Shown here piece after piece: positions 1 to 64,000 of a DNA stretch of 64,000 nt (the first letter of the stretch is position 1; each line of letters begins with the position of its first letter). The stretch is taken from positions 186,001 through 250,000 of the forward strand of contig NZ_JACHWY010000002.1 in the NCBI RefSeq assembly GCF_014191715.1, read 5' to 3'. The translations under genes and the position numbers were made by a program. The DNA comes from Litorivivens lipolytica. Its GTDB lineage: Bacteria > Pseudomonadota > Gammaproteobacteria > Pseudomonadales > Spongiibacteraceae. The notes beneath the pieces were generated by a model, which saw nothing but the letters and a program-made list of their open reading frames with translations, did no database searches and was not told the DNA's origin.

Positions 1-1215
1 CGCGAAAAACAACTGCCCCAGATTCTGTTTGGTGCGAGCAACGACGAAGCGATCCTGATGGTTGTCGTCGCGGTACCAGAACAAACCGAAGATCCAGTCG
101 ATGCCGCTGGTATTCTGCGAGGTAAACCGCAGTTCTGCATTGCGACCGACGCCGTTGATGTAGTTGTCGGTTTCAACGATCTGCACCTCGGTGCCATCGA
201 GATCGTTGTAGCGGTGCAGGCGGCGGCGCTCGACGCCACCGATCAGGTCCACGTCGATATTACCCAGCAGCCACAGGTCTTCCAGACTCCAGGTCAGGTC
301 GGTAACCACGCGGCTGCTCTTGTCATCCACTGGGCCAAAATCCTGATATTGCTGCGAGCGGACTTTTAACAGGTCGAGGGGCATCGGGGCGACGCCGAAC
401 TCGCGGTAGCGTTCGCTCTGCCGGGTGGAGATGGACGGGCTGGCAACCATATGCGCCTTGGTGCGCTTGTTATTCTTGATCGCATGCAATGCTAAGCGAA
501 GGTTCTCGTTGACGTAGCCCTCAATCATGCCGCGATAAAAATAGCGGGTGAAGCTCTCCGGCTCTTCATCGCCATCGGCCAATTCGTTATCGAGGTAGCC
601 GGTTTGTTCTTCCCACAGGCCGGCAAAGCGGGTGTTGATACCGTCGGCAACCGGTACGTTGATAAAGCTGCGTACCCGGCGATTGTCGTAAGATGCGGCT
701 AGCAGATCGCCGCCCACCTCCCAGTGATCGACCGGGCGCTGCCATTTAACATCGATCGCCCCGGCGGTGGCGTTGCGGCCATACACGGTACCGGACGGCC
801 CTCGAATCACCTCAATGGTTTGAATATCGTAAAACGGCTCGGTGGAATCTACGAAAAAGCCATTGATGTGGTAAGCCACGGGCGAGGTGCCGCCGAAGGC
901 CTTGCCAATACCGCGAATGGAGATATCGTTGCCCTCGCGGTCGTTACGCGAGACCAGTCCGGGGGTGATGTCGGCTAATTGCTCAAAGCCGTCGATATTG
1001 TTCGCCTTGAGCAGTTCGTCAGAAAAGGCGGAGACCGCCGCAGAGACTTCCTGCACCGATTCGGTCCGCTTGCTGGCCGTGACAAAAACTTCCTCAATCA
1101 TGGCAGTGGGCTTGTTCTGCTCGGGAGGCGTTTCGGCCGTCTGATCTTGGGCAAGCGCGTTTATCGAGAGCGTGCCTACCAAACAGGCCAGGGGGAAGCG
1201 GTTGTATGATGTCAT
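1..1215 (-). CDS. TonB-dependent receptor, 3' end beyond window edge
   Basis: The frame is open from an ATG at 1215 to the window edge (405 codons, no stop), so this is the N-terminal half of an outer-membrane TonB-dependent receptor. It starts with a signal peptide (about 22 residues, ending NALA-Q). A TonB-box-like EEVFVTASK stretch and a plug domain with ISIRGIG, IEVIRGPSGTVYGRNATAGAID follow. The start of the beta-barrel is present. The plug signatures are those of the carbohydrate/terpenoid/iron-type receptors common in marine gammaproteobacteria; the substrate cannot be told. The next gene upstream, on the same strand, is a DUF3089 hydrolase whose stop is 62 bases before this start, so co-transcription is possible. 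The barrel C-terminus is not visible. Confidence 0.9.
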   Translation of the reverse strand, partial: MTSYNRFPLACLVGTLSINALAQDQTAETPPEQNKPTAMIEEVFVTASKRTESVQEVSAAVSAFSDELLKANNIDGFEQLADITPGLVSRNDREGNDISIRGIGKAFGGTSPVAYHINGFFVDSTEPFYDIQTIEVIRGPSGTVYGRNATAGAIDVKWQRPVDHWEVGGDLLAASYDNRRVRSFINVPVADGINTRFAGLWEEQTGYLDNELADGDEEPESFTRYFYRGMIEGYVNENLRLALHAIKNNKRTKAHMVASPSISTRQSERYREFGVAPMPLDLLKVRSQQYQDFGPVDDKSSRVVTDLTWSLEDLWLLGNIDVDLIGGVERRRLHRYNDLDGTEVQIVETDNYINGVGRNAELRFTSQNTSGIDWIFGLFWYRDDNHQDRFVVARTKQNLGQLFFA

Positions 1216-1277
1216 GGGTAATATCTCTTTCTTATTATTCCAATGATAGTAAACCCTGCGGAGGCTGGTGCGCAAAA

Positions 1278-2351
1278 TCACGGTGCCTCTGACAGGTAGG
1301 CTTGGCTGCGCTGTTCCAGATTGCTTCGTATGTTCATCCAGAACAGATTGTAGTCGTAACTGTGGTAGCCCTTGCCGGGAAACAGAGCCAGTCCGTAGCC
1401 GCGGGCGGCGGGTTCTTCAATCCAGAGAATGCCGTCTTCGCAGCGTGCTCCGGTCTGGTGGCGGTCGGGGGCGTCCAGAAAATAGGGGCCGGTTATGGGG
1501 AGTGACCCAAGGTTGGCGTTTTTGTTAATAGCCACGCCATCGCGGCGCCAGGACAGCGGGTTTACACAGACCGGTTGCCCCTTATTCAGCCAGTGACTGC
1601 CATCGCCGCCTTCGGCCACGGCATTCCAGCTCAAGTAGCAGCCGGTGGCTGTGGGGCTATCGCAGACCGGCAAAAGACCCTTCAGTCGGGATTCTTCAAC
1701 GGTATTGCCGATCAGGTAGCCTGCTACAAAGCGCCTCGCATCCCGTGATCGCTGGGTATAAAGGTATTGCAGCAACGGCACCGCATGAGTGGTGCCTTGG
1801 CTGTGGCTGGCAATCAGGAAAGGGCGGCCCCGATTGTAGTGATCCAGAAAGTGGTCAAAAGCTCGCCGCACGTCGCTGAAGGCCAGTGAGCGCGCCTTTT
1901 CCAGATCATGCTGGCTCAGGGGTTTAACTTGCGCGCCTTGAGACATTTGGCGGTAGCGGGGGGCATACACTTTGGCAATGCCGTTATAGACCGCCGCCTG
2001 CTGGGGCAGCACACCGTAATCGGTTATAAGACGGGCCAGCCAGTTGCTTGTACTGCTATTCCATGCCCCGCCAATCAGGTAGCTGGTGGGGTGAATATAG
2101 AATACATCCATAACCGCATTGGCCTGACGATCTTCCAAACCGGTGCCAGCCGGCACCAGATCGGCATTGTCCTTGCGATCCGGGAGGGCAGCCCAATTGT
2201 CCGGGTCGTTGTAGTCCGGTGCTTCGGGGCTCTCTGTCGGACTAAAAGGTTTGCTGGGAGCTAGCCAGCCCGCGTAGAGATCGAGCGCTGTGGCAGGCGC
2301 CGCCATCAGGATGGTCAGCAAACTGATTATTAGTGCTGTTCCAGCTCTCAT
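1278..2351 (-). CDS. exported DUF3089 alpha/beta-hydrolase-like protein
   Basis: A 357-residue protein with an N-terminal signal peptide (hydrophobic stretch ending PATALD). The body carries DVFYIHPTSYL, an early conserved strand/loop of the DUF3089 family. It also has a lipase-type nucleophile elbow, SHSQG, followed by a long conserved C-terminal half with paired cysteines (CDS...GC). DUF3089 proteins have the alpha/beta-hydrolase fold; substrates are not established. I chose the ATG at 2351 because it follows a GAGG-type ribosome binding site and begins directly with the signal peptide; an upstream in-frame ATG at 2411 would add 20 hydrophilic residues. It may form a transcription unit with the TonB receptor downstream, which would fit uptake plus periplasmic ester cleavage; that is inference. 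Confidence 0.8.
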   Translation of the reverse strand: MRAGTALIISLLTILMAAPATALDLYAGWLAPSKPFSPTESPEAPDYNDPDNWAALPDRKDNADLVPAGTGLEDRQANAVMDVFYIHPTSYLIGGAWNSSTSNWLARLITDYGVLPQQAAVYNGIAKVYAPRYRQMSQGAQVKPLSQHDLEKARSLAFSDVRRAFDHFLDHYNRGRPFLIASHSQGTTHAVPLLQYLYTQRSRDARRFVAGYLIGNTVEESRLKGLLPVCDSPTATGCYLSWNAVAEGGDGSHWLNKGQPVCVNPLSWRRDGVAINKNANLGSLPITGPYFLDAPDRHQTGARCEDGILWIEEPAARGYGLALFPGKGYHSYDYNLFWMNIRSNLEQRSQAYLSEAP

Positions 2352-2596
2352 AAACACGCCTCGTTGAGACACTTTATTGTTATCAGTGCTGACACTAGCA
2401 CACTCTGTCATGGCTGGAGGATGTCGTGTTCGGCCAGATTCTGGTGTCAGAATGCATTGCCGGCGGCCGTTTCAAGCGCTTGTAATAGCAAAGTCGTACT
2501 TTTGTACATTTAGGGCTTTTGTCTTGCTGAGCAATGCGTTAGCCTGAGTTTCGGCCCGAATGTAAATAACGATAACAACGTGAAGCGGGGTGGTAT

Positions 2597-4963
2597 GTGA
2601 AGTGGAGTTGTCTGCGGCGTCGAGTGCGCCTTTTTAGGGTTGTTCTTACCGGAGTATTCCTCTGTAGCGGTCATACGTTGGCCGAACCGCGTGTGATCGA
2701 AGAGGTGCTGGTTACGGCCAACAAGCGCCTGGAGAGCTCTCAGGATGTGCCGCTCTCGATCTCGGTAGTCAACGGCGACTTTGTTCGCGAATCCGGTATT
2801 ACCGATGTGGGCGAAATCACTCGCTATATTCCCAACGTCAATTTTGATGCCTCGCTGGCGCTCTATACCACGGTGACCATTCGTGGTTTTGGTACGCCGC
2901 CGCTGGGCGTGGGCTTTGAACCTTCCATTGGGCTGGTGATCGATGATGTGCCCTTTGGTCGCTCTACCTTTACCCAGGATGCGGTATTTGATCTGGAGCG
3001 GCTTGAAGTCCTGCGCGGCTCGCAGGGCACCCTGTTTGGCAAGAATACCCTTGGCGGTGTATTTAATTTCCATACGGCGTCACCTACCGACACGCCCGAA
3101 GGCTATATCAGCTATAACCGGGTTGAGGACGTAACCACAGAAAGCGCCGAACTGGCGATCTCTGGCCCCCTGATTGGCGACAAGGTCCTGGGCCGACTGG
3201 CCTATCGCTATAGCGACGGCGATACGCTGGAGTTCAACAGCACCCGTAACGAGCAACAGACCCAGCGTGACGAGGGCTTGCGCATCAAGCTACTGTGGGA
3301 TGTCAGCGATACTCTCACGGCCAAGGTGAATTTGCTGCGCGCGGAGTCGATCACCAAGGGCTATACCCAGTCGCTCTACATTGCCAGCGAACGCAGTCTG
3401 GATGTTTTTCGTGAGTATGATCCACAGACCGAAGCGGACCCCTACGATCAGAATACCTCCACCGATGGCCTGACCTTGTCGGATCGCGAAACGGCTGCGG
3501 CTTCGTTGCAGCTTCTTTGGCAGACGCCGACCTTTTTTGGTTTGAACAATACCCAGCTCACCTCAATTCTGGCCTGGTCGCAGGTCAAAACCCCTTACGC
3601 GCTCGACGTTGACTACTCTCCGGTAAACCTCGTTGTGTTTAACGGCCCGCCGCGCGGTAACCCGTATTCGGCCCGCTCCCTTGAGTTTCGTTTTGACGCT
3701 ACCGCGCCGTCGTTTTTCGGGCTCGATGGCGAGGTGGATTTTGTCGTAGGTCTGTTCGGCCAGCGCTCCAAGGTCAATGTCTTTCAGGATATCGATGTCG
3801 ATCTCAATGGCCTGTTTGCCTTTGCCCGCGCGGGCGCCATTGTGCAAAACCAGCAGCTGCCCTTCGATCCGTTTTTGCTAGGGCTGCCAGTGGATTCCAA
3901 CGGTCTGATCATTGCCGGTGAGCGCGAGCGTTTTATCTCGGGAACCTCGGCTGAAACCGTTTCCTATGCGATTTTCTCGCAGTTGAACTGGGCTGCAACC
4001 GAAAAGCTGAGCGTTACCCTGGGGCTTCGTTATGGCGAAGACGAATCTACCGGACGCTCGTTTTCGGCCGTGGCTGAGGGAAACAGTTTGTCGGCGGGTT
4101 CGCTGCAGCAGGAGAGTTTCAGTGCGCCGGATCTGGAACGTCGCGAAACCAATGTTTCGCCAAAAGTGGCCGTGAACTATGAGGTCGTGCCGGACATCAA
4201 TCTTTATGCCACGGCGGTAAAAGGTTTTAAAGCCGGTGGTTTTGATTTTGCGCCACTTAACCCCAATTCGCTGGAATATGACGCGGAATCGGCTGTTACC
4301 TATGAAGTGGGTTTAAAGTCGCGGCTGCTCGGCGGCTCGCTGGTATTGAATGTGGCTGCCTTTGATTCAGAGGTGGAAGACCTTCAAATTCGTACCTTTA
4401 ATGGTGTCACGTTGGTTACGGATAATGCGCCGGAGTCAGAAAGCCGTGGCGCGGAACTGGATTTCTTCTGGTTGCCACCGCTGCAGGGCTTGAGCATTGT
4501 CGGTAGTGTGGGTTATCTGGATGCGATTTATAAAACCTTCCCCGATGGCCCGCCCATTTTCACCTCGGGTCAGGATGAGCGCCAGAATCTTGGTGGTAAA
4601 CCACTGCCTTATGCATCGGAGTGGAATGCGACCTTGTCGCCGCGTTATGAGTTCGGCTTTTTCGGTATGGATGAATTGCGTGCCAGCATTCGCTTAAATA
4701 TCAGCTACAACAACGGCCGTTTTCTGGATTCGGATATTGACCCCAATACCTATCAAGAAGGCACCACGCGTATTGATGCAGGCTTGGGTTTGCGCTCGGA
4801 AACAGGTGGCTGGTCGCTAAACTTTAACGCCAAAAACCTGACCAAAGAACAGGATGCCCTGCTGATTCTCGACCAGCCCTTGCTGCCCGGGAATTACACC
4901 ATGACACCCTATCCGGATCAGACCATATACCAGCTTGGTCTGCGATGGGATTTCGGCGGCTGA
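2597..4963 (+). CDS. TonB-dependent receptor
   Basis: A 788-residue outer-membrane receptor. The start is GTG at 2597, preceded by a GGGG-type Shine-Dalgarno. The N-terminus is a signal peptide (VVLTGVFLCSGHTLA) followed by the TonB-box-like EEVLVTANKR. The plug carries SISVV, VTIRGFG and LEVLRGSQGTLFGKNTLGG; the barrel includes the typical NLYATAVKGFKAGGF and ends LRWDFGG, an atypical end because most barrels finish on an aromatic residue. The substrate is unknown; no Fur box is evident upstream, so iron transport is not specially indicated. It converges with the MDR oxidoreductase gene, the two stops lying only 13 bases apart. Confidence 0.9.
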   Translation: MKWSCLRRRVRLFRVVLTGVFLCSGHTLAEPRVIEEVLVTANKRLESSQDVPLSISVVNGDFVRESGITDVGEITRYIPNVNFDASLALYTTVTIRGFGTPPLGVGFEPSIGLVIDDVPFGRSTFTQDAVFDLERLEVLRGSQGTLFGKNTLGGVFNFHTASPTDTPEGYISYNRVEDVTTESAELAISGPLIGDKVLGRLAYRYSDGDTLEFNSTRNEQQTQRDEGLRIKLLWDVSDTLTAKVNLLRAESITKGYTQSLYIASERSLDVFREYDPQTEADPYDQNTSTDGLTLSDRETAAASLQLLWQTPTFFGLNNTQLTSILAWSQVKTPYALDVDYSPVNLVVFNGPPRGNPYSARSLEFRFDATAPSFFGLDGEVDFVVGLFGQRSKVNVFQDIDVDLNGLFAFARAGAIVQNQQLPFDPFLLGLPVDSNGLIIAGERERFISGTSAETVSYAIFSQLNWAATEKLSVTLGLRYGEDESTGRSFSAVAEGNSLSAGSLQQESFSAPDLERRETNVSPKVAVNYEVVPDINLYATAVKGFKAGGFDFAPLNPNSLEYDAESAVTYEVGLKSRLLGGSLVLNVAAFDSEVEDLQIRTFNGVTLVTDNAPESESRGAELDFFWLPPLQGLSIVGSVGYLDAIYKTFPDGPPIFTSGQDERQNLGGKPLPYASEWNATLSPRYEFGFFGMDELRASIRLNISYNNGRFLDSDIDPNTYQEGTTRIDAGLGLRSETGGWSLNFNAKNLTKEQDALLILDQPLLPGNYTMTPYPDQTIYQLGLRWDFGG

Positions 4964-4972
4964 GCCGCCGAA
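4952..4972. terminator. perfect hairpin with a stop codon as its loop
   Basis: A nine-base-pair GC-rich stem (TTCGGCGGC / GCCGCCGAA) has the receptor's TGA stop codon (4961-4963) as its three-base loop. The stem lies between two convergent genes, ending five bases before the last codon of the oxidoreductase. There is no T-tract on either side, so this is at best a weak bidirectional terminator or an mRNA 3'-end stabiliser. Confidence 0.45.
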
Positions 4973-4976
4973 GGGC

Positions 4977-6113
4977 TTACAAGGTCGGGTTGATCAGAAA
5001 CTTCTGGCCGGTTGCCTGCTTGCTGTACTCGGCAACCACCTCGGCCTTGAGGGCGTCGGTCAGCGAAATTTCATCGCTGTAGTGGCTGGCGAACGTGGTG
5101 GTCAGTTCATCGGCCACACGCTTTTGCAGCTGCTGGGTTTTCTCCGGTCCAACCTTCTGAATAAAGGGCGTCAGCAACCAGGCATTCACACCCCAGCTGA
5201 AACCGAAGTTGCGGTTGATCACCGTAGGCGACAGATCGAGGCTGCCGTATACGTAGAGTTGTTTAAAGGTGTTGGAGCCGTAGGGTCCGGGCAGTTCGGT
5301 GTCTTTCAGCGCGGCCTTTTCCATACAGGTCAGAATGCGGCTGCCCAGATCGCCGCCGCCAATCGCGTCAAAGGCAACGTAGGCTCCGGTCGCTTCGATA
5401 GCAGCGGTCAAGTCGCGAGAGAAGTTCTCGTCATTTGAATTAAGCACATATTTCGCGCCCTGCGATTTCAGTAGCTCAACTTGTTCCGGTTTGCGCACGA
5501 TATTAACCAGATCGATGCCGTCGTTCAGGCAGATACGGTTCAGCATCTGACCGAGGTTGGAGGCAGCGGCGGTGTGCACAATCGCTTTGAAGCCTTCGCT
5601 GCGCATGGTTTCCACAAAGCCGAGCGCGGTCAGCGGGTTTACAAAACAGGACGCGCCATCGCGAGCGCTGGTGCCTTCGTTCAGGGGCATGCACTGCATC
5701 ACGTTGACCTTGCGGTACTGGCAGTAGAGGGCGCCATCCATAACGGCAACGGTTTTGCCGAGCAGGGCCTGAGCGGCTTTGCTGGAACCCGCTTTAACCA
5801 CGATGCCGGCCCCTTCATTGCCCATTGCCAGCGGTTTGCCAATGCGCGGTTTAACGCGGCTTTCCAGTCCAGGTCGAACCTTGGCGGTATAGACCGTGTC
5901 AGCGCCGGTACCTGTGGTTTTACCGGTACTCACATCGGCAGGTGCGATCAGAGTGGCCTGATCGGAGGGGTTGATCGGTGTGGCTTCAATGCGTACCACC
6001 ACTTCATCGTCGCCGGGTTCCGGTACTGGCGACTCCTTAAGCAACAGTTGCAGGTTTCCGTCTTCAGTAACCAGTGAGCGCAGGCTGAGCGCGGTTTGCG
6101 GTACGTTTTCCAT
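4977..6113 (-). CDS. MDR-family zinc-type alcohol dehydrogenase/quinone oxidoreductase-like protein
   Basis: A 378-residue cytoplasmic medium-chain dehydrogenase/reductase. The GroES-like N-terminal half has PxPxPxxxEVVVRIEATPINPSDQ and GNEGAG, followed by a Rossmann domain. The nucleotide-binding turn is AAASNLGQM rather than the usual GxGxxG, as in several quinone oxidoreductase branches. The zinc ligands of true alcohol dehydrogenases are not evident, which favours an NADPH-dependent reductase. The ATG at 6113 was chosen because it follows a GGAG ribosome binding site eight bases away and matches the family start; the longer open frame upstream has no family-like sequence. The physiological substrate is unknown. 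It is transcribed away from katG across a 383-base region. Confidence 0.78.
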   Translation of the reverse strand: MENVPQTALSLRSLVTEDGNLQLLLKESPVPEPGDDEVVVRIEATPINPSDQATLIAPADVSTGKTTGTGADTVYTAKVRPGLESRVKPRIGKPLAMGNEGAGIVVKAGSSKAAQALLGKTVAVMDGALYCQYRKVNVMQCMPLNEGTSARDGASCFVNPLTALGFVETMRSEGFKAIVHTAAASNLGQMLNRICLNDGIDLVNIVRKPEQVELLKSQGAKYVLNSNDENFSRDLTAAIEATGAYVAFDAIGGGDLGSRILTCMEKAALKDTELPGPYGSNTFKQLYVYGSLDLSPTVINRNFGFSWGVNAWLLTPFIQKVGPEKTQQLQKRVADELTTTFASHYSDEISLTDALKAEVVAEYSKQATGQKFLINPTL

Positions 6114-8725
<2,612 letters not shown>

Positions 8726-8782
8726 TCGCAGGGTTTTAACTGGATTGTTGTAGCTGAATAGTTGCGCCATCCAGGTCTCGTG

Positions 8783-8810
8783 AAGGGCTCCCATTGGGAG
8801 CCCTTTTTTT
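8783..8810 (+). terminator. rho-independent terminator of katG
   Basis: A ten-base-pair perfect stem (AAGGGCTCCC / GGGAGCCCTT) has a three-base loop and runs into seven Ts. It lies 57 bases after the katG stop. Confidence 0.92.
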
Positions 8811-8842
8811 GTGAGATCTGCGTGGTCGGGGCTGAGAGAGGG

Positions 8843-9355
8843 TTAACTTCTGCACGAGCCCGGCAGATAAGAATCGTCTACAGGGTTCACGCTGGCCGGC
8901 CCGCACCGCCACTTATTAATAGACTTGCCTCCGTCTGTACTTCCATTTAGTGGTGCACCTTCGACAAGCGGTGTGAACTGGATTGAATTGCTGGTTGCCG
9001 ACGTTCCGATTCCGAGTGTGGAGTGATTTCCGACAATTGTGATGACCCCGTTGGCATCTACGCTACCTGATGCAACGTAGCGGGTGGGAGCAATATCGCA
9101 GCCATTCAGCAAGGACGACGAAACGTCGGAGTTACCGCCATGATTAACATGGACAATATCGACGATGTCATTTTTGCAGGCTGAAGCGGCGAGTATGAGC
9201 TCGCTCATCTTTGAGCGGGTACTCATGCCGCCAACCGCTGGAATTGCAATCGAGGCAAGTATCCCGATGATCGCCACCACGCTGAGCAACTCGACTAAAG
9301 TAAAACCCGAAGGGGAAATATAGGAGGGACTTTTTGCTACTTTCTGATCGTACAT
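8843..9355 (-). CDS. type IV pilin-like protein (orphan prepilin)
   Basis: A 170-residue prepilin. A 17-residue leader ends in Gly17 before FTLVELLSVVAIIGILASIAIP, the class III signal recognised by the PilD prepilin peptidase, with Glu at mature position 5. A hydrophobic alpha-helix follows, then a globular domain rich in Ser, Thr and Gly. Two cysteines near the C-terminus (KWRCGP...PGSCRS) could form the D-region disulfide typical of type IVa major pilins. No pilus assembly genes are near, so the gene stands alone. It could be a major pilin, a minor pilin or a type II secretion pseudopilin; length and the C-terminal disulfide favour a PilA-type subunit. Its stop faces the katG terminator. 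Confidence 0.85.
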   Translation of the reverse strand: MYDQKVAKSPSYISPSGFTLVELLSVVAIIGILASIAIPAVGGMSTRSKMSELILAASACKNDIVDIVHVNHGGNSDVSSSLLNGCDIAPTRYVASGSVDANGVITIVGNHSTLGIGTSATSNSIQFTPLVEGAPLNGSTDGGKSINKWRCGPASVNPVDDSYLPGSCRS

Positions 9356-9670
9356 GACGGCACACCAGTGGGTCTTGTGAACACGAGATCAAGCAAATGT
9401 TGATACGCAAACCCTAACGCCGCAGCGGGCCGCGCGTATATATGGGAATACCGAATACGGTGTTGCGCTCCTGCTGCACGGAAAGTGTTATGTGTGAAAG
9501 AGTGGTGGTGAGAATTGCTCAATGAGAGTGGTGGCGAGTGGCGGAATCATCAAAACAGCCTCAGGGCTGTTTTGACCCTTCGGGCTTCGCGCTATCGCGC
9601 TCGCATCAAATTGCGGCGCAATTTGTCGAGCCAGACTGGTGGTTCTCATCCGCCTGCGGACGCCAGATAC
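9356..9670. other. intergenic region between pilin gene and tRNA terminator
   Basis: No supported gene. The first half presumably holds the pilin promoter (minus strand); the second half is rich in short perfect palindromes (9551-9625). Confidence 0.5.
9551..9625. repeat. cluster of short perfect palindromes beside tRNA-Phe
   Basis: CAAAACAGCC-TCAG-GGCTGTTTTG (9551-9574, ten-base-pair stem) and CAAATTGC-GGC-GCAATTTG (9607-9625, eight-base-pair stem) flank CTTCGGGCTTCGCGCTATCGCGCTCGC, itself made of CG-rich short inverted repeats. This looks like a REP/intergenic palindromic element rather than a gene; only one copy is seen in this window. Confidence 0.6.
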
Positions 9671-9700
9671 AAAAAAGCCCCACCGAATGGTGAGGCTTTA
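9671..9700 (-). terminator. rho-independent terminator of tRNA-Phe
   Basis: Read on the minus strand: AAGCCTCACC, ATTC loop, GGTGGGGCTT, then a T-run. The hairpin begins about ten bases after the encoded CCA of the tRNA. Confidence 0.85.
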
Positions 9701-9706
9701 TTTGTA

Positions 9707-9782
9707 TGGTGCCCAGAGGCGGAATCGAACCACCGACACGGGGATTTTCAATCCCCTGCTCTACCGACTGAGCTATCTGGGC
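9707..9782 (-). tRNA. tRNA-Phe (GAA anticodon)
   Basis: A 76-base tRNA on the minus strand that begins GCCCAGATAGCTCAG and ends GGGCACCA, with CCA encoded. The seven-base-pair acceptor stem is GCCCAGA/TCTGGGC. The D-loop has AGCTCAGTCGGTAGAGC. The anticodon stem GGGGA/TCCCC holds the loop TTGAAAA, anticodon GAA. The T-arm is GTGTCGGTGGTTCGATTCCGCC. Confidence 0.98.
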
Positions 9783-9819
9783 GTGTCGCAAAAAGGGTGC
9801 TGACTTTGCGAAGGCGCGT

Positions 9820-9848
9820 ATTAAACCTGTTCAGGTTTGCAGAGTCAA
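9820..9848 (-). promoter_or_regulatory. sigma70 promoter of tRNA-Phe
   Basis: On the minus strand, TTGACT (9848-9843), a 17-base spacer and TTTAAT (9825-9820) lie about 40 bases upstream of the tRNA 5' end. The -10 is followed by a GC-rich discriminator (ACGCGCC), as is usual for stringently controlled stable-RNA promoters. Confidence 0.65.
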
Positions 9849-9854
9849 GGGGAC

Positions 9855-10127
9855 TTACTCACTCGGCGGTACATAGCCTTCGGCTTTGTCGTAATCCTCG
9901 CCGGCGAAGAATTTTTCCATCTCGGCCTGCAAGTATTTGCGGGCATCCGGGTCCATCATGGAAAGCTGCTTTTCGTTGATCAGCATGGTTTGGTGGGTTT
10001 GCCATTCTTCCCAGGCTTTCTTGGAGACATTGTCGTAGATGTCCTGACCGCGCGGACCGGGGAAGGGCGGGGCTGTCAGGCCGTCGAGTTCCTGCTGATA
10101 TTTGCGGCAATGGACTTTGCGGGTCAT
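9855..10127 (-). CDS. yggX: probable Fe(2+)-trafficking / oxidative damage protection protein
   Basis: A 90-residue YggX family protein, the usual length. The family N-terminal motif [12 protein letters not shown]...PGP with the single conserved cysteine (Cys7) is intact, as is the central [19 protein letters not shown] helix. YggX protects iron-sulfur proteins from oxidative damage and has been linked to iron traffic in the cytoplasm. It begins four bases after the mutY stop, so it is the last gene of the panM-mutY-yggX operon. The link to MutY, itself an iron-sulfur enzyme repairing oxidised DNA, is a conserved gammaproteobacterial neighbourhood. The palindrome AAACCTG-TT-CAGGTTT at 9823-9838 could act as a weak terminator. 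Confidence 0.95.
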
Positions 10128-10131
10128 GAGG

Positions 10132-11187
10132 TCACTTTTTGATCAGTTGCTTGAGCAGTTTCTGTACCGGGGCGGCAAGACCAACCTCGGGCGTTGAGGG
10201 GCTGTTATACCAGAGGCGTTGGTCACCTTCCATGATCTGTGCCGGCACTGACGCCAGCTTGAGGTGGATCGGGTGAATATCCAAATGATAGTGACTGAAG
10301 GTGTGGCGGAGCACTGGCATCGTTTTGCTTTTGCTTTCAACACCGAAACGCTGGAGGGCAGCGTCTTCGGCGGATTCTTCGATAGCGACTTCCGGCAAGC
10401 TCCACAGGCCGCCCCAAATCCCTTGTGCGGGACGCTGTTCCAGCAGGATCTGCTGGCCGGGCGCTTCGATGATCAGCATTTGTACGGCTTTGACGGGAAG
10501 GGCTTTCTTGGGCTTTTTGCCCGGGAAATTGGCTTGTGTGCCCTCGGCTTTGGCAATGCAGTCTTCTGCGACCGGGCAGTGGTCGCAGTCGGGTTTACTG
10601 CGAGTGCAGAGGGTGGCGCCGAGATCCATTATGGCTTGTGAATAGGCGGCAGGGCGCTTTTTGGGTGTGGTGGCTTCCGAGGCCTCCCACAGCGCTTTCA
10701 GGGTGGCGGCTTCGCCGGGCCAGCCGGCTATGGCCCGGTGGCGAGCGAGTACTCGCTTTACATTGCCATCCAGAATCGGAGCCCGCTTTTTGAAGGCGAT
10801 GGAGATAATGGCGCCCGCGGTGGATTTGCCCACGCCCGGGAGCTTCTCCATTTCCTCGACCGTATCGGGGAATTCGCCGCCCAGTTCATCCACCACGAAT
10901 TGCGCGGCTTTGTGCAGGTTGCGGGCACGGGCGTAGTAGCCGAGGCCGGCCCAGTGGTGCAATACCTGATCTATCGGTGCCCGGGCGAGGCGCTGCGCGG
11001 TGGGGAAGCTCTTCATAAACGCCAGGTAATACGGAATGACCGTATTGACCTGAGTTTGCTGCAGCATGATCTCGGAAACCCACACGCGGTAGGGGTTAAT
11101 ATCCTGCTGCCAGGGTAAATCCTTGCGGCCGTGCCGATCGAACCAGTTGAGTAAACGGTCGGCGAACGAGGGCGTTACGGCCGCCAT
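10132..11187 (-). CDS. mutY: A/G-specific adenine DNA glycosylase
   Basis: A 351-residue MutY, which removes adenine mispaired with 8-oxoguanine or guanine. The helix-hairpin-helix glycosylase core contains [12 protein letters not shown] with the catalytic Glu, and [12 protein letters not shown] (hairpin-helix). The [4Fe-4S] cluster motif [17 protein letters not shown] follows. The C-terminal NUDIX-like 8-oxoG recognition domain is present ([28 protein letters not shown]). Length matches the family. Its start overlaps the end of the upstream panM by 13 bases, and yggX follows after four bases, so translation is probably coupled across the three genes. Confidence 0.97.
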
Positions 11188-11558
11188 TGATAAGTGCCGG
11201 AACCGCTTTCTTCAAACCCGAACTCGGCAAACAGTGAGGCCAGTTCAGGGTGATCGCTGAGGTCGACTCTGATTGGCCGGGTAAAATCGAGGGTTTTGAG
11301 GGCGCTATGGATGGTCTGACGGGCAACGCCCCGGCGGCGCGTAATCTCGCGAACCTGCAGCTTCTCAAGCTGCCAGTGATCTCCCTGATCCTTGAGCAGA
11401 AAGCCCGATACCAGGCGATCGTTGAATCGGCCGGCTACTACCAGATCGCTGCCGGCGACGGCGGTTTGCAGCCACTCAGTGCGGTCTTCGTAGGTTTTTT
11501 TCAGGTCAATCAGGTCTTGAGCGCAGGGCTGAGACACAATTTCGGCAACAACAGGCAT
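11175..11558 (-). CDS. panM: PanM/PanZ-like acetyl-CoA sensor (GNAT fold)
   Basis: A 127-residue GNAT-fold protein. It shares with enterobacterial PanM (PanZ) the small size, the AGRFNDRLV strand and the signature LQVREITRRRGVAR, in which the RRRGV loop binds the acetyl-CoA pyrophosphate. PanM promotes maturation of aspartate decarboxylase PanD and, with acetyl-CoA, inhibits it, setting the rate of pantothenate and CoA synthesis. The assignment rests on my recognition of these motifs, not on a search; a generic GNAT acetyltransferase is the alternative. It is the first gene of a minus-strand operon with mutY and yggX and is divergent from hisB; no panD is visible in the window. Confidence 0.72.
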   Translation of the reverse strand: MPVVAEIVSQPCAQDLIDLKKTYEDRTEWLQTAVAGSDLVVAGRFNDRLVSGFLLKDQGDHWQLEKLQVREITRRRGVARQTIHSALKTLDFTRPIRVDLSDHPELASLFAEFGFEESGSGTYQWRP

Positions 11559-11589
11559 AGTAAGTGGTTACTGTTCCAGTATTTAGTGG

Positions 11590-11618
11590 CTGTAATGACG
11601 GCGGGGATTTTCTATAAT
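11590..11618 (+). promoter_or_regulatory. candidate promoter of the his operon
   Basis: A perfect -10 TATAAT at 11613-11618 has a weak -35 CTGTAA at 11590-11595 (17-base spacer). It lies 28 bases before the hisB start and between divergent panM and hisB. Confidence 0.5.
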
Positions 11619-11646
11619 ATCGCGTTTTCACACAAGAGCAGGATAA

Positions 11647-12240
11647 ATGGCGGAGCGCAAGGCCACAATCACCCGTAACACACTGGAGACGCAGATCACC
11701 GCTAGCGTGAATCTGGACGGCACCGGTGCGGCCAAATTCGAGACGGGTGTGCCCTTTCTGGACCACATGATGGACCAGATTGCTCGTCACGGTCTGATTG
11801 ATCTGGATATCAACGCCGTGGGCGATCTGCACATCGACGCTCACCACACGGTGGAAGATATCGGTATCACCCTCGGTCAGGCCTTTGCTCAGGCTGTGGG
11901 CGACAAGAAAGGGATCAATCGCTACGGCCACGCCTATGTGCCGCTGGACGAGGCCCTGTCGCGCGTGGTCATCGATTTCTCCGGTCGTCCGGGCTTGGAA
12001 TTTCACGTGCCTTTCACCCGCGCCAGCGTGGGCGGCTTTGATGTGGATCTGTTTATCGAGTTCTTTCAGGGCTTTGTAAACCACGCCAAGGTGACCCTGC
12101 ACGTGGATTGCATCCGCGGTCACAACACCCACCATCAGGCCGAAACCGTGTTCAAGGCCTTTGGTCGCGCGTTGCGTATGGCGCTGACCGCTGACGAGCG
12201 CATGGCCGGCATCACGCCGTCCACCAAGGGCAGCCTGTAA
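11647..12240 (+). CDS. hisB: imidazoleglycerol-phosphate dehydratase
   Basis: A 197-residue monofunctional HisB, which dehydrates imidazole glycerol phosphate to imidazole acetol phosphate in histidine synthesis. It is not fused to histidinol phosphatase, unlike in enteric bacteria. Metal-binding repeats are visible: [45 protein letters not shown]. An AGGA ribosome binding site precedes the ATG. First gene of hisBHAF; hisH follows after 18 bases. Confidence 0.98.
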
Positions 12241-12258
12241 TTCGGTAGGAATCTGTTC

Positions 12259-12918
12259 ATGACTACGCCTTCTGTTGCCGTGATTGATTACGGCATGGGT
12301 AATCTTCATTCTGTTGCGAGTGCGCTGGCCAAAGTGGGCGGCGACGTGGAGATTCGCGTCACCGACGAGCGAGCCCAGATCATTAGCGCCGATCGCATTA
12401 TTTTTCCCGGTGTGGGCGCCATTCGCGACTGCATGGGTGAGATTCGCCGCTTGAAACTCGATGAAGTGGTGAATCACTGCATCGACGCTGGCAAGCCGGT
12501 ATTGGCCGTTTGCGTGGGCATGCAGGCGCTGATGACCCGCAGTGAAGAAAACGGCGGTGTGGATTGCTTTGACACCATTGCCGGGCAAGTGCGCTTCTTT
12601 GGTGAAAACCATAAGGACGCAGACGGCAACAAGCTCAAGGTGCCGCACATGGGCTGGAACAATGTGGTCCAGAAAAAAGCCCACCCGCTGTGGAAGGATA
12701 TCGCCGACGGTAGCCGCTTTTACTTTGTGCACAGCTACTTTGTGCAGGCCGAAGACGAAAGTCTGGTGACTGGTACCAGCGACTACGGCCGCGAGTTTCA
12801 CTCGGTGCTGTCGCGCGACAATGTGTTTGCAGCCCAGTTTCACCCGGAAAAAAGCGGTGAGGCGGGTTTGCAGTTGTTAAAGAATTTTTTGGATTGGGAC
12901 GGAAAGCCCTCACCCTGA
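12259..12918 (+). CDS. hisH: imidazole glycerol phosphate synthase, glutaminase subunit
   Basis: A 219-residue class I glutamine amidotransferase that supplies ammonia to HisF. The N-terminus IDYGMGNLHSV is typical; the nucleophile elbow is AVCVGMQAL (the cysteine of the triad), and the His-Glu pair is QFHPEKSG near the C-terminus. The oxyanion-strand region (PGVGAIRDCM) is intact. A REP-like element begins inside its last codons (12907) and fills the 96-base gap to hisA, unusual inside a his operon. Confidence 0.98.
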   Translation: MTTPSVAVIDYGMGNLHSVASALAKVGGDVEIRVTDERAQIISADRIIFPGVGAIRDCMGEIRRLKLDEVVNHCIDAGKPVLAVCVGMQALMTRSEENGGVDCFDTIAGQVRFFGENHKDADGNKLKVPHMGWNNVVQKKAHPLWKDIADGSRFYFVHSYFVQAEDESLVTGTSDYGREFHSVLSRDNVFAAQFHPEKSGEAGLQLLKNFLDWDGKPSP

Positions 12919-13003
12919 CCCTCTCCCAGTGGGAGAGGGGACGCTCTGCTCAAGCTTGGGCGGTAAACTCCCTCTCCCTCCGGGAGAGGGCTGGGGTGAG
13001 GGG
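12907..13003. repeat. REP-like inverted-repeat element, copy 1 (hisH-hisA gap)
   Basis: Outer inverted arms CCCTCACCC... and ...GGGGTGAGGG enclose two hairpins: CCCTCTCCC-AGT-GGGAGAGGG (12919-12939) and CCCTCTCCC-TCC-GGGAGAGGG (12970-12990). Copy 2 lies at 19223-19303. The element overlaps the last codons of hisH, and its terminal GAGGGG lies just upstream of the hisA start. Confidence 0.85.
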
Positions 13004-13014
13004 AAGAGAATATT

Positions 13015-13743
13015 ATGCTGATTATCCCCGCAATTGATTTAAAAGACGGCCAGTGCGTGCGCCTGAAACAGGGCGTTATGGATGACTCGACTGTCTACGG
13101 CAATGACCCGGTTGAGATGGCTGCCCGCTGGGTCGACACCGGCTGTCGCCGACTGCATCTGGTGGATCTGAACGGTGCCTTTGATGGTGAGCCGGTGAAT
13201 GGCGAGGCGGTGACCAGTATTGCCAAAGCCTACCCGAACCTGCCAATCCAGATTGGCGGTGGTATCCGTTCACTGCATACCATTGAGAAATATCTGGAAG
13301 CCGGTGTGAGCTACGTCATTATCGGCACCAAGGCAGTGAAAGAGCCGAAGTTTGTGACCGAGGCCTGCAAGGAATTTGAGGGCCATGTGATTGTCGGTCT
13401 CGATGCCAAAGACGGTCGCGTTGCGACTGACGGTTGGGCGGAAGTGTCCGATGTACTGGCCACCGAGCTGGCCAAGCGTTTCGAACAGGACGGTGTGTCT
13501 TCCATTGTGTACACCGATATCGCCCGCGACGGCATGATGCAAGGTGTTAACGTGGAGCAGACCGTCGCCATGGCGCAGGCGTCCTCCATTCCTGTAATCG
13601 CCTCCGGCGGCATAACCAATATGGATGACATTCGCGCGCTGAAAGACGTTGCAGACAAAGGCATTCTTGGCGCCATTACCGGCCGTGCGATTTACGAGGG
13701 CACGCTGGATGTCGCTGAAGCCCAGCAATATTGTGATCAGTAA
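13015..13743 (+). CDS. hisA: phosphoribosylformimino-5-aminoimidazole carboxamide ribotide isomerase
   Basis: A 242-residue HisA, a (beta-alpha)8 barrel Amadori isomerase of histidine synthesis. The N-terminal strand [15 protein letters not shown] carries the catalytic Asp8, and the second acid is in [14 protein letters not shown]. Phosphate-binding loops IQIGGGIRS and [12 protein letters not shown] are intact. The ribosome binding region GAGGGGAAGAG includes the end of the preceding repeat element. hisF follows after 13 bases. Confidence 0.98.
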
Positions 13744-13756
13744 GAGATAACACCTT

Positions 13757-14533
13757 ATGGCACTGGCTAAACGCATTATTCCCTGTCTCGACGTGGACAA
13801 TGGTCGCGTTGTGAAAGGCGTGAATTTTGTCGACATTCGCGACGCCGGTGACCCGGTTGAAATCGCGCGCCGCTACAACGATCAGGGCGCAGACGAAATC
13901 ACCTTCCTTGATATCACTGCCACCCATGAGGAGCGCGACACCACCGTGCACACGGTGGAGCAGATCGCCAGTGAAGTGTTTATTCCGCTGACCGTGGGCG
14001 GCGGTATTCGCGAGCTGAAAGATATTCGCAATATGCTCAATGCCGGTGCCGACAAAGTGGGTATCAATTCAGCGGCGATTAAAAACCCGGAGTTTGTAAA
14101 AGCTGCGGCCGACAAGTTTGGTTCGCAGTGCATCGTCATTGCGATAGACGCCAAACAGGTTGAGCCTAACGCCGACGGCACGCCGCGCTGGGAAATCTTT
14201 ACTCACGGCGGTCGCCGCGCAACCGGCATCGATGCCATCGAGTGGGCGGTGCGTATGGTGAACTACGGCGCCGGTGAAATTCTGTTGACCAGCATGGATC
14301 GCGATGGCACCAAGAATGGTTTCGACAACGATCTGACCTCACGTATTTCCAAAGCCGTACAGGTGCCGGTGATTGCCTCCGGCGGTGTAGGCAATCTCGA
14401 TCATCTCGTTGAAGGTGTGACTAAGGGTTTGGCCGATGCCGTATTGGCGGCCAGCATTTTTCACTTTGGCGAATACACCGTGCCCGAGGCCAAAAAATAC
14501 ATGGCTGAGCACGGCATCGAGATGCGGCTGTAA
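13757..14533 (+). CDS. hisF: imidazole glycerol phosphate synthase, cyclase subunit
   Basis: A 258-residue HisF (beta-alpha)8 barrel that uses HisH-derived ammonia to form imidazole glycerol phosphate and AICAR. Catalytic Asp11 lies in [16 protein letters not shown], and the second Asp in [14 protein letters not shown]. Phosphate loops LTVGGGIRE and [11 protein letters not shown] are intact. Last gene of the operon; it converges with the molybdopterin oxidoreductase gene, their stops three bases apart, with no clear terminator between. Confidence 0.98.
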
Positions 14534-14536
14534 GCT

Positions 14537-16750
14537 TTAGGCCGCCCTCACCTCTATCTTGGCGCCGTTGACCACACTGGTGCCAGACGGTACGTCCAGT
14601 ACCGTCCAGTCAATCAGATCATTGCAACTCACGCCGGGACTTTTCTCTCTGGCCGTGCTTTGACCGGTATCGCTAAAGCGGTGGCCAAAGCCGTGGGGCA
14701 GGCTGACCACGCCGGGCATCATGCTGTCACTGATTTCCACCTCTACGGTCGCGCTGCGTCCGGCGCCACTGACGATGGCATGGCCACCCTCACTCAGTCC
14801 AAGACTCTCTGCATCATCGGGATGAACCAGCAGGGTGCAGCGATTCTTGCCGCGCACATACTGGTTGATATTGTGGAGCCAGGAATTCATATCTCGAATA
14901 TGACGGCGGCCGATCAGGCGAAAGCCGCTGTTTGCGGTTTGCATGGCTGCGGTCAGGCGCTCTACGTCATCGGTGATCAATGCCGGAGCGATATTCAGTC
15001 GCTTGTCCGGGGTTTGCAGTAAATCCGGCAGGCGAGGTTGCAGAGGGCCAAAGTCCACGCCGTGTTCTGCAGCTTTGATTTTCTGAAGATTCCAGCCTTC
15101 GCCTTGTTCAAAGCCATCGCCGTGAGGTCCTGCGCGCAGCATCATATCGAGCAGGCGTTCCGGCCCACTGTGTTCGCTGGTTGCGGTTTTAATCTTTTCG
15201 GCATCGAGCCCGGTAAATTTTGGTGATGAAGCAATTTGCGCGGCGAGCCCCTCTACCATCATGGCGTGCAGGTCATCCGCAGCCATACCGTTAATCCGCG
15301 CTACCAGTTCCGTCATGATTTCGTACTGATGCCGAGCATCCGAATCGGGTTCAAAAATCTGGGGCGAATAGCGTGCGAAGTTTCTGACGGCTGTAGTCTG
15401 AAACAGGAAGTCGTAATTGCTGTGCTCGAGTTGCGAGGTTGAGGGCAGAATGTAATCGGCCAGACTGGTGGTTTCGTTGATGTAGAAATCGAGGGCAACG
15501 ATCAGCTCCAGACCTTGCATGGCCTCGCGGATGGCTTCGCCGTTCGGTACAGACAGAACCGGGTTGCCGGCAACGGTAATCAGCGCACGCGCTTTATCGT
15601 CGCCCTGATAGGCCAGTTCCTCGGCCATCAGTGAGGCCGGCATCATACCCATGTATTCGGGAAAGCCGCGCACGCGGGTTTTGAAACGGCCGTGGCCCAC
15701 TTCGCTTTGCACGGGTTCTGCTGGTGGAGGTAATTCTGTCGCCGCTTGCGGAAACATGGCGCCGCCGGGGGCATCGAGTCGCCCTTGCAGCAGGTTCACA
15801 ACATCTACCAGCCAGCTGGCAAGGGTGCCGAATTCCTGAGTGCAAAGACCGATGCGGCCGTAGAGAACAGGCGACTCAGCCTGATTAAAGGCGTTGATTA
15901 GATCGCGCAATTGAGCGGCGGGTACGCCGGTAATGTCGGCGGTATTTTCCGGTGTAAATGCTTTGGCCAAATCGCGCACGGTGTCGACGCCGTCGACGAT
16001 ATTTTCCAGTCTGCCCAGTGAGACTTTATTGTCTTCAAATAAAACATTTACCCACGCAAACAACAGATAGGCGTCGGTGCCGGGTTTGATAAACAGATGT
16101 TGGTCAGCAATCGCTGCGGTTTCGGTGCGGCGGGGGTCAATGGTCCACACCTGCCCACCGCGCTCGCGAATGCCTTTTAATTGCGCTTCGGCATTGGGTG
16201 CTGACATCAGTGAACCCTGAGACACCAGTGGGTTGCCGCCCATGCAAACAAAAAAGTCGGTTCGCTGGATGTCTGGGATGGGAAAGACCCAGGCGTTGCC
16301 GTAAAGGAGCTCGCAGCTGAGGTTTTTGGGTTGTTGGTCTACCGAGCCCGCCGAGAAAAAGCGCTCGGTGTTGAGCATTTGCGTGAATAGCTCGGTATAG
16401 ACCATGCTACTGAAGTTATGGCCATTGGGGTTGCCGTAGTACATGGCAATACTGTCTTTGCCATGTTGCTCACGCAGCTTGCCGAGCTTCTCGCCTACTT
16501 CGGAAAGCGCTTGTTCCCAGCTAATGGTCTGCCACTGGTCATCCACTTTTTTAACCGGCTGGCGCAGACGCTCCGGATCTTCGTATACATAGCGAAAGGC
16601 CTGGGATTTTGCGCAGACGTAGCCCTTTGATCGTTCATCCTCCGGGTCGCCCTTAATCGAGATAACCTGTTTGGATGCCCGGTCGACCTCCAGCACCAGG
16701 CCGCAGCTGGCTTCACAGGTAGGGCAGCTTCGATAGAGAGTTTCGGTCAT
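14537..16750 (-). CDS. molybdopterin-dependent oxidoreductase with [4Fe-4S] site
   Basis: A 737-residue DMSO-reductase-superfamily enzyme. The N-terminal iron-sulfur motif is Cys9-x2-Cys12-x3-Cys16-x29-Cys46, followed by Lys48. The molybdopterin-binding segments follow (DDQWQTISWEQAL, CMGGNPLVSQGS, WTIDPRRTETA, LINAFNQAESPVLYGRIGL). The C-terminal MopB-binding domain contains FRLIGRRHIRDMNSWLHN. There is no Tat signal, so it is predicted cytoplasmic. It resembles the stand-alone oxidoreductases annotated as formate-dehydrogenase-like or nitrate/biotin-sulfoxide reductase-like; no electron-transfer partner genes are adjacent, so the substrate cannot be assigned. No in-frame TGA/selenocysteine is seen. 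Confidence 0.88.
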   Translation of the reverse strand: MTETLYRSCPTCEASCGLVLEVDRASKQVISIKGDPEDERSKGYVCAKSQAFRYVYEDPERLRQPVKKVDDQWQTISWEQALSEVGEKLGKLREQHGKDSIAMYYGNPNGHNFSSMVYTELFTQMLNTERFFSAGSVDQQPKNLSCELLYGNAWVFPIPDIQRTDFFVCMGGNPLVSQGSLMSAPNAEAQLKGIRERGGQVWTIDPRRTETAAIADQHLFIKPGTDAYLLFAWVNVLFEDNKVSLGRLENIVDGVDTVRDLAKAFTPENTADITGVPAAQLRDLINAFNQAESPVLYGRIGLCTQEFGTLASWLVDVVNLLQGRLDAPGGAMFPQAATELPPPAEPVQSEVGHGRFKTRVRGFPEYMGMMPASLMAEELAYQGDDKARALITVAGNPVLSVPNGEAIREAMQGLELIVALDFYINETTSLADYILPSTSQLEHSNYDFLFQTTAVRNFARYSPQIFEPDSDARHQYEIMTELVARINGMAADDLHAMMVEGLAAQIASSPKFTGLDAEKIKTATSEHSGPERLLDMMLRAGPHGDGFEQGEGWNLQKIKAAEHGVDFGPLQPRLPDLLQTPDKRLNIAPALITDDVERLTAAMQTANSGFRLIGRRHIRDMNSWLHNINQYVRGKNRCTLLVHPDDAESLGLSEGGHAIVSGAGRSATVEVEISDSMMPGVVSLPHGFGHRFSDTGQSTAREKSPGVSCNDLIDWTVLDVPSGTSVVNGAKIEVRAA

Positions 16751-16851
16751 GGCGGGCTCCCGACGGTTTATTATCGTAATAGTTACGACTTTAGCCTATC
16801 GGGGGCCTTTCAGGATGACAAGGCTGTCATTTTTAGTGCGCAAGGAGGGGG

Positions 16852-17253
16852 TTATTCCTTGCCGGCGTCGAAGAATTTCACCACCTGCACCTCCGGGTCG
16901 CGGCTCGCACCCGCTTCGTGCAGTTTCTGTAGATACTCCTGCCAATACTGCTCGCGGTTATCGACTAAGTCCCGAAGGTAATTCCAGGAATAGATGCCAC
17001 TGTCGTGGCCGTCGCTGAACTTAAGTTGAATGGCGTAGTTGCCGACCGGCACGATGTCGGTAATCGCGACATTAATTTTGCCGGTCTGCAGCTTTTCCTG
17101 GCCCTTGCCGTGGCCGCGGACTTCAGCCGAAGGTGACAGTACCCGAAGCAGTTCGCAGCTGAGGCGGTGCTTTTCCCCGTTGGCATAGATCAGCTCCAGC
17201 TCGCGGGATTTCTGGTGAAGTTCTATGCCGACGGGGGTGGTGTTGTCGCTCAT
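16852..17253 (-). CDS. DUF971 / gamma-butyrobetaine hydroxylase-like N-terminal domain protein
   Basis: A 133-residue stand-alone DUF971 protein. The core contains LELIYANGEKHRLSCELLRV, AEVRGHG and the conserved IxxVGNYAIQLKFSDGHDSGIYSW-type strand. The domain is found as the N-terminal part of gamma-butyrobetaine hydroxylase and in stand-alone proteins linked to iron-sulfur/MRP functions; its job here is unknown. It sits 11 bases downstream of hslU, the conserved position in pseudomonad-like genomes, so it is probably the last gene of the hslVU transcript. Confidence 0.88.
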   Translation of the reverse strand: MSDNTTPVGIELHQKSRELELIYANGEKHRLSCELLRVLSPSAEVRGHGKGQEKLQTGKINVAITDIVPVGNYAIQLKFSDGHDSGIYSWNYLRDLVDNREQYWQEYLQKLHEAGASRDPEVQVVKFFDAGKE

Positions 17254-17264
17254 GGTATTGAACC

Positions 17265-18581
17265 TTAGAGAATAAAGCGGCTGAGATCTTCGTCCTGCGC
17301 CAGCGCGCCCAATTGCGCATCCACATAGGCGGCATCAATCACCAGCTTGTTTTCGCTGGCATCGGTGGCCGCGTAGGAGGCTTCTTCCAAGAGCCGTTCC
17401 AGAACCGTATGCAGGCGGCGGGCGCCGATATTTTCGGTGCGGTCATTCACTTCCCAGGCGGTTTCGGCAATGCGGCGAATACCGTCTTTGGTGAATTCAA
17501 CGGTCATGCCTTCGGTTGCCAGCAGGGCGATGTATTGCTCAGTCAGTGAAGCGCTCGGTTCTGTAAGAATACGCTCGAAATCATCCGGGGTCAGAGCTTC
17601 CAGTTCAACACGTGTAGGCAGGCGGCCCTGCAATTCCGGAATCAGATCCGAGGGTTTGCTCAGGTGGAAGGCGCCGGAGGCGATAAACAGGATATGGTCG
17701 GTTTTGACCATGCCGTGTTTGGTGCTGACGGTGCTGCCTTCAATCAGGGGCAGCAGGTCGCGCTGTACGCCTTCGCGGGATACATCGGCGCCGCCGGTTT
17801 CCTGGCGCTTGGCCACTTTGTCGATTTCATCGAGAAATACGATGCCGTTCTGTTCAACCGCGGCAATAGCCTCTGCTTTGGTTTCTTCCTCGTTAACCAG
17901 CTTGGCCGCTTCTTCATCGGTGGCTTGTTTCAGCGCTGCCTTTACCGTCATGCGACGCGATTTTTTGCGCTGATTGCCGAGATTGGAAAACATGCTCTGC
18001 AACTGGTTGGTCATTTCTTCCATGCCGGGCGGAGCCATGATTTCGACGCCCATCGGCGAGGCATTAACCTCGATATCAATTTCCTTGTCGTCCAGCTCGC
18101 CCTCACGCAGTTTTTTGCGGAACAGCTGGCGGGTTGAATTTTCCTTGTCAGCTTCTTCGCCTCGGCCGGGTGGCAGCAGAATATCGAGAATGCGTTCTTC
18201 GGCGGCGTCGGCAGCGCGATGACGGACTTTGTTCATTTCCGCTTCGCGGTGCATCTTGATTGAGACATCAACCAAATCGCGAATGATGGATTCCACATCG
18301 CGGCCCACATAACCCACCTCGGTAAATTTTGTCGCTTCTACTTTCAGGAAGGGCGCGTTGGCGAGCTTGGCCAGACGGCGGGCGATTTCGGTTTTACCCA
18401 CGCCGGTCGGGCCTATCATCAGAATATTCTTAGGGGTGATTTCGGCGCGCAGATCTTCATCGAGCTGCATGCGGCGCCAACGGTTGCGTAGGGCAATGGC
18501 GACGGCGCGTTTGGCCTTGTCCTGGCCGATGATGAAACGGTTAAGTTCGTGAACGATTTCGCGGGGTGTCATTTGTGACAT
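17265..18581 (-). CDS. hslU: ATP-dependent protease ATPase subunit HslU
   Basis: A 438-residue AAA+ unfoldase that feeds substrates to HslV. Walker A is GPTGVGKTE, the pore loop is GYVGRD, and Walker B is IVFLDEIDK; the sensor and C-terminal segments end in EDLSRFIL, the tail that docks into HslV. The intermediate (I) domain is present around residues 110-230. The ATG at 18581 has a GGAG site six bases upstream and matches the family N-terminus ([10 protein letters not shown]); the open frame upstream is not coding. It follows hslV by 31 bases. Confidence 0.98.
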
Positions 18582-18612
18582 GTTGGCTCCGGTGTTCTGG
18601 TGCTCTGGGAGA

Positions 18613-19155
18613 TCAGTTGTAATCCAGAGTTTCAATAACGCGATTGTGGTTGGTGTAAATGCAGATGTCGGCGGCAATCGACAAGCCTTTTTCCACAATG
18701 TCGCGGGCGGGCAGTTCGGTGTTATCCAGCAGGGCGCGGGCGGCAGACTGGGCAAAGGGGCCGCCGGAGCCAATCGCTATCAGATTGTCTTCCGGCTCGA
18801 TTACGTCGCCGTTACCGGTAATCACCAGCGAGGTTTCCTTGTCGGCTACGGCCAGCAGGGCTTCAAGACGGCGCAGGGCGCGCTCGGTGCGCCACAACTT
18901 GGCCAACTCTACCGCGGCGCGGGTCAGGTGGCCCTGGTATTTTTCCAGTTGAGCTTCAAACAGTTCAAACAGGGTAAAGGCATCGGCTGTGCCACCGGCA
19001 AAACCGGCCAGTACCTTGTTGCCGTAGAGGCGGCGCACCTTGCGAGCGTTGCCTTTCATCACGGTGTTGCCCATGGACACCTGACCGTCGCCACCGATGA
19101 CGACCTGGCCGTTTCGGCGCACGGAGAGAATGGTTGTGCCTCGGTATTGTTCCAC
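18613..19155 (-). CDS. hslV: ATP-dependent protease peptidase subunit HslV
   Basis: A 180-residue threonine peptidase related to the proteasome beta subunit. The start is a GTG at 19155 with GAGG upstream, giving (M)[15 protein letters not shown]. The catalytic N-terminal threonine (residue 7) is exposed after removal of six residues. Conserved [38 protein letters not shown] and ITGNGDV are intact. A longer frame to 19215 would add 20 proline-rich residues not seen in the family. A REP-like element lies upstream. Confidence 0.97.
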
Positions 19156-19222
19156 TTGGGGCCTCGATTGTTGGCGGGTATCAGGACGATATGGGGGCGG
19201 GGCCGGGGATTTCAAGCGCTGT

Positions 19223-19303
19223 CCCTCTCCCTGTCCGAGAGGGTGCCCTCCATCAGAATTCAGGGCGCCCCCTCTCCCACTGGGAGAGGGTTGGGGTGAG
19301 GGG
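19223..19303. repeat. REP-like inverted-repeat element, copy 2 (SPOR gene-hslV gap)
   Basis: Hairpins CCCTCTC...GAGAGGG (19223-19243) and CCCTCTCCC-ACT-GGGAGAGGG (19270-19290) are followed by TTGGGGTGAGGGG. It shares the CCCTCTCCC/GGGAGAGGG arms and the GGGGTGAGGGG end with copy 1 at 12907-13003. One CCCTCACC arm is missing, so this copy looks incomplete or diverged. Confidence 0.8.
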
Positions 19304-19310
19304 TAAAGGG

Positions 19311-19859
19311 TTAGCCCGCGACCTTACGTTTCAGCAGCAAGGTCTCAATCCCTTCAGAAATCAAGGTGGTACGCGCTTTGGAAAGCTTTGAACGGGACGT
19401 AAAGGGCCCTACATAAACCCGGTGCCAGGTATCACCATTGGCCTCCACGGCTTCGATTTTGGCTTCCAGTCCGAGCAGCAGGAGTTCCGCGCGGCGGCGA
19501 TCGGCGTCGGCGTTGGTTTTAAAAGAGCCTGCCTGCAGGATGTACTGAAACTGTTCCTGATTGGCGCTGCTTTCTTCCCGGGGCTGCTGTTCCTCGGGCA
19601 CGATCACCTCGCGCTCGGGCAGCAGGGTAAAAAAGTCGAACTGGGTTTCGGTCGTTGTCTGTTTGGCAGGCTTGGCCGGTTTGGGCGCGTTTTTACTGGC
19701 CACGTCCGCCTTGCTGTCACCGGAGTCGACACCGCCGAGAAAGACCAGAAAGGTCAGAAAGCCGCCACACAGGGCGCCGGCGCAGAATATGGCCCACGCC
19801 GGCACACCGGTATTGTTCTGGCGGGTTGCACCGCGGCTGCGGCTGCGATTGTTGGCCAC
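19311..19859 (-). CDS. SPOR-domain membrane protein
   Basis: A 182-residue inner-membrane protein. A basic N-terminus is followed by one transmembrane helix (about 20-42), a Lys/Pro/Ala-rich periplasmic linker and a C-terminal SPOR domain (about 103-178). The domain has the repeats [20 protein letters not shown] and [13 protein letters not shown] domains bind denuded septal peptidoglycan glycans, so a cell-division or wall-remodelling role similar to FtsN is likely; FtsN identity is not claimed. Its start codon lies immediately before the argS stop on the same strand, so argS, this gene and probably hslVU are transcribed in sequence. Confidence 0.9.
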
Positions 19860-21542
19860 TTACATTTCCTCCGGCGCGGACACGCCCAACAGGCTCAGAC
19901 CGTTGGCAATAACCTGACGCACCGCTACGGAAAGTGCAAGCCGAGCGTTGCGCAGGGCTTCGTCGTCTTCCAGTACTTTGTTGCTGTTGTAGTAGCTGTG
20001 GAATTCGCCCGCCAGTTCGCGCAGGTAATTGGCAATGGTGTGGGGCTCAAAATTGGCGGCGGCTGTAGCGACCACATCCGGGAAGGCCGACAGGCGTTTC
20101 ATCAGGGCGAGTTCGGCTTCTGCAGACAGTTGATCCAGTGTGTTGCAGCCGCTTTCCACGGACCAGCTCCAACCCTGCGTCGCCAGTTTGCGAATAACAG
20201 AGCACACCCGGGCGTGAGCGTACTGAATGTAGTACACGGGGTTGTCATTGCTCTGGGAAATCGCCAGATCAATATCAAAGGTCAGCTGGGAGCTGGGCGC
20301 GCGAGCGACCAGAAAATAGCGGGTAGCATCGCGGCCCACTTCGTCGATCAAATCGCGCAGGGTGACATAGCTGCCGGCGCGCTTGGAAATTTTTACTTCC
20401 TCGCCGCCGCGCATGACCATGACCATCTGGTGCAGCACGTAGTCGGGCCAGCCTTCAGGGATACCGGCGTTCAGTGCCTGCAAACCGGCGCGTACGCGGG
20501 TAATGGTGCTGTGGTGGTCGGCGCCCTGTTCGTTAATCACGGTTTTAAAACCACGCTGCCACTTGTTGAGGTGGTAGGCCACATCGGGAACAAAGTAGGT
20601 GTAGCCGCCTTCGCGCTTGCGCATAACGCGGTCTTTGTCGTCGCCAAAGTCCGTGGTTTTCAGCCACAGAGCGTCGTCTTTTTCGTAGGTGTAGCCGTTG
20701 GCGATCAGGGTGTTAACCGCTTCTTCGACTTTGCCTTCTTCGTAGAGTGAGGATTCGAGGAAGTAGACATCAAAATCGACGCCGAAGGCTTTCAGGTCGA
20801 GATCCTGTTCCCGGCGCAGGTAGGCCACGGCGAAATCGCGAATGGCTTCAAGATTGTCGGCATCGGCTGCGCCGGTCACGTGTTTGTCTTCGGCGTCGAC
20901 CTTGTCGCCTTTCATATACGACTCGGCGACATCAACGATGTACTGGCCGCGATAACCATCCTCTGGCCATTCCGGGCTGTCCGGGCCAAGGCCCTTGCAG
21001 CGCGCCTGCACGCTCTTTGCGAGGTTGTCGATCTGGGCGCCGGCGTCGTTGTAGTAGAACTCGCGGGTTACATCGTGGCCGGTAGCTTCCAGCAGGCGGC
21101 ACAGGGCATCGCCCACGGCGGCGCCGCGACCGTGGCCCACATGCAAGGGGCCGGTCGGGTTGGCGGATACAAATTCCACCTGTACTTTTTTTCCAGCCGC
21201 GCTGTCGCTGCGGCCGAAACTTTCACCGGCAGCCAGTACAGTATTGATAATGCCGGTGGCGGCGTCGGCATTCAGAAAGAAGTTGATAAAGCCGGGGCCG
21301 GCGATTTCGGTTTTGCTTACGAGATCATTCGCGGGCAGGGCATCGATAATCTGCTGGGCAATGGCGCGCGGGTTGCTGCGCAGCGGTTTGGCCAGCGTCA
21401 TGGCGACGTTGCTGGCAAAATCGCCGTGGCTTTTGTCGCGGGTCTGCTCCACCTGCACCTTGGGTTCGAGGTCTGCGGGCCAGTCGCCGGCTTTCAGGGC
21501 GGCAACGGCTTGCTCGATCAGGGTGACGATCTCTTCCTTCAT
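19860..21542 (-). CDS. argS: arginyl-tRNA synthetase
   Basis: A 560-residue class I aminoacyl-tRNA synthetase that charges tRNA-Arg. The N-terminal Add1 domain has [13 protein letters not shown]. The HIGH motif is HVGHGRG within [21 protein letters not shown], and the KMSKS-like loop is [10 protein letters not shown]. The all-alpha anticodon-binding domain ends [12 protein letters not shown], the usual ArgS terminus. Length is within the family range. The next gene (SPOR) begins within one base of its stop. Confidence 0.98.
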
Positions 21543-21643
21543 GGCGGGTGGAAAACTCCTGCGTGTACTGTATTTGCAATTTTGGGTGCAGCTGAATTGT
21601 GTGCTGCTATAAGAGGGCCGGTATTATCCCTGTTTCGCGGTTG

Positions 21644-21663
21644 CCCTGCCAGCGCTGGCAGGG
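21644..21663. repeat. 20-base perfect palindrome between priA and argS
   Basis: CCCTGCCAGCGCTGGCAGGG is self-complementary throughout. It lies 23 bases after the priA stop and about 100 bases before the argS start (both minus strand). There is no T-tract on either side, so it is not a standard terminator; an attenuator or protein-binding site is possible. Confidence 0.6.
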
Positions 21664-21686
21664 GCGGACGTCACACTCCACAGCCC

Positions 21687-23864
21687 TTAAAACCACTCCA
21701 GCGGGTCGACGTCGATGGTCCAGCGTAGGGCAAAGCCCGGTTTTAGGGGCTCAGCGGCCCGGCGGGCGCGGTTGAGCAGGGCATGGAGCTGCTTTCTGTC
21801 CTGCGCAATCAGAATCAGGGAGCAGCGGTAGCGATTGGCCTTACGGGTAATCGGTGCGGGCAGGGGGCCGAGGAACTGGTTGCCGTTGCCGGGCATGCCG
21901 GTGTCGCGTCTGACGGCCTGCAGAAAGCGGTCGCAAGCCTCCAGCGCATTGGCTTCAGCGCGAATCACAGCGGTGAAGCTGCAGGGCGGCAGGCCGAGTT
22001 GCTTGCGCTCGGCCAGCAAGCGCTCGGCAAAGGGGCTGTAGTCCTGTTTTAACAGTGTCGCCAGAATAGGGTGATCCGGGGCGTGAGTTTGAATCAATAC
22101 GGTGCCGGGGCGCTCGGCCCGTCCGGCGCGGCCCGCCACCTGAGTCAGTAATTGGCCGGCCCGTTCCGCACCGCGAAAGTCGGGGCTGAACAGTCCGCCG
22201 TCTATATCCAGCATCACCACCAAGGTTACCAGCGGAAAGTGATGGCCCTTGGCCAGCATTTGGGTTCCTACGAGGATGCAGGGTTTGCCTTCGTTAACCG
22301 TGCTGACCAGTTCGCTCATGGCGCTTTTGCCACCGGTGGTATCGCGATCGATGCGAATGACCTGAGTGTCCGGAAAGGCGCCTTTCAATGTTTGCTCCAG
22401 ACGCTCGGTACCGGGGCCTTTGAAGGTCAGGCTGTGATTCTCGCAATCGGGGCAGACGTCCGGCAGCGGCTTGTAAGCATCGCAGTGGTGGCAGCGCAAC
22501 TGGCGGCGACCAAAGTGCACGGTCATGCTTACATCGCAGTGATCGCACTGCCCCACCCAGCCGCAGGTGTGGCATTGCAGCAGCGGCGAAAATCCGCGGC
22601 GGTTGAGAAAGACCAGCGCCTGCTCGCCTTTGCCCAGCGTTTCACCAATCGCCGTCAGGCTGTCTGGCGCCAGGCCGTTATTCAATTCGCTGTTGCGAAT
22701 ATCCAGCAACTTGATGGTCGGAGGCTGGGCGCCGCCGGCGCGCTCGTTTAGCAGCAGGTGGCGATATTTGTTCTGCTGCACATTGTGCAAACTTTCCAGG
22801 CTGGGCGTGGCGCTGCCCAGCACCACTGGACAGTGGTGGTCGGCGGCACGTTTGACGGCAATATCGCGGGCGGAATAGCGAAAGCCGTCTTGCTGCTTGT
22901 AAGAGGGATCGTGTTCCTCGTCGATAATAATCAGGCCGAGTGAATTGAAGGGCGTAAACACCGCAGAGCGGGTGCCGATCACCACTGAGCAATCACCGCG
23001 TCCGGCCCGCTGCCAGTCCGACAGGCGCTCGCCGTCTGCCAGACCTGAGTGCAGCACGCTCACCTGGGCTGGAAAGCGGGCTTCAAAGCGGCGCAGGGTT
23101 TGCGGGGTCAGGCCGATTTCCGGCACCAGTACCAGCGCCTGTTTGCCTTGCTTGACGCAGTGTTCGATGGCTTGCAGGTAGACTTCGGTTTTGCCGCTGC
23201 CCGTTACACCCTGCAGCAAAAAGGGCTGAAATTTGCCCGCGTGGGCAGCGATGCTCTCCACCGCGTGCTGTTGTTCGGGGTTGAGCGTCTTGCCCTCGGC
23301 AATGGTGACCGGCATGGCGGCGGCATCGCCCGCCTCAATAAAACCCTTGTCGACCAGTGCCTTGATTTGTGGGTAATCGAAACCATTTTGCTTCAGGGTG
23401 CTGCGGCTGGCGGCCTGCTGATGGCTGAGCCAGTCGAGCAGTTCTGCCTGCTTTCGGGCGCGGCCCAGACTATCGCTGGCGAGGGCCTCACGACCGGCCT
23501 CGGTTAAGCGGTAGTGCGGTTCCATCTGATCGCGGGCGGGTTTTTCCTTGCGCAGGCGCACCGGCAGCATTTGCTGCAGCACTTCCCCAATAGGGTGGTG
23601 GTAGTAGTTGGAGGCCCACTGGGCCAGGGCCAGCAAGTCCTTGCCGAGGGTCGGCTGGGTGTCCAGTAGTTCGATGGCGGGCTTCAGCTTGGCGTGATCA
23701 ACCTGGGTTTCGTTTTTACAGCCAAGCACCACCGCCACCAGACGGCGGTTGCCAAAGGGCACCAGCACGCGCATACCGGGCTCTGCAGCGGTTATTCCGC
23801 TGGGGGGCAGGTAGTCGAAACTGCGGCGCAGGGGGCAGGGAACGGCGACATCAAGAATCAGCAT
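21687..23864 (-). CDS. priA: primosomal replication restart helicase PriA
   Basis: A 725-residue superfamily 2 DNA helicase that reloads the replisome at repaired forks. The N-terminal 3'-DNA-binding domain starts LDVAVPCPLRRSFDYLPP. The helicase lobe has Walker A GVTGSGKTEVY and DEEHD. The paired zinc sites are visible (CHTCGWVGQCDHC, CHHC, CPDC), as are motifs V-VI (QMLAKGHHFPLVTLV, QVAGRAGRAERPG). Length matches the family. It is divergent from rpmE. Confidence 0.98.
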   Translation of the reverse strand: MLILDVAVPCPLRRSFDYLPPSGITAAEPGMRVLVPFGNRRLVAVVLGCKNETQVDHAKLKPAIELLDTQPTLGKDLLALAQWASNYYHHPIGEVLQQMLPVRLRKEKPARDQMEPHYRLTEAGREALASDSLGRARKQAELLDWLSHQQAASRSTLKQNGFDYPQIKALVDKGFIEAGDAAAMPVTIAEGKTLNPEQQHAVESIAAHAGKFQPFLLQGVTGSGKTEVYLQAIEHCVKQGKQALVLVPEIGLTPQTLRRFEARFPAQVSVLHSGLADGERLSDWQRAGRGDCSVVIGTRSAVFTPFNSLGLIIIDEEHDPSYKQQDGFRYSARDIAVKRAADHHCPVVLGSATPSLESLHNVQQNKYRHLLLNERAGGAQPPTIKLLDIRNSELNNGLAPDSLTAIGETLGKGEQALVFLNRRGFSPLLQCHTCGWVGQCDHCDVSMTVHFGRRQLRCHHCDAYKPLPDVCPDCENHSLTFKGPGTERLEQTLKGAFPDTQVIRIDRDTTGGKSAMSELVSTVNEGKPCILVGTQMLAKGHHFPLVTLVVMLDIDGGLFSPDFRGAERAGQLLTQVAGRAGRAERPGTVLIQTHAPDHPILATLLKQDYSPFAERLLAERKQLGLPPCSFTAVIRAEANALEACDRFLQAVRRDTGMPGNGNQFLGPLPAPITRKANRYRCSLILIAQDRKQLHALLNRARRAAEPLKPGFALRWTIDVDPLEWF

Positions 23865-23916
23865 CGGCGAATTATATAGAAAGCCTTGGCAAAATCAGTA
23901 GACACGGGCTTTTCGG

Positions 23917-23944
23917 TTGATTATTGGCCAACTTCTGGTAAGAT
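23917..23944 (+). promoter_or_regulatory. candidate sigma70 promoter of rpmE
   Basis: TTGATT (23917-23922), a 16-base spacer and TAAGAT (23939-23944) give a predicted leader of roughly 110 bases before the rpmE ATG. Confidence 0.5.
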
Positions 23945-24063
23945 TCGCCGCCTGTTTCGCCCCCGGCCTTATTCCAAAAGACGGCTTGGGACGGTTTTAT
24001 TGACTGATGACCTGCACGGTGCCTGGCAAGAGATCAGGTGGCGGTGCACGAGAGGACCCCATC

Positions 24064-24285
24064 ATGCGTGCGGATATTCATCCCAAGTACGAAGAAATTA
24101 CAGCGACTTGCAGCTGTGGCAACGTGATCAAGACCCGTTCCACCCTGTGTCAGGACATGCACCTCGACGTATGTGCAAAGTGTCACCCGTTTTACACCGG
24201 TACCCAGAAGATGATGGACACCGGCGGCCGTGTTGATCGCTTCCGCAAGCGTTTCGGCGCACGTGGTGGTGCCAAGAAAGCCTAA
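24064..24285 (+). CDS. rpmE: 50S ribosomal protein L31
   Basis: A 73-residue ribosomal protein L31 of the zinc-binding (C+) type: TCSCGN and [10 protein letters not shown] supply the four-cysteine site. A basic C-terminal tail ([16 protein letters not shown]) is typical. The ATG at 24064 follows GAGAGGA and matches the family N-terminus ([11 protein letters not shown]). An upstream in-frame start at 24007 would add residues foreign to L31. The stop codon lies inside a terminator hairpin. Confidence 0.98.
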
Positions 24286-24296
24286 CAGGCTTTTTT
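24277..24296 (+). terminator. rho-independent terminator overlapping rpmE stop and nuclease leader
   Basis: AAAGCCT-AAC-AGGCTTT makes a seven-base-pair stem with a three-base loop and continues into six Ts. The rpmE TAA (24283-24285) spans the stem-loop junction, and the ATG of the next gene comes three bases after the T-tract. Confidence 0.8.
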
Positions 24297-24298
24297 GT

Positions 24299-25114
24299 AT
24301 GAATAAGAAAGCGCCCGGCCAACTCTGGCTGGGCGTTTTTGTTTGTGCCTTTCTCTTTCTGGGCCAGCTCTCTCTGGCGATGGCCGCGCCCGGTCGGGCC
24401 CTTTGTTCCCCTCCTGCCAATCTCGAAGCTGCCCGACTCGACAGTGTGGTCGATGGCGATACCCTGCGCCTGACCGATGGTCGAATGGTGCGCCTGATCG
24501 GTGTGAATACCCCGGAAATAGGCCGCGATGGCAAGCCCCATGAGCCTTTTGCTGTAGAAGCCGCCAAAGCCGTAGAGCGTTTTCTAGGGCGTGACCTGTT
24601 GCTGGCGGTTGGGCAGGAAGCGACTGATCGTCACGGCCGCACGCTGGCGGCGGTATATCGTGCCCGGGATCGCGGCCACTTAGGGGAATACCTATTGTTA
24701 CAGGGGCTGGGCTGGCACATAGTCGTGCCGCCCAATGTGTCGGATCTGAGCTGTCTGCAACAAGCTGAGGGCGAGGCTCGCAAACGCCGTCGCGGTGTCT
24801 GGAATGAGGTCGCTCCGCTGCTGAAGGCGAGCGAGCTGGACAAACGCCACCGGGGCTTCCAGCGCGTGACCGGAACGGTAAGTCGCGTTGACTCCAGTCG
24901 CAGCGCCATTTGGGTGGAAATTGACCGGAATCTGTCGCTGCGCCTCAGCAAGCGCGATTTGCCCTGGTTTTCTGGCATCGACATCGAATCATTGGCGGGT
25001 GAGAAGTTGACGGTGCGTGGATGGTTGATTTATAGAAGTGGTCACAACCCGCGCTATCCTGCGCACATGATGTCGCTGCGTCATCCGGCGATGTTGGAAC
25101 TGGATAAGGACTGA
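24299..25114 (+). CDS. exported thermonuclease-family (SNase-like) protein
   Basis: A 271-residue protein with a signal peptide (hydrophobic stretch ending AMAAPG). A staphylococcal-nuclease-like OB-fold domain spans about residues 45-165: SVVDGDTLRL, the catalytic Arg/Glu in RLIGVNTPEIG, and the second Arg in TDRHGRTLAAVY. The C-terminal 85 residues (from FQRVTGTVSRVDSS) look like a second small OB-type domain. It probably cleaves DNA or RNA outside the cytoplasm. The ATG at 24299 is preceded only by a weak AGG within the rpmE terminator, so expression from the rpmE promoter would need terminator read-through. The serine hydrolase gene starts two bases after its stop. Confidence 0.82.
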   Translation: MNKKAPGQLWLGVFVCAFLFLGQLSLAMAAPGRALCSPPANLEAARLDSVVDGDTLRLTDGRMVRLIGVNTPEIGRDGKPHEPFAVEAAKAVERFLGRDLLLAVGQEATDRHGRTLAAVYRARDRGHLGEYLLLQGLGWHIVVPPNVSDLSCLQQAEGEARKRRRGVWNEVAPLLKASELDKRHRGFQRVTGTVSRVDSSRSAIWVEIDRNLSLRLSKRDLPWFSGIDIESLAGEKLTVRGWLIYRSGHNPRYPAHMMSLRHPAMLELDKD

Positions 25115-25116
25115 AT

Positions 25117-26436
25117 ATGCTGTTGGCCCGTAAAAAGAAGTTGCTGCAGGCACTGGAACGCAAAATTTTTCGCGGTTTTGTGGTTCCGGAAGACCTCGCG
25201 CCCCTGACGGATATTGATCCGAAAGAATCCAAGGCAACAGCAAAAAGCGGCGTTTCTCCCGAGGATGTCGAAGGCATCTGGTCAGCGGTAGAAAGTTTCT
25301 ACCGACGCAGTGCGCATCCTTTTGTGTCGGTCTGTATCCGCCGTCACGGCGAAATGATCATGAATCGCTCGCTGGGTTACGTGACGGGCGCAATGGGCGA
25401 GTGTGAGCCGGTGGTGGGCAGTCTCGATACGCCGGTGTGCCTGTTTTCGTCTTCAAAAGCCGTATCGGCCATGCTGATTCACAAGCTGGCGGAGGAGCGT
25501 CATATAGACCTGCTGACGCCGGTCAGTTATTACATTCCCGAGTTCGCCGCCGGCGGCAAGGCCAATATCACCGTACACGATTTGCTATGCCATCGTGCCG
25601 GGGTGCCGGGCATTGCGCCGGACGTGCCGCGTGATGTGCTTTACGATCCCGAAGAGGCCCTGCGCCATATCTGCGAGATGGAAACCCTGCACAGCGATGG
25701 CCGAGTCTCGGCCTACCACGCGGTGACTGGCGGGTTTGTGATGGCCAAACTGGTGGAGGTCACGACCGGCATGACCATTCAGCAGTATCTGGACAAGGTG
25801 TTTCGTCAGCCGCTGGGCATGAAGTACTTCACCTACGGTATTGATGAAAAACTCCAGCCGACCGTGGCGCGGCACTACGAAACCGGCCTCAAAAATCCCA
25901 AGCCCATCGAGAATGTGCTGACCAATGTGCTGGGTGCTACTGTGTCTGAGGCCATAGAGATTTCCAACAGCCCCGAATTTATGTCGTCGGTGATCCCCTC
26001 GGGCAATATTTATGCAACCGCCGAAGAAGCCTGTCGTTTCTTCCAGATGATGCTGCAGCGCGGCGAGTGGGATGGCCAGCGCGTACTGGACCCGGTCACC
26101 GTGCTGCGCGGTACCCGCGAGGTGGGTGGTGCCCGCTTCGACAAGTCGCTGATGCTGCCCATGCGCTACAGTGCCGGCATGATGCTGGGCGGCAAGCCGG
26201 CCGGCTTGTATGGGGTGGATACCCACCACGCTTACGGGCATCTCGGTTTCACCAATATCCTGTGCTGGGCTGATCCGCAGCGGGATCTGTCGGCTTCAAT
26301 TGTTACCAGTGGCAAGCCGGTGATTGGTAGCCACATCGTGCCACTGCTGTTCAGCGTATTGAACAGCATCAACAAGGCCTGCGAGCCCTGTGTGGATGGT
26401 CTCTATGAGCTGCCTCAGTACCGGCCGGCAAGTTGA
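25117..26436 (+). CDS. beta-lactamase-family serine hydrolase (esterase EstB/class C-like)
   Basis: A 439-residue serine hydrolase of the class C beta-lactamase/penicillin-binding fold. Nucleophile motif SxxK is SSSK in LFSSSKAVSAMLI, the YxN-equivalent is YHAV in VSAYHAVTGG, and the third motif is HLG in YGHLGFTNI. There is no signal peptide, so a cytoplasmic esterase/lipase-type activity is more likely than antibiotic hydrolysis. It follows the nuclease gene by two bases and is probably translationally coupled; a functional relation between them is not obvious. Two hairpins lie downstream. Confidence 0.85.
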   Translation: MLLARKKKLLQALERKIFRGFVVPEDLAPLTDIDPKESKATAKSGVSPEDVEGIWSAVESFYRRSAHPFVSVCIRRHGEMIMNRSLGYVTGAMGECEPVVGSLDTPVCLFSSSKAVSAMLIHKLAEERHIDLLTPVSYYIPEFAAGGKANITVHDLLCHRAGVPGIAPDVPRDVLYDPEEALRHICEMETLHSDGRVSAYHAVTGGFVMAKLVEVTTGMTIQQYLDKVFRQPLGMKYFTYGIDEKLQPTVARHYETGLKNPKPIENVLTNVLGATVSEAIEISNSPEFMSSVIPSGNIYATAEEACRFFQMMLQRGEWDGQRVLDPVTVLRGTREVGGARFDKSLMLPMRYSAGMMLGGKPAGLYGVDTHHAYGHLGFTNILCWADPQRDLSASIVTSGKPVIGSHIVPLLFSVLNSINKACEPCVDGLYELPQYRPAS

Positions 26437-26443
26437 CTCTGCT

Positions 26444-26470
26444 GCCTTTGCACCGGGCCTGTGCAAAGGC
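26444..26470. repeat. perfect hairpin after serine hydrolase gene
   Basis: GCCTTTGCAC and GTGCAAAGGC form a ten-base-pair stem around a seven-base loop, eight bases after the stop. No T-run follows directly. Confidence 0.55.
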
Positions 26471-26516
26471 TTGAAGTATTCACAGTAAACACCCTGAATA
26501 TGCGCCAAATGTGATA

Positions 26517-26556
26517 AAAAGCGGCTCCGGGCGCCCTTGAGGCGCCCTTCGCTTTT
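26517..26556 (+). terminator. long imperfect hairpin, probable terminator before malic enzyme
   Basis: AAAAGCG...GGGCGCC-CTTGA-GGCGCCC...CGCTTTT: an outer A/T-flanked stem and an inner seven-base-pair GC stem. It resembles a bidirectional rho-independent terminator. Confidence 0.6.
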
Positions 26557-26610
26557 CTATATGCTTCTGCGCCACTTTATCGGTATTACAAGCATCCGGA
26601 CCCCAAGCAA

Positions 26611-27855
26611 ATGTCTGAGGAATTCAAGCGCGCTGCGCTGGCGTATCACGCCGAACCGACGCCGGGCAAAATCGGCGTTCAGCTCACCAAACCTGCGGAA
26701 ACCCAGAGGGATCTGTCTCTGGCGTACAGCCCGGGTGTGGCCGAGCCGGTGCGGGAGATCGCGCGCGATCCTCAGCTGGCCTACAAATACACTGCCAAAG
26801 GTAATCTGGTAGCGGTTATTTCCGACGGCAGCGCCATTCTGGGCCTCGGTGATCTGGGTCCGCTGGCCAGCAAACCAGTAATGGAAGGCAAGGCCCTGCT
26901 GTTCAAGCGCTTTGCCAACGTGGATTCCATCGACATTGAGGTGAATGCCGAGGATTCTCAGGCCTTTATCGATACCGTAGTGCGCATTGCTGACACCTTC
27001 GGCGGTATCAACCTTGAAGACATCAAGGCGCCTCAATGTTTTGAGATTGAGCGTATTCTGATTGAGCAGTGCAATATTCCGGTATTTCATGACGACCAGC
27101 ACGGTACCGCCATTGTGACCGCCGCCGGGATGCTGAACGCGCTGGAAATTCAGGGCAAAACCATTGAGGAGGCAAAAATTGTCTGCCTCGGCGCGGGTTC
27201 AGCCGCCATTGCCTGTATGAAGCTCCTGATTGCTCTCGGTGCCCAGTACAAAAACATTTTCATGATCGACCGTCGCGGTGTGATTTACCCCGGCCGCGAA
27301 GGTCTGAACGAGTACAAAGAAGAGTTTGAAAACGACACCGACGCGCGCACACTGGCAGATGCCATGGTGGGTGCCGATGTCTTTGTGGGCTTGTCTGGCC
27401 CGGATCTTGTGAGCGAAGAAATGCTCATGTCGATGGCGCCCAAGGCCATCATTTTTGCCTGCTCCAATCCGGATCCGGAAATCAAGCCGGAGCTGGCCCA
27501 CGCCCTGCGCGATGACCTGATTGTGGCCACCGGTCGTTCCGATTACCCCAATCAGGTGAATAACGTGTTGGGCTTCCCCTTCATTTTCCGTGGCGCACTG
27601 GATGTACGCGCGCGTCGTATCAACGAAGAAATGAAAGTGGCAGCGGTGCATGCTATTCGCGAACTGGCCAAAGAGCCCGTGCCGCAAAAAGTTATCGATG
27701 CCTGCGGCTGCGGTAATCTGGAATTCGGCCCCAACTACATCATTCCCAAGCCGGTGGATGCTCGCCTGCTGAGTCGGGTGCCGGCTGCCGTTGCTCAAGC
27801 GGCCGTGGATTCCGGTGTCGCCCAGTTGCCGTATCCGGAGCATTACCCTCTGTAG
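26611..27855 (+). CDS. malate dehydrogenase (decarboxylating), malic enzyme, short form
   Basis: A 414-residue malic enzyme that converts malate to pyruvate and CO2 with NAD(P)+. The N-terminal domain has [39 protein letters not shown] and the catalytic Lys in [13 protein letters not shown]. Metal ligands are in [12 protein letters not shown] and FHDDQHGTA. The NAD-binding domain has the dinucleotide loop [11 protein letters not shown]. It lacks the phosphotransacetylase-like C-terminal domain of MaeB, so it is the short bacterial form. The ribosome binding site is weak. It converges with the GGDEF/EAL gene. Confidence 0.95.
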
Positions 27856-27890
27856 TGATTCTGCGTGTCGCGACTCGCGGCAGTAGCGCC

Positions 27891-30155
27891 TCAGGGTTTG
27901 CGGCTGGTGATGGGCGTGACGTTCGACATGTCCGGATCGAGATAGATCTGAACATGTTCTGCAGGCATGGGTTTAGCAAAGTAATAGCCCTGTGCCTGCT
28001 CACATCCCATTGCATGTAGCAGCTCCACTTGATCCGGGTGTTCCACGCCTTCCGCAGTCACCTCCAGCCCCAGGCTATGTGACAGTGCAATAATCGCCTG
28101 AACAATTTTGCCGTCGCTATTGCTGGCGTTCATATCTCGCACAAAAGAGCTGTCAATTTTCAGGCGCTCTACGTTCATCTGTTTCAGGTAGCTCAGGTTG
28201 CAATAGCCTGTACCAAAGTCATCAATTGCCAGCCGGAAGCCTGCCTCTGACAGTTCACGCAACGCAGTCAATGCGATATCAATATCCTGCATAATACTGG
28301 TTTCCGTGATTTCCAATTCGATGCAATGGCAGGGTATGCCGGCTTCACGAACCTGTTGCTTGATACGACTGACAAAAGTGGCGTCATGCAATTGGTGAGT
28401 AGAGATATTGATGGCTACGTAGAGTGCTTTGCGTTGTTCTTCCGTCCATTGCTGTATCAGGTTCAATGATTGGGCGACGACACTCTGGCTTACCTGATCA
28501 ATCATGCCTGCGGCTTCGGCAATTGGAATAAAACGTTCGGGGGTGATGTGGCCCAGGTCCAGACTGAGCCAGCGCGCCAGCGCTTCAAAACCGACGACAC
28601 GGCCGCTGCGCAGTTCAATCTGCGGCTGAAAAGCTACGCTGAGCTCGTTGTTTTCAATCGCGCACTTCAGCGCATTCTTGAGATGATTCCATTCCTGCAT
28701 ATCAGCCGTGATGCTGGGGTCGAACACCCGGACACAGTTTTTGCCACTGCGTTTGCCGCGGTAGAGCGCCGCGTCGGCAAAGCGCATCAACTGTTCGGGT
28801 TGATCACCGTGTTCCGGATACAGGCTGATGCCGAGGGTTGCAGTGATGAAGATGCGCTGCTGATCTATGTTGAGTGGCTCGGCCAGTCGATTGAGCAGGC
28901 GGTAGCCAAGGCCGAGGAGTGCTTCCCGGTCGCCATAATTTTCTACCAGGACAGCGAACTCATCGCCTTCCGGCCGATAGAGTAGATCGCCTTGGCCAAG
29001 GCAGGATTGCAGTCGGTTGCGGACGGCCTGCAGCAGGGTGTCGCCAACTTCGTGCCCCATACTGTCATTGGTGGATTTAAAGTCATCCAGATCAATCAGA
29101 ATGAGCGCGGCTTCCTGATTCCGTGCAATAACCTTCCCGAGCTGGGCATTCAGCTCACGGCGGTTTGGCAGGTTCAGCAGTTCGTCGTGGCTCGCCTGGT
29201 GTGCCATGCGTTGCTCTGCAGCCTTCCGCTCACTGATGTCGATGTTGGCGCCAATAAGGTGCCGTTCACGGGTCTGGGGATCTTCAATAACGGTGGCCGG
29301 TGACAGCATCCAGCGATGCTCACCATCGGTGTGCGCGAGCCGGTACTCGATACTGAACTGACCGCGTGGGTTATTCTGAATCTGTGTTTTCAGCGCGAGC
29401 ACTTTCTCCTGATCATCCGGGTGGATCAAATACTGAAAGAACTCCAAGGTTTCCGGAAACTTATTGCTGGTGAGGCCGAGTTGGGTTTTCCACTGCTGTG
29501 AAAAGCGAATGCTGTTGGTGCTCAGATTCCAGTCCCAGAAGCCGATATTGGCACCCTCGACGGCAAGTCGCAGGCTGGCTTCTTTTTCCAGCAGGGCAAG
29601 CTCAGCCTGCTTGCGCTCGTGTATATCAATGATTGAGCCAACCCATTCGCTGATTTCGCCCTCCGAATCCACAATTGGCACACCTTGTGATTCAAAGTGG
29701 CGATAACTGCCGTCGGCCATACGCATGCGGTAGTCGGTGGTAAAAGGGCGGCCGTCCTTCATGGCGGCTCCCCAGAGGCGGTAGGCCTGTTCACGGTCGT
29801 CGGGGTGGATAACGTCGATCCAGTCAGTGATGCTGGCACTGGCAGGGGACATGCCGGTCAGGCGGCCAAAGGCACCGCTTAAGTTCAACAGCTCATTGCG
29901 AGTATCGGTACGCCAGACAATATGCGGCAGGGCATCCAAGCGCTCCCGAAAGTCACGTTCGCGGCTGCGCAGCATGCGTGTGTGCTGTATGAAAAGCACG
30001 GCTGCCAAAAGCCCGAGTGCTATCAGGCTGAATTCCGCAAAATTCATCAGCCCGGCGGGTGTAATCATGGGGTGAGCTGTAGCAGAAAAAGGCAACAGCA
30101 GGGTAGTAACCCCGGTAGCTCCCAGCTTGGATAAGTTTAGTCTATCTGTTCGCAT
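27891..30155 (-). CDS. PAS-PAS-GGDEF-EAL cyclic di-GMP signalling protein
   Basis: A 754-residue membrane-linked signalling protein. A hydrophobic N-terminus contains a predicted helix at about 38-57. PAS/PAC domain 1 covers about 70-182, PAS/PAC domain 2 about 190-310, GGDEF about 325-480 and EAL about 490-745. The GGDEF signature is EGDEF (396-400), with the first Gly replaced by Glu, so cyclase activity is doubtful. The EAL motif is intact (FEALARW at 523-529, ELEITETS, DDFGTGYCNLSYL), so c-di-GMP phosphodiesterase activity is likely, with the GGDEF domain perhaps a GTP sensor. PAS ligands are unknown. It is monocistronic, convergent with malic enzyme. Confidence 0.92.
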   Translation of the reverse strand: MRTDRLNLSKLGATGVTTLLLPFSATAHPMITPAGLMNFAEFSLIALGLLAAVLFIQHTRMLRSRERDFRERLDALPHIVWRTDTRNELLNLSGAFGRLTGMSPASASITDWIDVIHPDDREQAYRLWGAAMKDGRPFTTDYRMRMADGSYRHFESQGVPIVDSEGEISEWVGSIIDIHERKQAELALLEKEASLRLAVEGANIGFWDWNLSTNSIRFSQQWKTQLGLTSNKFPETLEFFQYLIHPDDQEKVLALKTQIQNNPRGQFSIEYRLAHTDGEHRWMLSPATVIEDPQTRERHLIGANIDISERKAAEQRMAHQASHDELLNLPNRRELNAQLGKVIARNQEAALILIDLDDFKSTNDSMGHEVGDTLLQAVRNRLQSCLGQGDLLYRPEGDEFAVLVENYGDREALLGLGYRLLNRLAEPLNIDQQRIFITATLGISLYPEHGDQPEQLMRFADAALYRGKRSGKNCVRVFDPSITADMQEWNHLKNALKCAIENNELSVAFQPQIELRSGRVVGFEALARWLSLDLGHITPERFIPIAEAAGMIDQVSQSVVAQSLNLIQQWTEEQRKALYVAINISTHQLHDATFVSRIKQQVREAGIPCHCIELEITETSIMQDIDIALTALRELSEAGFRLAIDDFGTGYCNLSYLKQMNVERLKIDSSFVRDMNASNSDGKIVQAIIALSHSLGLEVTAEGVEHPDQVELLHAMGCEQAQGYYFAKPMPAEHVQIYLDPDMSNVTPITSRKP

Positions 30156-30365
30156 CGATTTACCTGTTCCAGTAAACCTTGGTGAGCGTAAGTAAACGAT
30201 ACTGAGAGCGCTCCTGCTCTTAGGGTTTCACCGCAGTGGTATACCGCGGACGGTAGGAGTCAGTATAGCTGATGCGGATAGTAGTGAGCGCTTTGCCAAG
30301 TGATCTAGATGAAAGTAGCATCAACAGCTTCTACGCTATATCGAAATGAATATAAGGAGAGCGGA

Positions 30366-31247
30366 ATGTCGTTGGGAAAACTGGGTATTTGGGCCTGGGT
30401 TGATCACGCAGGCTTTGATGGCGCGGCCGAGTTCGCCAGGGAGATCGAAGCCCTGGGCTATTCCGCGCTCTGGATTCCAGAGGCCGTTGGCTGCGATCCT
30501 TTTGTGACACTGGCTCTGATCGCGAAACAGACAAAAACGCTGAAGCTGGCGACGGGTATAGCCAATATTTATGCGCGCGATGCCATGGCGATGCAGGCAG
30601 TACGCAAAACGCTGGACGGGCTGAGTGGCGGTCGACTGGTGCTGGGTTTGGGCGTCTCTCACCCGGAGATGGTCAGTGGCTTTCGGCATCACGATTACGG
30701 CAAGCCGGTGTCTACCATGCGGCGCTATCTGGAACTGATGGACGAGTCGCTGTACGCCGGTCCGCAACCGGAGCAAGAAGGCTTGCGTCTTCTGGCCGCC
30801 TTGCGCAAAAACATGCTCGGGCTGGCGGCCGAAAAAGCCGATGGTGCCCATCCCTATTTTGTCCCGGTAGAGCATACCGCCCGAGCTCGTGAATTGCTGG
30901 GGCCGGATAAATTATTGGCGCCTGAGCAGACGCTGCTGCTCGAATCCGATCCCACCGAAGCGCGGCGCATTGCGCGGGGCTTTATGTCGACGTACATCGG
31001 CCTGCAGAACTATCGCAACAATCTGCTGACCCTGGGTTTTGAAGAAAAGGATTTTGACAACGGCGGTTCGGATCGACTGGTAGATGCCATCGTTGCCTGG
31101 GGTGATGAAGATGCTCTGGCTGAGCGTATCCGTGAACACTGGCAGGCCGGAGCCGATCATGTGTGCATTCAAACCCTGCGCAAAGATGGCCAGAATGGTT
31201 TTGATCTGGAGGCGGTGCGCAAGCTGGCACCGTTGACAGCGGAATAG
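30366..31247 (+). CDS. LLM-class (luciferase-like, F420/FMN-type) oxidoreductase
   Basis: A 293-residue luciferase-like monooxygenase-fold protein resembling the short TIGR03620-type members annotated as F420-dependent. It begins LGKLGIWAWVDHAG and carries the barrel strands ALWIPEAVGCDPF, LKLATGIANIYARDAMAM and GGRLVLGLGVSHPEMV. Whether this gammaproteobacterium makes F420 is unknown; FMN is the alternative cofactor. The ATG at 30366 has AAGGAG seven bases upstream; an upstream frame to 30309 is not family-like. The sirtuin gene begins two bases after the stop, so the two are co-translated. Confidence 0.85.
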   Translation: MSLGKLGIWAWVDHAGFDGAAEFAREIEALGYSALWIPEAVGCDPFVTLALIAKQTKTLKLATGIANIYARDAMAMQAVRKTLDGLSGGRLVLGLGVSHPEMVSGFRHHDYGKPVSTMRRYLELMDESLYAGPQPEQEGLRLLAALRKNMLGLAAEKADGAHPYFVPVEHTARARELLGPDKLLAPEQTLLLESDPTEARRIARGFMSTYIGLQNYRNNLLTLGFEEKDFDNGGSDRLVDAIVAWGDEDALAERIREHWQAGADHVCIQTLRKDGQNGFDLEAVRKLAPLTAE

Positions 31248-31249
31248 CC

Positions 31250-31933
31250 ATGTCGCGGGTGGTCGTATTCAGTGGCGCGGGAATCAGCGCCGAAAGTGGT
31301 TTGCCAACCTTTCGCGACAACGGCGGGCTGTGGCACAACCACTCGGTTTACGACGTAGCGACGCCGGAAGCCTGGCAGCGCGACCCGCATCTGGTACTGG
31401 ATTTTTACAACGCCCGGCGGCAGGGCTTGCGCAAAGTAAAACCCAATGCCGCCCACCTTGCGCTGGCTCAACTGGAGCAGCACTGTGAGGTGGTGGTTGT
31501 TACCCAGAATGTAGACGACCTGCACGAGCGCGCCGGTTCCAGCAACGTAATTCACCTGCACGGGGAGTTGACCAAGGCCCGTTCTACCGAGCGGGAATCG
31601 CTGGTATATGATCTCGGAGATCGAGATATCGCGTGGGGTGATGTGTGTGAACTCGGTTCCCAGTTGCGACCGCACGTGGTCTGGTTTGGCGAAATGGTGC
31701 ACAACACCGACGAAGCCTGTGAGGCAATTGCGCAGGCTGACCGCCTGTTGGTGGTGGGAACCTCCTTGTCCGTTTATCCCGCGGCCGGTTTTATCGAACT
31801 GGCACCGCCGGCTGCTGAGCGGGTGGTGGTTGCACCCGAACTCGACCGGGTGCCGGCGGGCTTTGAATGGTTGCAGGGACCGGCAACAGAGCACGTGCCC
31901 GTCTTGTGTCAGCGCTGGGAACTCGGCAAATAG
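31250..31933 (+). CDS. cobB: Sir2-family NAD-dependent protein deacylase, zinc-site-less type
   Basis: A 227-residue sirtuin that removes acyl groups from lysine using NAD+. The NAD-binding core is intact: GAGISAESGLPTFRD, TQNVDDLHERAG and catalytic HLHGEL. Tyr and Arg in DFYNARR match the Tyr/Arg pair of class III (SIRT5-like) enzymes, which prefer succinyl or malonyl groups. The four zinc cysteines after HLHGEL are absent, as in the compact bacterial sirtuin branch. It overlaps functionally with the upstream LLM oxidoreductase only by operon position. The symbol cobB is used in the broad family sense. Confidence 0.88.
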   Translation: MSRVVVFSGAGISAESGLPTFRDNGGLWHNHSVYDVATPEAWQRDPHLVLDFYNARRQGLRKVKPNAAHLALAQLEQHCEVVVVTQNVDDLHERAGSSNVIHLHGELTKARSTERESLVYDLGDRDIAWGDVCELGSQLRPHVVWFGEMVHNTDEACEAIAQADRLLVVGTSLSVYPAAGFIELAPPAAERVVVAPELDRVPAGFEWLQGPATEHVPVLCQRWELGK

Positions 31934-32045
31934 CGCTTCTGAAAATCCAATGTAGGCCTTTGTTCGTAACAGACGGTTAACGCGTTTTTGCTCAATGCTT
32001 TGCGCGCGTTCAACGTCTGATCTGACAAACGCAAGGAAGGTCTAT

Positions 32046-32825
32046 ATGAATAAGCAACTATCCCTCGCAGGGGCGCTGGTCCTCGCCAGTTCCTCCGTTT
32101 TTGCCCAGCAGCAGTGGCAGGGTTATTACCTCGGTTTCAGCGGCGGTTTTGGTTTTAATCCCGGCGACAACGGCGAGTTGGAATTCCGCCGGGTAGATGG
32201 CTCCGACAATAGCCAGGCGATTGATAACGCCTTTGGTGACAACTTCGAAGGCAAATTCAATGCGGGTTCGCTACTGGGTTTGCAGGCCGGTTACGATTTT
32301 CAGCAGGGCGCCTATGTTTATGGTGTTGAGCTGTCGGTAAATGCTGCGGATCTTTCGCAGGAGCAGAGTGCCTTTTCCGCCACGCCGGCGACCTATATTG
32401 AGCGTCGTGAAATTGATGTTCTGACAACTCTCACCGGGCGGATCGGTTTTGCCAGCGAGCACGCATTTCTTCCCTATATCAAAGCGGGCGTGGCCCACGG
32501 TGATGTCGACTACAGTTGGGAGGGGAATTCCGGCGCTTTTCGCGGCGAGGCTGACGATGATGACGGCAGTGGCCTGGGCTATACCGTCGGTGTCGGAATG
32601 GAAGTGCGGCTCAACCCTTCGCTGACACTTGCTTTCGAATATCAGTATGTCGATTTGGGGGCTGCTGACTTTGCAACGAACTTTAGCGGTGAGCAGAGCA
32701 TAGGCGGCAGCAACGGCGCATTTAATGCCTTTGGTGATGCCGCATCAGGCGGCACCAACGCCGAGGGTAGTGACGACGATTTTGATTTTCAAATCGTGCA
32801 CACTCAGTTGAAGTACCGCTTCTAA
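32046..32825 (+). CDS. outer-membrane beta-barrel protein (OmpA/porin-like)
   Basis: A 259-residue exported protein with a signal peptide (SLAGALVLASSSVFA-Q). Alternating amphipathic strands begin WQGYYLGFSGGFGFN and end in a terminal phenylalanine (HTQLKYRF), the signature for BAM recognition. It resembles the eight-strand opacity/Omp25-type barrels (GYDFQQGAYVYGVELS, LTGRIGFA, GYTVGVGMEVRLNPSLTLAFEYQYVDLG). The function is unknown. The ATG at 32046 gives the signal peptide directly, preceded by AAGGAAGG-type sequence. It converges with an SDR gene. Confidence 0.85.
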   Translation: MNKQLSLAGALVLASSSVFAQQQWQGYYLGFSGGFGFNPGDNGELEFRRVDGSDNSQAIDNAFGDNFEGKFNAGSLLGLQAGYDFQQGAYVYGVELSVNAADLSQEQSAFSATPATYIERREIDVLTTLTGRIGFASEHAFLPYIKAGVAHGDVDYSWEGNSGAFRGEADDDDGSGLGYTVGVGMEVRLNPSLTLAFEYQYVDLGAADFATNFSGEQSIGGSNGAFNAFGDAASGGTNAEGSDDDFDFQIVHTQLKYRF

Positions 32826-32851
32826 GGTCGGTTTTTCTCGCAACAAGTCGA

Positions 32852-33622
32852 CTACACGTAGCGCACTGCGCCGCCGTCAATCCGGATATTCTGGCCATTG
32901 ATAAAGGCGGCGCGTTCGCTGCAGAGGAAGGTCACCAGCTCGGCAACTTCCTCGCGGCTGGCCAGACGGCCGCAAGCGTTGGGAAATTCGGTTTCCACCA
33001 CTTTTTGTTCAATCTCGGCCCATTCACTGCCCCAGCCTTTCTTTTCGGCCTTTAGCCTAAAACCCGCTTCCAGTTCAGGGGTGCGGATATACCCGGGCGA
33101 TACCGTATTCACGGTAATTCCCGTGCCGCTCAGCTCTTTGGTTAGGCTGACCCCCAGCGTTGCCAGCGCCCCCTTGGCCGCGTAGTAGTGGGGCATGATG
33201 CTATTGGGCTGATGACTGCCGATGGTGCCGAGGTTTACGATGCGACCCCAGCCGTCATTTTTCATCTGCGGAATCACCAGCTCGCACAGGCGCGCGACCG
33301 ACATCACGTTTTTCTGATACATATCCAACCAGTCGGCTTCCGGGGTCTTGCCCCATTTTCCGGGGCTGGCGGTGCCGTAGTTATTGACCAGAATCTGAAC
33401 CCGCGCCCCCATATCATGCAGTTGCGCGGCGATACGGTCGCAGCCCTCTGTGGTGGCAAGATCGCCCCATACGCTTAAACCTTCACCGGCGAGGTCCTCT
33501 TCTTTCAGTCCGTGGCGAATCACCCGCACGCCCTCGGCCTTCAGTGTGCTGGCGATGATTTCACCGGTACCCCGGTGGCTGCCCGTTACGAGCGCGGTTT
33601 TGCCGCTGATACCCAAATCCAT
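32852..33622 (-). CDS. SDR-family oxidoreductase
   Basis: A 256-residue classical short-chain dehydrogenase/reductase. The cofactor loop is TGSHRGTGE, the structural motif NNYG replaces NNAG, and the catalytic Tyr-x3-Lys is YYAAK after LGTIGS. The C-terminal SPGYIRTPE segment and INGQNIRIDGGAVRYV are typical of the 3-oxoacyl-ACP-reductase-like branch. His in the glycine loop and the Arg next to it suggest NADP(H) preference (inference). Substrate unknown. It is divergent from the NUDIX gene. Confidence 0.9.
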   Translation of the reverse strand: MDLGISGKTALVTGSHRGTGEIIASTLKAEGVRVIRHGLKEEDLAGEGLSVWGDLATTEGCDRIAAQLHDMGARVQILVNNYGTASPGKWGKTPEADWLDMYQKNVMSVARLCELVIPQMKNDGWGRIVNLGTIGSHQPNSIMPHYYAAKGALATLGVSLTKELSGTGITVNTVSPGYIRTPELEAGFRLKAEKKGWGSEWAEIEQKVVETEFPNACGRLASREEVAELVTFLCSERAAFINGQNIRIDGGAVRYV

Positions 33623-33716
33623 AGTGCTTCCCTGTGGATTAACAAAGTGAAAATGGTCTCACGATCACGCTCTGTGGCAAAATCGGCCCTTCTGCAAAAA
33701 ATGATAAGAGGTCGCC

Positions 33717-34214
33717 ATGAATTACTGCCCCCAATGCGCCAGCCCGATGGGTGAAGTCCTGATCGACAGCGAGATTCGTAAAGGCTGCCCCGACAAGGCC
33801 TGTGGTTTCGTGCAATGGAACAACCCGACACCGGTGGTGGCGATGATTGTGGAAGTGGAAGGCGGTGTAGTGCTGGCGCACAACGTGAGCTGGCCGAAAA
33901 CCTTTTATTCCATCATTACCGGTTTTCTGGAGGCGGGTGAAGATCCGCTGGAATGTGCCAAGCGCGAAACCCTGGAAGAGCTCAATCTACATGCGCTGGA
34001 GACGTCACTGGTTGGCGCCTACGCCTTCCCCCAGCAGAATCAGGTGATTATCGCCTACCACATAAAAGCGGCGGGTGAGATCAAGCTGAATCATGAGCTG
34101 GACGACTACAAGATTGTGCCGATCAATGAACTCAAGGGCTGGAAGATGGGCACCGGTCTCGCCATTATCGACTGGCTTGCGTCGAAAGGTATTGAAGCCG
34201 AATTGGCTTTCTGA
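33717..34214 (+). CDS. NUDIX hydrolase with N-terminal zinc ribbon
   Basis: A 165-residue NUDIX protein. The N-terminus has a CxxC...C-x4-C zinc ribbon (Cys4, Cys7, Cys24, Cys29) like that of NADH pyrophosphatase NudC, but the protein is shorter. The NUDIX box reads GFLEAGEDPLECAKRETLEELNL: the Glu ligands (REx2EE) are kept, while the Gly near the box end is Asn. A dinucleotide or nucleoside-diphosphate-derivative hydrolase is likely. An AGAGG site precedes the ATG. It converges with the MFS transporter gene, stops three bases apart. Confidence 0.88.
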   Translation: MNYCPQCASPMGEVLIDSEIRKGCPDKACGFVQWNNPTPVVAMIVEVEGGVVLAHNVSWPKTFYSIITGFLEAGEDPLECAKRETLEELNLHALETSLVGAYAFPQQNQVIIAYHIKAAGEIKLNHELDDYKIVPINELKGWKMGTGLAIIDWLASKGIEAELAF

Positions 34215-34217
34215 GTT

Positions 34218-35555
34218 TTAGCTTTCCGGGGTGGTACGGGCGACGGCTTCCTCGTCGCCTGCCTCTTCCGATTCGTCTTCTTTAGGATCAAAAAACAGGT
34301 CTTCCAGGGTCCTGTCGTCTTCGTTGTAATCTTCGTTACGCGGGTCGAGTTCCACCATAACTGGCAGTACATCCGGCGAGACGGCAACAAAGTCTTCCTG
34401 TTCTTCCGGTGAGATCGGCGGTACCCGGCTTAGATCGTTCAGGATAAACACCACCAGTAGGCCCAGCAATGCGGTGTTTGCCAGGAAGAAACCATTGGGT
34501 CCGATGGCGTCCATGACGCCGGCATTCAGCAATGGGCCAACCAGGTTACCTATCCCGTAGGCCGTCAACAGGGTCGCACTGGCAGCGACAATCTGGTTCT
34601 GGGTCATGCGGTCGTTGGTAATGGCAACGGCAATTGAGTAGACCGAGGCGGATAGCCCGAAGAAAACGGCGGTAAAGGCGCATATCCAGAAAAAGTTCAG
34701 ATTGCCGAGTACGAAAATGACACCGCCAGCCAGTCCGGAAATGATAGCCACTACCAGCATCACCCGCGCCCGGTTGTGGCGGTCACAGAAGTAGCCGATT
34801 GGGGCTGCAATCACCATGGCCGACATGATGGCGACTGACATAAAGACCGAAATCTGTTCCACATTCAGCCCGGTGCTGGTGGCGTAAACGGGTGCCATGG
34901 CATAAAAACCGCTCATCACCACCCCGTTTATCAGTGAAGCAATCACGCCTAGCGGCGCCTCCCGATAGACCTCCAGCATGGGCAGGGCTTCCACCGCCTC
35001 AATGTTGGGTGAGTGCATATGACTCATGGCCAGCGGTATCAGCGAGGCCACCAGCAGGATGGCCGCCAAACTGAAAGGAATGGCAGACTCCGGCGGTGCG
35101 ACCTGCAGCAGTAACTGGCCGCCGGCCACGGCGGAATAGAAAAAGATCTGATAGGTGGAAAACAGGCGCGCGCGATTGCCCTCGGTGGCCACACAACTGA
35201 ACCAGCTCTCTACGGTCATGATAAGACCCGCCGCCGCGATACCGCTGGCGAAGCGCAGCACGCCCCACACCCACATGGATTGCCATAGCGGGTAGGCGAG
35301 GGCAGCAATGGCAATGCAGGCTGAAAACACCGCAAAGGCGCGTATATGGCCGACACGCTGAATAATGCGCTGGCATATGCGCGAACCGATCACAAAACCC
35401 AGCGCAAAGAAAAACAGCACGATACCAATGGTCATCGGATCGACGCCATTCAGGCTCATGCGCACGCCCAGTAGCGAATTGACGAAGGCATTACCGCTCG
35501 CGAATAGCACGACGCTGATAATCAGGGCAGATAGGGCGACAACAATCTGGGTCAT
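34218..35555 (-). CDS. MFS transporter with acidic C-terminal tail
   Basis: A 445-residue major facilitator of the YcaD-like sugar/unknown-substrate branch. About twelve hydrophobic helices are visible up to residue 377. The loop 2-3 motif is degenerate (GSRICQRIIQRVGH). A predicted cytoplasmic tail (about 378-445) is strongly acidic (DYNEDDRTLEDLFFDPKEDESEEAGDEE). The start overlaps the upstream kinase stop in an ATGA arrangement, so it is the last gene of a four-gene operon with two lipoproteins and a glycerate-kinase-like enzyme. A role in uptake of the kinase substrate is possible. Confidence 0.9.
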   Translation of the reverse strand: MTQIVVALSALIISVVLFASGNAFVNSLLGVRMSLNGVDPMTIGIVLFFFALGFVIGSRICQRIIQRVGHIRAFAVFSACIAIAALAYPLWQSMWVWGVLRFASGIAAAGLIMTVESWFSCVATEGNRARLFSTYQIFFYSAVAGGQLLLQVAPPESAIPFSLAAILLVASLIPLAMSHMHSPNIEAVEALPMLEVYREAPLGVIASLINGVVMSGFYAMAPVYATSTGLNVEQISVFMSVAIMSAMVIAAPIGYFCDRHNRARVMLVVAIISGLAGGVIFVLGNLNFFWICAFTAVFFGLSASVYSIAVAITNDRMTQNQIVAASATLLTAYGIGNLVGPLLNAGVMDAIGPNGFFLANTALLGLLVVFILNDLSRVPPISPEEQEDFVAVSPDVLPVMVELDPRNEDYNEDDRTLEDLFFDPKEDESEEAGDEEAVARTTPES

Positions 35556-36427
35556 GAGTAGTGGGCGGTATCGATTCCGTGTTCGGTGTTCAGTTCGAAG
35601 ATAACGTCAGCATGGGAGGGCAATGTGACAAGATTGGCCTCGGTCAGACGTTGATAGTGTTGAATGAAGCGCGCGATCTCCTGGGCGCTCATGACGCCGC
35701 TGCAGTCTGGCGAGCGGGCAGCCAGCTTCTGTTCCTGCTCCAGCCGCCAGTGATAGACGCAGCTGAAATCGGGCGCTTTCAGCTGCAACATTTTATGCAA
35801 TCGGGAAAACAGTTGCTGGTAATTTTGCAGGGCATCGTTTACGAAATTGCGCCAGCGGCGGCCGCTGTCCTCTTCGGCTTCCAGTTGGTTGACGGCTGTC
35901 TCCAGTTCGCTATCAGCTTGCGGGCGTGAGCCGACGCACCAGCCTTCGAGAATAATGAAGTCGACAGGGCCGCGGATTTCCGGCCATTGCGACATTGGCG
36001 CGCGATCATCGCAGCTCTTGTCAAAGCGCGGCAATTTTGTAGATTTATCCGCACCCTGCCCCAGCAGACTATCGAGGGTCTGCATGGCCAACCCAAGATC
36101 GTGAGTGCCGGGTACGCCGCGGGTTTGCAGTAGGGGGTGAATTTGGTCAGCCAGCGCCTTGCGTTCGGCGCGGGTTAGATAGAAATCATCAATCGACAAT
36201 ACCGCTACCGATTTTCCCTGCTCGCCAAGTGCGCGGGCAATAAAATCCGCGAGGGTCGATTTGCCCGAACCCTGACAGCCGTTAATACCCAGTACCAGTG
36301 GATGCTCGCGTTGTTGCTGCAACCATTCGAGCAGCGGCAGATAGTAACGGCGGGCCAGCCCGTCAAAGCTGTCCGGTAGTCTGTGTTGGCGGATGAAGTC
36401 TGTCAGTGTTGCGTCGGATACCGACAA
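35552..36427 (-). CDS. glycerate-kinase-like P-loop kinase
   Basis: A 291-residue P-loop kinase similar to D-glycerate 3-kinase and the YggC/uridine-kinase-like group. Walker A is GINGCQGSGKSTLADFIA and SIDDFYLTRAER follows. The Asp-rich substrate loop GVPGTHDLGL and the strand IILEGWCVGSRP are characteristic of plant-type glycerate kinase. The start is TTG at 36427, seven bases after AAGGAG; the longer frame begins inside the upstream gene. It follows a lipoprotein gene by 11 bases and overlaps the MFS start by four. Substrate assignment (D-glycerate) is by family resemblance. Confidence 0.82.
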   Translation of the reverse strand: MSVSDATLTDFIRQHRLPDSFDGLARRYYLPLLEWLQQQREHPLVLGINGCQGSGKSTLADFIARALGEQGKSVAVLSIDDFYLTRAERKALADQIHPLLQTRGVPGTHDLGLAMQTLDSLLGQGADKSTKLPRFDKSCDDRAPMSQWPEIRGPVDFIILEGWCVGSRPQADSELETAVNQLEAEEDSGRRWRNFVNDALQNYQQLFSRLHKMLQLKAPDFSCVYHWRLEQEQKLAARSPDCSGVMSAQEIARFIQHYQRLTEANLVTLPSHADVIFELNTEHGIDTAHYS

Positions 36428-36438
36428 GCAATGTCTCC

Positions 36439-36867
36439 TTACGGGCTGAATTGTTCCCTGTCGTCGGCGCTGGCAGCTTCGCGGCATTCACCAATCACGG
36501 TGGAATGGGTGAAGCCAATCACTTTCTCAATCACCACGTAGCCTTCGCGGCAGTAGCCAGTGGTCTCGAGTTTTTTGTCCAGTAGGGACATGACGCGGGC
36601 TTCGATACTGGCCTTTTCGTCCTCCGCAGAATACGACGACATTTCCGGCGGCGTATTCATGTCGGTGGGTTCGTTGGCGTCGAATACCAGCGTCGGTTTG
36701 AGATCACCGCTGGACGGAGAATCCAGGCGATAGTCAAACAGCTTGCTGCCGTCTTGCTGAATCCGGGGGCTAAAGGTTTCGGTCTCGTTGTCTTGCAGTC
36801 GGGAGCCGCTGCAGGCAGCCAATGTGCCGGCTGCCAGACACACTACTGCGAATTGGAACCCGGTCAT
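36439..36867 (-). CDS. small lipoprotein, paralogue of the upstream gene
   Basis: A 142-residue predicted lipoprotein: signal peptide with lipobox LAAC, cysteine at residue 18 of the chosen start. I do not recognise the family. The mature part aligns with its upstream neighbour: TFSPRIQQDGSKLFDYRL, GYCREGYVVIEKVIGF and GECREAASADDREQF match corresponding segments there. Both keep two cysteines (GYC and GEC) that may form a disulfide. The ATG at 36867 has AAGGAG six bases upstream; an alternative ATG at 36885 overlaps the upstream stop. It is second in a four-gene operon. Confidence 0.75.
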   Translation of the reverse strand: MTGFQFAVVCLAAGTLAACSGSRLQDNETETFSPRIQQDGSKLFDYRLDSPSSGDLKPTLVFDANEPTDMNTPPEMSSYSAEDEKASIEARVMSLLDKKLETTGYCREGYVVIEKVIGFTHSTVIGECREAASADDREQFSP

Positions 36868-36881
36868 AGGTCGCTCCTTGA

Positions 36882-37313
36882 TCATGGTTGTTTACTGGCG
36901 CTTTGTTCTGAAGGTTTGTCAAAGCGGGCTCGATCTTCCGCGGTCGCAGCCTCCTTGCACTCGCCACGCAAGCTCGCGTTGCCATAGCCGATAAGCGTAT
37001 CCAGCGTATAAAAGCCTTCGCGACAGTAACCGTTTTCTTCGAGCAAACGCGGGACAGCGAAACGCAGGTGACGCTCGTTCTTTCTGCGCAATTCCTCGGC
37101 TGAATAGACATCGCGACCGTCGCTGAAGCCTCCGGCTTGATCGTAAGCCAGAATCGGGCGCAGCTTGTCTCCGCGTGAAAATTCGTAGCGGAACAGCTTG
37201 GTGCCGTTATCCAGAATCTGGGGCGTGAATCGCTCCTGTGTGCCGCTGGCGGGCGCGTTGCTGGCGCAGGCCTGAACAAGACCAAGAAGGAAAATAAAAA
37301 CTGTAAATCGCAA
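36882..37313 (-). CDS. small lipoprotein, first gene of tandem pair
   Basis: A 143-residue predicted lipoprotein with a hydrophobic signal and lipobox LVQAC (cysteine at residue 16). The family is not recognised. Conserved blocks shared with the next gene are RFTPQILDNGTKLFRYEF, GYCREGFYTLDTLIGY and GECKEAATAEDRARF. A TTG at 37313 with GAGG six bases upstream is proposed as start; the only alternative in frame nearby is another TTG at 37331 without a ribosome binding site. No ATG fits, so the start is uncertain. It is the promoter-proximal gene of the lipoprotein-lipoprotein-kinase-MFS operon. Confidence 0.68.
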   Translation of the reverse strand: MRFTVFIFLLGLVQACASNAPASGTQERFTPQILDNGTKLFRYEFSRGDKLRPILAYDQAGGFSDGRDVYSAEELRRKNERHLRFAVPRLLEENGYCREGFYTLDTLIGYGNASLRGECKEAATAEDRARFDKPSEQSASKQP

Positions 37314-37366
37314 ACCTGCCTCGCTGGCCAATAGTGACTAACGTCTTGAATCTGGAACGAAAGTGT

Positions 37367-38041
37367 TTAACCGATAGATAAAGCCAGCATACGGCTTAGC
37401 TGACACAACTGCCAGCCGCTTTCCGTGCGCATTTCATTGAAAGCCTCCTGCACTTTGCGTAGGTCGCGCTGGGAGGTCGGGTTGTCCTTGTCAATCACAC
37501 CATTCAGTTTCAGCGCCGCGCAGACATCGCGGCTGAGGATGAAGGTGTCTTTACCAGTAAACCGCAGAAAATACTGGCCGCTATTTCCGCCCAGACGTGA
37601 GCCGTGTTTTTTCAGGTAGAGCCAGAGGCCGGTGATATCTTCCTCCGGCCACTGCGCAAGAAACTGACCGACACTGCCGTATTCGCGCTGCAGGTCCAGT
37701 ACCAGCAGGGCATTGTCCTGCACCGCTTTGACCTTGCTCAGGTTGCGGATGATACGGGTATCACTGGCCATATCCTCCAGTTGCTCGGGCGACCGTGAGG
37801 CTACCCAGATCGGCAGGAAACCATTGAACACCTCTTCAAAGCCGTCCCATTTGTTTTCTACCACTCGCCAGACAAAGCCCGCGCGGAAGATGCAGGCGGC
37901 CATCTCTGCCAGATAGCGGTCATCTCCGGTTTTCTTCAGCTGCGCGGCAGATTTTGCCTTGGGTAGCAGGGCCTTGAGGTTCTTGGGGCCGCCCTGATGG
38001 TCGAGGGCGCGTTGCTGGCAGCGTTGGAAGAGTGTGGTCAT
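37367..38041 (-). CDS. DNA-3-methyladenine glycosylase I-like protein
   Basis: A 224-residue protein of the Tag (3-methyladenine DNA glycosylase I) superfamily. The helical core includes YLAEMAACIFRAGFVWRVVENKW, where Tag has the FQAGLSW-type substrate helix, and DTRIIRNLSKVKAVQDNA. The four zinc-binding residues of classical Tag (Cys and His termini) are not evident, so this is a divergent member and its base specificity is uncertain. The ATG at 38041 follows AGGGA nine bases upstream; the longer frame is not conserved. It is divergent from the acyl-CoA mutase operon. Confidence 0.75.
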   Translation of the reverse strand: MTTLFQRCQQRALDHQGGPKNLKALLPKAKSAAQLKKTGDDRYLAEMAACIFRAGFVWRVVENKWDGFEEVFNGFLPIWVASRSPEQLEDMASDTRIIRNLSKVKAVQDNALLVLDLQREYGSVGQFLAQWPEEDITGLWLYLKKHGSRLGGNSGQYFLRFTGKDTFILSRDVCAALKLNGVIDKDNPTSQRDLRKVQEAFNEMRTESGWQLCQLSRMLALSIG

Positions 38042-38106
38042 GGAGTGATCCCTGAGCGAGCAAAGGCCGAGGATAGCGAGGCGGTTTGGGGGCGGCAAGG
38101 CCGAAC

Positions 38107-38135
38107 TTGCAGAGTAAGTCATCTAGATTTATATT
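38107..38135 (+). promoter_or_regulatory. candidate promoter of the acyl-CoA mutase operon
   Basis: TTGCAG (38107-38112), a 17-base spacer and TATATT (38130-38135) lie 30 bases before the mutase ATG. The mutase has a strong ribosome binding site, GGAGGT. Confidence 0.55.
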
Positions 38136-38165
38136 AAAGGTGGTTTACTAACTGGAGGTGGTGCC

Positions 38166-39875
38166 ATGTCTCGCGCATCCGAAAAACTCAAAGCCCCGAA
38201 CGACAGCGGCGAAACCCTGTGGCGCACTGAATACTACGAGCCGGCCATCGCCGATACCGGCGAGCGCAAAACCCGCTTCCAGACCCAGAGCCTGCGCTGG
38301 GATATCAAGCCGCTCTATACCCAGGCCGATCTGGATGCCATCGGTTTTGATCCGGACACCGATCTCGGCCTGCCCGGCACCTATCCTTATACCCGTGAGA
38401 CCCGGCCTGCCGGTTATCGGGGGGATCTCTGGGCCATGACTCAGGTCAGCGGCTTTGGCTGCGCTGAAGATTCGGCCAAGCGCTGGGCCTATATGGTGGA
38501 GCAGGGGCTGGACTCCATCATTGTGGAGTTTGATCTGCCGACCACCAACGGTTACGACTCCGATAACCCTCTGTGTCGAGGTGAAGTGGGGCGGGCCGGG
38601 ATGGCGCTCGATACTCTGCAAGACATGGAAGATGCCCTCGATTTCCCGCTGGAAAAACTGAAAAACATCACGTCCGTGTGCAACGCGCCGCAACCGGTCA
38701 ATCTGGCGATGCTGATCAAGGCCCTGCAGCGCAAGGGCAAAAAGCTGGAAGACATCCGTCTGATGATGCCCAACACCATACTGGTGGAGTACACCTGTGT
38801 CGGGCGCTATATCTACCCACCGAAACACGGCCTGCGCCTTGCCTGCGATGTGATCGAATACTGCATGCAGCACCACAGCAACTGGATGCCGCTCAATATT
38901 GTTGGCGCACAGATCTACGCGGCGCGGGGCAATCCGGTGCAGGAAATTGCCTACTCCTTTGCCATGGCGCGGGCTTATATCGACGAACTGCTGGCCCGCG
39001 GCCACGACATCAACCGGGTCGCGCCGATGGTGAGTTTTATCACCGGTATTGATATGGATTTCTTCGAAGCCATTGGCAAGCTGCGAGCGTATCGCAAGGT
39101 GTGGGCTCGACTGATGAAGGAAACCTATGGCGCGACCGCTGAAGAGGCGCTGAAGCTGCGCTTGATGAGCAGCCCCGGCACCATGTCCATGGCCCTGCAA
39201 CAACCGCTCAATAATATCGCCCGGCTCGGCATAGAAATGCTGGCCTGTGCCCTGGGCGGCGGCGCACACACCATCAACACGCCGCTCTACGATGAGGCTC
39301 ACGCCCTGCCCAGTGAGGATGCCATTACTATCGGCGCGAACATCCATCATATTGTTGCCCAGGAAACGGGGGTGGCCGATACCATCGATCCGCTGGCGGG
39401 TTCTTACTACGTGGAGTACATGACCAAGCGCATGGAAGACGAGGTGTTTGCCGAGCTGGAAAAAATCGAAGCCATGGGTGGCGCGCTGGGTGCACTGGAA
39501 GCCGGCTATTTTCAAAGTGAACTGGCAGAAGAACAGATCGCCATGAATCGGGATTTTCATACCGGCGAACGCAAGTTTGTGGGCGTGAACTATCGCGTTA
39601 AAAAAGACGAGCAGCGCGAGATCGAGATCTTCCGTCATGACGAGGCTGCTGAGGCGCGTCAGATCGAGCGGCTGAACAAGGTTAAAAGCCGCCGCGACGA
39701 GGCTGCCGTAGCACGGGTTCTGGAAAAAGTCCGGGAGGCGGCGCGCGGCAATACCAATATGGTCGAGCCGATGCTGGAAGCCGTGGAACTGTATGCCACC
39801 CACGGCGAACTGTGTGATGCCATGCGCGACGTGTTTGGCGAGTATGACCCCAATGCGCTCACCCCTACCCTGTAA
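38166..39875 (+). CDS. coenzyme-B12-dependent acyl-CoA mutase, large subunit, substrate unassigned
   Basis: A 569-residue TIM-barrel subunit of a methylmalonyl-CoA-mutase-type radical enzyme; the B12 domain is on the next gene. Family landmarks are intact: LPGTYPYTR (69-77), FDLPTTNGYDSDNP (122-135), RGEVGRAGMALD, RYIYPPKHGLRLACDVIEY, SSPGTMSMALQQPLNN, GGAHTINTPLYDEAHALPS. Active-site positions of methylmalonyl-CoA mutase are changed: Arg80 where Tyr89 is expected, Pro202 for Gln197, Val212 for Arg207, and Ala248-Gln249 for Tyr243-His244 (manual alignment from memory to the Propionibacterium enzyme). Loss of the carboxylate-binding Arg makes methylmalonyl-CoA an unlikely substrate. Isobutyryl-, 2-hydroxyisobutyryl- or pivalyl-type, or a new, acyl-CoA is possible. 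First gene of a co-oriented operon; the small subunit follows after 12 bases. Confidence 0.9.
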   Translation: MSRASEKLKAPNDSGETLWRTEYYEPAIADTGERKTRFQTQSLRWDIKPLYTQADLDAIGFDPDTDLGLPGTYPYTRETRPAGYRGDLWAMTQVSGFGCAEDSAKRWAYMVEQGLDSIIVEFDLPTTNGYDSDNPLCRGEVGRAGMALDTLQDMEDALDFPLEKLKNITSVCNAPQPVNLAMLIKALQRKGKKLEDIRLMMPNTILVEYTCVGRYIYPPKHGLRLACDVIEYCMQHHSNWMPLNIVGAQIYAARGNPVQEIAYSFAMARAYIDELLARGHDINRVAPMVSFITGIDMDFFEAIGKLRAYRKVWARLMKETYGATAEEALKLRLMSSPGTMSMALQQPLNNIARLGIEMLACALGGGAHTINTPLYDEAHALPSEDAITIGANIHHIVAQETGVADTIDPLAGSYYVEYMTKRMEDEVFAELEKIEAMGGALGALEAGYFQSELAEEQIAMNRDFHTGERKFVGVNYRVKKDEQREIEIFRHDEAAEARQIERLNKVKSRRDEAAVARVLEKVREAARGNTNMVEPMLEAVELYATHGELCDAMRDVFGEYDPNALTPTL

Positions 39876-39887
39876 GCGAGAATAGAG

Positions 39888-40283
39888 ATGGACCAACCAA
39901 TCAGAATCCTTCTTGCCAAAATCGGTCTGGATACCCACACCATTGGTATCACCGTACTGGCGAAAGAACTGCGCGATCGGGGTTTCGAAGTGATTTTTTC
40001 AGGCCTTAAACAAACCCCGGAGAAAGTCGCCCACGCCGCGCTGCAGGAAGATGTAGATGTGATCGGCGTGAGCTGCCTGTCGGGGGGGCATATGACTCAC
40101 CTGAAAGTACTCGCCGAGAAAATGCGGGAAATGGGACTGGACGACCGCATTCTGATTGTTGGCGGGGTGGTGCCAGAAGAAGATGTGGAACCACTGAAAG
40201 CCCTCGGTGTGGATCAGGTGTTCACCATGGGCGCGAATATGGATGACATTGCGGCTTACCTGCGCAGCGCTGTTTCTGCCTGA
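39888..40283 (+). CDS. acyl-CoA mutase small subunit, cobalamin-binding
   Basis: A 131-residue B12-binding subunit. The base-off/His-on signature DxHxxG is present as DTHTIG (Asp15, His17, Gly20), with His17 the predicted lower cobalt ligand. SCLSGGH stands for the usual SxL...GH loop and IVGGVVPEEDVEPLKALGV for the GG loop near the nucleotide tail. The DGHDRG wording of common mutases is replaced by DTHTIG, so this is a divergent branch, as is the large subunit. Its stop overlaps the start of the G-protein gene by one base (TGATG), implying translational coupling. Confidence 0.92.
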   Translation: MDQPIRILLAKIGLDTHTIGITVLAKELRDRGFEVIFSGLKQTPEKVAHAALQEDVDVIGVSCLSGGHMTHLKVLAEKMREMGLDDRILIVGGVVPEEDVEPLKALGVDQVFTMGANMDDIAAYLRSAVSA

Positions 40284-41239
40284 TGCGTCGCCCGATCACA
40301 CTTGATGACCAATGGCGCTCGGCAGTGCAGGCGCGCGACACGGCTGTATTGGCGCGCACCATTACAGCCATTGAACGCTCCCCGGAATTTCTGCTGCAGC
40401 TCTCGCGAGAGGTTTTTTCCGTCGCGCCCGTCAACAGTATCGGTATTACCGGCGTGCCCGGTGCCGGTAAGTCGACCCTGCTAAATCAGCTGATTGCGCA
40501 CTATCGCGCACAGGACAAGCAGGTTGCCGTTTTGGCGGTTGATCCGAGTAGTGTGCAGACCGGCGGTGCCGTGTTGGGTGATCGCCTGCGGATGCAGGAT
40601 CACGCGCTCGATGACGGTGTTTTTGTACGCTCGCTATCCACCAAGGGCCAGCTCGGCGGCGTATCGGAAACCACCTTTATCACCGCGCAATTCCTGAAAT
40701 TCGCTGGTTTTGACCGGGTTTTTATTGAGACGGTGGGGATCGGTCAGAACGAACTCGATATTGTGCGCGTTGCTGATGTGAGCGCGCTGGTGTTTATCCC
40801 AGGCGGCGGCGATTACGTGCAGGGTATTAAATCCGGTGTGATGGAAGTGGGCGATGTTTTTGCCATCAACAAGGCCGATCTTGACGGCGTACGCGCGTTG
40901 GAGAAAGTGCTGCAACTGGAGGCCCACGACCGGGAAAACAAAACCGGCTTCGCAACCACGGTTTGTCGTACCAATGCCATCAGTGGCGACGGGGTTCCCG
41001 CGCTGGTCGACGCCTTGGAAGCTGCCTTGGGTTCACCGCAGGCCAGTGCCCGCCGCGACAGCCAGCTCAGAGCCTTTTCGGAACTTCTTTTGAGTATCGA
41101 GCTGCGTCAGCGTTGGCTGAAACCTTTTGTCGCGGGCGACAAGGGGCTTGAGTTTTTCAGTGCGCTGGAGCGCGGTGAAAAGCAGCCAGCCGATATTGTT
41201 GAAGCGTTTCACGCGAGCGTGCGGAACGCGAACGGCTAG
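40283..41239 (+). CDS. MeaB/ArgK-type G-protein chaperone of the acyl-CoA mutase
   Basis: A 318-residue G3E-family GTPase that protects and reloads B12 mutases with adenosylcobalamin. Walker A is GVPGAGKST (57-65), followed by AVDPSS, ETVGIGQNE (base-2/switch region) and NKADLDG (G4). Length matches MeaB. Its fixed place after both mutase subunits, with a one-base overlap, indicates a dedicated chaperone. Downstream of its stop lie two small imperfect hairpins before the regulator gene. Confidence 0.93.
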   Translation: MRRPITLDDQWRSAVQARDTAVLARTITAIERSPEFLLQLSREVFSVAPVNSIGITGVPGAGKSTLLNQLIAHYRAQDKQVAVLAVDPSSVQTGGAVLGDRLRMQDHALDDGVFVRSLSTKGQLGGVSETTFITAQFLKFAGFDRVFIETVGIGQNELDIVRVADVSALVFIPGGGDYVQGIKSGVMEVGDVFAINKADLDGVRALEKVLQLEAHDRENKTGFATTVCRTNAISGDGVPALVDALEAALGSPQASARRDSQLRAFSELLLSIELRQRWLKPFVAGDKGLEFFSALERGEKQPADIVEAFHASVRNANG

Positions 41240-41306
41240 CCCCTCAAGCCGTGCGCAGCGCGATATGAGGCGCTACACTTGCGCGCTTTATATTTGGAAG
41301 TCATTT

Positions 41307-42239
41307 GTGAGCGATCTGGCACAGTTACTGGAAGACTATCGAGAGTCGGCACTTGGCGTTGTCCTCGTGACGCTGGTCGCCGATTACGAAGATCGTTTTC
41401 TCAAGGCCTACGGTGAACAGGGATTTTCCGATATTCGCCGCTCTCATGGGTCTGTGCTGCGCCACCTCGATGCCAGCGGCACGACATTGTCTGAATTAGC
41501 CCTGCGTGCGGGTGTCAGCAAACAGGCTATCGGTAAAACGGTGCGTCAGCTCGAAGCACTCGGTTACCTCCATATCAGCACAAGCCATACGGACAAACGA
41601 GCGCGACTGGTGCGGTTTAGTTTGCGCGGCGACCGCCTGGTCAGCGCCTCTAACCGCGTGGTGGAAAATATCCGCCGTCAGTATCGGCAGCAACTCGGTA
41701 GCGATACTTTCCAGCGCCTATTTGAATTGTTGCAGGGCCTGACGGACGCGCTGGGTCGGCAGCCACAGGTTGCCAGCAGTGGCGAAGCGCAACGCTTTCT
41801 ACACTTTGGCCGCCTGATGGTGGAACTGGCCGGCGATTTTGAAAAGCGCCTACTGCAGCATCTATCGGCAGAAGATGCTGCAAAACTCTCGCAACCTGTG
41901 CTCAGCCAGTTTTTCTATTGTCGCGCTGCCCCCATGACCGTCTCTGAGCTGGCGGAGAACCAACCATTGACGGTGCAGGCGGTCAGCCTGACTAGCCGGG
42001 CCATGGTTAAAGCCGGGCTGTTGGCGGTCAGAGAAAGTCCGCGCGATAGCCGGGCTAAAGAACTCTCTATCAGCGAAAGAGGCTGGAACTGGCTGAAGTC
42101 GGTTGTCCGAGCCAACCGCCAGATTCGTGAACAATACGCCGAGGCTTTGGGGCAGACTGCTCTGGAGGAGCTGGATCAGATTTTTCGTACCCTGCTGAAG
42201 GCGCTGGTCGAAAGGAAACCTGAAAAAGTCGTAATCTGA
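41307..42239 (+). CDS. tandem double-MarR-domain transcriptional regulator
   Basis: A 310-residue protein with two MarR-like winged-helix domains in one chain. Domain 1 is centred on TLSELALRAGVSKQAIGKTVRQLEALGYL (about 59-108) and domain 2 on MTVSELAENQPLTVQAVSLTSRAMVKAGLL (about 209-258). Each has a wing of the S..DKRAR/S..DSRAK type. MarR proteins normally dimerise from single-domain chains, so this is a covalent pseudo-dimer. The GTG start at 41307 has GGAAG upstream; longer open frame into meaB is not conserved-looking. Position between mutase genes and the downstream gene suggests that it controls this operon, perhaps in response to an acyl-CoA. Confidence 0.82.
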   Translation: MSDLAQLLEDYRESALGVVLVTLVADYEDRFLKAYGEQGFSDIRRSHGSVLRHLDASGTTLSELALRAGVSKQAIGKTVRQLEALGYLHISTSHTDKRARLVRFSLRGDRLVSASNRVVENIRRQYRQQLGSDTFQRLFELLQGLTDALGRQPQVASSGEAQRFLHFGRLMVELAGDFEKRLLQHLSAEDAAKLSQPVLSQFFYCRAAPMTVSELAENQPLTVQAVSLTSRAMVKAGLLAVRESPRDSRAKELSISERGWNWLKSVVRANRQIREQYAEALGQTALEELDQIFRTLLKALVERKPEKVVI

Positions 42240-42297
42240 GCCCTTGGCCTATCCTCGCTAGACTGACTGAATAATAAACATGTCGTGAGGACTGCTC

Positions 42298-43389
42298 ATG
42301 TTGTCTCAGATGGACGATTACCCCCTGCATCAGATCGCCGATGTTATCCGCTTTGTAGGCACTTCAGATCGCAACTTTTACGACCGCTACTATTTCAACC
42401 TGCATTCGTCGAGCGACGATCTGTTTATGGTAATGGGTCTGGGGCAGTATCCAACCCTCGGCGTTCAGGACGCCTTTGCCGTAGTTCGCCGGGGTGACAG
42501 CCATCATGTGGTACGGGCATCTCGTGAGTTGGGCGATGACCGCATGGATACTTCCGTAGGGCCACTCCGGGTTGAAGTACTGAAAGGTCTGGAGAAAGTG
42601 CGTTTTGTGGTCGAGAACAGTCCGGAGCATCCGATCTCAATGGATATTGTCTGGGAAGGTGCAATCCCTGCCTTTCTCGAGCCGCGCCAGTACATTCGCA
42701 AGCACGGTCGAGTGTTGTTTGATTCCATGCGTTTTGCCCAGACCGGATACTGGACCGGCACGCTGCGCGTAGGCGACGAAACCTTTGAGGTAACACCGGA
42801 TCGCTGGAAGGGCAGTCGAGATCGCTCCTGGGGGATTCGCCCGGTGGGCGAGCACGAACCCCAGGGGATTCACGAAGGTACGCCGATTATGGAGGGCATG
42901 TGGAATTACTGCCCGATGCAGTTCGATGACTTTTCCATTATCTATATTCTGAATGAACACAACGACGGCACCCGCGTACTGGAAGAAGCCGTGCGTGTTT
43001 GGAATGATCCGGAAAGAGAGCCGGAGTGGTTGGGGCGGCCGGAGCACGAACATAATCTCGTGGTTGCCAAACCCTATCAGGCCTTTATTGATTCAGCGGT
43101 GATCCGTTTCCCTGATGCACCGGAAGGGCCCATGGAGGTAAAGGTGACGCCCTTGACTCATGTGTGGGTGATGGTCGGCACAGGGTATGGTTTGGAAGCT
43201 GACTGGAAGCACGGCATGTACAAGGGTAAGCAAGTGGTTGAGAGCTTTAGCCTGGACATGGAAAAAGACAAAGACCGCATGTTCGGCCTATGTGACAACG
43301 CCGCCCGTTTTGAGCTGAACGGGCACGTGGGCTATGGACTGTTTGAGTATGGGTTCTTTGGTGAGTTCGAAAAGTACGGTGTGAAGTAA
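42298..43389 (+). CDS. AttH/CrtC-like conserved protein (DUF7064/7065-like)
   Basis: A 363-residue protein that I recognise only by resemblance to the lipocalin-like AttH/hydroxyneurosporene-synthase group, through the strongly conserved [16 protein letters not shown] segment in its middle. There is no signal peptide or membrane helix. Related proteins are often encoded near steroid, terpenoid or other lipid-catabolic genes; function is not established. It has a GAGG ribosome binding site. Same strand as the mutase operon, 58 bases after the regulator, and closed by a palindromic terminator. It might bind or hydrate a hydrophobic acyl substrate, but that is speculation. Confidence 0.7.
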
Positions 43390-43393
43390 GATT

Positions 43394-43419
43394 GGTGCGG
43401 GCGATGCATCGCCCGCACC
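43394..43419. terminator. 26-base perfect palindrome, bidirectional terminator
   Basis: GGTGCGGGCGATGCATCGCCCGCACC is a perfect palindrome flanked by GTAAG/CTTAC extensions. It lies between the stops of convergent genes (43389 and 43426). There is no long T-run, but the stem is very stable. Confidence 0.7.
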
Positions 43420-43425
43420 TTACTA

Positions 43426-44247
43426 TCAGTTGGTTTGCAGCCCGGCAACTTCCGGATAACGCTGCTGCCAGTCATTGATCAGTGGTGTCTGATCAATGTC
43501 GTTCGGATGAAAACCGCGCTTAAAAGCCTTGAGAAAATGCGGAATGGATTCACGCATCACGCCGCCTTTTCCCCAGAAAAATTTCATCGCGACCCACCAT
43601 TCATTCAGGCTTGCCCGGCGTTGGTCGGCGCGCAGCAACAGGCGCTGAAAAAATAGAATACGGCCGAAGAACAGCATCAAGGTCATAAACATCACCCGGC
43701 GTCGCAAAAACTCGTCGTCGACACATTCCCGATACACATCAAAAGCAACGGCCTTGTGTTCGATCTCTTCCACAGCGTGCCAGATAATCATTTTGCGAAA
43801 CGTCGGATCCATCTGTTCGAGAATTTCCGGATGACGCAGAGCATGCTCGGCCATGGTTGCAGTAACGTGTTCCAGCGCTACGGTGATGGCCAGCTGGCGT
43901 TGTGGTTTCAAGCGGGCGCGAGCCAGATCCAGCAGGGCTTTGGCCTTGGCGGCAACGGTGTTAACAGGAAAGCCCTTGGCCTCCAGCGCATTGTTGAAAT
44001 CTTCGTGAGCCTTGCCGTGGTGAGCTTCCTGGCCGATAAAAGCGCGAATTTCCTGCTGTAACTGCGGGTCTTTCACATCGTTGCGATAGTGTCGAACGGT
44101 ATCGATAAAAAAGCGTTCGCCATCGGGGAAGGTTGCTGACAACGCATAGAAATAAGCGGATATCAGTGGGTTGCCGCCAAACCAGTATTTATCCATCGAA
44201 TCATCGATAGCGAAGTTCATGCGGCGCACGGTGATGGCCTTGTCCAT
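43426..44247 (-). CDS. metal-dependent hydrolase family protein (PF10118-like)
   Basis: A 273-residue helical protein of the 'predicted metal-dependent hydrolase' family PF10118. Candidate metal ligands form a diiron-like set: EAHHGKAHE (about 95-103), EHVTATMAEHAL and HAVEEIEHKAVAFDVY. The N-terminal VRRMNFAIDDS and YWFGGNP are typical. It may be a diiron-type oxygenase rather than a hydrolase. The ATG at 44247 has AGGAGA upstream. The divergent AraC regulator 159 bases away is the usual partner of this family and probably controls it. Confidence 0.83.
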   Translation of the reverse strand: MDKAITVRRMNFAIDDSMDKYWFGGNPLISAYFYALSATFPDGERFFIDTVRHYRNDVKDPQLQQEIRAFIGQEAHHGKAHEDFNNALEAKGFPVNTVAAKAKALLDLARARLKPQRQLAITVALEHVTATMAEHALRHPEILEQMDPTFRKMIIWHAVEEIEHKAVAFDVYRECVDDEFLRRRVMFMTLMLFFGRILFFQRLLLRADQRRASLNEWWVAMKFFWGKGGVMRESIPHFLKAFKRGFHPNDIDQTPLINDWQQRYPEVAGLQTN

Positions 44248-44406
44248 GATGCTCTCCTGTGTGTTCCTGTTGCCGAGCAACTCGCTGGCGCTGACGGCAT
44301 TTATCAAGTAATACTTCTGTGATGGTGAAAATATGCCATCACCGCCGTTGTGGCGGCAGGTTAAATCGTCGCATTATCCGGTGGTTTGAGATCAGGGAGT
44401 TTATAG

Positions 44407-45447
44407 ATGAACGCCGACAGAGCGGGGCAGGGGCGCTACGGAATCTCCAGTGATTATCTGGTATCCCTGAGCGAACAGGCCTTTGAGCGTGGTATGAGCG
44501 TCGCTGATCTACTCGATGGAACCGACCTGGAAGCGAGCATACTGTTGCAGCAGGATGTGTCGGTCGGTCACGAATCCTTTCTCGCGGCGATGCGCAATTT
44601 TTGTGAGTTTGACGGAAACTTCTGGACGGCTTTGGAAGGTGGCAGGCGTATGACCCTGTCCAAGCACGGTTACGTCGGCTATGCGGCACAGCACAGTCAG
44701 GATCTGATGGACGCCGCCGAAAAGTTGTATCGCTATGTGTCAACGCGGATAGAGTTTTTTGAACTTCAGCGCGGAGAAAACCCAGATCTCGCCGAGTTGA
44801 TTTTACTGCCCCGTATCCCGGACAGCGACACACTGCGCTACGTGGCATTGAACTTTCTCGTGTGTCTGGAAACCCTTTGCCGGCAGATTCTCGGGCGCAG
44901 TGCCAGTCAGATTCCCAGCCGAATCACGCTTGTCGGTCCGCCTCCAGAAACCCCCATGCCGCCACTGCCGGCGGGATCAAAGATAGAATTTCACTGTGAC
45001 AACTACAGTTTGTGTTGGCCGCGCACGATTATTGATGTTGCCATTCCGGCTCGGAATGAAGACCTTGCCAAGCTGGCGGAGGCGCGCTGTGAAAGCGATC
45101 TGCGAAAACACAGTGAGCAGCAAAGTGTCTCTGAACGGGTTGCCCTGCAGCTGCAGCGGATGGAGGGCACCTTGCCGCCGCTGGAAGAGATTGCCGCACG
45201 CCTGAATATGTCGGTGGCGACCTTGAAGCGGCGACTGAAAGCGGAAGGCCGGAACTATCAGCAGCTGAAGGATGAGCAGCGTCAGCGACAGGCCTCGCGC
45301 TGGCTGGTGGAAGGTCGATTAACGGTGGATCAGATTGCCGATCGCCTCGGCTACAGTGATGCCAGCAATTTCTCCAAAGCCTTCAAGAGCTGGACCGGAC
45401 AATCGCCGAGCGCCTTTCGTCAGGAACAGTCCGAAAGGCGCCGCTAA
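44407..45447 (+). CDS. AraC-family transcriptional regulator with N-terminal effector domain
   Basis: A 346-residue regulator. The N-terminal ~200 residues match the arabinose-binding-like (PF12625) effector domain found in OruR/ArgR-type AraC proteins. The C-terminal AraC DNA-binding domain (about 240-340) has two helix-turn-helix units: PPLEEIAARLNMSVATLKRRLKAEG and LTVDQIADRLGYSDASNFSKAFKSWTGQSPSAFR. Divergent from the PF10118 gene, so likely its activator. It converges with an outer-membrane protein gene. Confidence 0.93.
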   Translation: MNADRAGQGRYGISSDYLVSLSEQAFERGMSVADLLDGTDLEASILLQQDVSVGHESFLAAMRNFCEFDGNFWTALEGGRRMTLSKHGYVGYAAQHSQDLMDAAEKLYRYVSTRIEFFELQRGENPDLAELILLPRIPDSDTLRYVALNFLVCLETLCRQILGRSASQIPSRITLVGPPPETPMPPLPAGSKIEFHCDNYSLCWPRTIIDVAIPARNEDLAKLAEARCESDLRKHSEQQSVSERVALQLQRMEGTLPPLEEIAARLNMSVATLKRRLKAEGRNYQQLKDEQRQRQASRWLVEGRLTVDQIADRLGYSDASNFSKAFKSWTGQSPSAFRQEQSERRR

Positions 45448-45453
45448 GCAGAA

Positions 45454-46155
45454 TCAGAAGTGGTAGCTGACGCCCAGTGAAACAAAGGGCAACCATTCGT
45501 ATTTATCTAATTCGTCCTGAATTTCCTTTTCTTCCTGCTCGATCTGCTCACGACACTGGGGGTCGCTGCCGCAAGAACCTGACGAGGTCATTTCAACCTT
45601 GGCTGCGCCCACGTGAATCACGCCGAGGTCAGCGTTAAAGGCAAAACCGTTCTGGGCGCGATGGCCCCAGCCGATCCCCAGATAGGGCGCTACTTGATCA
45701 AAGTCTACCTTGGTAGTGACTTCGCCCAGAACGGCAGAAGAATAACGGCTGTTACCGAATTCACAGGTCGCCAGTTGTTGTACAGGCGCTTGCGCATTAC
45801 AGCGAGTGATTACGGTGGCACCGCTGTTGTTAAAGAAGGTGCCGGCGGATACCCGGAAAATACCGTTCCAAGGGTGCCAGTCAGCCAGAAGGTAGGAGTT
45901 TTCCAGATCGACGTCGCTGTCGTACTCTAGCTCATCGCCCTGGATCCCGTTGTTGTCCTCAGCCTCAAAATCCACATCCAGATCACCTACCAGAAAGCCG
46001 GCGCGAAGCCCGAAGGGCGATTCCCAGCGGTAACCGACCTCAGCGCCCAGTCCGATATCGGAGGCTTGAAGGCGGGTGGTGATTTGGGCCTGACTGGCCG
46101 TGGAAAAGGTCAACAGCAGCAGCGTCAGCAGGCCGCCGGTCAGTGATCTGTACAT
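45454..46155 (-). CDS. small outer-membrane beta-barrel protein
   Basis: A 233-residue exported protein with signal peptide (LTLLLLTFSTASQA-Q). Strand-rich sequence ends in FVSLGVSYHF with the C-terminal aromatic residue expected for an outer-membrane barrel. It contains VGYRWESPFGLRAGFLVGDLDVDF and PYLGIGWGHRAQNG, recalling a widespread uncharacterised outer-membrane family with an eight-strand barrel. A lysine/glutamate-rich loop (EQIEQEEKEIQDELDKYE) precedes the last strand. The ATG at 46155 has GGGGA six bases upstream; the 30-residue upstream extension is unlikely. Function unknown. Confidence 0.82.
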   Translation of the reverse strand: MYRSLTGGLLTLLLLTFSTASQAQITTRLQASDIGLGAEVGYRWESPFGLRAGFLVGDLDVDFEAEDNNGIQGDELEYDSDVDLENSYLLADWHPWNGIFRVSAGTFFNNSGATVITRCNAQAPVQQLATCEFGNSRYSSAVLGEVTTKVDFDQVAPYLGIGWGHRAQNGFAFNADLGVIHVGAAKVEMTSSGSCGSDPQCREQIEQEEKEIQDELDKYEWLPFVSLGVSYHF

Positions 46156-46422
46156 CGTATCCCCGGAGGTTTGTTGGCGAGCGCTTAGGGTAGCGCACTT
46201 GATGCGACACTGCAGGGGTGGATAGCCCAGAATATTACCGGCCATCGAAGTGATCCAACATGCTGTCTGCAGTGGCTTCTCCGCTGAGCTACTACGGGGC
46301 CAATGTAATGTCTGCTATGGTGATTGCTTGGCAATTACGAAGACAGGCGCGCAAATTTGGACACCAGCTCACAGGTGCGGCGGCGACATCGTCCGGGCGC
46401 GACGCTCAGCGGGCTGGCTTCA

Positions 46423-47466
46423 ATGCGCGTCGAGCTCGCGCTCGGCCTTATCACGGTGGTCTATACCGTTTGCGTTTTTGCGGTCAGTTCCGCTGTGGGG
46501 CTCTCCGAACAGGTGTCGCTGTGGCTCTACAGCGAAGCTGTCTTCATGGTCAGTTTTCTGGTGATCTTCAGCGCGGCCATTTTGCGTGTTCTCTACATCA
46601 TGCTGGCGCTGCGACCAGTGCGGTTAACGCGGTTTATTCTTGCGGATTTCAGGAATTTTCTCTGCGGTGAGCAGCGTCTGCTGCGGGCGTTGCCGGTGTT
46701 GTTGCTGTTTCTGGTGTTTATTTCCGTTTTTACCAGCTACAAGGCCATGATTCCGGAGCTACAACCTTTTGTTTGGGACGAGACCTTTATTGCTTGGGAC
46801 CGGATACTTCACGGCGGTCACGATCCCTGGCGACTGCTGCAGCCCTTGCTGGGTTACCCGGAGCTGAGTGGTGCATTAAACGTGGTCTACAACGCCTGGT
46901 TCCCAGCGATGTTCACGGTGCTCTACTGGCAGCTGTTTTCCCTGTCGCGCCCGCAGCTGCGTGCCCGCTTTCTGCTCAGCTTCTTTCTCACCTGGATTCT
47001 GCTGGGCAGCCTGGTCGCGACGCTGCTGTCATCAGCAGGCCCCTGCTTTCTCGAGCCTTTGTTCGGCAATAACTACTATCAGCCACTGATGAGCTATCTG
47101 CAGCAGGCCGCCCAACAGGCTCCGGTGTGGGCGCTAGACACCCAGGCCATGTTGCTGCGCAGTCATTTGGGCAGCGAGAGTGGGCTGGGTGCCGGCATAT
47201 CGGCCATGCCGAGCCTGCATGTGGCGACGGCTTTGTTGATCGCGCTGACCTGCTGGGGCAGCGGTCGCTGGCTGCGCGGGTTTGGGCTGCTGTTTTTGCT
47301 GCTGATACTGCTTGGGTCCGTGCACTTGGGCTGGCACTACGCCGTGGATGGTTATCTGGCGATTGCTCTCACGCTGCCGATCTGGTGGGGCTGCGGCTGG
47401 CTGGCGCAGCGGTTAGTGCCGAGCAGTGAAAATTTCGTGCAGTCAAGCCTGAAAAGCCACTCCTGA
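46423..47466 (+). CDS. PAP2-family (aureobasidin-resistance/inositolphosphotransferase-like) membrane protein
   Basis: A 347-residue polytopic membrane protein with about six to eight hydrophobic helices. The phosphatase motifs are those of the PAP2_3 family: ISAMPSLHVATALL (Ser-His) and LGWHYAVDGYLA (His-x3-Asp). Such proteins transfer or remove phosphate headgroups on lipids, the active site facing the periplasm. The ATG at 46423 starts directly before the first helix but has only a weak GGG-rich ribosome binding site. A TTG at 46324 or GTG at 46372 would add a basic leader. It is monocistronic between the barrel gene and rdgC. Confidence 0.8.
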   Translation: MRVELALGLITVVYTVCVFAVSSAVGLSEQVSLWLYSEAVFMVSFLVIFSAAILRVLYIMLALRPVRLTRFILADFRNFLCGEQRLLRALPVLLLFLVFISVFTSYKAMIPELQPFVWDETFIAWDRILHGGHDPWRLLQPLLGYPELSGALNVVYNAWFPAMFTVLYWQLFSLSRPQLRARFLLSFFLTWILLGSLVATLLSSAGPCFLEPLFGNNYYQPLMSYLQQAAQQAPVWALDTQAMLLRSHLGSESGLGAGISAMPSLHVATALLIALTCWGSGRWLRGFGLLFLLLILLGSVHLGWHYAVDGYLAIALTLPIWWGCGWLAQRLVPSSENFVQSSLKSHS

Positions 47467-47538
47467 ACCGTCTACAATGCCCCGCTGCGTTATTCCAAGA
47501 TAGGCCCTTTCGGCCCGACAACAAGACAGGACAGATTT

Positions 47539-48459
47539 ATGTGGTTCAAGAACCTGCTGATTTACCGTTTTACCAAACCCTTTGAGCTTTCGGCGGAACA
47601 GGTCGAAGAAAAACTGCAAGAATTTGCCTTCAAACCCTGTGCCAGTCAGGACATGAGCACCCTCGGTTGGGTGAAGCCGCTGGGTCAGCAGGGCAGTGAA
47701 CTGGTGCATACCAATAACGGTTGCATCATGGTGTGCAGCCAACGACAGGACAAAGTGCTGCCGGCGGCGGTTATCAAAGACGCACTGGAAGAAAAGGTGC
47801 TGACCATCCGTGAAGACGAGGACCGGATACCCAGCCGGAAAGAACGCACGGATATGAAAGAGCAGCTAATTTTCGAAATGCTGCCGCGCGCCTTTGTGAA
47901 ATCCCGCAGGCAGTTTGCCTATATTGATCCGGCTAACGGTTGGCTGATTGTAGATAGCGGCAGCCACAGCCGCGCAGAAGAATTAATCGTGCTGTTGCGC
48001 GACAGCTTGGGCTCAATGCCAGTCATTCCTGTCGCCCCCAAAAACACAGCTTATCACACCATGACCCATTGGTTGCAAAGCGCCGCGCCTGCCGGTTTCG
48101 AGTTGGGTGGAGAGTGTGAACTCATTGATTCGGCGGATGAAAGCGCCGTGATTCGCTGCAAGAACCAGAACCTGGCGTCAAAAGAAATCCTAAATCATAT
48201 CGACAGCGGCATGTTGGTGAAGAAGCTGGCACTGAGCTGGTCCGGCGGCATCGAGTTTATGGTCGACGAGCAGCTGACGGTGAAACGCCTGCGGTTCAGC
48301 GACATGATCATGGAGCGCGCTGACGAGATTCACACGGACACTGCCGCCGAGCAGTTTGATGTAAACTTCTCAATCATGAACGCTGAGCTGGCTAACTTTA
48401 TTCCCGCCCTGCTGGAAGCCTTCGGCGGTGAAGATACCTCGGCGCTGGAAGCAGCCTGA
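47539..48459 (+). CDS. rdgC: recombination-associated protein RdgC
   Basis: A 306-residue RdgC, a ring-shaped DNA-binding protein that limits RecA access and influences recombination at forks. The N-terminus MWFKNLLIYRFT and PLG...LVHTNNGCIMVCSQRQDKVLPAAVI are diagnostic, followed by LEEKV..IREDEDRIPSRKERTDMKEQL. The length equals the family norm. An AGGACAG ribosome binding site precedes the ATG. Confidence 0.97.
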   Translation: MWFKNLLIYRFTKPFELSAEQVEEKLQEFAFKPCASQDMSTLGWVKPLGQQGSELVHTNNGCIMVCSQRQDKVLPAAVIKDALEEKVLTIREDEDRIPSRKERTDMKEQLIFEMLPRAFVKSRRQFAYIDPANGWLIVDSGSHSRAEELIVLLRDSLGSMPVIPVAPKNTAYHTMTHWLQSAAPAGFELGGECELIDSADESAVIRCKNQNLASKEILNHIDSGMLVKKLALSWSGGIEFMVDEQLTVKRLRFSDMIMERADEIHTDTAAEQFDVNFSIMNAELANFIPALLEAFGGEDTSALEAA

Positions 48460-48495
48460 ATGCGGTTGGGCTAATGTAAAGGGCATTACGCAACA

Positions 48496-48517
48496 TTTTC
48501 AGGTTTGCGCCTGAAAA
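48496..48517. repeat. palindrome downstream of rdgC
   Basis: TTTTCAGG-TTTGCG-CCTGAAAA, an eight-base-pair stem 37 bases after the rdgC stop. No T-run follows on either strand, so terminator function is uncertain. Confidence 0.4.
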
Positions 48518-48605
48518 CCGGTAGTAGTCCCGTCTTAAGCAAATGTCCCGGAATTGTCATAGAAAGCGATTATGCTGAAAGTGATCAATGCCGGAATGCT
48601 CGCCA

Positions 48606-49079
48606 ATGACCACTCGGGGTTTCAGTCTGTTTGCTCTGCTGCTTACTGCGCTGCTGGCAGGCTGCGCGAGTCAGCCGCAGCAGTCATTGGCTTTGCGCAC
48701 CGAGTACTGTGATACCTACCTTATTTACGATATGTGCGTGCGCGATATCGATGCCGATGGCGCGGTAGATCTGATGTACTTTGCGGATACCCGCGAGATC
48801 TTCATGCTGTCTGAGTCGGCGGAGCCGGAACTGGCCGGCGAAAACCTCGATGTGCACCGTTGCCTGCAGACGCTGGGTGATGCATTGCGCGATACCAGTT
48901 CGCAACTCTTGCGTCCCGATATCGGCTTCCTCGCCCGTTCAAGAGTGCGCTCCGCTATGTTGATCAGCTATACCGCTTACCTACCTGCCATTAATGCCTG
49001 CATGGACAAACAGCGAGTCGCGGCGAGCGGTGCGGCAGCGTTTGCCGACGACGACTTTGGCGAAGACGATTTTTTCTAA
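48606..49079 (+). CDS. small predicted lipoprotein, unknown function
   Basis: A 157-residue protein with a lipoprotein signal (hydrophobic core then lipobox LLAGC, cysteine at 20). The family is not recognised. The mature part has paired cysteines (EYCDTYLIYDMCVRDID) and DIDADGAVD, which resembles a calcium-binding-like DxDxDG loop; the C-terminus is acidic and ends DDDFGEDDFF. The ATG at 48606 gives the usual lipoprotein N-terminus; an ATG at 48588 six codons upstream is an alternative. Not obviously in an operon. Confidence 0.65.
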   Translation: MTTRGFSLFALLLTALLAGCASQPQQSLALRTEYCDTYLIYDMCVRDIDADGAVDLMYFADTREIFMLSESAEPELAGENLDVHRCLQTLGDALRDTSSQLLRPDIGFLARSRVRSAMLISYTAYLPAINACMDKQRVAASGAAAFADDDFGEDDFF

Positions 49080-49257
49080 TGGAAACGCTGCGGACGCGCT
49101 GCCCATTATCTGCGCGGCAGTGGGTAGTTCTTTCTGATCGTTGGCTAGACTGACGATCGTTTTCTTCTTTGTTTCGTTTTCTGGATTGATACCGTTTTTT
49201 TGACTAATACTAAGATATAAGTAATGTGAGTTTAATGAACACGCAGGGTCATAAGAA

Positions 49258-49953
49258 ATGAATAGATTACTCATATTTTCCCTCTTGGCATCCTTGGCGA
49301 CGGGTTTTGTTGTGGCGGATGACGATTGGGAAGGGGATCGTGATGATAGAGAGGATGCCCTAGAGGACCGTCGCGATAAGGCGAAAGATCGACAGGAGAA
49401 GTATCGAGACCGCTACGAAGATCGACGTGACGATGAAGATGACGAGTGGGAGGAGCGTCGGGAAAGCGAAGAGGAAAGGCGAGAGCGCTACAAAGAGCGC
49501 TATGAAGACGAGCGCGACGACGAGGATGATGGTTGGGAAGAGTCTCGCGATAAGAAAAAAGACAAGTACAAAGACAAAAAGCACAAATACAAAGGCAAGA
49601 ATGAGGCCAAGAAAGACAAGCACAAGAAGCCAGATGGTATGCATGGTCGCGACTGGGGTGCCAGCCAGGGTGAAAAGCGCGGCTGGGATGAAGGCAAACG
49701 CGATAAGCCCGTCGGCGACGATCACCATGATCATGACGCTCATGAGCATGAAGCCAAACAGCCGCCCGCTGACCACGCGTCGGGTCAGCCCGAGCAAGGC
49801 CAACCGCAGGACCCTGAGCAGACGCTGCGAGATATGGCGAAGGACAAGGCCGCACGCAAAGCAGGCGCTGAAAAAGGTAGTGCAACCGAGGCGATTATCC
49901 ATATGGGAACAGACATGGTTATAGACCGTGCCAAAGGCGGCAGCGCGGAATAG
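49258..49953 (+). CDS. secreted, extremely charged low-complexity repeat protein
   Basis: A 231-residue protein with a signal peptide (cleavage likely after Ala20). The mature region is built almost wholly of Asp, Glu, Arg and Lys. Two copies of a 17-residue unit RYEDxRDDEDDxWEExR lie at about 52-68 and 81-97, followed by a Lys-rich segment (98-124), a His/Asp cluster (HHDHDAHEHE, 156-165) and a Pro/Gln linker. A C-terminal part (about 187-231) resembles a helix. Family unknown. The high charge suggests a disordered polyampholyte in the periplasm, possibly metal binding through the His/Asp cluster. A strong terminator follows. Confidence 0.72.
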   Translation: MNRLLIFSLLASLATGFVVADDDWEGDRDDREDALEDRRDKAKDRQEKYRDRYEDRRDDEDDEWEERRESEEERRERYKERYEDERDDEDDGWEESRDKKKDKYKDKKHKYKGKNEAKKDKHKKPDGMHGRDWGASQGEKRGWDEGKRDKPVGDDHHDHDAHEHEAKQPPADHASGQPEQGQPQDPEQTLRDMAKDKAARKAGAEKGSATEAIIHMGTDMVIDRAKGGSAE

Positions 49954-49980
49954 CATCCCGAAGGTAGCCCCCAGGAACTT

Positions 49981-50007
49981 AAAAAGGCGGCTTTTGCCGC
50001 CTTTTTT
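49981..50007 (+). terminator. rho-independent terminator
   Basis: AAAAAGGCGGC-TTTT-GCCGCC followed by six Ts, 28 bases after the charged-protein stop. The A-tract also lets it act in the opposite direction. Confidence 0.93.
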
Positions 50008-50098
50008 ATGCTCTTTTACTAATGGCTGGCGGCGGGGTGGTTGTGAGGCAGAGGCGGGCATGCTCAAATGGTGCTGTTCAGGTATACAGTGATTCTTT

Positions 50099-51157
50099 GT
50101 GCGAAAAATCATCCACTGCGACTGCGATTGCTTCTACGCCTCGGTTGAGATGCGTGACGATCCGGCCCTGCGCGGCATTCCTTTGGCGGTGGGTGGTGCC
50201 AGCGACCGCCGTGGCGTGATTGCTACCTGCAACTATGAGGCGAGGGCCTATGGGGTGCGCTCGGCAATGCCCTCGGCCCACGCTCTTCGGTTGTGTCCTT
50301 CGCTGGTGGTGATCCCGCCAAGCTTCGATAAATACCGCGCCGCCGCCTATAAAGTGCGGGAAATTTTTCATCGTTATACGGATCTGGTTGAACCCCTATC
50401 GCTGGATGAGGCCTATCTGGATGTGAGCGATTCGCCACACTTTCAGGGCAGTGCGACCTTGATTGCGCGGGCTATCCGTCAGTCCGTCAGCGACGAGGTC
50501 GGTATTACTATTTCTGCTGGCGTGGCGCCCAATAAATTTCTGGCCAAGGTCGCCAGCGACTGGGACAAGCCCGACGGCCTGACTACCATTACGCCCGATC
50601 AGGTGCAGGATTTTGTGGCCGCCTTGCCAGTGCGGCGCATTCACGGCGTCGGCCCGGCGATGCAGAAAAAGCTGCTGGGACACAACATAGAGCGCTGTGG
50701 CGATATTCTCGGTTGGTCCAAACTGGAGCTTGCTCAAGCCTTTGGCTCCATGGGCGAGACCCTCTATCGCTACGCCCGGGGCGACGATAAGCGCCCCGTC
50801 GCCAATAACCGCGAACGCAAATCCCTGAGTGTTGAGCGCACCTACGCCGAAGACCTGCCCACTCGCAAAGCCTGCCAGAGTCAATTGCCCAATCTGTTAA
50901 GCAAGCTGGAAGAGCGGCTGGCAAACCTTACGCGCCGTGGCGCCATTACCGGCCACTTCGTCAAGCTCAAGAGTAAGGATTTCGAGACCACAACGGTCGA
51001 TCGGCAATTACTCGGTGGTTTGGATACCCATGAATTTGTTGAGATGATGGATGAGGCTTGGGCGCGTTATCAGAAACCCGTGCGTTTGCTGGGCGTAGGT
51101 CTGCGCTTTCATACGGATCATATGAGCAGCGATCAGCAGTTACGCCTGTTCGATTAG
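50099..51157 (+). CDS. dinB: DNA polymerase IV (translesion synthesis)
   Basis: A 352-residue Y-family polymerase. The start is GTG at 50099, giving MRKIIHCDCDCFYASVEMRD as in other DinB; catalytic acids are Asp8 and the Asp/Glu of SLDEAYLDV. The steric-gate position holds Tyr13. The thumb (FLAKVASDWDKPDG), HhH (RRIHGVGPAMQKKL) and little-finger domains are present. The C-terminal QLRLF is the beta-clamp binding motif. The ribosome binding site is weak. No convincing LexA box is seen just upstream. Confidence 0.97.
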   Translation: MRKIIHCDCDCFYASVEMRDDPALRGIPLAVGGASDRRGVIATCNYEARAYGVRSAMPSAHALRLCPSLVVIPPSFDKYRAAAYKVREIFHRYTDLVEPLSLDEAYLDVSDSPHFQGSATLIARAIRQSVSDEVGITISAGVAPNKFLAKVASDWDKPDGLTTITPDQVQDFVAALPVRRIHGVGPAMQKKLLGHNIERCGDILGWSKLELAQAFGSMGETLYRYARGDDKRPVANNRERKSLSVERTYAEDLPTRKACQSQLPNLLSKLEERLANLTRRGAITGHFVKLKSKDFETTTVDRQLLGGLDTHEFVEMMDEAWARYQKPVRLLGVGLRFHTDHMSSDQQLRLFD

Positions 51158-51191
51158 TGAATGGCTTTTTAGTAGGCTTTAGTTCAATTAC

Positions 51192-51205
51192 GAGAACTGC
51201 TTCTC
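51192..51205. promoter_or_regulatory. inverted repeat, possible upstream Fur-type site
   Basis: GAGAA-CTGC-TTCTC, followed by ATTTTGCATTAT. The right half, CTTCTCATT, resembles a Fur half-site; the left half is poor. Confidence 0.3.
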
Positions 51206-51331
51206 ATTTTGCATTATGAATTCTCTCCTTTTGTACTAGCTTCATTATGGGCGCTGCCCTCATTTGGGGCGGCGGGTTGGTTGCCGTGTTGTTTTGACTT
51301 GGTGCAATTCCAATCGCATTGCGGCGATACC

Positions 51332-51350
51332 GATAATGATAATGCACGAA
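51332..51350 (+). promoter_or_regulatory. candidate Fur box before TonB receptor
   Basis: GATAATGATAATGCACGAA: the first 12 bases match the classical Fur consensus GATAATGATAATCATTATC exactly; the last seven do not. It lies 14-32 bases upstream of the ATG at 51364. Confidence 0.6.
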
Positions 51351-51363
51351 GCTGGAGAACCTC

Positions 51364-53562
51364 ATGCAAGGATTCCGTTTAGCGGTTTTGGTGGTGGCGT
51401 GCGCGTTACCTTTCACCCACGTTCATGCCCAGCGGGCATCGGAGGCGTTGCTTGAAGAAGTTCTGGTAACGGCCCAGAAGAAGTCATCTGCAGAAGAGAT
51501 TCAGGATACATCCATCGCGATTACAGCTTACGGTGCCGATCAGTTAGAGGCATTGAAGGTGCGCGATCTAAAAGGCCTCAGCTATTCCATGCCCAATGTG
51601 GCATTGGAAGATGTCGGCACCACTAAGGGCACGGCAAACTTTGCAATCCGTGGCTTGGGTGTCAACAGCTCCATTCCTTCAATTGATCCGACCGTGGGTG
51701 TGTTCGTAGACGGGATGTATCTGGGCATCAACGGCGGCGTCGTGTTTGATATGTTTGATCTGGAAGGCATTGAGGTGCTGCGCGGTCCGCAAGGGGTTCT
51801 GTTCGGACGCAACGTAACGGGCGGCGCCGTGCTGGTCAGAACCCGGCTGCCGGGTGAAGAGTTTGTTGGTAGCGCTAAATTTGCCGTGGAGACCGGTCTA
51901 AATCGCTACTACTCCGCTTCGGTATCGGGCCCAATGACCGACAAGCTCAAAGCCAAACTGGCGGTGTATCTGAATGAAGATGAGGGCTGGCATGATAACG
52001 AATTTGGTGATGACAGCCATGGCGATGCTCGAACTCGCTTGATTCGCCCAGTCTTTGTTATCGATCTGGACGAATATTCTGATCTCATTCTGCGATTTGA
52101 ACGCGGCGACGCCGAAGGTGACGGTCCGGCTGCACAAAATCGCGGTCGCTTTGATCGCGACGACTTTAAATTTTCCATCAACGAAACCGGCTACTTCGAC
52201 AACTACTGGAATCAGGGGATTGTTGAGTACGCGCGTGACGTGGACTTTCTCGAAGGGCGCATTACCAATATTGCCGGCTTTCGTCATTACAACAGCCAGG
52301 GTGTCAGCGATATAGATGCTTCCAGCTCGACCTTGTTTCACGCGGGTTTTGAGACTCAGCAGGAGCAGGTCAGTAATGAATTTCGCTTTAATGGCAGAAT
52401 TGGTGAAGTGATTGATCTGACCGCGGGTCTGTATTACTTCGATCAGGAAGTTAAGTATCAGGAGAACCGTCAGGTAACTGCCGGTATTCCGGGTATCTTT
52501 GCTTACTTTTATGGTGGCGGTATTCAGGATCATGATACCTGGGGTGCATTTGCATCGGTCGATTATCTGTTGTCCGAGAAACTGACTCTAACTGCCGGTT
52601 GGCGTTTCTCGCAAGAATCCAAAGATGCCAAAATCAGAACGCTTGAGCGTAACTTGATCGGTCCAAATATGCAGCCCGATGAGATACCGCCAGGGCAGTG
52701 TGACGTGATTGGCGGCGACTGTGCCTTTGATTTCAAAGACGATAAATCCTGGTCCAATATCACGCCTAAAGTCGGCGTGACCTGGACGCCCAATGATCAA
52801 ATGCAAATCTACTCCTTCCTGACCAAGGGCTTCCGAAGCGGCGGCTACAACTTGCGTAATACGGACCCATCATTCTCGCCCGGGCCTTTTGATGAGGAAA
52901 CACAAAACAGCTTCGAAGTTGGCGTTAAATACGATAGTCCGGATAACCGTGCCCGCTTGAACGTGGCAGCCTTCTATAACCAGATCAAGGATATGCAGCG
53001 TGAGGTCAACTTGCCATCTGGAGGCTCCGGTGTAGTCCAGATTATTCGCAATACCGCGGATGCCGAGATTATGGGGGTTGAACTGGAAGGTCGCTATGCG
53101 GTGCTGCCTAACCTGATTGTTAACCTGTCGGTAGGTTATGTTGAAGGTGAGTATCGAGAGGTCAAATTTGATCTCAATGGCGACAACGTTGTGAACGGTC
53201 AGGACGGCGAACTGGACTTGCCGCGCTTGGCCCCGCTCACAGGTAGCCTGGGTATTATCTATGACCAGAATGTGGGTGATTTTGGTTTTATCACGGCCCA
53301 GGCCAGTTATAGCCATCGTGACGAAGCTGCCTATACCGACAACAATCGCGGCACGTTGAATGATGCCAATATGGTGGACGCAACGATTTCTCTGTCACCC
53401 AACTCTGAGGCATGGACCGTCTCGGTATACGGCAAGAACCTTCGAGACGAAGCCACTGAAGGCGGTGATACCCAGTTGCCGTTCGGCGCACTGGGGGTAA
53501 CCAGCTTTTCACCTCTAAACAAGGGGCGTGTGGTCGGCGCTGAATTTAAAGTGCGCTTTTGA
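51364..53562 (+). CDS. TonB-dependent receptor, probably iron-regulated
   Basis: A 732-residue outer-membrane receptor: signal peptide (ending HVHA-Q), EEVLVTAQKK TonB-box region, and a plug with FAIRGLGVNSS, VGVFVDGMYLG and IEVLRGPQGVLFGRNVTGGA. The barrel includes MQIYSFLTKGFRSGGYNLR and ends in GAEFKVRF with the terminal Phe. GGAGAA precedes the ATG. The GATAATGATAAT motif just upstream suggests control by Fur, hence an iron-complex ligand; the sequence alone does not name the siderophore. Monocistronic. Confidence 0.92.
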   Translation: MQGFRLAVLVVACALPFTHVHAQRASEALLEEVLVTAQKKSSAEEIQDTSIAITAYGADQLEALKVRDLKGLSYSMPNVALEDVGTTKGTANFAIRGLGVNSSIPSIDPTVGVFVDGMYLGINGGVVFDMFDLEGIEVLRGPQGVLFGRNVTGGAVLVRTRLPGEEFVGSAKFAVETGLNRYYSASVSGPMTDKLKAKLAVYLNEDEGWHDNEFGDDSHGDARTRLIRPVFVIDLDEYSDLILRFERGDAEGDGPAAQNRGRFDRDDFKFSINETGYFDNYWNQGIVEYARDVDFLEGRITNIAGFRHYNSQGVSDIDASSSTLFHAGFETQQEQVSNEFRFNGRIGEVIDLTAGLYYFDQEVKYQENRQVTAGIPGIFAYFYGGGIQDHDTWGAFASVDYLLSEKLTLTAGWRFSQESKDAKIRTLERNLIGPNMQPDEIPPGQCDVIGGDCAFDFKDDKSWSNITPKVGVTWTPNDQMQIYSFLTKGFRSGGYNLRNTDPSFSPGPFDEETQNSFEVGVKYDSPDNRARLNVAAFYNQIKDMQREVNLPSGGSGVVQIIRNTADAEIMGVELEGRYAVLPNLIVNLSVGYVEGEYREVKFDLNGDNVVNGQDGELDLPRLAPLTGSLGIIYDQNVGDFGFITAQASYSHRDEAAYTDNNRGTLNDANMVDATISLSPNSEAWTVSVYGKNLRDEATEGGDTQLPFGALGVTSFSPLNKGRVVGAEFKVRF

Positions 53563-53666
53563 TCTATAGTTGCCGCGACTTGGCTTAAGTCGTGGCAATA
53601 CGCTTCACTAGCACCACCAGGTCAGACCAAGGTGGCTGTGTTGTGAGGGGTAACGCGCTAGAATAA

Positions 53667-53692
53667 CGGCAGGCAGAACCTGCCGTTTTTTT
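53667..53692 (+). terminator. rho-independent terminator between TonB receptor and ppnP
   Basis: CGGCAGG-CAGAA-CCTGCCG followed by seven Ts. It lies 16 bases before the ppnP start, so ppnP must have its promoter upstream of or within the hairpin, or rely on read-through. Confidence 0.9.
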
Positions 53693-53708
53693 ATTTTAGG
53701 GGTACCCC

Positions 53709-54020
53709 ATGTCGCAGTTTGAAAATGTCACCGTTATAAAAGCCGCCAACATCTACTTTGATGGTAAAGTCAGCAGCCGCACTGTGCTGTTTGCCGACGG
53801 CTCCCGCAAAACCCTGGGCCTGATGCTGCCCGGTGAATACAAGTTTGGCACTGAAGCAGCCGAGATCATGGAAATTCTGGCCGGTAAGCTGCGGGTCAAG
53901 CTGCCGGGTGAAGAGTGGCAAAACATCGAGGGTGGCCAGAGCTTCAATGTTCCCGCCAATGCCAGCTTTGATATTGTGATCGAGACTCCCGTCGACTACT
54001 GCTGCAGCTATATCGACTGA
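53709..54020 (+). CDS. ppnP: pyrimidine/purine nucleoside phosphorylase
   Basis: A 103-residue PpnP (YaiE, DUF1255) cupin, which phosphorolyses several nucleosides to base and ribose-1-phosphate. Typical family wording is visible: [63 protein letters not shown] and YCCSYI at the end. The length equals the family norm. AGGGG lies upstream within a short GGGGTACCCC palindrome next to the ATG. Confidence 0.95.
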
Positions 54021-54041
54021 TTGTCTGGAACAGGAGCTGAT

Positions 54042-55136
54042 TTGAGGCTTTACTGGCTGATACATTTCGCAAGTGTGGCCGTTGTTATCGCAACGGCTTT
54101 GCCCCTGTGGCGACGTGAATCCTGGTGGGTTCGAGGCTGGGATTTTCCCCGCCTGCAGTTGGCCTGCCTCGCCGCGATCCTATTGGTGTTGCAGGGTTTG
54201 CTGCTGGATGAAGGGGCTACCCTGACGCCGGTTTTGCAAGGGCTCACCGCCCTGTGCCTGTGTTTTCAGTTGTGGTGGATTTTCCCTTACACCCGACTCG
54301 CCCGGCGCGAGGTAAAAGACACGCGCTCCGAGCAGATTGATCCACAGAGCAGTATCAGCATCCTTACCGCCAATGTGTTGACGCCTAACCGTCAGGCGCC
54401 ACGCTTTCTCGAACTTGTCAGGCAGTGGTCACCGGATATAGTCGTGACGCTGGAGTCAGATAGCTGGTGGCAAGAGCAATTGGATGTGCTGGAGTCTGAG
54501 TACGCGTACACGGTGAAGTGCCCCCTCGATAATCTCTACGGCATGCATGTGTATTCACGCTTGCCCTTGCATGATGCACAGGTGGACTTTCTGGTCGAGA
54601 ATGACGTGCCGTCCATGCACGCGATGGTCGAGCTGCCGTCCGGGGATTACGTGCGCTGTCATTTCTTGCACCCGGCGCCACCGAGCCCGACCGAAAATGA
54701 AGAGTCAGCGGAGCGCGATGCGGAGCTGGTGATGGTAGCCAAAAGTCTGGAAAACTACCGAAAGCCGGTGCTGGTCACCGGCGATCTGAACGATGTCGCC
54801 TGGTCTTCTACCACAAGGTTGTTCCGCAAAATCAGCGGGCTGCTCGATCCTCGCGTCGGGCGCGGTATGTTCAATACCTACCACGCCGGTTTGCCCTTTG
54901 CGCGCTGGCCATTGGATCACCTGTTTCACAGCGCGCACTTCACGGTAAACGAACTGCGGCGCTTACCATCCTTCGGGTCCGATCATTTTGCTCTTTACGC
55001 TCGCCTGCAGCTGTCGCCCAAGCCTTTGAATGAACAGGAAGGCCTGGATGCAGACGCTGATGATGAAGCGTGGGCTGAGGAAAAACTCAGCCAGCAGAAT
55101 GTAGACGAATCAGACGTGCCGGTACCGCGAGTTTGA
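54042..55136 (+). CDS. membrane-anchored endonuclease/exonuclease/phosphatase-family protein
   Basis: A 364-residue protein with three predicted N-terminal membrane helices (about 1-85) and a C-terminal EEP (DNase I-like) domain. EEP motifs: SILTANVL (Asn), VVTLESDSWW (catalytic Glu), VLVTGDLNDVAWSS and FGSDHFALYA. This arrangement resembles a family of exported EEP hydrolases, cutting phosphodiester bonds of nucleic acids or lipids outside the cytoplasm. The start is taken as TTG at 54042, five bases after AGGAG; a TTG at 54021 has no ribosome binding site. The C-terminus is acidic. It converges with folE, stops four bases apart. Confidence 0.83.
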   Translation: MRLYWLIHFASVAVVIATALPLWRRESWWVRGWDFPRLQLACLAAILLVLQGLLLDEGATLTPVLQGLTALCLCFQLWWIFPYTRLARREVKDTRSEQIDPQSSISILTANVLTPNRQAPRFLELVRQWSPDIVVTLESDSWWQEQLDVLESEYAYTVKCPLDNLYGMHVYSRLPLHDAQVDFLVENDVPSMHAMVELPSGDYVRCHFLHPAPPSPTENEESAERDAELVMVAKSLENYRKPVLVTGDLNDVAWSSTTRLFRKISGLLDPRVGRGMFNTYHAGLPFARWPLDHLFHSAHFTVNELRRLPSFGSDHFALYARLQLSPKPLNEQEGLDADADDEAWAEEKLSQQNVDESDVPVPRV

Positions 55137-55140
55137 GCGA

Positions 55141-55839
55141 TTAGCGCAGAAACTCGGCGCGGGTTTTGGCGTCCGAGCGGAAGGCTCCGCCGAGAGCAGT
55201 GGTTTGCGTGGCGGAGGTTGAATCCATTACGCCTCGTGCTTTGACGCAGTAGTGGGCTGCGTTAATCGATACCGCAACGTCTTCCGTGCCGAGCAGTGTT
55301 TGCAAGGCAACCAGAATCTGCCGGGTCAGGCGCTCCTGCACTTGCGGTCGCTGTGCAAAGAAACGCACAAGACGATTAATTTTCGACAGGCCGATCACTT
55401 TTTTCGCCGGGATATAGGCCACGGTTGCAACGCCATCGATGGTGATAAAGTGGTGTTCGCAGGTGCTGGTCAGGCTGATGTCGCTGACGCGCACCATTTC
55501 ATCCACACCCATCTTGTTGTCGATCGCGGTGATCTTGGGGAAGGTGGAATAATCCAGCCCCGAGAAAATTTCATCGACGTACATCTTGGCAATGCGATGC
55601 GGGGTTTCGCACAAACTGTCATCGCGAAGGTCGAGTCCCAGCGCCTCCACGACGTCCGTCATCGCACTGCGAATACGATCGTACTTTTGGTCGCGACTCA
55701 GGTTGTTTTCTATCAGCGGTGTTTCTAATCCGGCGGTTATCAGCGCATAGCGAACTTCGCGGGCGGCTTCTGATAATTCGGGCACCTCGGTTCTTGTGCC
55801 TCGGGATAGGGTTTCAGCGGCTTTCAGTGCAACAGTCAT
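55141..55839 (-). CDS. folE: GTP cyclohydrolase I
   Basis: A 232-residue GTP cyclohydrolase IA, first enzyme of tetrahydrofolate (and pterin) synthesis. Zinc ligands and catalytic region are present: [15 protein letters not shown] (Cys and two His) and [11 protein letters not shown] (second Cys). [20 protein letters not shown] and [23 protein letters not shown] are near-universal family blocks. The ATG at 55839 is preceded by GGGA; an ATG at 55866 would add nine residues. No neighbouring folate gene. Confidence 0.96.
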
Positions 55840-55972
55840 CGGCAGTTCCCAAAAGTGTTTCCTCATTTACGTGCCGAAGGTGAGGGTGGATCATCGCTTG
55901 ATAGCGTGAATACCAGGGCTCTGCGGCTGGAGGTCTGGGGGAGGACTTTATTTGTCTGGCAGACGGGCATAA

Positions 55973-55996
55973 AAAAGCCCCGCGAACGGGGCTTGA
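55973..55996 (-). terminator. rho-independent terminator of siderophore receptor
   Basis: On the minus strand, AAGCCCCG-TTCG-CGGGGCTT then TTTT: an eight-base-pair stem with a UUCG tetraloop, about 22 bases after the receptor stop at 56019. Confidence 0.93.
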
Positions 55997-56018
55997 ATAT
56001 TAAGAGGACTGTTGAGAC

Positions 56019-58127
56019 TTAGAAATCGCCACTGATGGTCAAGCGCGCGCTGCGTGACTCACCCACGGTGACCTGATGAGTGCTGTGAGCGTTCGGGAAA
56101 TACAGCTCATCGGTCAGGTTCTCGATGTTAAGCTGAACCCGAAGCGTTGCTGAGACGTCGTAGATAATGGCCATATCGGTGCGCGTGTAGCTGGGCAGCT
56201 CCGCGTTGTTGCCGCTATCGATAAAGCTTTCATCCTGATAGGTGGCGCCAAGCCCAAGCCCCAGGTTGTTGGTCAGCTGGTACATGGTCCAGATGGAGGC
56301 CATATGCTCCGGTAGCTCGCGGGGACGCAGGCCTGTTGGACCAGATTGATTAACAATTTCGCCGTCAAGATTGCCGTAGCTTGCGCTGAGGAACCAGCGG
56401 TCCGTCAGCTGACCTTCCAGTTGCAGCTCGTAGCCCTCAATTTCCGAATCCACAACGACAAAGGCATTGGGGTCATTGTCGTCTACCTCTGGTGCGCTTT
56501 CCTCGTTCTCGAAGATCGCTGCGGTGAAGCTGAGGCCATTGCTGAAGTCCCACTTCATACCCACTTCACGGTTTTCGTAAGTGTTGGGGTCAAGATCGTT
56601 GGCCGCGCCATTGATGTTGGCGAACTGCTCACCGCTCTTTGGCAGGAAGGACTCGCTGTAACTGGCGTAGATCGAGATATTCTCTTGCGGCTTGTACACG
56701 ATGCCGGCGCGAGGAGACACTTCTTCATCCTTGCGGCTGCGTTTTTCGTTGGCCACAACGTTGTTCACGTCGATGTCAAAGCTGTCAAAGCGAGCGCCGA
56801 GCACCACATCCAGGTGTTCGGAGATTTCGATCTCGTCTTGCAGATAAACGGAGGTGACATCCAGTTTCACGCGGGTGTCGTCGTTAATATCAACGTTAAA
56901 GTTGTTGGTGGTCACGACGCCATTAGCATTCACACCCACACCGTTTCGCAGGTTTAGCGGACGTTGAATGCTGAATACCTCGTTGTCATCACTCGTGGTA
57001 TCCCAGAACGCATTCCAGCGATCCTGATCCGACGAAGTATCAATATACTCGACACCGAAGATCACCGTATGGCCGATATCGCCGGTTGCAAATTCCCCGA
57101 TCAGGTTGCCTGACAGGATCGCATTCTGACGATCTGTGGTATCGACGTAGCCGTCCAGAGTGACTTCGTTCGGGCTAGCGGCCTGATCATAGCTGGAAGC
57201 ATAGAAGTTTTGATACAGTTTTTCATAGTCGCCGTAAAACGCTGTCAGGTTGCCTTTCAGTGCGTCTGAGAAGCTGTGCTGTACGGTCACGCGGAACAGA
57301 TTCGCCAGCAAATCGCTTTCGTTGACGTTTTTGTCGCCGAGTACGATGTCCTCGAACTCTTCAACCGGTCGACCATCGGCGCCAGTGGGGATGCCGCGAT
57401 CGATAAAGCGTTCGTGATTGGCGTACTCGTAAGAGATGTCGAGCGATGTATCCTCGCCAAGCGACAGGCGCAGCGTCGGATTAACACCAAAACGGTAACC
57501 TTCATAAAAGTCGCGGTGATTCTTTAGGCTTTCCGCCATCACGTTGAGGCGAAGCGCGGCGTTATCGCTGAGTGTTACGTTGCCGTCAAAGCCAAGGGCG
57601 GTCTCGTCGAAGGTGTCCAGGCTCGCCTGATAGCGGGCGAAGTCTTCTCCAATCACACCTTTTTTGGTTACACGGTTCAGTGCACCGCCAGTGCCGCCGC
57701 GGCCAAAGAACAAGGCATTCGGGCCGCGCAGAACTTCAACCTGTTTCAGGTTGTAAAGCGAGCGGTAGTATTGAACATCATCGCGGACGCCGTCGATAAA
57801 GAAGTCGGCGGTGGCGCGGCGACCACGGAAAACGACCGCGTCGCGGTGACCTTCACCCTGCGAGGTGTTTACGCCGGGGGTGTAGTTGATAATGTCGCCA
57901 ATTGAGGTGAAGCCTTGTTGCTGGATTTGCTCAGCGGTCACGATGGACAGGCTCTGCGGCACGTCAATGATCGGCGTCGGTGTCTTTACCGCGGTAACCT
58001 CATTAATAGAAAGGTATTGGCCTTTAACAATGAGTTCTTCGTATTTTTTCTCGGCCAGAGACTGATTCGCGGCCGCCAGACTAATGGCTGCTGCGAGAGC
58101 CGATAGCCCCGTCTTGGATGAAAGCAT
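56019..58127 (-). CDS. TonB-dependent siderophore receptor (Fiu/catecholate-like)
   Basis: A 702-residue receptor. The signal peptide ends NQSLA-E; EELIVKGQYLS is the TonB-box region. The plug carries PQSLSIVTAEQIQQQGFTSIGDIINYTPGV and DAVVFRGRRATADFFIDGVRDDVQYYRSLYNLKQVEVLRGPNALFFGRGGTGG, the wording of TonB-siderophore (TIGR01783-type) receptors such as Fiu. The barrel ends ARLTISGDF with the terminal Phe. A close Fur-box match lies 73 bases upstream, so it should be induced by iron starvation. The specific siderophore is not predictable. Followed by its own terminator. Confidence 0.95.
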   Translation of the reverse strand: MLSSKTGLSALAAAISLAAANQSLAEKKYEELIVKGQYLSINEVTAVKTPTPIIDVPQSLSIVTAEQIQQQGFTSIGDIINYTPGVNTSQGEGHRDAVVFRGRRATADFFIDGVRDDVQYYRSLYNLKQVEVLRGPNALFFGRGGTGGALNRVTKKGVIGEDFARYQASLDTFDETALGFDGNVTLSDNAALRLNVMAESLKNHRDFYEGYRFGVNPTLRLSLGEDTSLDISYEYANHERFIDRGIPTGADGRPVEEFEDIVLGDKNVNESDLLANLFRVTVQHSFSDALKGNLTAFYGDYEKLYQNFYASSYDQAASPNEVTLDGYVDTTDRQNAILSGNLIGEFATGDIGHTVIFGVEYIDTSSDQDRWNAFWDTTSDDNEVFSIQRPLNLRNGVGVNANGVVTTNNFNVDINDDTRVKLDVTSVYLQDEIEISEHLDVVLGARFDSFDIDVNNVVANEKRSRKDEEVSPRAGIVYKPQENISIYASYSESFLPKSGEQFANINGAANDLDPNTYENREVGMKWDFSNGLSFTAAIFENEESAPEVDDNDPNAFVVVDSEIEGYELQLEGQLTDRWFLSASYGNLDGEIVNQSGPTGLRPRELPEHMASIWTMYQLTNNLGLGLGATYQDESFIDSGNNAELPSYTRTDMAIIYDVSATLRVQLNIENLTDELYFPNAHSTHQVTVGESRSARLTISGDF

Positions 58128-58199
58128 CGATTATCCCCTTGTGTCACTGGAAGCAATTTTTAGTCGGCAGGATGGTAGAGAAACACGATGACGAATGCA

Positions 58200-58218
58200 A
58201 ATATTAATTATTCTCATT
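58200..58218 (-). promoter_or_regulatory. Fur box of siderophore receptor
   Basis: On the minus strand AATGAGAATAATTAATATT compares with the consensus AATGATAATNATTATCATT at nearly all positions (three differences by eye). It is located 73-91 bases before the receptor ATG. Confidence 0.8.
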
Positions 58219-58363
58219 TACCCAAAAAAGATGGAAATCTGAGTGAGTCAGCCTTGCTTCCCTTTTATCCCCTCAGTGCCCAAGCATTGTGCGCATTTCC
58301 TTATGGCCTGGGCGGCTGAATATGGTAGTTTGTGTTCACCGTTAACATAGTGAGTTGGTCATC

Positions 58364-58834
58364 ATGAGTGCAGTTAAAAACCTCTGGAATTCTCTCAACA
58401 GCAAGCCCGGCGGCAAGTGGCTCTTTACCCGGGTTATCAGCATGAAAGCTCCGTACTTTTCCTCCATAAAAGCCCGCTTTGAAAAGCTGGAGGTGGGTGC
58501 CACGGAAATCACCCTGTGGGACAAGCGCTCGATGCACAACCACATCGGCACGGTGCATGCGATTGCCATGTGCAACGCGGCGGAACTGGCTGCAGGTATC
58601 AGCACCGACTATGCGGTGCCCTCGGACGTGCGCTGGATTCCCAAGGGCATGACGGTGAAATACCTGAAGCCCGCCAAAGGCTTGCTGAAGGTTGTCGGGA
58701 CTCTGCCGCCCATTGAAAGTGGCGTCGCGGCCGATGTGCCGGTGAGTGTGGCGATTACTGACAAGGCAGGTGACACGGTATTTACCGCCGAGATCATCAT
58801 GTATTGTTCCCCGAAGAAGGCTAAAGCTGCTTAA
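58364..58834 (+). CDS. DUF4442 hotdog-fold protein (putative thioesterase)
   Basis: A 156-residue hotdog-fold protein of the DUF4442/YiiD-like type: KAPYFSSIKARFEKLEVG, DKRSMHNHIGTVHAIAMCNAAELAAG and the AITDKAGDTVFTAEIIMY strand. Members are thought to be acyl-CoA thioesterases; the HNHIGTVHA helix corresponds to the active-site helix of hotdog thioesterases. The ATG at 58364 has only a weak ribosome binding site. The nitronate monooxygenase-like gene starts 18 bases after the stop, so the two may be co-transcribed. Confidence 0.85.
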   Translation: MSAVKNLWNSLNSKPGGKWLFTRVISMKAPYFSSIKARFEKLEVGATEITLWDKRSMHNHIGTVHAIAMCNAAELAAGISTDYAVPSDVRWIPKGMTVKYLKPAKGLLKVVGTLPPIESGVAADVPVSVAITDKAGDTVFTAEIIMYCSPKKAKAA

Positions 58835-58852
58835 AAGAAGAGGAGAAGGGGT

Positions 58853-59905
58853 ATGGCGGGTGCAAGTGCATTAGCGCTGTCGGTGCCGGGGTTATCAGCG
58901 CCGATTGTGCAGGCGCCGATGGCCGGCGTGCAGGGCGCGGCTCTGGCTGCCGCCGTTTCCGACGCAGGTGCACTGGGCTCGTTGCCCTGTGCCATGCTCT
59001 CCGGCGATGCGCTGGAAGCTGAACTCAAAAAGCTCACTGAGCTGACGTCAAAGCCGGTAAATCTGAATTTCTTCTGTCATCAGCCACAAGAAGAATCTGA
59101 GGAGCGCTACGCCCGCTGGCTTGAGCTGTTGTCGCCATTTTTCCGCGAATACGGCCTTAGCGTAGAAGACCTGCCGGTAGGCGCTCAGCGCGAGCCCTTT
59201 TCCGAGGCGGTCGCCGAAGTGGTTGCACCCTTTCGACCGGCGGTGGTCAGTTTTCATTTTGGCCTACCTGAACCCGGGTTGCTGGCGCGGGTGAAGTCCT
59301 GGGGAGGTCAGGTATGGTCTTCCGCCACAACCCTTGAAGAAGCCATCTGGCTGCAGCAAAACGGCGCCGATGCGGTGATTGTTCAGGGGCTTGAGGCGGG
59401 CGGTCATCGCGGCCACTTTCTGAAAAACGATCTCGAGGGGCAGCTGCCAACGCGGGAGCTGCTTGCGCGCTGTGCCGCGAAAATGAGCCTGCCCTTGATC
59501 GCGGCCGGTGGCATTGCCACACCAGCCGATGTGCCCGCATACCGCCAGGGTGGAGCGGCGGGCGTCCAGTTGGGTTCTGCCTACTTGCTGGCGGAAGAAG
59601 CAACAACGTCGCCTTTGCATCGACAAGCCCTTAGCAATGAACGGCGCTGCGACACGGCCATTACCAATCTCTACACCGGTCGTCCGGCGCGGGGCATTGT
59701 CACTCGGTTGATGAGCAGTCTGGGTTTGCAGCACGAAGCTGCGCCGGTTTTTCCGCTGGCTGCCAATGCCACAGGAGCGCTGCGCAGTGCGGCTGAAAAA
59801 GTCGGAGACGATACCTTTACGCCGCTGTGGTGCGGTGAAAACGCTGAACCTCGCAACGCCAGTGCGGCCAGTATTACCCGCGAGTTTATAAACGGCTGGG
59901 TTTAG
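58853..59905 (+). CDS. nitronate monooxygenase-like (2-nitropropane dioxygenase) flavoenzyme
   Basis: A 350-residue NMO/NPD-family FMN barrel. The N-terminal APIVQAPMAGVQG, the ADAVIVQGLEAGGHRGHF loop that contains the FMN-phosphate/catalytic His, and the LIAAGGIATPADV and GAAGVQLGSAYLL strands are typical. It oxidises alkyl nitronates or, in related enzymes, reduces quinones; the true substrate is unknown. AGGAGAAGGGG precedes the ATG. The final codons and stop (GGGTTTAG) are part of a 13-base tandem array. Confidence 0.92.
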   Translation: MAGASALALSVPGLSAPIVQAPMAGVQGAALAAAVSDAGALGSLPCAMLSGDALEAELKKLTELTSKPVNLNFFCHQPQEESEERYARWLELLSPFFREYGLSVEDLPVGAQREPFSEAVAEVVAPFRPAVVSFHFGLPEPGLLARVKSWGGQVWSSATTLEEAIWLQQNGADAVIVQGLEAGGHRGHFLKNDLEGQLPTRELLARCAAKMSLPLIAAGGIATPADVPAYRQGGAAGVQLGSAYLLAEEATTSPLHRQALSNERRCDTAITNLYTGRPARGIVTRLMSSLGLQHEAAPVFPLAANATGALRSAAEKVGDDTFTPLWCGENAEPRNASAASITREFINGWV

Positions 59906-59946
59906 AGGCAGGGTTTAGATGCAGGGTTTAGATGCAGGGTTTAGAT
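59895..59946. repeat. 13-base tandem repeat carrying the stop-codon region
   Basis: Four units: one diverged copy GCTGGGTTTAGAG (59895-59907), which contains the gene's own stop TAG, then three identical GCAGGGTTTAGAT units (59908-59946) and a partial fifth. The repeat fills the gap between the convergent NMO-like and LysR genes. Confidence 0.92.
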
Positions 59947-59953
59947 GCAGGGG

Positions 59954-60823
59954 CTAGCCCAGCCGCTGTTTCAACAGTGGCCGGAGGGTGGTGATAAAAG
60001 CTTTTACCCGGGCATTGGCGGGAATATTAGCTGGTCGCATCAACCAGAGTCCCATGCTCAACTCCTCATCAGGTGGGCGTATCGGGGTGAGCTGGCGGTC
60101 ACTGTCGGCGAGAAAACACCACAGGTGGGCAACCCCCAGTCCGCTCTTCACTGCAGCCAAGATGGCGTTCCAGCTGTTCACCTCGGCGGGTTTATACACC
60201 GTATCTGGCAATTCTCGCGCAATCCATTTGGCGGCCTGGGATTCGGCCAGATCCTTGCCCCAGCCAATCCAGTGGTGCTGGGCCAGCGGCGTTTCCGCCG
60301 GTATCCGTTTTAAGTAGGATTTGCTGGCGTAAACGGCACGACCCATTTCCCCCAGAAAATGCCCGCGAATATGAGGTGGGCAGGTGTTACTGACCGCAAT
60401 CGCCACATCCGCCTTGCGGTGGTTGAGGGCTGCGATGGGATCGAGCGTGTTGAGCAACTCCCAGCGCACTTGGGGATAGGCGAGCGAAAACTGGCTGAGC
60501 TCGTTGATAAACTCCGGCCCGAGACCCAGCGGCGCAGCGATCCGCAACTGGCCCTCCAGACGTTCCTCACCGAGCCCCAGTTGCTCCTCAAGCGACAGCA
60601 AATCTTTTTCCAGCCGGCTGGCCTGCCGGTACAGCTCCTCGCCAAATTGACTAAGCTGATACTGGTTGTGCTGGTGCACAAACAGCGCCTGGCCGAGGCG
60701 ACGCTCCAGCTGGGTGATGCGCCGGGCCACGGTCGTGCGGTTCACGGCAAGCTCTTCCGCTGCCGCAGAAAAGGTGCCGCCGCGCACGGCTGCAAGAAAA
60801 TAGCGCAGGTCGTCCCAGTTCAT
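59954..60823 (-). CDS. LysR-family transcriptional regulator
   Basis: A 289-residue LysR regulator. The N-terminal helix-turn-helix is RYFLAAVRGGTFSAAAEELAVNRTTVARRITQLERRLGQALF (split here by position 7-49), followed by a linker helix and the LysR effector-binding domain with EGQLRIAAPLGLG and a C-terminal half ending TLRPLLKQRLG. The unusual N at NRTTVARRI is the V-type regulators' wording. It is divergent from the SDR-SDR-SnoaL-OYE operon, which it probably controls through the palindrome at 60825-60840, directly before its own start. Confidence 0.95.
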   Translation of the reverse strand: MNWDDLRYFLAAVRGGTFSAAAEELAVNRTTVARRITQLERRLGQALFVHQHNQYQLSQFGEELYRQASRLEKDLLSLEEQLGLGEERLEGQLRIAAPLGLGPEFINELSQFSLAYPQVRWELLNTLDPIAALNHRKADVAIAVSNTCPPHIRGHFLGEMGRAVYASKSYLKRIPAETPLAQHHWIGWGKDLAESQAAKWIARELPDTVYKPAEVNSWNAILAAVKSGLGVAHLWCFLADSDRQLTPIRPPDEELSMGLWLMRPANIPANARVKAFITTLRPLLKQRLG

Positions 60824-60824
60824 G

Positions 60825-60875
60825 CGTGCAATATTGCACGGTATGGGTGCGACTTCAATCGTTTATTTGCACGGT
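60825..60875. promoter_or_regulatory. palindrome and direct repeat, probable LysR operator
   Basis: Perfect 16-base palindrome CGTGCAATATTGCACG (60825-60840), one base beyond the LysR ATG. TTGCACGGT occurs at 60834-60842 and again at 60867-60875, 33 bases apart (three helical turns). A TATAGT -10-like hexamer for the SDR gene lies at 60886-60891 without a good -35, consistent with activator dependence. Confidence 0.65.
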
Positions 60876-60927
60876 TCTGCTTGCCTATAGTGCGGCCATC
60901 GACTTCAGAGAATTCAGGAAATATGCC

Positions 60928-61764
60928 ATGAGCCAAAGGCTGCATAACAAGGTTGCGATCGTTACGGGCGCTGCACAGGGCATTGGTCAGGCCATTGCCA
61001 TACGCCTGGCCGAAGAAGGCGCTGCAGTGGGGATTGCCGATATCAGCCGCGATGCCTTGAGCAAAACGACGGCGGCTATTGAGGCGCAGAGTGGCCGCGT
61101 ATTGGCGCAGGCCTGTGATGTGACCGACAGCCGCTCGGTGGTGGCCTTGTTTGATGCGGTGACGAATCAGTTTGGCAGGCTGGATGTGCTGGTCAACAAC
61201 GCCGGTATCGGCACGGCGCCCAACGATGGTTTTGATCTGTATCAGCAGCGTATGGCTGAGCGTGGTGCCCAGCTGCAGGCGGGGGAAACGCCTACGGTAT
61301 ATGCAGACCACATTCCCGATATGCAGGACGACGGTTGGCTCAAAGTGGTCGACGTGAATCTCAATGGCACTTTCTACGCCTGCCGAGAAGCGGTGCGGCA
61401 AATGATCAAGCACAACAGTGCGGGCAGCATTATCAATATCGCCAGTACCTCGGCGGTATCGGGGGAGGGCGGCGTGCATTATTGCGCGTCCAAGGCGGCC
61501 ATTCTTGGTTTGACCAAATCGCTGGCCATGGAAATGGCACCGCGCAATATTCGTGTCAATGCGATCTGCCCCGGGCCGACTAACACGCCGATCATGGCGA
61601 ATATATCGGATGAGTGGAAACAGGCGATGGTTGCCGCCATTCCTCTCGGTCGTATCGGCGAGCCCGTCGAGATCGCCAATACCGCACTGTTTCTGGCGAG
61701 TGATGAATCGTCGAGTTTTACCGGGCAGACGCTGATGGCGAACCTGGGCACTTATCTAGCTTGA
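60928..61764 (+). CDS. SDR-family oxidoreductase, first gene of catabolic operon
   Basis: A 278-residue short-chain dehydrogenase. Glycine loop TGAAQGIGQ, Asp after strand two (IADISRD) suggesting NAD(H) preference, NNAGIG, Ser and catalytic YCASK, and INIASTS. About 30 extra residues follow NNAG (NDGFDLYQQRMAERGAQLQAGETPTVYADHIPDM), an insertion near the substrate pocket also known in some carveol/terpenoid-type dehydrogenases. The ATG at 60928 has AGGAA upstream. Twenty bases separate it from the next SDR. Confidence 0.92.
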   Translation: MSQRLHNKVAIVTGAAQGIGQAIAIRLAEEGAAVGIADISRDALSKTTAAIEAQSGRVLAQACDVTDSRSVVALFDAVTNQFGRLDVLVNNAGIGTAPNDGFDLYQQRMAERGAQLQAGETPTVYADHIPDMQDDGWLKVVDVNLNGTFYACREAVRQMIKHNSAGSIINIASTSAVSGEGGVHYCASKAAILGLTKSLAMEMAPRNIRVNAICPGPTNTPIMANISDEWKQAMVAAIPLGRIGEPVEIANTALFLASDESSSFTGQTLMANLGTYLA

Positions 61765-61784
61765 AATTTTAAAGGGAGAACACC

Positions 61785-62564
61785 ATGAGCAAACGCTTGG
61801 AAAACAAAGTTGCCATTATCACCGGCGGCGGACAGGGAATTGGTGCGGCAACGGCGATTCGTTTTGCCGAAGAGGGCGCCAAAGTGGTGATCTGCAGTCG
61901 TCGTATGGAACCGCTGGAACAGGTTGCCAAAACCATTCGCGATGCCGGTGGCGAATGTACGCCGCTGTCGGTGGATGTGAGTGACGAAGAGGCGGTGAAA
62001 CGGTTGGTGGAAACTACCGTATCCAAGCACGGCAAGCTGGATATTATTGTGAACAACGCGGTGCTGATGGTGCCGGAAATGATTGGCAAACACAGCACCA
62101 AAGGCTGGCGCCAGAACTTTGCGGTCTCTCTGGATGGCGCCATGTTTTTGATGCGCGAAAGCTATAAACAGCTGCGAGCTAACAAAGGCGCGGTGGTGAA
62201 TATTTCCTCCGTGTGCGGCTTGCTCGGTTCTATGGGAACGGCGGGTTACAGCGCAGCGAAAGCAGCCATGATCGGCCTGACCCGCAACGCCAGCATTGAG
62301 TGGGCACCGGACGTGCGCGTCAATGCCATCACCCCCGGCGCTTTTCTGACGCCGGCGCTGGAGATGGTTAACCCGGACGAAGAAAGTCAGAAAGCGACGG
62401 GCAAAACCATTCCCCTGAAACGTGTGGGCGATCCGCGCGAATGCGCTAACGCCATTCTGTTTTTGGCGAGCGACGAAGCCTCCTACATCACCGGTATTGT
62501 GATGCCCGTTGACGGTGGCCGCACGGCTGAGTTGAACACCGGCGCGGCCTCCTGGGAGGATTGA
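61785..62564 (+). CDS. SDR-family oxidoreductase, second gene of catabolic operon
   Basis: A 259-residue classical SDR. The glycine loop is TGGGQGIGA; CSRRMEP after strand two suggests NADP(H); NNAV replaces NNAG; SSVCG and the catalytic YSAAK follow. The C-terminus has DEASYITGIVMPVDGGRTAEL. AAAGGGAGAA precedes the ATG. Paired with the upstream SDR it may act at successive alcohol/ketone steps. The SnoaL-like gene follows one base after its stop. Confidence 0.92.
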   Translation: MSKRLENKVAIITGGGQGIGAATAIRFAEEGAKVVICSRRMEPLEQVAKTIRDAGGECTPLSVDVSDEEAVKRLVETTVSKHGKLDIIVNNAVLMVPEMIGKHSTKGWRQNFAVSLDGAMFLMRESYKQLRANKGAVVNISSVCGLLGSMGTAGYSAAKAAMIGLTRNASIEWAPDVRVNAITPGAFLTPALEMVNPDEESQKATGKTIPLKRVGDPRECANAILFLASDEASYITGIVMPVDGGRTAELNTGAASWED

Positions 62565-62565
62565 A

Positions 62566-63186
62566 ATGGACGATAAACTCCTGCATCGCATCGATCGGCT
62601 GGAATCACTCGACGAGATTCGTCAACTGGTTGCCAAGTATTCCCTGTCGCTGGATATGCGCGATCTGGATGCCCATGTAAATCTGTTTGCGCCGGATATC
62701 CGAGTCAGTCGCGAGTTGAGTGGCCGGGAAAACCTCAAGGCCTGGGTTGATGACACCTTGCGCAATCAATTCACCGGCACTTCCCATCACGTAGGTAATC
62801 ACATTATTGAGTTCGATGATCCGGATCATGCGGTGGGTGTTCTGTATTCAAAGAACGAGCACGAATGCGGCCCAGAGTGGGTGATAATGCAGATGCTCTA
62901 TTGGGATGACTACGAGCGCATCGACGGTCGCTGGTATTTTCGTCGCCGCCTGCCCTGCTATTGGTATGCCACGGATTTGAACAAACCGCCGCTGGGCGAG
63001 TTGAAAATGCGCTGGCCCGGTCGCGAACCCTACCACGGCGCCTTCCACGATCTGTTTCCGAGCTGGAAGGAATTCTGGGCCAACAAGCCCGAGGGTACCC
63101 CGGAGGTGGCCGCGCCCGCGCCAGTTGAACAATTTCTGAAAACTATGCGCCGGGGCACACCCGCGCCAAAAATACGAGTGCGCTGA
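62566..63186 (+). CDS. SnoaL-like (NTF2-fold) protein
   Basis: A 206-residue protein with an NTF2-like cone fold in its first ~140 residues: LDEIRQLVAKYSLSLDMRDLDAHVNLFAPDIRV and TSHHVGNHIIEFDDPDHAVGVLYSKNEHE. In this fold the helix-1/strand pocket (Tyr, Asp, His) often does isomerisation, dehydration or hydrolysis of polycyclic substrates. The C-terminal 60 residues are Trp/Pro-rich (PGREPYHGAFHDLFPSWKEFW). Related proteins accompany SDR genes in steroid and terpenoid clusters. It is tightly coupled: one base after the SDR stop and overlapping the OYE start by one base. Confidence 0.87.
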   Translation: MDDKLLHRIDRLESLDEIRQLVAKYSLSLDMRDLDAHVNLFAPDIRVSRELSGRENLKAWVDDTLRNQFTGTSHHVGNHIIEFDDPDHAVGVLYSKNEHECGPEWVIMQMLYWDDYERIDGRWYFRRRLPCYWYATDLNKPPLGELKMRWPGREPYHGAFHDLFPSWKEFWANKPEGTPEVAAPAPVEQFLKTMRRGTPAPKIRVR

Positions 63187-64000
63187 TGAAGCTCTTTACC
63201 GAAACCACACTGGGGCGGCTGCAATTGCGCAATCGCGTTGTGATGGCACCCATGACTCGCTCACGCGCCGATCAAGCTACCGACGTGCCGACGGATCTAA
63301 TGCGCGAGTACTACCAGCAACGCGCCAGTGCCGGCCTGATTATCACCGAAGGCACTCAGCCCAGCGCCGAAGGCAAAGGCTACTGCCGCACGCCGGGAAT
63401 CTATACCGCAGAGCAGATTGCGGCCTGGAAAACTGTGACTTCTGCCGTGCACGCCGAGGGCGGTCAGATTGTGCTGCAGCTGATGCACTGCGGTCGCGTC
63501 GCCAGTTCGGCTAACAAAGGGGCAGGGGTGCGAACTGTGGCGCCGTCCGCTATTACGGCCAATGCAGAAATTTTTACCGAGCAGGGTATGCTGGCAATGG
63601 ACGAGCCGGAGGCCATGAGCGAAGCGGATATTCTGCAAACCATCGACGATTATCGTCGCGCCACCGAAAACGCCTATGCGGCTGGTTTCGATGGTGTAGA
63701 GCTCCACTGCACCAGCGGCTACCTGCCGGCTCAGTTCCTCTCAACCGGCACCAATCAGCGCAGCGATGACTGGGGCGGCTCCCTGGAAAACCGCCTGCGC
63801 TTTGTGCTGGAAGTACTGAAGGCGATGACGGGGGTGGATGGTTCGGATCGGGTCGGCATGCGTATCTGTCCGGGCAATCCCTTTAACGATCTGCATGACG
63901 ACAACCATGAAGAGACCTTCGCGGCTCTCTTGCGGTGGGTTGATCCGATGCAGCTGGCCTACCTGCATGTGATTCGCATGCCCCAACTTGGGCTCGACAA
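63186..64000 (+). CDS. Old yellow enzyme-family FMN oxidoreductase, 3' end beyond window edge
   Basis: The first 271 codons of an OYE-family ene-reductase, open to the window edge (start ATG at 63186 overlapping the previous stop, TGATG). FMN-barrel motifs are VVMAPMTRSRA, LQLMHCGRVA, AAGFDGVELHCTSGYLPAQFLS and NQRSDDWGGSLENRLRFVLEV. The usual substrate-anion pair HxxN or HxxH is HCTS here, so the second residue is Ser; the active-site Tyr (after NPFNDL) cannot be placed with certainty. NAD(P)H-dependent reduction of alpha,beta-unsaturated carbonyls is the family reaction. Last visible gene of the SDR-SDR-SnoaL-OYE set. Confidence 0.93.
   Translation, partial: MKLFTETTLGRLQLRNRVVMAPMTRSRADQATDVPTDLMREYYQQRASAGLIITEGTQPSAEGKGYCRTPGIYTAEQIAAWKTVTSAVHAEGGQIVLQLMHCGRVASSANKGAGVRTVAPSAITANAEIFTEQGMLAMDEPEAMSEADILQTIDDYRRATENAYAAGFDGVELHCTSGYLPAQFLSTGTNQRSDDWGGSLENRLRFVLEVLKAMTGVDGSDRVGMRICPGNPFNDLHDDNHEETFAALLRWVDPMQLAYLHVIRMPQLGLD

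Follow-up and report, generated by a model that had tools for sequence, protein, structure and literature searches.

In Litorivivens lipolytica, three adjacent genes encode a mutase large subunit (LSU), a small subunit (SSU), and a MeaB-type G protein chaperone. We consider it probable that this trio is an adenosylcobalamin (AdoCbl)-dependent carbon-skeleton mutase of a new family that takes part in degrading steroids or polycyclic isoprenoids closely related to them. The LSU itself is best read as belonging to a new, so far undescribed family of AdoCbl mutases.

Open reading frames in the window, the whole 64,000-nucleotide stretch that was analyzed, include five co-oriented genes on the + strand at 38166–43389, with intergenic spacings of 12, -1, 67, and 58 bases. 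These are the LSU (38166–39875; 569 aa, TIM barrel), the SSU (39888–40283; 131 aa, B12-binding; TIGR00640 at 136 bits, and PF02310), the MeaB-type chaperone (40283–41239; 318 aa), a double-MarR regulator (41307–42239; 310 aa, GTG start; PF12802/PF01047 over two stretches), and a fifth gene (42298–43389; 363 aa). The co-oriented, closely spaced operon described in an earlier note is real, and profile matches fit its first four assignments. Gene order is the same in two congeners, where an MFS gene is inserted and a HAD gene added; both are missing from the operon of the window strain, and a search at E<=1e-5 found no HAD gene elsewhere in its genome. The double-MarR gene is found in both congeners, and its product probably controls the operon. 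To call this operon self-contained was too strong, because beyond the genus only LSU-SSU-MeaB is conserved and the downstream partners vary.

The flanking signals proposed earlier hold in part. No sigma-70 consensus promoter was found upstream of the LSU, but a block on the + strand (TTTATATTAAAG...TTTACTA, about 38129–38152) is identical in all three congeners, with diverging flanks, and is a promoter or operator candidate. The supposed terminator exists as an 11-bp hairpin between convergent genes (43394–43419), but its T-run lies on the - strand and therefore fits the convergent gene at least equally well.

Profile search makes the LSU a member of PF01642/TIGR00641 (491 bits for PF01642). 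In the phylogenetic tree, its family forms a separate clade of 18 tips with 100/100 support, on a branch of 0.67 substitutions per site. The window LSU falls within neither the methylmalonyl-CoA mutase (MCM) clade (100/100) nor the 2-hydroxyisobutyryl-CoA mutase (HCM) clade (99.7/100), and it lies outside the ECM-like group (100/100) of L107, L113, and L114, which are putative ethylmalonyl-CoA mutases (ECM) by their MeaA motifs. Isobutyryl-/pivalyl-CoA mutases are represented in the tree by two fused isobutyryl-CoA mutase (IcmF) sequences; the window LSU lies outside these too, and the Gln of their Phe/Gln substrate pair is absent. Deep branching order among the mutase families is weakly supported. 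The family is rare, and its hosts are Spongiibacteraceae-type gammaproteobacteria, sphingomonads, and Myxococcota/delta metagenome-assembled genomes (MAGs). The AF2 model of the LSU (pLDDT 84.7) superposes on HCM (PDB 4r3u) with a TM-score of 0.91 and on MCM with 0.88; HCM is the nearest solved structure in both sequence and fold.

The remodelled active site of the window LSU includes V94, I119, E121, M200, P202, V212, A248, Q249, M288, S336, P373, and E377. The equivalent of His244 has become Gln249, Gln197 Pro202, Thr195 Met200, and Arg/Gln207 Val212, with further swaps of Tyr89 to Val94, Arg87 to Thr92, Ser114 to Ile119, Arg283 to Met288, and Ala116 to Glu121. Such changes run through the family: the position of the catalytic His244 is Gln in 19/19 members (compared with 68 other mutases), that of Gln197 is Val or Pro, that of Thr195 is His, Met, or Gln, that of Arg/Gln207 is Val, and Arg87, Ser114, and Arg283 are lost, while Q249, V212, V94, E121, and S336 are invariant. 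The carboxylate-recognition pair of MCM, Tyr89/Arg207, and His244 give way to V94, V212, and Q249, and V94, V212, and E121 stand in place of the HCM set Ile90/Gln208/Asp117. The earlier proposal that the mutase fits no known kind is supported: the tree places it outside every characterized clade represented there, and its active site matches none of these. Tree and residues together reject an MCM or HCM identity, an IcmF identity as far as the two fused sequences go, and an ECM identity as far as the ECM label holds. Of the 13 substrate- and CoA-contact residues of MCM, a list based on the P. shermanii structures, most differ in the window LSU, which makes it uncertain that the substrate is a CoA thioester. 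Of the label acyl-CoA mutase, then, the B12 mutase stands and the acyl-CoA was assumed; judging by these residues, the substrate is perhaps not a CoA thioester.

Features of B12 catalysis are retained. The Glu370 equivalent (E377) is kept in 18/18 of the family, and the SSU, which matches the HCM small subunit and 2yxb among PDB sequences, carries the B12 motif D15-x-H17-xx-G20; this glutamate and a DxHxxG-bearing subunit mark AdoCbl mutases. The MeaB-type assignment also stands: the protein scores 242.2 bits for TIGR00750 (cut-off 240.75) and 235 bits for PF03308, its P-loop is intact (Walker A GVPGAGKST), and its PDB matches are MeaB/MMAA. Purifying selection acts across the operon genes where estimable, and strongly on the LSU (dN/dS 0.04–0.05). 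With substrate-side residues replaced, Glu370 and the B12 motif kept, and dN/dS at 0.04, the sequences point to a functional B12 enzyme whose substrate site has been rebuilt.

Among known systems, HCM (HcmAB with a MeaB-type partner) resembles the trio in its split subunits and own MeaB-type protein, but identity to the window LSU is about 36%, and the equivalents of His244, Gln197, Arg87, Ser114, Gln208, and Ile90 are changed. MCM shares the TIM-barrel fold, Glu370, the DxHxxG motif, and a MeaB partner; identity is 34–37%, and the window subunits are split. IcmF, also solved with pivalyl-CoA (PDB 5cjw), has the same superfamily fold and radical chemistry, whereas the window mutase is not fused, is about 29% identical over the C-terminal part, and is without Gln207, His244, and Gln197.

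The fifth gene had been called AttH/CrtC-like, a label without sequence support: Pfam matches at E<=5 were absent except for DUF7064 at 0.04. Its product is, by sequence, a homologue of 25-phosphosteroid lyase (25-PSL) of the Rv3169 family, with 415.7 bits for NF053593 (cut-off 150) and 59.9% identity over 359 aa to 25-PSL (PDB 9fzn/9g2i), with which it groups; paralogues are only about 30% identical. Its dN/dS is 0.03. The homology tells more than the earlier label, 25-PSL being an enzyme of anaerobic cholesterol degradation. The operon nevertheless differs from the 25-PSL system in having no 25-hydroxysteroid kinase or Mo-hydroxylase gene, and the lyase is predicted. As a neighbor of the mutase, the gene is limited to one genus, and it is also present in genomes without the mutase. 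Hydroxyl removal via phosphorylation and elimination recalls ACAD10/11 and LvaAC, as do the HAD protein of ACAD10 N-terminal type in the congeners' operon and an APH+ACAD pair in Sphingobium islands; here, however, the lyase is of an unrelated family and an adjacent kinase is absent.

In other genomes, the trio is conserved and the downstream neighbors differ by lineage: 25-PSL homologue, HAD, and MFS in the window genus, and EthD, SDR, TonB receptor, P450, and AraC elsewhere. EthD, not found in the window genus, is ruled out as a universal partner. On Sphingobium megaplasmids, the trio sits inside a catabolic island, 20–31 kb (on the one plasmid examined) from a 9,10-seco steroid cluster with hsaC, hsaD, ipdAB, echA20, and thiolase-type genes. 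Isolates carrying it are named in a study of alpha-tomatine, which all isolates of that study degrade (PMC10653915). The bile-salt degrader Chol11 has the same island, with 94–99% identity for most genes; bile-acid side-chain enzymes are unknown in its family (PMC8399759). The main texts of the Chol11 and tomatine papers do not mention the mutase, and no paper in the literature library searched contains both "steroid degradation" and "acyl-CoA mutase." In two sphingomonad MAGs, KshA-like oxygenase genes lie 3–6 kb upstream of the trio. The best named-enzyme match of the Sphingobium APH kinase is the ACAD11 kinase domain and not a steroid kinase. A cluster for steroid ring degradation (ipdA-ipdB-ipdC-echA20-ACAD-ACAD-fadA6, C2:637–645 kb) is present in the genome that the window comes from, and Spongiibacteraceae/Halieaceae isolates degrade steroids (PMC5790920). 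Yet ipdA fails as a discriminating marker: 15/19 mutase-free relatives also have it, and a host's capacity to degrade steroids thus does not set the mutase apart. The isoprenoid-derived substrate proposed earlier agrees with this gene context, which points to steroid in separate lineages; since relatives lie near steroid-degradation genes in other bacteria, the enzyme probably takes a step in steroid or similar breakdown.

By analogy with the parent family, the SSU would bind AdoCbl base-off, and the MeaB protein would load and repair the cofactor using GTP. Inside the barrel of the LSU, homolysis of the Co-C bond would yield a 5'-deoxyadenosyl radical that takes a substrate hydrogen, and a neighboring group would make a 1,2 shift. 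The substrate may be bulky and hydrophobic, a Glu/Gln pair replacing the usual carboxylate/thioester contacts. In the window genus, product or precursor would be handled jointly with the MFS transporter, the HAD protein, and the 25-PSL-type enzyme, the last expelling phosphate from a phosphorylated tertiary alcohol; the kinase, which was not found, would be encoded elsewhere. A bolder version, which we hold only tentatively, is that the mutase, a descendant of acyl-CoA mutases, drops CoA thioesters and rearranges the steroid or polycyclic isoprenoid skeleton itself, for example by an acyl shift beside a ring ketone; we know of no described steroid catabolic pathway with such a B12 carbon-skeleton step.

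The most serious competitor, a possibility we rate clearly below the steroid reading, keeps the new family and gives it a non-steroid isoprenoid or branched lipid substrate (mono-, sesqui-, or triterpenoid, or polyprenyl acid), the steroid genes being part of a general catabolic island. P450 partners are closest to camphor monooxygenase in the Sphingobium plasmids and Chol11 and are CYP120/CYP51-like in Zhongshania, so terpenoids would fit too, and the island genes are generic (the APH+ACAD pair, FadJ-like, epoxide-hydrolase-like). The 25-PSL homologue in the operon, the 9,10-seco cluster on the Sphingobium plasmid, and the KshA-like genes in two other lineages speak against it. An ordinary acyl-CoA mutase with re-engineered CoA contacts, acting on a bulky or hydroxylated acyl-CoA (HCM-like, 3-hydroxy <-> 2-hydroxy-2-methyl acyl-CoA), appears unlikely. 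It would suit the closeness to HCM in sequence and fold, the acidic Glu121 at the position of HCM Asp117, and an Arg85 invariant among all split mutases aligned, but the LSU lies outside the HCM clade and has lost the equivalents of His244, Gln197, Thr195, Arg87, Ser114, and Arg283, nearly all of which HCM, MCM, ECM-like, and IcmF sequences keep. A second MCM or an HCM orthologue is very improbable: family membership in PF01642/TIGR00641 would agree with it, but the LSU scores 367 bits for NF006944 against a cut-off of 876, lacks Tyr89 and Arg207, and falls outside both clades, and the genome has a separate, true full-length MCM elsewhere (723-aa open frame, 808 bits). We give equally little credence to a decayed or non-catalytic relative, as the loss of the catalytic His and three family members of one genus with no SSU or MeaB near the LSU might suggest; the trio stays together in nearly all other members, and decay is contradicted by the dN/dS of 0.04 and by new residues that are invariant in 19 sequences from several classes.

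All characterized superfamily members placed in the tree retain this histidine and the thioester contacts, so a conserved family in which they are replaced tests what B12 radical chemistry needs of an active site. The trio also provides concrete candidates for the genes behind as yet unassigned side-chain or ring reactions in the catabolism of steroids, bile salts, and steroidal alkaloids by sphingomonads and marine gammaproteobacteria.

The five-gene mutase operon, defined by open reading frames and profile matches, spans 38166-43389 on the forward strand, with all five genes present as the earlier note had them, apart from small corrections. The gene order, namely large subunit (LSU), small subunit (SSU), the G protein chaperone MeaB, MarR regulator, and lyase homologue, is common to the window strain and two congeners (G001 and G002). 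In both congeners, an MFS transporter gene separates MeaB from MarR, and the lyase is followed by a HAD gene (TIGR02247, epoxide-hydrolase N-terminal-like) (L016:12329-13645 and 15746-16387; also L015). The window strain operon has neither, its genome holds no HAD homologue elsewhere at E<=1e-5, and the two genes were probably lost recently. Against the two congeners, dN/dS is 0.042 and 0.048 for the LSU; it is 0.027 for the lyase homologue in the congener comparison. A conserved block, TTTATATTAAAG...TTTACTA, lies upstream of the LSU. Elsewhere in the window, 30309-31247 of this gammaproteobacterium matches TIGR03620, annotated as an F420-dependent LLM oxidoreductase.

Because the genome encodes one separate full-length methylmalonyl-CoA mutase (MCM; C1:575854-577392), the window LSU counts as an additional mutase. 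An IQ-TREE phylogeny (LG+R4) places it within an 18-member clade (support 100/100) on a long stem of 0.67. The references were 2-hydroxyisobutyryl-CoA mutase (HCM), three MCM, IcmF, and an ethylmalonyl-CoA mutase (ECM)-like group, tentatively labelled by its MeaA motifs. MCM (100/100), the ECM-like group (100/100), and HCM (99.7/100) each group apart from the clade. Isobutyryl-type mutases are represented in this tree by fused IcmF rather than by split IcmAB or PcmAB, and the deep branching order among the mutase groups has weak support.

The suggestion that the active site fits no known mutase is borne out, for the mutases compared, by the residues (P. shermanii MCM numbering). We compared 68 other mutases with 19 clade sequences, some of them near-identical or from a contig entered twice. 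His244, kept in 67 of the 68, is Gln in 19/19 clade sequences, and position 207 (elsewhere Arg or Gln) is Val in 19/19. Gln197 and Thr195, each 68/68 elsewhere, are replaced by Val (13) or Pro (6) and by His, Met, or Gln. Arg87 (65/68) becomes Thr, Ala, or Met; Ser114 (66/68) becomes Ile, Phe, or Tyr; and Arg283 (63/68) becomes Tyr or Met. Uniform across the 19 are Ser for Gln330 (58/68), Val at position 89 (Tyr/Ile/Val), and Glu at position 116 (Ala/Asp), where HCM has its own Asp117. Glu370 is retained throughout both sets. At the 13 positions we take to contact substrate or CoA in P. shermanii MCM structures (75, 78, 82, 85, 87, 89, 114, 195, 197, 207, 244, 283, and 285), most residues are replaced; the window LSU retains Ser285 (S290) only. 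Since Arg85 is invariant across 21 aligned split mutases, some contact with CoA could persist. The AlphaFold2 model of the LSU has a normal fold (pLDDT 84.7, pTM 0.88) resembling HCM 4r3u (TM 0.91). We infer that the enzyme is functional and AdoCbl-dependent, and that its substrate side has been rebuilt.

Other split mutases were encountered. One (L021:7186-8847; G028:C4:174200-175708), accompanied by a dedicated SSU and MeaB, is a second strongly remodelled enzyme (His244 to Asn, Arg207 to Cys, Arg87 to Phe, Ser114 to Leu, Glu at 116) and falls outside the window clade. Another, uncharacterised split group (L086, L060, L106, L108, and L111) has Tyr243 to Ala and His328 to Gly, with enoyl-CoA hydratase, CoA-transferase, and TRAP transporter neighbours at L108 and L111.

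The fifth product, P0005 (42298-43389, forward strand, 363 aa), scores 415.7 bits against NCBIfam Rv3169_fam (cut-off 150), shares 59.9% identity with 25-phosphosteroid lyase (PDB 9fzn), and groups with 55-68% identical homologues, apart from about 30% identical paralogues. In Sterolibacterium denitrificans, this lyase activity strips phosphate from 25-phosphosteroids, the kinase product of a tertiary alcohol (PMC8449060, PMC11061730). No kinase gene lies within the window operon. The congeners' HAD gene belongs to the type that ACAD10 carries joined to its kinase, ACAD10 being part of a phosphorylate-and-eliminate system comparable to the kinase/lyase route (PMC11342911). A second Rv3169-family paralogue in the window strain's genome (C1:1414486-1415550, L127) lies about 3 kb from a cluster of CoA-transferase-like, HMG-CoA-lyase-like, and flavin-monooxygenase-like genes.

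LSU, SSU, and MeaB (the trio) are close-set in nearly all clade loci with enough sequence; the exception is genus g10 (G028, G495, and G544). Its loci L019, L076, and L077 carry a clade LSU without nearby SSU or MeaB, and at L019 a PHP-domain-like gene lies upstream and an SGNH-hydrolase-like gene downstream. Beyond the window genus, frequent trio partners are an EthD-domain gene (once, in L025, between LSU and SSU), SDR, AraC regulators, a TonB receptor, and P450. On Sphingobium plasmid pTomTYG46a, the trio (573.6-576.7 kb) belongs to an island that also holds ferredoxin and P450 genes, a gene for an APH-type kinase adjoining one for an acyl-CoA dehydrogenase, and FadJ-like and hydroxysteroid-dehydrogenase-like genes. 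Within the mutase island, the adjacent kinase and dehydrogenase of L080:12214-14452 and Chol11 L030 resemble a split ACAD11/LvaAC pair.

About 20-31 kb from the pTomTYG46a trio lies a 9,10-seco steroid cluster (hsaC, hsaD, the CoA-transferase ipdAB, echA20, acyl-CoA dehydrogenases, and thiolase). The same island occurs on an S. herbicidovorans plasmid and in Chol11, there with most genes at 94-99% identity. The mutase is also present in TomTYG65, TomTYG72, TomTYG74, and TomMM15, named in a study whose Sphingobium isolates all degrade alpha-tomatine; TomTYG46 itself is absent from the strains named in its main text (PMC10653915). Bile-acid side-chain enzymes of sphingomonads have been described as unknown (PMC8399759). 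A KshA-like oxygenase gene lies 3-6 kb upstream in two sphingomonad MAGs. The window strain's own genome carries ipdA-ipdB-ipdC-echA20-ACAD-ACAD-fadA6, in order, at C2:637-645 kb, and steroid-degrading isolates of Spongiibacteraceae and Halieaceae exist (PMC5790920). Because ipdA also occurs in 15 of 19 relatives without the mutase, we consider Litorivivens lipolytica a plausible steroid degrader and claim no more.

The clade is rare: matches above 1000 bits occur in 2/369 class, 5/294 order, and 1/398 phylum genomes, the last being the strain's own. Members come from Zhongshania, one Halioglobus MAG, other gammaproteobacterial MAGs, Sphingobium/Novosphingobium/Sphingomonas, and Myxococcales/Deltaproteobacteria MAGs, and this catabolic trait is scattered and was probably transferred. 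In our reading, the LSU represents a new and rare family of AdoCbl mutases whose substrate site has been rebuilt, and steroid catabolism is its most likely role. If its substrate is not a CoA thioester, the family would be categorically new.

Follow-up and report, generated by a model that had tools for sequence, protein, structure and literature searches.

The window analysed here, a 64,000-nucleotide stretch of Litorivivens lipolytica DNA, is part of contig C2 of a 3.49-Mb genome and carries a three-gene mutase set on the + strand (Table 1). Twelve bases separate the large-subunit gene from the gene for the B12-binding subunit, which overlaps that for a MeaB-type GTPase by one base. The large subunit belongs to the MM_CoA_mutase fold family, with 491.4 bits against PF01642 (cut-off 22.1) and 444.5 bits against TIGR00641 (cut-off 303.8). 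Against NF006944, the NCBIfam equivalog for methylmalonyl-CoA mutase (MCM), it scores 367.4 bits, under an 876-bit cut-off that is set for the longer single-chain enzyme. Its closest solved relative is 2-hydroxyisobutyryl-CoA mutase (HCM; 4r3u; E 1.2e-110, phmmer against solved structures). The B12-binding subunit scores 136.3 bits against TIGR00640 (cut-off 57.45) and 83.5 bits against PF02310. The GTPase scores 234.7 bits against PF03308 and narrowly passes TIGR00750 (242.2 bits, cut-off 240.75). The same genome encodes a canonical single-chain MCM of 723 amino acids that has Tyr89, Arg207, Tyr243 and His244. The divergent mutase is thus not the housekeeping enzyme.

Table 1. Positions of the mutase genes, the active-site codons discussed in the text and related loci. 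Positions are those of the window unless a genome and contig are named.
Feature	Position	Strand	Basis
Mutase large (substrate-binding) subunit, divergent MCM-family clade, 569 aa	38166..39875	+	PF01642, TIGR00641, 4r3u
Arg80 (MCM Tyr75), variable column	38403..38405	+	alignment
Val94 (MCM Tyr89), V in 27/27 clade members	38445..38447	+	alignment
Glu121 (MCM Ala116, HCM Asp), E in 27/27 clade members	38526..38528	+	alignment
Pro202 (MCM Gln197)	38769..38771	+	alignment
Val212 (MCM Arg207), V in 27/27 clade members	38799..38801	+	alignment
Ala248-Gln249 (MCM Tyr243-His244), A, Q in 27/27 clade members	38907..38912	+	alignment
Ser336 (MCM Gln330)	39171..39173	+	alignment
Pro373 (MCM Asn366) to Glu377 (MCM Glu370, kept)	39282..39296	+	alignment
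B12-binding subunit, 131 aa, DxHxxG motif DTHTIG	39888..40283	+	TIGR00640, PF02310
MeaB-type G-protein chaperone (GTPase), 318 aa	40283..41239	+	PF03308, TIGR00750
Double-MarR regulator, directly 3' of GTPase gene	41127..42239	+	PF12802, 2 stretches
L149/L150-type mutase (also L152, L153)	G693:C11:48495-50069; G028:C4:174212-175780		

The window mutase is flanked by a double-MarR regulator, an Rv3169-family protein, a metal-hydrolase-family protein and an AraC regulator. The true start of the MarR gene probably lies within its open reading frame. The regulator is kept beside the mutase operon in the genus (layouts of loci L009 and L015), and we infer that it belongs to that operon. Two same-genus relatives have mutases 94% and 88% identical to the window protein, with similar neighbours. 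At L009 (13211-14536) and L015 (13239-14555), a transporter-like gene, MFS by eye, separates the GTPase and MarR genes, unlike in the window, where none lies between them (41239-42239).

The window mutase was aligned by phmmer/HMMER with solved structures and by MAFFT with 4r3u, human MUT (2xij) and Propionibacterium shermanii MCM (5req). An earlier sequence-only reading, made by manual alignment, had placed Pro202, Val212, Ala248 and Gln249 opposite MCM Gln197, Arg207, Tyr243 and His244, and all four pairs hold under HMMER and MAFFT. Its fifth pair was out of register in both: MCM Tyr89 lies opposite Val94 (WAMTQVSGFG in the window opposite WTIRQYAGFS), and Arg80, which it had matched to Tyr89, falls in the MCM Tyr75 column. 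The supposed arginine at the substrate-setting position is therefore an error. Members of the clade described below have R, E, K, D, N, S, T or Q in this column, and other mutases have Q, Y, R, F, H, E, S or D, so Arg80 carries no weight. Mis-registration of the whole block, the flaw that might have undone the comparison, is dismissed for the other four positions: the flanking blocks GYDSD, YIYPP and SYYVE are intact, and the register is therefore secure. This conservation had been read as speaking against simple decay, a view that the low omega values and fixed replacements reported below bear out.

The loss of carboxylate-binding and catalytic residues proposed earlier stands for Arg207 and Tyr243/His244, but extends well beyond them. 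MAFFT places further changes, missed before, at M78 (G83 in the window), R82 (D87), R87 (T92), S114 (I119), A116 (E121), S164 (I168), T166 (S170), T195 (M200), D199 (T204), N236 (M241), E247 (A252), R283 (M288), H328 (M334), Q330 (S336) and N366 (P373), while E370 is retained as E377. With V94, E121, V212 and A248/Q249, the protein lacks the signatures of methylmalonyl-CoA mutase (Tyr89, Arg207), isobutyryl-CoA mutase (Phe89, Gln207) and HCM (Ile89, Asp116, Gln207), as well as the Tyr243/His244 pair of known acyl-CoA mutases.

This active-site pattern is not due to chance. It is common to 20 orthologues, which share 57-94% identity with the window protein, and to six Sphingobium sequences. The resulting 27-member clade alignment comprises the window protein, 20 sequences from genomes and MAGs and six of the 12 Sphingobium sequences; its hosts are Spongiibacteraceae, other gammaproteobacteria, Myxococcota and Sphingobium. 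The clade is rare and patchy. Counting members at no less than 57% identity and including the window's own, it is carried by 6/57 genomes of near relatives, 6/390 of the order, 2/274 of the class and 8/282 in the phylum that includes G393, where the Myxococcota-titled locus L010 lies. Members also occur at eight loci from a further genome-contig search and, at >60% identity, in 12 plasmid records, all from Sphingobium. In a sample of 398 genomes from the window's phylum the window genome was the sole carrier, and the other four matches were 36-38% identical without the clade pattern.

Twelve positions are fixed in all 27 members: G78, V89, E116, T122, E135, S166, V207, A243, Q244, S330, P366 and E370 (MCM columns). 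The sequence-only reading had looked to the persistence of Arg80 and Gln249 in orthologues as a mark of distinct chemistry; Gln249 (column 244) does persist in 27/27, whereas Arg80 does not. Outside the clade, 44 of 47 rows have histidine in column 244; the other three are those of loci L149 and L150, discussed last, and one misaligned IcmF row. The usual residues are also lost across the clade at columns 87, 114, 164, 195, 197, 199 and 283, the last being Y in 24 members and M in the other three, all from the window genus. Column 82 (Arg in MCM) is Asp in 16/27 members, and Arg326 is kept in 24/27. At columns 195/197/199/236 the residues are H/V/G/A in Sphingobium, the Spongiibacteraceae genus g2 and other gammaproteobacteria, mostly Q/P/A/I in most Myxococcota-side members, and M/P/T/M in the window genus. 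These differing sets suggest that there may be sub-specialities inside one architecture.

The clade is distinguished by which columns it has lost. Among 32 other mutases (MCM, HCM, the F89/Q207 type and the Y89/Q75 type), 120 columns are near-invariant; of these the clade retains 56, while 39 are lost and 25 mixed. When the two most divergent outsiders are added, 67 invariant columns remain. Fourteen of these are lost outright in the clade, including R87, S164, T166, T195, Q197, D199 and H244, and 13 others are mixed. Other groups lose columns too (HCM 6/76, the F89/Q207 group 4/75, MCM 15/92), as do single divergent sequences (L086 13/80, L025 16/83), so the number of lost columns proves nothing by itself. 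The peculiarity of the clade is that its lost columns are shared by enzymes with different acyl groups, go jointly and are then largely fixed. We take the lost set to line the CoA path and grip the thioester in the P. shermanii MCM structures, with Ser114, Ser164, Thr195, Arg82 and Arg87 presumably being conserved small or polar residues along that path. Since the loss reaches columns that MCM, HCM and ICM-like mutases keep despite their different acyl groups, it points to CoA/thioester binding that has been lost or re-designed. Both single divergent sequences have features of their own: the mutase of L025/L048 (G395) has N114, G330 and C366, with hydantoinase-like and acyl-CoA dehydrogenase-like neighbours at L025 by eye, and that of L086 (G1199) has A243, G328 and V330 and keeps H244.

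The clade is monophyletic with a bootstrap of 100 (IQ-TREE). At 1.20 substitutions per site its stem is the longest of four groups measured (MCM 0.88, HCM 0.62, F89/Q207 0.35), although the figure falls to 0.65 under a different model and sampling. The mutases of locus L006 (G008, Spongiibacteraceae genus g2) and L109 (plasmid pMSHV of Sphingobium herbicidovorans) are 84% identical. Because their hosts belong to different classes, gene transfer between a gamma- and an alphaproteobacterium is likely. The EthD proteins that adjoin these two mutases are 43% identical; mutase and EthD have likely evolved unevenly around the transfer.

The clade mutase is under purifying selection. Against the two same-genus relatives, the large subunit has an omega of 0.042-0.049; the B12 subunit gives 0.017-0.029 and the GTPase 0.066-0.128. 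These values are approximate because dS (1.1-2.2) is near saturation. The GTPase evolves faster than the mutase within the genus (74-85% versus 88-94% identity). The B12 subunit retains DxHxxG, the base-off/His-on cobalamin signature, in 20/20 orthologues, and the P-loop is present in 18/18 of the co-encoded MeaB-type chaperones. In the genus of G028, G130 and G179 the B12-subunit gene lies on a different contig from the mutase, and at L079 and L080 a GTPase homologue adjoins the B12-subunit gene. In two of 20 genomes (G396 and G397), whose completeness is not given, the clade mutase is the sole PF01642 protein. Decay of the mutase is ruled out by omega together with the fixed replacements.

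Modelling adds support for the fold. An AlphaFold model built from nine sequences has a mean pLDDT of 58.8 and a pTM of 0.63, and the pocket includes some of its least confident stretches; two scans of viral contigs found no relatives for a deeper folding alignment. The best Foldseek match, 4r3u, has a TM score of 0.62 and an rmsd of 19 A, which confirms only the overall fold. Glutamate mutase, which needs no CoA and likewise has a separate B12 subunit, matches the model weakly (1cb7_B, E 0.013) and, unlike the window's relatives in solved structures, is not a sequence relative by phmmer.

Among known systems HCM is nearest in architecture. Like the window system it has a large subunit of about 570 amino acids without its own B12 domain and a MeaB-type GTPase; its B12 subunit, HcmB, is separate. 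Both have an acidic residue at column 116 (Asp in HCM, Glu in the window). They differ at column 89 (I versus V), 207 (Q versus V) and 243-244 (YH versus AQ), and all of columns 78, 87, 114, 164, 195, 197, 199, 283, 328, 330 and 366 differ as well. MCM (5req, 2xij) shares the fold, Glu370 and the DxHxxG motif of its B12 part, but the window system carries its B12 domain on a separate chain and has lost Arg207, Tyr89, Tyr243 and His244 together with many acyl-CoA-mutase columns. Isobutyryl-CoA mutase, IcmF and the F89/Q207 group share the fold and, unlike the window protein, keep F89, Q207, Y243, H244, S164, T195 and Q197.

The nearest new function in the open-access literature searched is the proposed hexylmalonyl-CoA mutase of actinonin and matlystatin, which still has a CoA substrate (PMC5719088). 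The available portion of a paper on estrogen mentions methylmalonyl-CoA mutase once, for propionyl-CoA use (PMC7793797), and the word "mutase" is absent from the main text of a paper on tomatine (PMC10653915). No description of the clade was found in the open-access literature; subscription papers lay outside that search, which makes this weak evidence of absence.

The genes around the mutase differ between lineages. The Sphingobium order is mutase, B12 subunit, MeaB, EthD-position gene and TonB receptor, with a P450 gene and two further genes upstream, the latter being regulators in the L109 annotation (6/6 regions opened, of 12). An EthD gene accompanies the mutase in all 12 Sphingobium records by coordinates and feature names (six regions opened). 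Using the Sphingobium EthD protein, tblastn found the gene at 8/19 other mutase loci and did not find it at 11/19, including both window-genus loci; the one EthD match in the window genome is weak and lies away from the mutase, on contig C1. At L036 and L037 (Spongiibacteraceae genus g2) the order is SDR, mutase, B12 subunit, MeaB, EthD, SDR, TonB receptor and P450. Other clade loci have sulfotransferase, FAD_binding_2, VOC, acyl-CoA dehydrogenase or PhyH genes; the best NCBIfam model for the FAD_binding_2 protein is a 3-ketosteroid dehydrogenase, with a score under its cut-off. No EthD, P450 or TonB genes adjoin the mutase at the window locus. A single common pathway around the mutase was considered and rejected: neighbours vary by lineage, and only EthD recurs.

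In one steroid-degrading Sphingobium strain the mutase gene is part of a catabolic island, next to EthD, P450, SDR and TonB-receptor genes. The available text of one study identifies the EthD-domain protein Hsh3 of Sphingobium sp. Chol11 as a 7beta-hydroxysteroid dehydratase and lists S. herbicidovorans MH among bile-salt degraders, with an Hsh3 homologue of its own (PMC12175502). This homologue (WP_234810817.1) is not the EthD protein that adjoins the S. herbicidovorans mutase (WP_037468010.1). The EthD link, Hsh3 and the bile-salt-degrading carrier support a putative steroid- or terpenoid-type substrate. A sequence search found no solved relative of the EthD protein of L014. On plasmid Mpl of Novosphingobium PP1Y (L111), a 52% relative of the mutase-linked EthD protein has TonB-receptor homologues nearby, and no mutase lies within the 24.6 kb read around it.

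Our preferred account is that the clade is probably a functional three-component B12-dependent carbon-skeleton mutase, forming a new subfamily with a rebuilt substrate pocket. Because its fold, B12-carrying subunit and loading GTPase have all been retained, it probably still uses adenosyl-radical chemistry, with both catalysis and AdoCbl use predicted from sequence. The MeaB-type GTPase would load AdoCbl, as the accessible part of PMC10481361 describes for MeaB and AdoCbl mutases. The B12 subunit would then dock on the barrel of the large subunit, and the radical would form as in MCM. These three steps are proposed because the partner proteins are retained; for the substrate step, we infer a 1,2-rearrangement of a molecule that Glu121, Gln249 and hydrophobic contacts hold in place. 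In the putative pocket the presumed thioester and carboxylate contacts Gln197, Arg207, Tyr243 and His244 are replaced, as are Ser114, Ser164, Thr195, Arg82 and Arg87, largely by hydrophobic residues, and fixed Glu121, Gln249 and other fixed polar residues are gained. The substrate would be hydrophobic, with a hydroxyl or carbonyl group held by Glu121 and Gln249, and the enzyme would serve catabolic routes for steroid- or terpenoid-like compounds. One paper reports that an HCM became inactive when its first-shell active-site residues were rationally altered (PMC11599936). In substrate-free MCM, according to another, the adenine of AdoCbl stacks on Tyr89 (PMC6257451). The PDB contains, by its entry title, an H244A mutant of MCM (1e1c).

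On the best reading of the alignment, the clade no longer handles any known acyl-CoA, and perhaps no CoA thioester at all. A tentative extension is that it has left CoA altogether and rearranges a free steroid- or terpenoid-like molecule held by Glu121 and Gln249, with the mutase transferred between Alpha- and Gammaproteobacteria within catabolic islands and an EthD partner processing substrate or product. The CoA-free substrate, taken by itself, is possible rather than expected. An acyl-CoA mutase that was forced to rebuild by a bulky acyl group, such as a steroid- or terpenoid-derived acid, and that holds the CoA tail through other residues is an alternative of about the same probability. 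In its favour, the closest solved relatives all use CoA thioesters, Arg326 is mostly kept, and genes for acyl-CoA dehydrogenase, thiolase, MaoC and 3-hydroxyacyl-CoA dehydrogenase in the Sphingobium island, with an acyl-CoA dehydrogenase gene near the mutase at L013, would fit a CoA substrate. Against it, R87, S164, T195, Q197, D199 and H244, which are independent of the acyl group in MCM, HCM and ICM-like mutases, are lost clade-wide, and Arg82 has been exchanged for Asp in most members.

Two other accounts seem very improbable. Loss of His244, Tyr243 and Arg207 could mean a non-catalytic subunit with a degenerate pocket, like the beta chain of heterodimeric MCM, which the window protein also matches, more weakly (1e1c_B, 76 bits). 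Yet the replacements are fixed and not scattered, omega is about 0.04, an intact B12 subunit and GTPase are co-encoded, and G396 and G397, both of ungiven completeness, have no other PF01642 partner; the low omega, the retained DxHxxG and P-loop and these two genomes together make a dead or helper subunit unlikely. The Y89V, Q330S, N366P and E247A/P changes would suit a different B12 chemistry, radical elimination or methyl transfer in place of skeleton rearrangement, as we take Tyr89, Gln330, Asn366 and Glu247 to be among the MCM residues that contact the adenosyl group, the corrin and the substrate. Glu370, however, is kept in 27/27 members, and a partner of the MeaB type serves to load AdoCbl mutases (PMC10481361).

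The B12 acyl-CoA mutase subfamilies compared here differ at columns 89, 116 and 207, while their presumed thioester and CoA contacts are the same throughout. The clade has this presumed contact set rebuilt as a block, and distant bacteria conserve the rebuilt form. An active enzyme would mean either that the family's need for a CoA thioester has been broken or that there is a new mode of CoA-thioester binding, and either answer would bring a new radical carbon-skeleton rearrangement. One clade carrier, S. herbicidovorans MH, is a cultured steroid degrader, so the question is testable. The label "methylmalonyl-CoA mutase" given to clade proteins in public records is probably wrong and misleads pathway reconstruction.

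A further type of mutase, seen at L149 and L150 in genomes that also carry the clade (G693 and G028), resembles it in part. Like the clade it has Glu116, Val207 and, in place of His244, an amide residue (Asn), and several columns that the clade has lost are lost here too (R87, S114, S164, T166 and H244). It is only about 30% identical to the window protein, however, and keeps Tyr243, Thr195, Gln197, Asp199 and His328. The type groups with the clade at a bootstrap of 93, which is under the usual threshold and involves long branches; if the grouping is real, the E116/V207/amide-244 state arose once. At L153, a mutase of this type is accompanied by genes for a B12 subunit, an iron alcohol dehydrogenase, a TetR regulator and an AMP-binding ligase.
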